Assembly (NCBI GenBank): GCA_005878685.1 | Contig: VBLN01000073.1 | Coordinates: 1 to 13,077, forward strand | DNA from: Deltaproteobacteria bacterium | GTDB lineage: Bacteria; Desulfobacterota; Binatia; UBA9968 | DNA length: 13,077 bases | Reading direction: 5' to 3' | Shown here: piece after piece, positions 1 through 13,077 of the stretch | Layout of the letters: every line of letters starts with the position of its first letter | Numbering within the stretch: the first letter of the stretch is position 1 | The notes under the pieces: generated by a model | What the model saw: the letters and a program-made list of their open reading frames with translations, nothing else | Told to the model about the DNA's origin: nothing | Databases searched by the model: none | Made by a program: the position numbers and the translations under genes

Positions 1-557
1 CCGAATATCGGAGCATTCTTTTTACGAAACGGGATAGCGGAACAGCCCGCCTCGAAGATTTTCGGGGCAAGATCATCGCCTTCGAGGATCCTGGCTCGAC
101 TTCAGGCTATTTTCTTCCGAAGGTCTTGTTGCTGAGAAAAGGATTTAAGCTTTCGGAAAAGCCCTCGCTCCAAGCCAAGGTCGCTCCCAAGGAGGTCGGC
201 TATATCTTCGTCCATACAGACGGAAATATCGTCAACATGGTTCTCTCGAATCAGGTGGCGGCTGGAGCGATCAGCAATGATGACTACGCCACGCTTGATG
301 AGAAGAAAAGAGCGGACATCACCGTCCTGGCGGAAACGGAGACGTTTCCTCGCCACCTCGTCTCGATTCGGAAGGATTTTCCTCCGGCGTTGACGGAGCG
401 ACTTAAGGAGACTCTCCTCGCAATGGATCAAAACGAAGAGGGGCGGAGAATCTTGCAAAAGACCGACAACACCACGAAGTTTGATCTTCTGCCCGGCGGC
501 GAAGAGGCCGTCCGGCGAAAGCTGATAGAACTGTTTCGGCCTCGCCCAAAAAGATAG
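1..557 (+). CDS. PhnD-like phosphonate/phosphate ABC transporter substrate-binding protein, 5'-truncated by window edge
   Basis: The frame is open from base 3 to a TAG at 555-557, so only the C-terminal ~184 residues are present. The segment FEDPGSTSGYFLPK (about 30 residues in) matches the ligand-pocket motif of PhnD/PtxB-type periplasmic binding proteins, whose D-P-x-S-T-S-G-Y loop contacts the anion. The later part (VGYIFVHTDGNIVNMV, then a helix with FPRHLVSIRKDFPP) follows the family pattern in which the second lobe ends with a short 'L..m...eeGr.il' helix. Family knowledge predicts an exported or lipid-anchored receptor for phosphonate, phosphite or phosphate. The signal peptide lies outside the window. 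The next gene starts 10 nt downstream, so the two are probably cotranscribed. That next gene is a nucleotidyl cyclase rather than an ABC ATPase or permease, so the receptor may serve sensing rather than transport. The ligand is not determinable. Confidence 0.85.
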   Translation, partial: EYRSILFTKRDSGTARLEDFRGKIIAFEDPGSTSGYFLPKVLLLRKGFKLSEKPSLQAKVAPKEVGYIFVHTDGNIVNMVLSNQVAAGAISNDDYATLDEKKRADITVLAETETFPRHLVSIRKDFPPALTERLKETLLAMDQNEEGRRILQKTDNTTKFDLLPGGEEAVRRKLIELFRPRPKR

Positions 558-567
558 AATCTCTTAC

Positions 568-1329
568 ATGAAAAAACTTCTTGTCGCCATCCGGCAGCTC
601 GTGGGTGGCGCGCGGATTGCGCGGTTTTTCTACCGCAGCCTTCCCTCCGCGAAGCGGTGTAAAGAGTGTATGGTGCCGTTCTTGGGAATATTTTCCATTC
701 CCTTTCGTTTCCTGCAGATCCGCCCTTCACGCAAGAACCCGAATCTCTGCACGCTCTGATACGAGCTTGCTCCCCCGGGCGGGGAGACGCGGGTCATCTC
801 CGTCATGTTTGTGGACATTCGAGGTTTTACCGCTTTGGCAGAGAAATCGGCTCCGCGTGAGGTAGCTGATCGGCTGAGCCACTTCTACCGGCTGGCGACG
901 AACGCTATCTTTCGTTACGATGGCACCTTGGACAAACTGGTAGGGGATCAAGTTATGGCGTTTTTCGGCGCTCCTGTTCAGTGGCACGACCACCCGCAGC
1001 GAGCCGTGCGGACAGCTGTGGAAATCATGCGGGGAGTCTCGGAGTTGGCGGACGAAGACGCCTTAAAGGTGGGCGCCGCCGTCGCTACCGGCGAGGCTTT
1101 CGTTGGCAATGTCGGCGAAGGCGCGGTCAAGGACTTCACCGTCCTGGGCGATACCGTCAACGTCGCTGCGCGGCTCCAAGGCGCTGCCGCTCCCGGGGAA
1201 ATTCTTCTCACCGAAGAGACTTATGCCGCTGTCGAGCCTCAGTTTCCCGCCGCGCCGCGGAGAGAACTGGAACTCAAAGGAAAGAGCGAACCGGTGGTCG
1301 CCCGAGTGATCGTTGGAAGGCGCGCCTAA
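568..1329 (+). CDS. Class III adenylate/guanylate cyclase with N-terminal four-Cys module; in-frame TGA at codon 64 (possible selenoprotein)
   Basis: Read through one TGA (757-759), the frame gives 253 residues. Residues 1-30 are basic/amphipathic (RQLVGGARIARFFYRSLP). A knuckle-like module follows: C31-x-x-C34, then PSRKNPNL-C61-T-L-(TGA 64). It continues through APPGGE into a class III cyclase domain (about 76-245). Catalytic residues look complete: metal-binding D83 (FVDIRGFT) and D127 (KLVGDQVMAFF), K123 and D195 (LGDTVN) for adenine preference, and N198 and R202 (NVAARL) for the transition state. The predicted product is cAMP. From memory, relatives carry Cys at position 64, giving CxxC...CxxC. 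No ATG, GTG or TTG lies between the TGA and ATG 805, and starting at 805 would remove the first core strand. Upstream SD is weak. Alternatives to recoding are a nonsense mutation or a sequencing error. The 3' end converges with the next gene, 8 nt away. Confidence 0.8.
757..786 (+). promoter_or_regulatory. In-frame TGA plus downstream stem-loop, candidate bacterial SECIS
   Basis: The TGA at 757-759 stands where the cyclase family has its fourth Cys codon. Downstream, CTCCCC (770-775) pairs with GGGGAG (781-786), six consecutive Watson-Crick pairs, closing a 5-nt loop CGGGC (776-780). The loop begins 16 nt after the TGA. Bacterial SECIS elements lie inside the reading frame just 3' of UGA, with the apical loop roughly 16-37 nt away and a G in the first two loop positions; both conditions are met here, the spacing only at its lower limit. 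Caveat: the hairpin falls on the codons for PPGGE, a conserved family segment whose GC-rich codons are naturally self-complementary, so it could exist without any recoding role. No selenocysteine machinery is visible in the window. Confidence 0.35.
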
Positions 1330-1337
1330 AAATCGCT

Positions 1338-1949
1338 TTACCGAAACGTGACCATAGACAGATTCGTGAACTGAAATTGTTTGTTGGCTTCTCCGGGGAG
1401 AACCGTGAACTGATGAAAAGAATATTCTTGCTCGTATTTGCGGTCCGCGATCACGCCGTCCATCGGCATAACGATGTTGTATCGATATATCCGGGCGGCC
1501 GTCGTTGCGGTGTAGAGCACCGCCGCATTGGTCGAGGCGCCGGTTATGATCAGGGTTTTGGTTCCTTTTTCTTTTAGGAGGGTCTGTAGCTCGCCTCCCA
1601 TGAATTTGTCGAAGGCGTCCGGATAGATGATCGTCTCTCCCTCCTTTCGTTTGAGAGGAGCGGCTAATTCGCCGATAGGCTTGCCTTTCGCCGAGGCCGA
1701 GACGGTATAGATGATCGGAACGGCGGCGGCTCGCACTTTTTCGAGAAACTCTCCCACGCCCGGCGTGAGCTTGGAACAAGTCGATTTGGGATCGTCACAG
1801 CGGGCGTTCAGATCGAGAACCAAAACGGCGCTAGTCTTGCCGTCGAGGGTGACCGGTTTAGGCTCGGGCCGGTTCGGTCCTTCTTGCGCTGAAACTCCCA
1901 AAACCGGCAGCGTCGCGAAAACAAAAGCGAGGGCAAATCTTGCAATCAT
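1338..1949 (-). CDS. Exported isochorismatase-like (cysteine hydrolase fold) protein lacking catalytic Lys and Cys
   Basis: 203 residues with the chosen start. That ATG has a perfect SD (AAGGAGGG, 7 nt upstream) and opens a classical Sec signal peptide (residues 1-21, MIARFALAFVFATLPVLGVSA); an upstream in-frame ATG at 2003 would hide it. The body follows the isochorismatase/nicotinamidase fold: strand with the first catalytic Asp (AVLVLDLNAR, D46), then YPDAFDKFMGGELQTLLKEKG, then LIITGASTNAAVLYTATTAARI. Active members use a D-K-C triad. Here the cis-peptide/nucleophile segment usually written T-N-x-C-V reads T-N-A-A-V (A143), and the Lys expected six residues before F113 is Ile. D46 remains. 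The protein is probably periplasmic and, by standard chemistry, not a cysteine hydrolase; it may be a binding protein or use another mechanism. The gene is convergent with the cyclase, leaving no room for a terminator between them. Confidence 0.85.
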   Translation of the reverse strand: MIARFALAFVFATLPVLGVSAQEGPNRPEPKPVTLDGKTSAVLVLDLNARCDDPKSTCSKLTPGVGEFLEKVRAAAVPIIYTVSASAKGKPIGELAAPLKRKEGETIIYPDAFDKFMGGELQTLLKEKGTKTLIITGASTNAAVLYTATTAARIYRYNIVMPMDGVIADRKYEQEYSFHQFTVLPGEANKQFQFTNLSMVTFR

Positions 1950-1956
1950 AGCCTTT

Positions 1957-1964
1957 CCCTCCTT
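1957..1964 (-). promoter_or_regulatory. Shine-Dalgarno AAGGAGGG deciding the start of the isochorismatase-like gene
   Basis: On the minus strand AAGGAGGG precedes ATG 1949-1947 with a 7-nt spacer. It is the strongest SD in the vicinity and coincides with the start of a signal peptide, so the start is placed here rather than at the in-frame ATG 54 nt further upstream. Confidence 0.75.
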
Positions 1965-2029
1965 GTGGCAGCTTTTCTTAGCACACCTCAAATCGCGAAA
2001 CAATGCTAAGAGATTTTAGCAGGCTCGAT

Positions 2030-2716
2030 TTATTTGTTGGGCAGACGTTGAGGTACTAGATCCGCGAACACGAAGCCGTCGCGTTCGATGATTTCGCCTA
2101 ACTTTACTGGAACCGGATGCCGGAACATCGGTCCATCGTAGGCAAAAGTGTGGAATTCTCCTCTTTCGCCGCAAGGGTCAACATTCGAGGGTAAATCGGC
2201 AAGGAATTGAGGATCGAACTCTCTTCCTGCAAAAGCGCCTGGTAGTTGCTTCGGGTCAACACAAGTGACGCGGGCGCGCAAACCCGCACCAATCATTTCG
2301 CGCGCCAGTTTCATTGTGGGCATGGCCCAGATGGGGAAAAAAGGTGAGATGCCGGATTCTCTAAGGCGTTCCTCACGGTAACGACGGATCTCTTCCAAAA
2401 ATAGATCTCCGAAAGCGATCGTATAGATTCCCTCAGCTTTAGCTCTTTCAAGAACAGTGAGCATCGCCGCTTCGTATTCTACGTTGCTGCAAGGGTAAGG
2501 AATTGGAATTTTCCAGAGCGGAAGCCCCACCGCCTTTGCCTGCGCCTCCAGCAGTTCCATTCTCACGGCGTGCATGGCGACTCGTGAGTAAACTTCGTTC
2601 ACGGTCGTCATGAGCCCCACCACCTCCATATCTGTTTGCGTCTGCAAAACATGCAGTGACCACGCGCTGTCTTTACCGCTGCTCCAAGATAGGAGTGCTT
2701 TAGGTCGATCGCCCAT
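2030..2716 (-). CDS. Dph6-type ATP pyrophosphatase (diphthine-ammonia ligase family)
   Basis: 228 residues, the usual length of the single-domain archaeal and bacterial members. The PP-loop motif SSGKDS (residues 12-17) marks an adenine-nucleotide alpha-hydrolase that activates a substrate by adenylation with pyrophosphate release. Family-specific segments follow: FGDLFLEEIRRYREERL (about 102-118) and the C-terminal signature NVDPCGERGEFHTFAYDGP (178-196), both diagnostic of the Dph6/MJ0570 family. In archaea and eukaryotes this enzyme amidates diphthine on elongation factor 2. Bacteria lack diphthamide, so the substrate here is unknown, perhaps another carboxylate-to-amide conversion. ATG 2716 has a GGAG-like SD about 7 nt upstream. 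The stop (TAA) is separated by 80 nt from the start of the isochorismatase-like gene on the same strand, so co-transcription is possible. The gene is divergent from the cNMP-binding gene. Confidence 0.87.
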   Translation of the reverse strand: MGDRPKALLSWSSGKDSAWSLHVLQTQTDMEVVGLMTTVNEVYSRVAMHAVRMELLEAQAKAVGLPLWKIPIPYPCSNVEYEAAMLTVLERAKAEGIYTIAFGDLFLEEIRRYREERLRESGISPFFPIWAMPTMKLAREMIGAGLRARVTCVDPKQLPGAFAGREFDPQFLADLPSNVDPCGERGEFHTFAYDGPMFRHPVPVKLGEIIERDGFVFADLVPQRLPNK

Positions 2717-2889
2717 GGGGTACTCCAGATCCTTATCTTTGCGGGTCTATGGATATCGTCGGCTATCCACGTTGACATATCTACACTAGATCGGTTACTC
2801 TCGCCACCAGTCAAGATAAGTCAGAATTTGAAAAGGTGAACTGCTTTCTGCAGTACTTGTTAGAATCGCGCGGGAGATGATTTTTAACT
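2717..2889. promoter_or_regulatory. Divergent intergenic region, weak promoter-like elements
   Basis: 173 nt separate the leftward Dph6-type gene from the rightward cNMP-binding gene, so promoters for both should lie here. On the plus strand TAGAAT (2861-2866) is a fair -10 box but has no good -35 at 16-18 nt. TTGACA (2772-2777) is a perfect -35 hexamer but has only a poor -10 (TACTCT, 18-nt spacer). TGGATA and TATCCA (2750-2755 and 2764-2769) form a short 6-bp hairpin in the 5' leader of the leftward gene. No TGTGA-N6-TCACA CRP-type site was found. Confidence 0.3.
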
Positions 2890-3456
2890 GTGCCTTCTAT
2901 GGCTAAGCGGCGCTGGCTCGAACGTCTAAGGGATTCTGAACAGCTACGGCGGCTTCAGCTCCTCGAGAATGTCCCGCTCTTTGCCGGTCTGAATCGAAGG
3001 CAGCTCGGCAAGCTTCTAGTCAAATTGTTTGAAAGGGAGTACCGGACGAGCGAGACGATCTTCGTGCAAGGGGAGCCCGGCAAAGCGCTGTTTATTCTCC
3101 TCGCAGGGAGAGTATTGATCTGTCGCACCGGCCATCGCGCAGAAGAACCACTCGCAACAGTGACCGCAGGGGGCTATTTCGGAGAGCTGGCGCTCATCGA
3201 CGATCAACCGCGCTTTGCCAGCGCCCGAGCTGAGGAGCCGTCGGTGCTGCTGATTTTGTATAAGAGTGATTTTGACGATCTCATAGAGGGTCACAGAGTG
3301 ATCGCAATCAAAGTGATGGGTAATCTTTTGAAGACTCTTGCTGGGTATGTTCGCAAGGCTCAGCCTCAAGGGTCCGGCCGCGCCGCCATGATGAGCGGAC
3401 CTACCACCGCGAAAGATAGAACCGCCGTGGCTTCGGAAAGGGCTTCGCGTGACTGA
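2890..3456 (+). CDS. Stand-alone cyclic nucleotide-binding domain protein
   Basis: 188 residues from GTG 2890; an in-frame ATG at 2899 is an equally plausible start and the SD is poor for both. One Crp-type beta-roll (about 27-125) is followed by the C-helix (about 125-155) and a polar, low-complexity tail. VPLFAGLNRRQLGKLL is the usual N-terminal helix and GEPGKALFILLAGRV the first beta-hairpin. FGELALIDDQPRFASARA (98-113) is the phosphate-binding cassette, with E99 for the ribose 2'-OH and R108 for the cyclic phosphate both present, so cAMP or cGMP binding is likely. There is no helix-turn-helix, kinase or channel segment, so it is not a transcription factor by itself. Its 3' end overlaps the next gene by 8 nt, implying translational coupling and perhaps physical partnership with that membrane protein. 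Confidence 0.85.
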   Translation: MPSMAKRRWLERLRDSEQLRRLQLLENVPLFAGLNRRQLGKLLVKLFEREYRTSETIFVQGEPGKALFILLAGRVLICRTGHRAEEPLATVTAGGYFGELALIDDQPRFASARAEEPSVLLILYKSDFDDLIEGHRVIAIKVMGNLLKTLAGYVRKAQPQGSGRAAMMSGPTTAKDRTAVASERASRD

Positions 3457-4588
3457 AGAGCGGACTGCCGAGAGCTCGGGGCAATCCGGTCGCGCACAAT
3501 CGATCGCACCGCCACCGTCCATCATCTGGGCGCTGGCGATTGCGCTTGTGGCTCTGATCGTCTATGTCTCGCGTGACTTCGTGCTGCTCCTCTTTCTGTC
3601 AGGGACGGTCGCGTATTTTGTCAACCCCATAGTCAAAGTTGCCGAGAGCGCTCTGATCAAACGCAGCATAGCGGTCACGGTCATCTATCTGGGGATTGGC
3701 CTTAGCCTCTTGGCTACGGCCTACTTCCTCTTTCCCCGTCTACGTACCGAAGTTAACGCTCTTTCCAGCAGCTTGCCCTTCTTCGGCGACCGGCTAGACG
3801 AAGCGATCGATGCCCTTCAGAATGAGATCGTCTCGCGCTACCCCGCCGCAGATCGATTATTTACGCCCCGTGAGGTTCGCAACGACAAGTTGAATCAATT
3901 TATTGAGCAACAGGCCACTAATTTTCCCGGTCTAGTCAGCCATCTGGTATCGCTGGTGCTCGCGGGAGTCTTGGTCCCCTTTTTCTCATACTTTTTTCTA
4001 CGCGATAGCCGCAAGATCGTTCACTTCGTGCTCGATCGCCTGCCAGCCAGCCATATTGAGACTTCGGTTGCGGTTTGGTGCGAGATCGACCGCATCGTCG
4101 GTCAGTACCTCCGTGGCTTGGCCATAGAAGGCATGGTGATCGGGGTGGTCGCGGCATCAGGCCTTTGGATGCTCGGGATCAATTACCCGCTGCTGCTCGG
4201 TGTCTTGTCGGGCGTAGCCAATGTGGTGCCCTATCTCGGCCCGATTCTCGGGGGTACCGCAGCCCTCTTAGTGACCCTTGTCCAATTCAAAAGCCTTACG
4301 CCCCTTGCGCAGGTCTTCATTCTCTATCTTTCCTTGAAACTGCTCGACATCACGGTGGTGCAGCCGATGGCTGTCGGCCGGGGCAAAGAGTTACATCCAG
4401 TGCTCCTCATCGCATCGGTCATCGTAGGGGGTCATGCCCTGGGAATCGTCGGCATGGTTATCGCGGTTCCGACGATTACCATCCTTCAAAAGATCGCAAA
4501 GCTGCTGCTTGAGCGTCGGCGCTATTCTACCCAGACGGCGGAGAATCGTCTGAGCACCCATGTTCAGACGCAGCCGTACGTGTGTTGA
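3449..4588 (+). CDS. AI-2E family transporter (TqsA/PerM/YdiK-like membrane protein)
   Basis: 379 residues, within the family's usual 340-380. The start is GTG 3449, inside the upstream gene, with no better candidate nearby. Hydrophobic segments begin around residue 25 (SIIWALAIALVALIVYVS), followed by SGTVAYFVNPIV, a family motif. A soluble insertion (about 105-155) is followed by further membrane segments, with EIDRIVGQYLRGLAIEGMVIG and GVANVVPYLGPILGG at the expected places. The C-terminal signature VVQPMAVGRGKELHPVLL with VGGHALGIVGMVIAVP (about 302-341) identifies the AI-2E exporter-like family. Members have been implicated in autoinducer-2 export, Na+/H+ antiport or small-molecule efflux, so the substrate stays open. 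The 8-nt overlap with a cNMP-binding-domain gene suggests transport regulated by a cyclic nucleotide (inference). Confidence 0.9.
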   Translation: MTEERTAESSGQSGRAQSIAPPPSIIWALAIALVALIVYVSRDFVLLLFLSGTVAYFVNPIVKVAESALIKRSIAVTVIYLGIGLSLLATAYFLFPRLRTEVNALSSSLPFFGDRLDEAIDALQNEIVSRYPAADRLFTPREVRNDKLNQFIEQQATNFPGLVSHLVSLVLAGVLVPFFSYFFLRDSRKIVHFVLDRLPASHIETSVAVWCEIDRIVGQYLRGLAIEGMVIGVVAASGLWMLGINYPLLLGVLSGVANVVPYLGPILGGTAALLVTLVQFKSLTPLAQVFILYLSLKLLDITVVQPMAVGRGKELHPVLLIASVIVGGHALGIVGMVIAVPTITILQKIAKLLLERRRYSTQTAENRLSTHVQTQPYVC

Positions 4589-4632
4589 GATGCCCGTCCA
4601 AGCTGTCCGGCGGTGGAGGTCTCTCTAGCTTC

Positions 4633-4651
4633 GGAGCGGGCCACCCGCTCC
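4633..4651 (+). terminator. Perfect 8-bp inverted repeat, possible 3' stem-loop of the AI-2E gene
   Basis: GGAGCGGG (4633-4640) and CCCGCTCC (4644-4651) are exact reverse complements around a 3-nt loop CCA. It lies 45 nt after the AI-2E stop and before the next promoter, a logical place for a transcript end. It lacks a T tract, so it is not a canonical intrinsic terminator. It may protect the 3' end or help a Rho-dependent stop. Confidence 0.4.
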
Positions 4652-4688
4652 ACAAATAAGCCTGCGAGGGGAACGAGCCAACAGCGCG

Positions 4689-4716
4689 TTGACATTGTCA
4701 CCCGTTATTCGATAAT
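4689..4716 (+). promoter_or_regulatory. Near-consensus sigma-70 promoter of the NitT/TauT-type transporter operon
   Basis: TTGACA (4689-4694, 6/6) and GATAAT (4711-4716, 5/6) are separated by 16 nt. Transcription would begin near 4723-4726, leaving a ~40-nt leader with SD GGAGAGG (4752-4758), 7 nt before ATG 4766. This is the best promoter in the window. No evident operator palindrome overlaps it. Confidence 0.7.
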
Positions 4717-4765
4717 CTCACTGTGAAAAGTTTTCCGAAACATTGGAGTTTGGAGAGGTACAACT

Positions 4766-5767
4766 ATGAGAATGCGCATGATGAGTAAGCTTGCCGCTTT
4801 GACTAGTTTCGGTGTGGCGTTGCTGATGCCCGGCTTGGGAAACGCCCAAATGACAAAGATCAAAATGGGCTCCTCCTTGAGCCCGCCATCGCTCGATTCG
4901 ATTACGCCTTATGTCGCGATTGAGAAAGGCATCTTCAAAAAGTACGGCTTCGATGTCGAAGTCGTAGAGTTCCGCGGCGATGCGACGCATGTCAAGGCCC
5001 TGCTGTCGGGCGACATCGATCTCTCGATCAACATGGGCGCCACCGAGGGGATCGTAAGCGCTTCAAAAAAGGCGCCGATCCGGCTCTGGGTGGTTACGAA
5101 TCCGATCACTCCCTATCACTTCGTAGCAAGGAGAGAGGCCGGCACGACGCTCCAGGCGCTCGTCGGAAAGAACGTAGCTGTGTCCGGGCTCGGTGCGATT
5201 TCGTACCATATCCCGCGCATCGTGCTGGAGCGGAGCGGAGTGGACCCGGAGAAATTGAAATACGTCGCCGTCGGCTCGCCCGCGGACCGGTTCAAGGCGC
5301 TGGTAGCGGGCAAGGTCGACGCGACTGTGGTGACGAACACGGAGGCCGCCAAGCTGGCTAGTTATCCGGACATCGTCGATCTGGTCGACGTTCCCAAGGT
5401 CGTTCCAGAGATCCCCTACGAGTTCGGCATGGTGAGAGAAGATTACCTGCAGAAAAATGCTGACACGCTCTACAAACTGACTAAAGCCATCATTGAATCC
5501 AATCGATGGATCGCCGCCAACAAGGCGGGAACTATTGAGGTTGCCAAGAAGATCCTGCCAGAGGAAAACCCGGAGACGCTGAGCAAGGCCTTCGACATGG
5601 CCGACGCGCGTCTATGGGGCGTCAATGGGGATATCTCGGAGGCCTCGTATAAATTCACCGTAGAGTTCCTCAAGAAGGTCGGTTACCTGGAAACACCGGT
5701 GCCTTACGATAAGTTCTTTGACCGGCGCTTTGTCGATCGGGCATTGAAAGAGTTAGGCCGGAAGTAA
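4766..5767 (+). CDS. NitT/TauT-type (SsuA/THI5-like) ABC transporter substrate-binding protein
   Basis: 333 residues. The Sec signal peptide spans residues 1-27 (MRMRMMSK, then a hydrophobic run ending GLGNA). The mature protein starts with MTKIKMGSSLSPPSLDSITP. The typical NMT1/SsuA layout follows: PYVAIEKGIFKKYGFDVEVV (first strand-helix, residues ~49-68), GDATHVKALLSGDIDLSINM, then FKALVAGKVDATVVTN in the second lobe and a helical C terminus. SsuA/TauA/NrtA/ThiY relatives bind small anions or nitrogen/sulfur organics; no residue set I recognise fixes the ligand. ATG 4766 is chosen for its SD, although ATG codons at residues 3, 5 and 6 are possible. It is the first gene after the strong promoter and is followed by a 58-nt hairpin repeat before the ATPase gene, an arrangement expected to favour abundant binding protein over membrane parts. 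Confidence 0.88.
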   Translation: MRMRMMSKLAALTSFGVALLMPGLGNAQMTKIKMGSSLSPPSLDSITPYVAIEKGIFKKYGFDVEVVEFRGDATHVKALLSGDIDLSINMGATEGIVSASKKAPIRLWVVTNPITPYHFVARREAGTTLQALVGKNVAVSGLGAISYHIPRIVLERSGVDPEKLKYVAVGSPADRFKALVAGKVDATVVTNTEAAKLASYPDIVDLVDVPKVVPEIPYEFGMVREDYLQKNADTLYKLTKAIIESNRWIAANKAGTIEVAKKILPEENPETLSKAFDMADARLWGVNGDISEASYKFTVEFLKKVGYLETPVPYDKFFDRRFVDRALKELGRK

Positions 5768-5772
5768 TCGTC

Positions 5773-5830
5773 CGTGTTCGTGATCGTGATTCGTGTTCGT
5801 CACGAGCACGGGCAACGAGCACGACTCACG
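5773..5830. repeat. Intergenic imperfect hairpin repeat, copy 1
   Basis: Six nt after the binding-protein stop, the left arm (5773-5800; CGTGTTCGTG, ATCGTGATTC...) folds on the right arm (5801-5830; CACGAGCACG ... GACTCACG). The apical part 5792-5798/5804-5810 gives seven pairs including one G:U. Lower stems pair 5779-5782 with 5820-5823 and 5773-5776 with 5827-5830. The 10-mers CGTGTTCGTG and CACGAGCACG recur at 11943-12002, so this is a dispersed element, REP-like in placement. It ends 7 nt before the ATPase start codon and occupies the place where an SD would be; none is visible. Confidence 0.7.
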
Positions 5831-5837
5831 TTAAAGT

Positions 5838-6599
5838 ATGCTTGAGGTCCGGCATCTCAGCAAAGTCTTCTTCGAGCAGAACGATTCACGAAAGCCCGGA
5901 CTGGTAGCGCTCTATGATATCTGTCTCACGGTTCGAAAGAAGGAATTCGTCTGCCTTCTAGGGCCGAGCGGCTGCGGCAAGACGACTTTGATCCGGATCG
6001 TTGCTGGACTTTTGCCGGCGGATCGGGGCGAGGTGCTGGTCAACGGCAATCCGGTCACGAGCCCGGGGAGGGATCGCTGCATGGTGTTTCAGCAGTTCGG
6101 TTTGCTCCCGTGGCGCACCGTCCTGGGCAATGTGGAATTTGGGCTGGAGATCGAAGGAGTTCCTCGGGAGGAGCGCCGGGACATTTCCCGCAAATACCTG
6201 GAGCTAGTCGGCCTCAACGGTTTCGAGGACTACTATCCGCATCAGATCTCCGGCGGAATGCAGCAGCGTGTCGGGATCGCCCGCGCACTGTCAAAGAAGC
6301 CCGACATCCTGCTGATGGACGAACCCTTTGGCGCGGTGGATGCGCAGACGCGCGAGCAGCTGCAAGAGGAGTTGCTCAAGATTTGGGCCAAGACCGACAC
6401 CACAGTGATCTTCGTCACCCACAGCATCGATGAGTCGATCTATCTCTCGGACCGAGTCGTGGTCATGCATTCCCGTCCCGGACGCATCAAAGAAGAGGTG
6501 TTGGTGGATCTTCCGCGACCCCGGTGGGAGGGAGACGTCAAGGCAGATCCGCGCTTCGCCCGGCTCCGCACTGACATCCGTGAATCCCTTCGAGGGTAG
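5838..6599 (+). CDS. NitT/TauT-type ABC transporter ATP-binding protein (SsuB/TauB-like)
   Basis: 253 residues with all nucleotide-binding motifs: Walker A GPSGCGKTT (42-50), Q-loop Q85 (VFQQFGLLPW), ABC signature ISGGMQQRVGIARA (137-150), Walker B with catalytic Glu DILLMDEP (156-163, E162), D-loop GAVDAQ and switch His H195 (FVTHSIDES). The FGLLPWRTVLGNVEFGLE segment is typical of the nitrate/sulfonate/taurine import subfamily. The protein energises import through the two downstream permeases at the inner membrane face. ATG 5838 fits the family N terminus (MLEVRHLSKVF) but has no SD; it directly follows the hairpin repeat, so translation may be weak or coupled. Its stop (TAG 6599) is 2 nt before the first permease start. 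Confidence 0.93.
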   Translation: MLEVRHLSKVFFEQNDSRKPGLVALYDICLTVRKKEFVCLLGPSGCGKTTLIRIVAGLLPADRGEVLVNGNPVTSPGRDRCMVFQQFGLLPWRTVLGNVEFGLEIEGVPREERRDISRKYLELVGLNGFEDYYPHQISGGMQQRVGIARALSKKPDILLMDEPFGAVDAQTREQLQEELLKIWAKTDTTVIFVTHSIDESIYLSDRVVVMHSRPGRIKEEVLVDLPRPRWEGDVKADPRFARLRTDIRESLRG

Positions 6600-6601
6600 G
6601 C

Positions 6602-7429
6602 ATGGCGGTCTCACTGGACGAGCAGCTCATCCAAGAGTTGGCGCTTCGGCGCGAGCAGCGGTGGTCGCTCTACGACCATCCAAACTTGATTCGGGCAGGC
6701 TCCGTCATGATCTTTTTGATCTTGTGGGAATTCTACGGCCGCCGCGTTGATCCGCTCCTGCTCACGTATCCTACCGCCGTTGCCTGGGCGGCCGTACAGT
6801 TGATCTGGTCGGGCGAACTCATCCGGCAGCTGCTCGTAAGCCTGGGCTCGCTCGCCGCTGGGTTCGGCGCCTCGCTTCTTCTGGGGGTCGGCTTGGGAGT
6901 AGCCATGGGCCGGTCGCGCCTCGCTGAGGCGATTTTGGATCCTCATGTCAACGCTCTCTATGCTACGCCCCAGGTCGCCCTCATACCGCTTCTCATGATG
7001 TGGTTCGGCCTGGGATTTGGAGTCAAGGTGGTGGTCATCTTCCTCTTTGTTTTTTTTCCCATACTCATCAACACGGTAAGCGGCGTGAAGAACGTCAGTG
7101 CGTCGATGGTGGAGGTGGGACGGGCTTATTTGGCTTCGGAGCGACAGATTCTTTTCAAAGTAGTTTTTCCCGCAGCCGTTCCCTTCATCATGGCCGGCGT
7201 GCGGCTGGCTGTGGGACGGGGTCTGGTCGGAATGATCGTGGCCGAACTCTTCACCGCGATCACCGGACTTGGGGCGATGCTGACTCTCTACGGGAATCTC
7301 TTCGAGACTGCCCGGATGTTTGTGGTGATCATCGTCCTCGGCCTCTTGGGTATAGGACTCATCCAGGCCACGCAGATGCTGGAAAGACGGATGGCCCGCT
7401 GGAAGGAGACGGAACGTGCCGTCAATTGA
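6602..7429 (+). CDS. NitT/TauT-type ABC transporter permease, first paralog
   Basis: 275 residues, usual length for SsuC/TauC-type subunits. After a ~35-residue cytoplasmic N terminus come about six membrane segments, beginning AGSVMIFLILWEFYG and continuing through ASLLLGVGLGVAMG, VALIPLLMMWFGLG and VVVIFLFVFFPIL. The EAA coupling loop is VEVGRAYLASERQILFKVVF with VPFIMAGVRLAVGRG after it (about residues 177-210), the contact with the ATPase. The start ATG 6602 follows the ATPase stop with a GAGGG-type SD inside that gene's last codons, so the genes are translationally coupled. It is strongly similar to the next gene along its whole length, consistent with an in-operon duplication and a heteromeric pore. 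Confidence 0.92.
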   Translation: MAVSLDEQLIQELALRREQRWSLYDHPNLIRAGSVMIFLILWEFYGRRVDPLLLTYPTAVAWAAVQLIWSGELIRQLLVSLGSLAAGFGASLLLGVGLGVAMGRSRLAEAILDPHVNALYATPQVALIPLLMMWFGLGFGVKVVVIFLFVFFPILINTVSGVKNVSASMVEVGRAYLASERQILFKVVFPAAVPFIMAGVRLAVGRGLVGMIVAELFTAITGLGAMLTLYGNLFETARMFVVIIVLGLLGIGLIQATQMLERRMARWKETERAVN

Positions 7430-7498
7430 GAGCTGTCTTCCTCCCGGTAAGGGGCGCCGCCCGTGGTGTGAACTCGATGGCAGGAAGGTCAATCGGCA

Positions 7499-8320
7499 TT
7501 GAATGCATTGGAAGAGCAAGCCTTAGCGGAGATTAGCCTGTCGCCGTCAAAAGGCTTTCGCGTGACCGACTACCTGGGTTTGCTGCGCGCAAGCTCAGTA
7601 ATCCTCTTGCTGATTGTTTGGGAGGTTTTCGGCCGCGACGTCAATCCACTTTTCCTCTCTTATCCGACTGCTATCGCCCGCGCATGCGTGCAGCTCCTGA
7701 TCTCAGGGGAATTCCAACGTCAGGCGCTCGGAAGCCTCGAAGTCTATGCGGTCGGATTAGTTTCGTCCTTGGTGCTCGGCATCTTCTTGGGACTTCTCAT
7801 GGGGCGCTACCGGCTGGCCGAGTATCTGTTGGACCCCTACGTCTACGCCCTTGATGCGACTCCTCGAGTGGCGCTCATCCCTTTGCTTTTGCTTTGGTTC
7901 GGGCTCGGTGCTCCGGCTAAGATCGCGATCGTTTTTCTCAGCGGTCTCTTTCCTGTGCTCATGAACACGTTCAGCGGCGTCCGGACCGTGAGTGCGAGCC
8001 TCGTGGATATCGGGCGAGTCTATGGCGCAGGAGAAGCCAAGATCTTTACGAAAATCATTGTACCGGCCGCCCTCCCTTTTATCATGGCAGGGGTGCGGTT
8101 AGCCGTGGGGCGGGCGCTCATAGGGATCATCACGGCAGAGATGTTCACTGCAGTGACAGGGATGGGGGCGCTGCTCATTCGCTACTCCAGCGCCTTTGCG
8201 ACAGATAAGTTTTTCGTCCCAGTCATTTTTCTCGCCCTGCTCGGGGTGATCCTCAGCAGGGCCGTTGAGCTTTTGCAGAGGCGTCTGGCGCCATGGAAAG
8301 AGACCGAAGGGGCTCTTTGA
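7499..8320 (+). CDS. NitT/TauT-type ABC transporter permease, second paralog (TTG start)
   Basis: 273 residues. The predicted start is TTG 7499 with SD AGGAAGG (7482-7488); an in-frame TGA at 7469-7471 and the absence of ATG or GTG before the first homologous residues leave TTG 7499 (or TTG 7508) as the only starts. NALEEQALAE aligns with the start of the upstream permease, and the rest matches segment by segment: VWEVFGRDVNPLFLSYPTAI, VALIPLLLLWFGLG, GVRTVSASLVDIGRVYGAGE (EAA loop), LPFIMAGVRLAVGRALIG. Six membrane helices are expected. A 69-nt gap separates it from the first permease. Usual SsuABC/TauABC importers need only one permease gene (homodimer), so this pair probably forms a heterodimer. 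The 3' end overlaps a possible early start (8293) of the oxidoreductase gene. Confidence 0.9.
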   Translation: MNALEEQALAEISLSPSKGFRVTDYLGLLRASSVILLLIVWEVFGRDVNPLFLSYPTAIARACVQLLISGEFQRQALGSLEVYAVGLVSSLVLGIFLGLLMGRYRLAEYLLDPYVYALDATPRVALIPLLLLWFGLGAPAKIAIVFLSGLFPVLMNTFSGVRTVSASLVDIGRVYGAGEAKIFTKIIVPAALPFIMAGVRLAVGRALIGIITAEMFTAVTGMGALLIRYSSAFATDKFFVPVIFLALLGVILSRAVELLQRRLAPWKETEGAL

Positions 8321-8355
8321 CGGTCGTGGTTCGACGTAAGGTGGGAAAAATTTTT

Positions 8356-9456
8356 GTGGCTGAACAAGAAAAGGGCAGTATTTTTCCGATCGACTGCCTG
8401 AAAGATTTCTCGGCCAAGGTCTTCATGCATTTCGGCATAGCGGAAGTTGATGCCAGACAGGCTGCGGACGTGTTGGCCAAGAGCGACTTGAGAGGCATCG
8501 ACTCCCACGGCGTGGCGCGGCTGCATACGTACTTTGACATGCTGACCTTGGGTAGGATCAATCCCAAACCCAATATCAAAATTGTCCGGGAAAAAGTCAG
8601 CGTCGCGACCGTAGACGGAGACAATGGCTTAGGTTTAGTCGTCGGACCGAGAGCGAATGAGATCGCCATGGATAAGGCGGAAAAGTACGGCTCAGGCTGG
8701 GTGAGTGTATGCCACACCAATCATTTTGGCATCGCAGGCTATTATCCCTTAAAGGCAGTGGAGAGAGATCTCATTGGCTGGGCCATGACCAATACGACCA
8801 AGTTGGTGGCGCCTCTGTGGGGAGCGGAGAGAATGCTAGGGACAAATCCCATCGCCATAGCTTTTCCAGGCTACAAAGAGCCTCCCGTCGTGATCGACAT
8901 GGCAACGAGCGCAGTCGCTTACGGGAAGATAGAGATGGCCCTGCGGAAGAAGGCGAAGATTCCACGAGGTTGGGTTGTCGATAAAAACGGTGGTATGACG
9001 ACCGATCCGCAAGACATGATCGACGGAGGCGCTCAGCTTCCTCTGGGTTCTGAAAGAGAGATGGGCGGGCACAAAGGTTATGCGCTTGCCGCGATGGTCG
9101 ATGTCCTGTGCGCGGTTCTCAGCGGCGCCAACTGGGGTCCCTTCGCTCCGCCGTTCGCTCTCAGGCAAGAGATCCCGGCGCGCAGCGTGGGTAAAGGTAT
9201 CGGCCATTTTTTTGGCGCCATGCAAATCGACGGCTTCATCGACAAAGATGAGTTTAAGAAACAGATCGATGAATGGATCCATGTGTTCCGAAAGACGAAG
9301 CCTGCTGCTGGGACGAACGGACCGCTGATCCCCGGCGATCCTGAAAGAGAGGCGGAAGCGATCCGAAGCAAAGAAGGTATCCCTTTACTGAAGCCGGTGG
9401 TGGATGATTTGTTAGATATCTCAAGAAGGACCCGCATCCCCTTCGAGGTAAATTAA
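8356..9456 (+). CDS. Ldh family oxidoreductase (malate/L-lactate dehydrogenase type 2)
   Basis: 366 residues from GTG 8356, chosen because AAGGTGG lies about 11 nt upstream and the family N terminus begins just after. ATG 8293, overlapping the permease by 28 nt, would add 21 atypical residues. Motifs of the NAD(P)-dependent malate/L-lactate/L-sulfolactate dehydrogenase family appear in order: ADVLAKSDLRGIDSHGVARL (proton-relay His in SHGV, about residue 51), WVSVCHTNHFGIAGYY, GTNPIAIAFPG (cofactor loop), VIDMATSAVAYGKI, and MGGHKGYALAAMVDVL. It catalyses reversible oxidation of a 2-hydroxy acid to a 2-oxo acid in the cytoplasm; the exact acid is unknown. Directly downstream of an ABC importer for small anions, it is the natural first catabolic step for an imported hydroxy acid (inference). 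Confidence 0.88.
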   Translation: MAEQEKGSIFPIDCLKDFSAKVFMHFGIAEVDARQAADVLAKSDLRGIDSHGVARLHTYFDMLTLGRINPKPNIKIVREKVSVATVDGDNGLGLVVGPRANEIAMDKAEKYGSGWVSVCHTNHFGIAGYYPLKAVERDLIGWAMTNTTKLVAPLWGAERMLGTNPIAIAFPGYKEPPVVIDMATSAVAYGKIEMALRKKAKIPRGWVVDKNGGMTTDPQDMIDGGAQLPLGSEREMGGHKGYALAAMVDVLCAVLSGANWGPFAPPFALRQEIPARSVGKGIGHFFGAMQIDGFIDKDEFKKQIDEWIHVFRKTKPAAGTNGPLIPGDPEREAEAIRSKEGIPLLKPVVDDLLDISRRTRIPFEVN

Positions 9457-9466
9457 GGAGGCTCCG

Positions 9467-9610
9467 ATGAAGGCGATTCGCATCCATCAATTTGGTCCTA
9501 CGGAAGAGGTCCTTCAGTACGAAGAGGTGCCAACTCCACAACCCGGACCTCAAGAGGTGCTGATAAAAACAGAAGCAGCATCCTTAAACCGGGCCGACCT
9601 GGGCCTCCGC
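9467..9610 (+). pseudogene. 5' remnant of a quinone-oxidoreductase-type MDR dehydrogenase gene
   Basis: A strong SD (TAAGGAGG) precedes ATG 9467. The first ~48 codons read as the conserved N terminus of zinc-independent MDR enzymes (NADPH:quinone reductase type): MKAIRIHQFGPTEEVLQYEE, then VPTPQPGPQEVLIK and EAASLNRADLGLR. Intact members continue for ~280 more residues with a GxGxxG cofactor domain. Here similarity stops at about 9610 and the frame runs on into a binding protein. This is the scar of an internal deletion or recombination that removed the rest of the dehydrogenase and possibly the promoter or start of the next gene. Confidence 0.7.
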
Positions 9611-10807
9611 CCCGCCGATGGAGACCAATCACCCACCCAGAGACAAGATCTCCAAGCTTTTGGCATAGACATCCCCTCCGATCTGGTCCGAAGAAAAATA
9701 CGGCTTTCTCTTGCGGGCGCGCTGCTTGTGATGACATTTCTGGCGGCGCATCCTGCTGGCGCTGGCGAGGCCAAGTCGGCGCCGTGGGAGGGCACCGTGG
9801 CAGAAGCCAGAAGAGAGGGCAGGCTCGTGGTGGGCATCCCTCCCAGCGCCGAACTGAGGAAACAGATGGAACCGCTGTTGAAGTCGCGCTTCGGCCTCGA
9901 GGTCGAGTCCCTCCCGGCGCCCGGCCCGCAAATCGCGAGCAGGATCGTTTCCGAACACAACGCCGGTGTGCGTTACTTCGACGCCCTGATCTTTGGCTCA
10001 TGCACCGGGGTGCCGCTGATTAAGTCCGGCGCGTTCGATCCTGTCGAGCCCTACATGATTCTGCCCGAGGTCAAGGAGCCGACGCTTTGGTGGGGCGGCC
10101 ATGTCTGGATGGACAATGTCAGCGCCAACCGCATCTTCTACTCTTTTGCGGCTATGAAAGGGACGGAAGGCCTTTGGCACAATAGCACGCTGGTGAAGCC
10201 CGAGGATGTCCGCTCGTTCGACGATCTCCTCGACCCGAGATGGAAGGGCAGAATCGGCTTCAGCGACCCGCGCGTCGCCGGCTCGGGTCTGTCCGTGTGG
10301 TCTTTTCTCTGGGACATCAAGGGGGAGGAGTACCTCAAAAAGCTGGTACAACAACAGCTCTTCGTGAGCCAGAACTTGAGGCAGATCGCGGACGCCCTGG
10401 CGAAAGGAAAGCTCGCTATGGCCTTGGGGATCGGCTTTGCGCAAACCGAGCCGTTTGTTAAGGGTGGTCTCCCGGTGAAGGAACTCCCGCAGCCGCGCGA
10501 GGGGCTGCCCGGGAGCAATGGTTATGGCACACTCGGCGTCGTCAAGAATCCTCCCCATCCCCATGCGACGAAGGTGTTCGTCAACTGGCTGCTGAGCAAA
10601 GAGGGGCAGGAGTTCTACAGCAAAGTGATGCTGCAATCCACGAGACGTTTGGATGTGGAGACAAAATGGATGGTGAAAGAGGGAGTGGAGGCGGCGAAGG
10701 ACTTTCTGAGCTTGAGAGAGTACGAGCAACAAAGGAACTATCTGGAGGATAAATGCGTCGGCATCAGGCTGCCCTCGCAAAAATTCGCTGAGACCATTCT
10801 TCAATAA
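9467..10807 (+). CDS. Family 1 (iron/polyamine-type) ABC substrate-binding protein, fused in frame to a truncated MDR N terminus
   Basis: The 446-codon frame has three parts: an MDR-type N terminus (1-48), a junction of no recognisable family (49-72), and an exported binding protein (73-446). The last begins with a signal sequence, VRRKIRLSLAGALLVMTFLA followed by AHPAGAGEA (cleavage near residue 100). It continues with WEGTVAEARREGRLVVGIPP, SFDDLLDPRWKGRIGFSDPR and VKNPPHPHATKVFVNWLLSK, typical of Fe3+/AfuA-like receptors. No ATG, GTG or TTG stands at the natural start; only CTG 9683 (codon 73) would fit, and GTG 9728 or ATG 9731 would cut the signal in half. Either the chimera is translated from ATG 9467, burying the signal peptide, or a non-standard start is used. 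Its cognate permease is likely the gene at 12032. Confidence 0.75.
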   Translation: MKAIRIHQFGPTEEVLQYEEVPTPQPGPQEVLIKTEAASLNRADLGLRPADGDQSPTQRQDLQAFGIDIPSDLVRRKIRLSLAGALLVMTFLAAHPAGAGEAKSAPWEGTVAEARREGRLVVGIPPSAELRKQMEPLLKSRFGLEVESLPAPGPQIASRIVSEHNAGVRYFDALIFGSCTGVPLIKSGAFDPVEPYMILPEVKEPTLWWGGHVWMDNVSANRIFYSFAAMKGTEGLWHNSTLVKPEDVRSFDDLLDPRWKGRIGFSDPRVAGSGLSVWSFLWDIKGEEYLKKLVQQQLFVSQNLRQIADALAKGKLAMALGIGFAQTEPFVKGGLPVKELPQPREGLPGSNGYGTLGVVKNPPHPHATKVFVNWLLSKEGQEFYSKVMLQSTRRLDVETKWMVKEGVEAAKDFLSLREYEQQRNYLEDKCVGIRLPSQKFAETILQ

Positions 10808-10826
10808 AAACAGGAGGAGAGTTTCT

Positions 10827-11940
10827 ATGTCGCGAGAAGAGCAGGTGAGAGATTTGATGGCCGCGTTTCGAAAGACGGCTTACTTCCAATGGATGGAGCG
10901 TCAGAGGATACCCGTCGTTGACGGCTATGGCGTGGAGGATGTGCGGGAAGTGAAGGTGGAATCTTGGCCCCGGATCGGAGGTAAAGCGGCTTTTATCAAT
11001 CTGTACGGGATGGAAGGGGTGACCGGCATGTACGTCGCTGAAGTCCCGGCCGGTGGCGCGCTCGAGCCGGAGAAACATTTTTATGAAAAAGTGATTTGCA
11101 TTCTGAGTGGACAAGGAGCCACGGAAGTGTGGCAGGAAGGCGGCCGCAAGCAGATATTCGAATGGGGACCCTGGAGTCTGTTCGCTCCGCCGCTCAACAC
11201 TTGGCATCGCCTGATCAACGGCGGCCGAGAGCCGGTCAAATTCTTGGCGGTCACGAACGCGCCGCTGATGATGGACGTGCTTCACAACGAGGATTTCGTC
11301 TTTAACTGCCCCTATCTTTTTTCGGACCGCTACTCGGGAGCCGATGGGTTTTTTAACGTCGGACAAAAGCGCTACGAGACGGGCATGCAGCACATCTGGG
11401 AAACCAATTTCATCATGGATATCCAGTCGGCGTCTCTGGACAGGAGCGGGAGTGCGCATCACACAGTTCGAGCTTTCCGGCAATGGCTTGATCGGCCATC
11501 TGGCGCAATGGCCGGCGGGACGGTACCACAAAGCGCACTACCACGGCCCTGGCGCGATTCTGTTGGGCCTGCAGTCGTCCGGATATGTTTTGCTCTGGTC
11601 GAAGGAGCTGGGACTCCGGCCTTACGAAGCGGGTCGCAGCGAGGAGGTGGTAGAAGTGAAATGGAAAGAGGGAAGCGTCTATTGCCCTCCGGGAGGCTGG
11701 TTCCACCAGCATTTCAATACCGGGCCGGGGCCCGCGCGCCATCTGGCGATCCGTTACGGCAGCCGGCTTCACCCCATCGGCTTCAAGATTGCCGACAAGC
11801 GCACTGAAGACGGCGTCTACGTCGGCCTGAAGCGCGGTGGCACGTTGATTGAATATGCCGACGAAGATCCCCAGATCCGGAGACACTACGAAGACGCATT
11901 GACGAAAACCGCGGTACCTTGCCAGATGCCGGCTGTGTAA
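10827..11940 (+). pseudogene. Two-cupin-domain protein interrupted by a frameshift near 11439-11446
   Basis: SD AGGAGGAG lies 7-8 nt before ATG 10827. The first ~205 codons encode cupin 1, with EPEKHFYEKVICILSG (H84, E87) and FAPPLNTWHRLI (H127) as likely metal ligands. Near 11442 the homologous reading continues only in the +1 frame: GAGVRITQFELSGNGLIGHL, then GRYHKAHYHGPGAILLG and VYCPPGGWFHQHFNTG of cupin 2, ending at TAA 11940. Restored length is ~370 residues, as in the soil-bacterial bicupin family I recall. The site CTG GAC AGG AGC fits loss of two bases, since adding GG gives LDRGAGV, which matches the family's R-G-A-G. Without correction the product is a 326-residue protein with a garbage tail, ending at 11807. 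The function is unknown, probably a small-molecule-binding or dioxygenase-like role. Assembly error is possible. Confidence 0.75.
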
Positions 11941-11942
11941 CA

Positions 11943-12002
11943 CGTGGTTCGTGTTCGTGGTGTTCTTGACCTGCACGAGCACGCAACACGATCACGAGCA
12001 CG
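11943..12002. repeat. Intergenic imperfect hairpin repeat, copy 2
   Basis: Starting 3 nt after the cupin stop, a left arm rich in CGTG units (CGTGTTCGTG at 11950-11959) faces a right arm with two CACGAGCACG units (11974-11983 and 11993-12002). The same 10-mers and the same arm order occur at 5773-5830. The fold is less regular than copy 1. It lies before the permease gene, whose start has no upstream SD. Confidence 0.65.
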
Positions 12003-12031
12003 GCCGAGGTTTTAACGGTCTGTGGTAACAA

Positions 12032-13077
12032 ATGGACGGAGGAGAATCAGCAAATCAGGCCACCGCTTTTCCAAGAGTCAGTGCTATCCGACCGGATACG
12101 CAATCTCTTCTTTTGACCTTACTCCTAGCCTTCATCGCCTTTTTGGTCGTCACGCCGCTTTTTTTGCTTCTCTTGAATAGTTTTCAAATCGGTAAGCCCG
12201 GAGGGGAAGTGATCTACGGGCTGGAAGGATGGCGGCTGGCATTCACCAGCAGGGGTATCGTCGAAGCCGTCTACAACAGCTTTTCCTTGGCGATCACCCG
12301 TCAGATCATCGCGACGATCACCGGGATTTTTCTTGCCTGGCTGCTCGCCCGGACGGACATTCCCATGAAGGGAGGGCTGGAATTTATGTTCTGGCTCTCC
12401 TTTTTTCTGCCGGCCCTGCCCGTGACCTTGGGATGGATTCTGCTTCTGGACCCGAAGTATGGATTGCTCAATCAGTTGCTCTCGAAGATTCCCTTTATGC
12501 AGGCGTCCCCTTTCGACATCTACTCTTACTGGGGCATCATTTGGGTCCATCTCGCCACCACCGGCGTATCCCTCAAGGTGATGTTGCTGACGCCGGCGTT
12601 TCGCAACCTGGACGCTTCACTGGAAGAATCCTCGCGCGTCGCGGGCGCGGGGCCGATAACGACTTTGCTGCGGATCATCGTGCCGGTGATGATGCCGGTG
12701 CTCTTGGTCTCGACCATCTTGGGTCTTATTCGTTCGCTCGAGGCCTTTGAGATCGAGCTGATCCTGGGCGTTCCGATCGGGCTTCATGTCTTTTCCACCA
12801 AGATTTACAGTTTTGTAACCCATGAGCCGGCGCAATTTCCCCCGGCCACGGCGCTGGGAACGTTCTTCCTGCTCATCCTGCTTTCATTGGTGGCGTTGCA
12901 GCGGCTCTACCTTGGACAGAGGTCCTTCGTCACGGTGACAGGCAAGGGCTTCAGCACGCGGCCGATCTCTCTGGGTCGCTGGAGGTATCCGGTCTTCGCT
13001 GTGGTTCTTTTGATCGCGCTCAGCATCACGCTGTTGCCGATGGCCTTTCTGCTGCTCGGTACTTTCATGAGACTTTT
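12032..13077 (+). CDS. ABC transporter permease, ThiP/FbpB-like two-domain type, 3' end beyond window
   Basis: The frame is open from ATG 12032 to the window end (348 codons). A TAA at 12026-12028 excludes any upstream start. After a ~25-residue cytoplasmic segment, membrane helices begin (LLLTLLLAFIAFLVVTPLFL). A periplasmic-side loop with GLEGWRLAFTSRGIVEAVYN is followed by the typical NSFSLAITRQIIATITG helix. The EAA-type coupling loop EESSRVAGAGPITTLLRIIV is near residues 193-212. Around residue 310 a new N-terminal-like helix begins (RYPVFAVVLLIALSITLLPM), as in Fe3+/thiamine/spermidine-type permeases of ~550 residues that fuse two permease domains. It is the likely partner of the family 1 binding protein at 9467-10807. 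GGAGGAG occurs only just inside the coding region, and no SD precedes the ATG. The ATPase should lie downstream. Confidence 0.9.
   Translation, partial: MDGGESANQATAFPRVSAIRPDTQSLLLTLLLAFIAFLVVTPLFLLLLNSFQIGKPGGEVIYGLEGWRLAFTSRGIVEAVYNSFSLAITRQIIATITGIFLAWLLARTDIPMKGGLEFMFWLSFFLPALPVTLGWILLLDPKYGLLNQLLSKIPFMQASPFDIYSYWGIIWVHLATTGVSLKVMLLTPAFRNLDASLEESSRVAGAGPITTLLRIIVPVMMPVLLVSTILGLIRSLEAFEIELILGVPIGLHVFSTKIYSFVTHEPAQFPPATALGTFFLLILLSLVALQRLYLGQRSFVTVTGKGFSTRPISLGRWRYPVFAVVLLIALSITLLPMAFLLLGTFMRL

Follow-up and report, generated by a model that had tools for sequence, protein, structure and literature searches.

The gene at positions 568–1329 of the forward strand very likely encodes a selenoprotein. 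It lies in the window, the 13,077-nucleotide stretch of contig VBLN01000073.1 that was analysed as a whole, and its translation, its match to Pfam family PF00211 and its homologues identify it as a candidate selenocysteine (Sec)-containing class III nucleotidyl cyclase. Incorporation of Sec at the UGA at position 757 is strongly supported by sequence comparison, and the earlier interpretation of this codon as a candidate Sec codon is supported. Below, G000 is the genome from which the window comes, and other G codes are relatives in the same class.

The gene and its N-terminal module

With TGA read as Sec, the frame comprises 253 codons and terminates in TAA. Translation confirmed that a single TGA at codon 64 (757–759, forward strand) is its only break. 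The proposed Sec64 takes the fourth position of an N-terminal module, C31xxC34 ... C61xxU64 (658–759, forward strand), recognised from the sequence and from alignments; the second pair reads C61-T-L-U64 and is led up to by RPSRKNPNLC61. Both pairs are as first described, with the cyclase domain downstream of them. The module lies outside all Pfam, NCBIfam and listed PDB matches, and the AlphaFold prediction is unreliable for residues 1–69, so it could not be used for this part of the protein.

The catalytic domain (793–1290, forward strand) matches Guanylate_cyc (PF00211) over residues 76–241 with 81.4 bits. It contains Asp83, Lys123, Asp127, Thr191, Asn198 and Arg202, which we take to have the catalytic roles usual for the family, Lys123 and Thr191 being assigned after CyaC. 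Asp83, Asp127, Asn198 and Arg202 are invariant in an eight-row alignment of the window protein with seven cyclases that do not have the module. The Cys-x-x-Sec pair lies 19 residues ahead of the first catalytic aspartate. Judging from Lys123 and Thr191, the substrate would be ATP, and the product is probably an adenylate cyclase.

If the UGA were a real stop, the locus would produce a short cysteine-containing peptide and a separate cyclase domain starting at an internal ATG. Such an ATG exists at 805 and opens an ORF of 174 amino acids under the standard code, which corrects the original prediction in a detail, since that had noted no usable start before the first core strand; this ATG encodes Met80, inside that strand and three residues before Asp83. 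None of the remaining 27 module sequences aligned has methionine here; they carry Leu, Ile, Val or Phe. The seven module-less cyclases do have Met, a residue included in the pattern by which they were found. Moreover, the homologues with cysteine are continuous across the site, and a genuine stop is very improbable.

TGA and cysteine codons in relatives

A module search of 148 class genomes, run at E 1e-8 and with no more than 40 candidates scored in each, a limit by which some modules may have been missed, yielded at least 27 modules in 20 genomes. The original prediction had proposed inspecting position 64 in homologues, and the outcome is a mixture of Cys and UGA: in the 27 aligned class modules, the column that holds the window's TGA contains ten TGA codons from nine genomes, 16 cysteine codons and one phenylalanine codon. 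The TGA takes the place of the fourth cysteine of the module, as the original prediction had stated. The TGA genes belong to G000 (two genes), G001, G003, G009, G015, G016, G101, G102 and G524; a TGA in the identical column in eight other genomes and in a second gene of G000 is more than expected by chance. A protein search of 145 relatives found close homologues with exactly one TGA in at least seven other genomes, besides the second G000 gene, and among the matches listed there were nine with an internal stop, each with exactly one TGA.

The phenylalanine is found in G136 (locus L117), which groups with the form of Sinorhizobium meliloti, and indicates that the residue at the Sec/Cys position can be lost. 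The S. meliloti protein itself (WP_164820690.1), from outside the class, has Cys at the site (two plasmid records translated, 660 matching). G024 was considered as a further TGA gene and rejected: its site codon is TGC, the flagged TGA lying 20 codons further on, so that we grouped it with the Cys genes. Clade B has Asp at the position of the second cysteine, its first pair reading CxxD, and retains C-x-x-U. The second Sec-type cyclase of G000 (contig C492, locus L049, about 2763–3458) belongs to this clade; the gene upstream of it encodes a protein resembling NMT1-type binding proteins, 27.7% identical to the product of 4727–5764 in the window.

A sample of 395 genomes drawn evenly from the phylum, in each of which no more than 15 candidates were scored, gave whole-module matches, among the matches listed, in G075 and two in G000. 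Of 28 loci from outside the class, the 25 read (all but L088, L095 and L099) have no CxxC or CxxU before the core strand. A protein scan of genome contigs, which relies on short exact patterns and from which near genomes may be missing, returned seven relatives that match from residue 71 or later, with no module upstream.

Phylogeny and selection

The tree was calculated from 27 rows, without G024 and with S. meliloti included. It places the TGA rows in four groups, one of them the lone G102 on a long branch and of unsure placement. Four changes of the TGA label are needed, three of which are forced by well-supported branches.

Apart from the TGA, the frames of the ten TGA genes, in nine genomes, run uninterrupted through the cyclase domain. 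Coding sequence is conserved, and under selection, both before and after the TGA. For pairs of TGA genes within clades (n = 10), dN after the TGA is 0.14–0.33 and dS 0.67 or more, one pair being saturated, which indicates purifying selection and bears out the earlier statement that the sequence downstream shows no decay. These data weigh against the explanation that the TGA is a nonsense mutation in a pseudogene, or a cysteine codon miscalled through sequencing error. TGA is one base away from TGC and TGT, and at least one further frame, that of selB, is broken in this assembly; but the same column is TGA in ten otherwise open genes of nine genomes, and selection has continued to act after it. 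The recurrence, in other species and in intact genes under selection rather than in one assembly, largely refutes mutation or error, making it exceedingly improbable.

Selenocysteine machinery

The original prediction had asked for the Sec machinery in the parent genome, and most of it is present: selA, selB and selD share one contig of G000 and are all named by NCBIfam, and tRNA-Sec was not found. The selD gene (TIGR00476, 385.9 bits) itself contains an in-frame TGA, which falls in a GUxxK motif. The selB gene (locus L018, 2243–4154, contig C197) is split into two overlapping frames, both matching TIGR00475; the eight remaining TGA genomes each have it as a single frame of 640–721 codons.

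SelA and SelB are present in all nine TGA genomes. A tRNA-Sec of at least 66 bits was found in six of them (G003, G009, G015, G016, G101 and G102), with anticodon TCA in both genomes checked, G003 and G015. It was not detected in the assemblies of G000 (80.6% complete, 507 contigs) and G001 (880 contigs); the best match in G524 (about 380 contigs) scores 50.8 bits, over the Rfam cut-off, and is called tRNA-Ser by ARAGORN. SelA is over the cut-off in 122 of the 145 relatives of the class, and since the machinery is this common, its co-occurrence with the TGA genes is weak evidence when taken alone. A search for Fdh-alpha gave eight matches, none of them over the cut-off.

The three genomes in which tRNA-Sec was not found could speak for reading of the UGA as another residue, by a near-cognate tRNA such as that for Trp, or for a leaky stop, without Sec. 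Against this, the site alternates with Cys and not with Trp, and SelA and SelB accompany the TGA gene in every case. TGA is also an ordinary terminator here: internal stops are absent from nine further Pfam-supported genes of the window, three of which terminate in TGA, and TGA likewise closes the cyclase frames themselves in at least G009a, G015a and G016a. We consider readthrough without Sec very improbable.

A predicted hairpin downstream of the TGA codon

A SECIS-like hairpin, CUCCCC-CGGGC-GGGGAG, is predicted by folding at 770–786 (forward strand), in a stretch whose codons are more strongly conserved in clade A than the protein requires; its apical loop starts 16 nucleotides after the TGA. 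When loops starting 13–22 nucleotides after the codon are considered, a range chosen after the folds had been inspected, the best hairpin has −7.5 to −13.2 kcal/mol in all ten TGA genes, versus 0 to −7.2 kcal/mol in all 18 non-TGA genes. The P value for this difference, 7.6e-6, overstates its significance because the genes compared are related. The loops of the ten TGA genes begin 14–19 nucleotides after the codon. With a wider loop range, one non-TGA gene, G024 (−9.0), overlaps the TGA genes. In G009a and G015a the top-scoring hairpin starts at nucleotide 7 and is not the CUCCUC/GGGGAG stem.

Synonymous shuffles gave a combined P of 5e-4 for the TGA genes and of 0.48 for the others, in both cases from genes that are not independent; individually, two of the ten TGA genes (G003a and G000b) and the non-TGA gene G002 have P below 0.05. 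The codons following the TGA show conservation in excess of that of the protein in clade A (nine codons, 0.87 versus 0.47; no permutation out of 20,000 as high) and likewise in clade C (ten codons, 0.80 versus 0.39, P 0.012). Clade B has no such excess (0.54 versus 0.61, P 0.74), and the covariation of its one stem pair (AU, GU, GC) is no better than in shuffles (323 of 500 as high). The clade A stem has no two-sided change and hence no covariation. A published generic bSECIS model was discarded as too loose: it fits 193 of 420 background positions and 14 of the 18 non-TGA genes as well as seven of the ten TGA genes. Taken together, the RNA signal in hairpin and codons gives moderate support for Sec decoding.

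Gene neighbourhood

The upstream neighbour (3–557, forward strand), cut by the start of the contig, encodes a phosphonate-type ABC substrate-binding protein (PF12974, 115.9 bits) and is separated from the cyclase gene by 10 nucleotides; homologues of it are also found upstream in G016, in two copies. The order common to the window and G016 is substrate-binding protein, Sec cyclase, isochorismatase, Diphthami_syn_2, cyclic-nucleotide-binding protein and AI-2E transporter. A Cys-type cyclase comes next in G016, and the window has none. On contig C36 of G016 (locus L052, about 5362–10596) the Sec-type and Cys-type cyclases are some 4 kb apart, with the genes for the cyclic-nucleotide-binding protein and the AI-2E transporter between them. 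The genes adjoining the cyclase in G009 and G015 differ from this order. The protein with a cyclic-nucleotide-binding domain (2890–3456, forward strand; PF00027, 76.5 bits) is a possible and plausible effector of the cyclase.

Further downstream, the window contains an ORF at 9467–10807 with two weak resemblances, both below the cut-off: that of residues 1–48 to the beginning of a PIG3-type quinone oxidoreductase, and that of residues 202–400 to phosphonate ABC binding proteins. It appears to be a remnant that has been fused in frame. The ORF at 10827–11940 is weakly cupin-like (26.9 bits, just below the Pfam cut-off). The ORF at 11344–11940 overlaps it and seems to continue it in another frame, and neither of the two is named by NCBIfam.

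Proposed mechanism

In the mechanism that we propose, UGA757 would be decoded as Sec by SelA, SelB, SelD and tRNA-Sec, aided by the mRNA hairpin just downstream. The product would be a soluble class III cyclase with a short N-terminal Cys/Sec module, in which the Cys61–Sec64 pair, either alone or in a metal site with Cys31 and Cys34, may switch the cyclase by redox. The cAMP output would then track the redox state and, via UGA decoding, the selenium supply. Whether the pair acts as a redox-sensitive switch is about evenly balanced.

The alternative in which Sec is inserted and the module serves a structural role or binds metal, and is not a redox switch, is a serious one, if somewhat short of an even chance. 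The spacing of CxxC...CxxC is akin to that of metal knuckles, FmdB is zinc-ribbon-like, and the Asp at the second Cys position of clade B is a possible ligand. A Sec form of FmdB (UxxU) appears among the families in the available part of a 2026 review (PMC13188914), and this also counts for a metal or structural role. According to the same part of that review, Sec usually marks redox sites, which counts against it, as does clade B in keeping C-x-x-U yet losing a cysteine of the first pair. The redox and metal roles are not separated by the evidence. The combined proposal, a Sec-dependent adenylate cyclase gated by Cys–Sec redox, with selenium-dependent synthesis and at least three Cys/Sec changes within the class, may be right or wrong with equal probability.

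Comparison with known systems

If confirmed, a Sec-containing cyclase would represent a novel type of selenoprotein and bring selenium into cyclic-nucleotide signalling. The natural Cys and Sec forms would make up a set for testing what Sec gives a sensor. Ordinary ORF calling overlooks the Sec cyclase, the standard code yielding just the truncated cyclase ORF. We did not find a Sec-containing cyclase in the literature searched, the coverage of which leaves out most subscription journals, and the word "cyclase" does not occur in the main text of PMC13188914, PMC12013277 and PMC9312934. In its available part, the first of these names more than 110 prokaryotic selenoprotein families and describes prokaryotic selenoproteins as mainly metabolic and redox proteins. 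The known CxxU selenoproteins covered there resemble the window gene in the CxxU motif, the Cys homologues, SelA and SelB, and the predicted hairpin after the UGA.

The window protein has the metal-binding Asp pair and the Asn/Arg pair in common with class III adenylate and guanylate cyclases (PF00211; CyaB, PDB entry 3r5g, and 1wc1), but adds the N-terminal Cys/Sec module, which none of the 60 PDB sequences listed covers. Four-Cys cyclases (S. meliloti WP_164820690.1, G075, G139 and G006) have the same CxxC...NPNxCxxC module followed by a cyclase domain, with Cys at the site where the window protein has Sec; those of the G006/G008 group have a longer, hydrophobic C-terminal part. CyaC of S. 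meliloti is described, in the available part of PMC10463352, as a redox-responsive adenylate cyclase whose cAMP output follows the redox state, as we propose for the window protein. Unlike the window protein, CyaC is membrane-bound and tied to respiratory quinones, and the two are likened by description, not by sequence.
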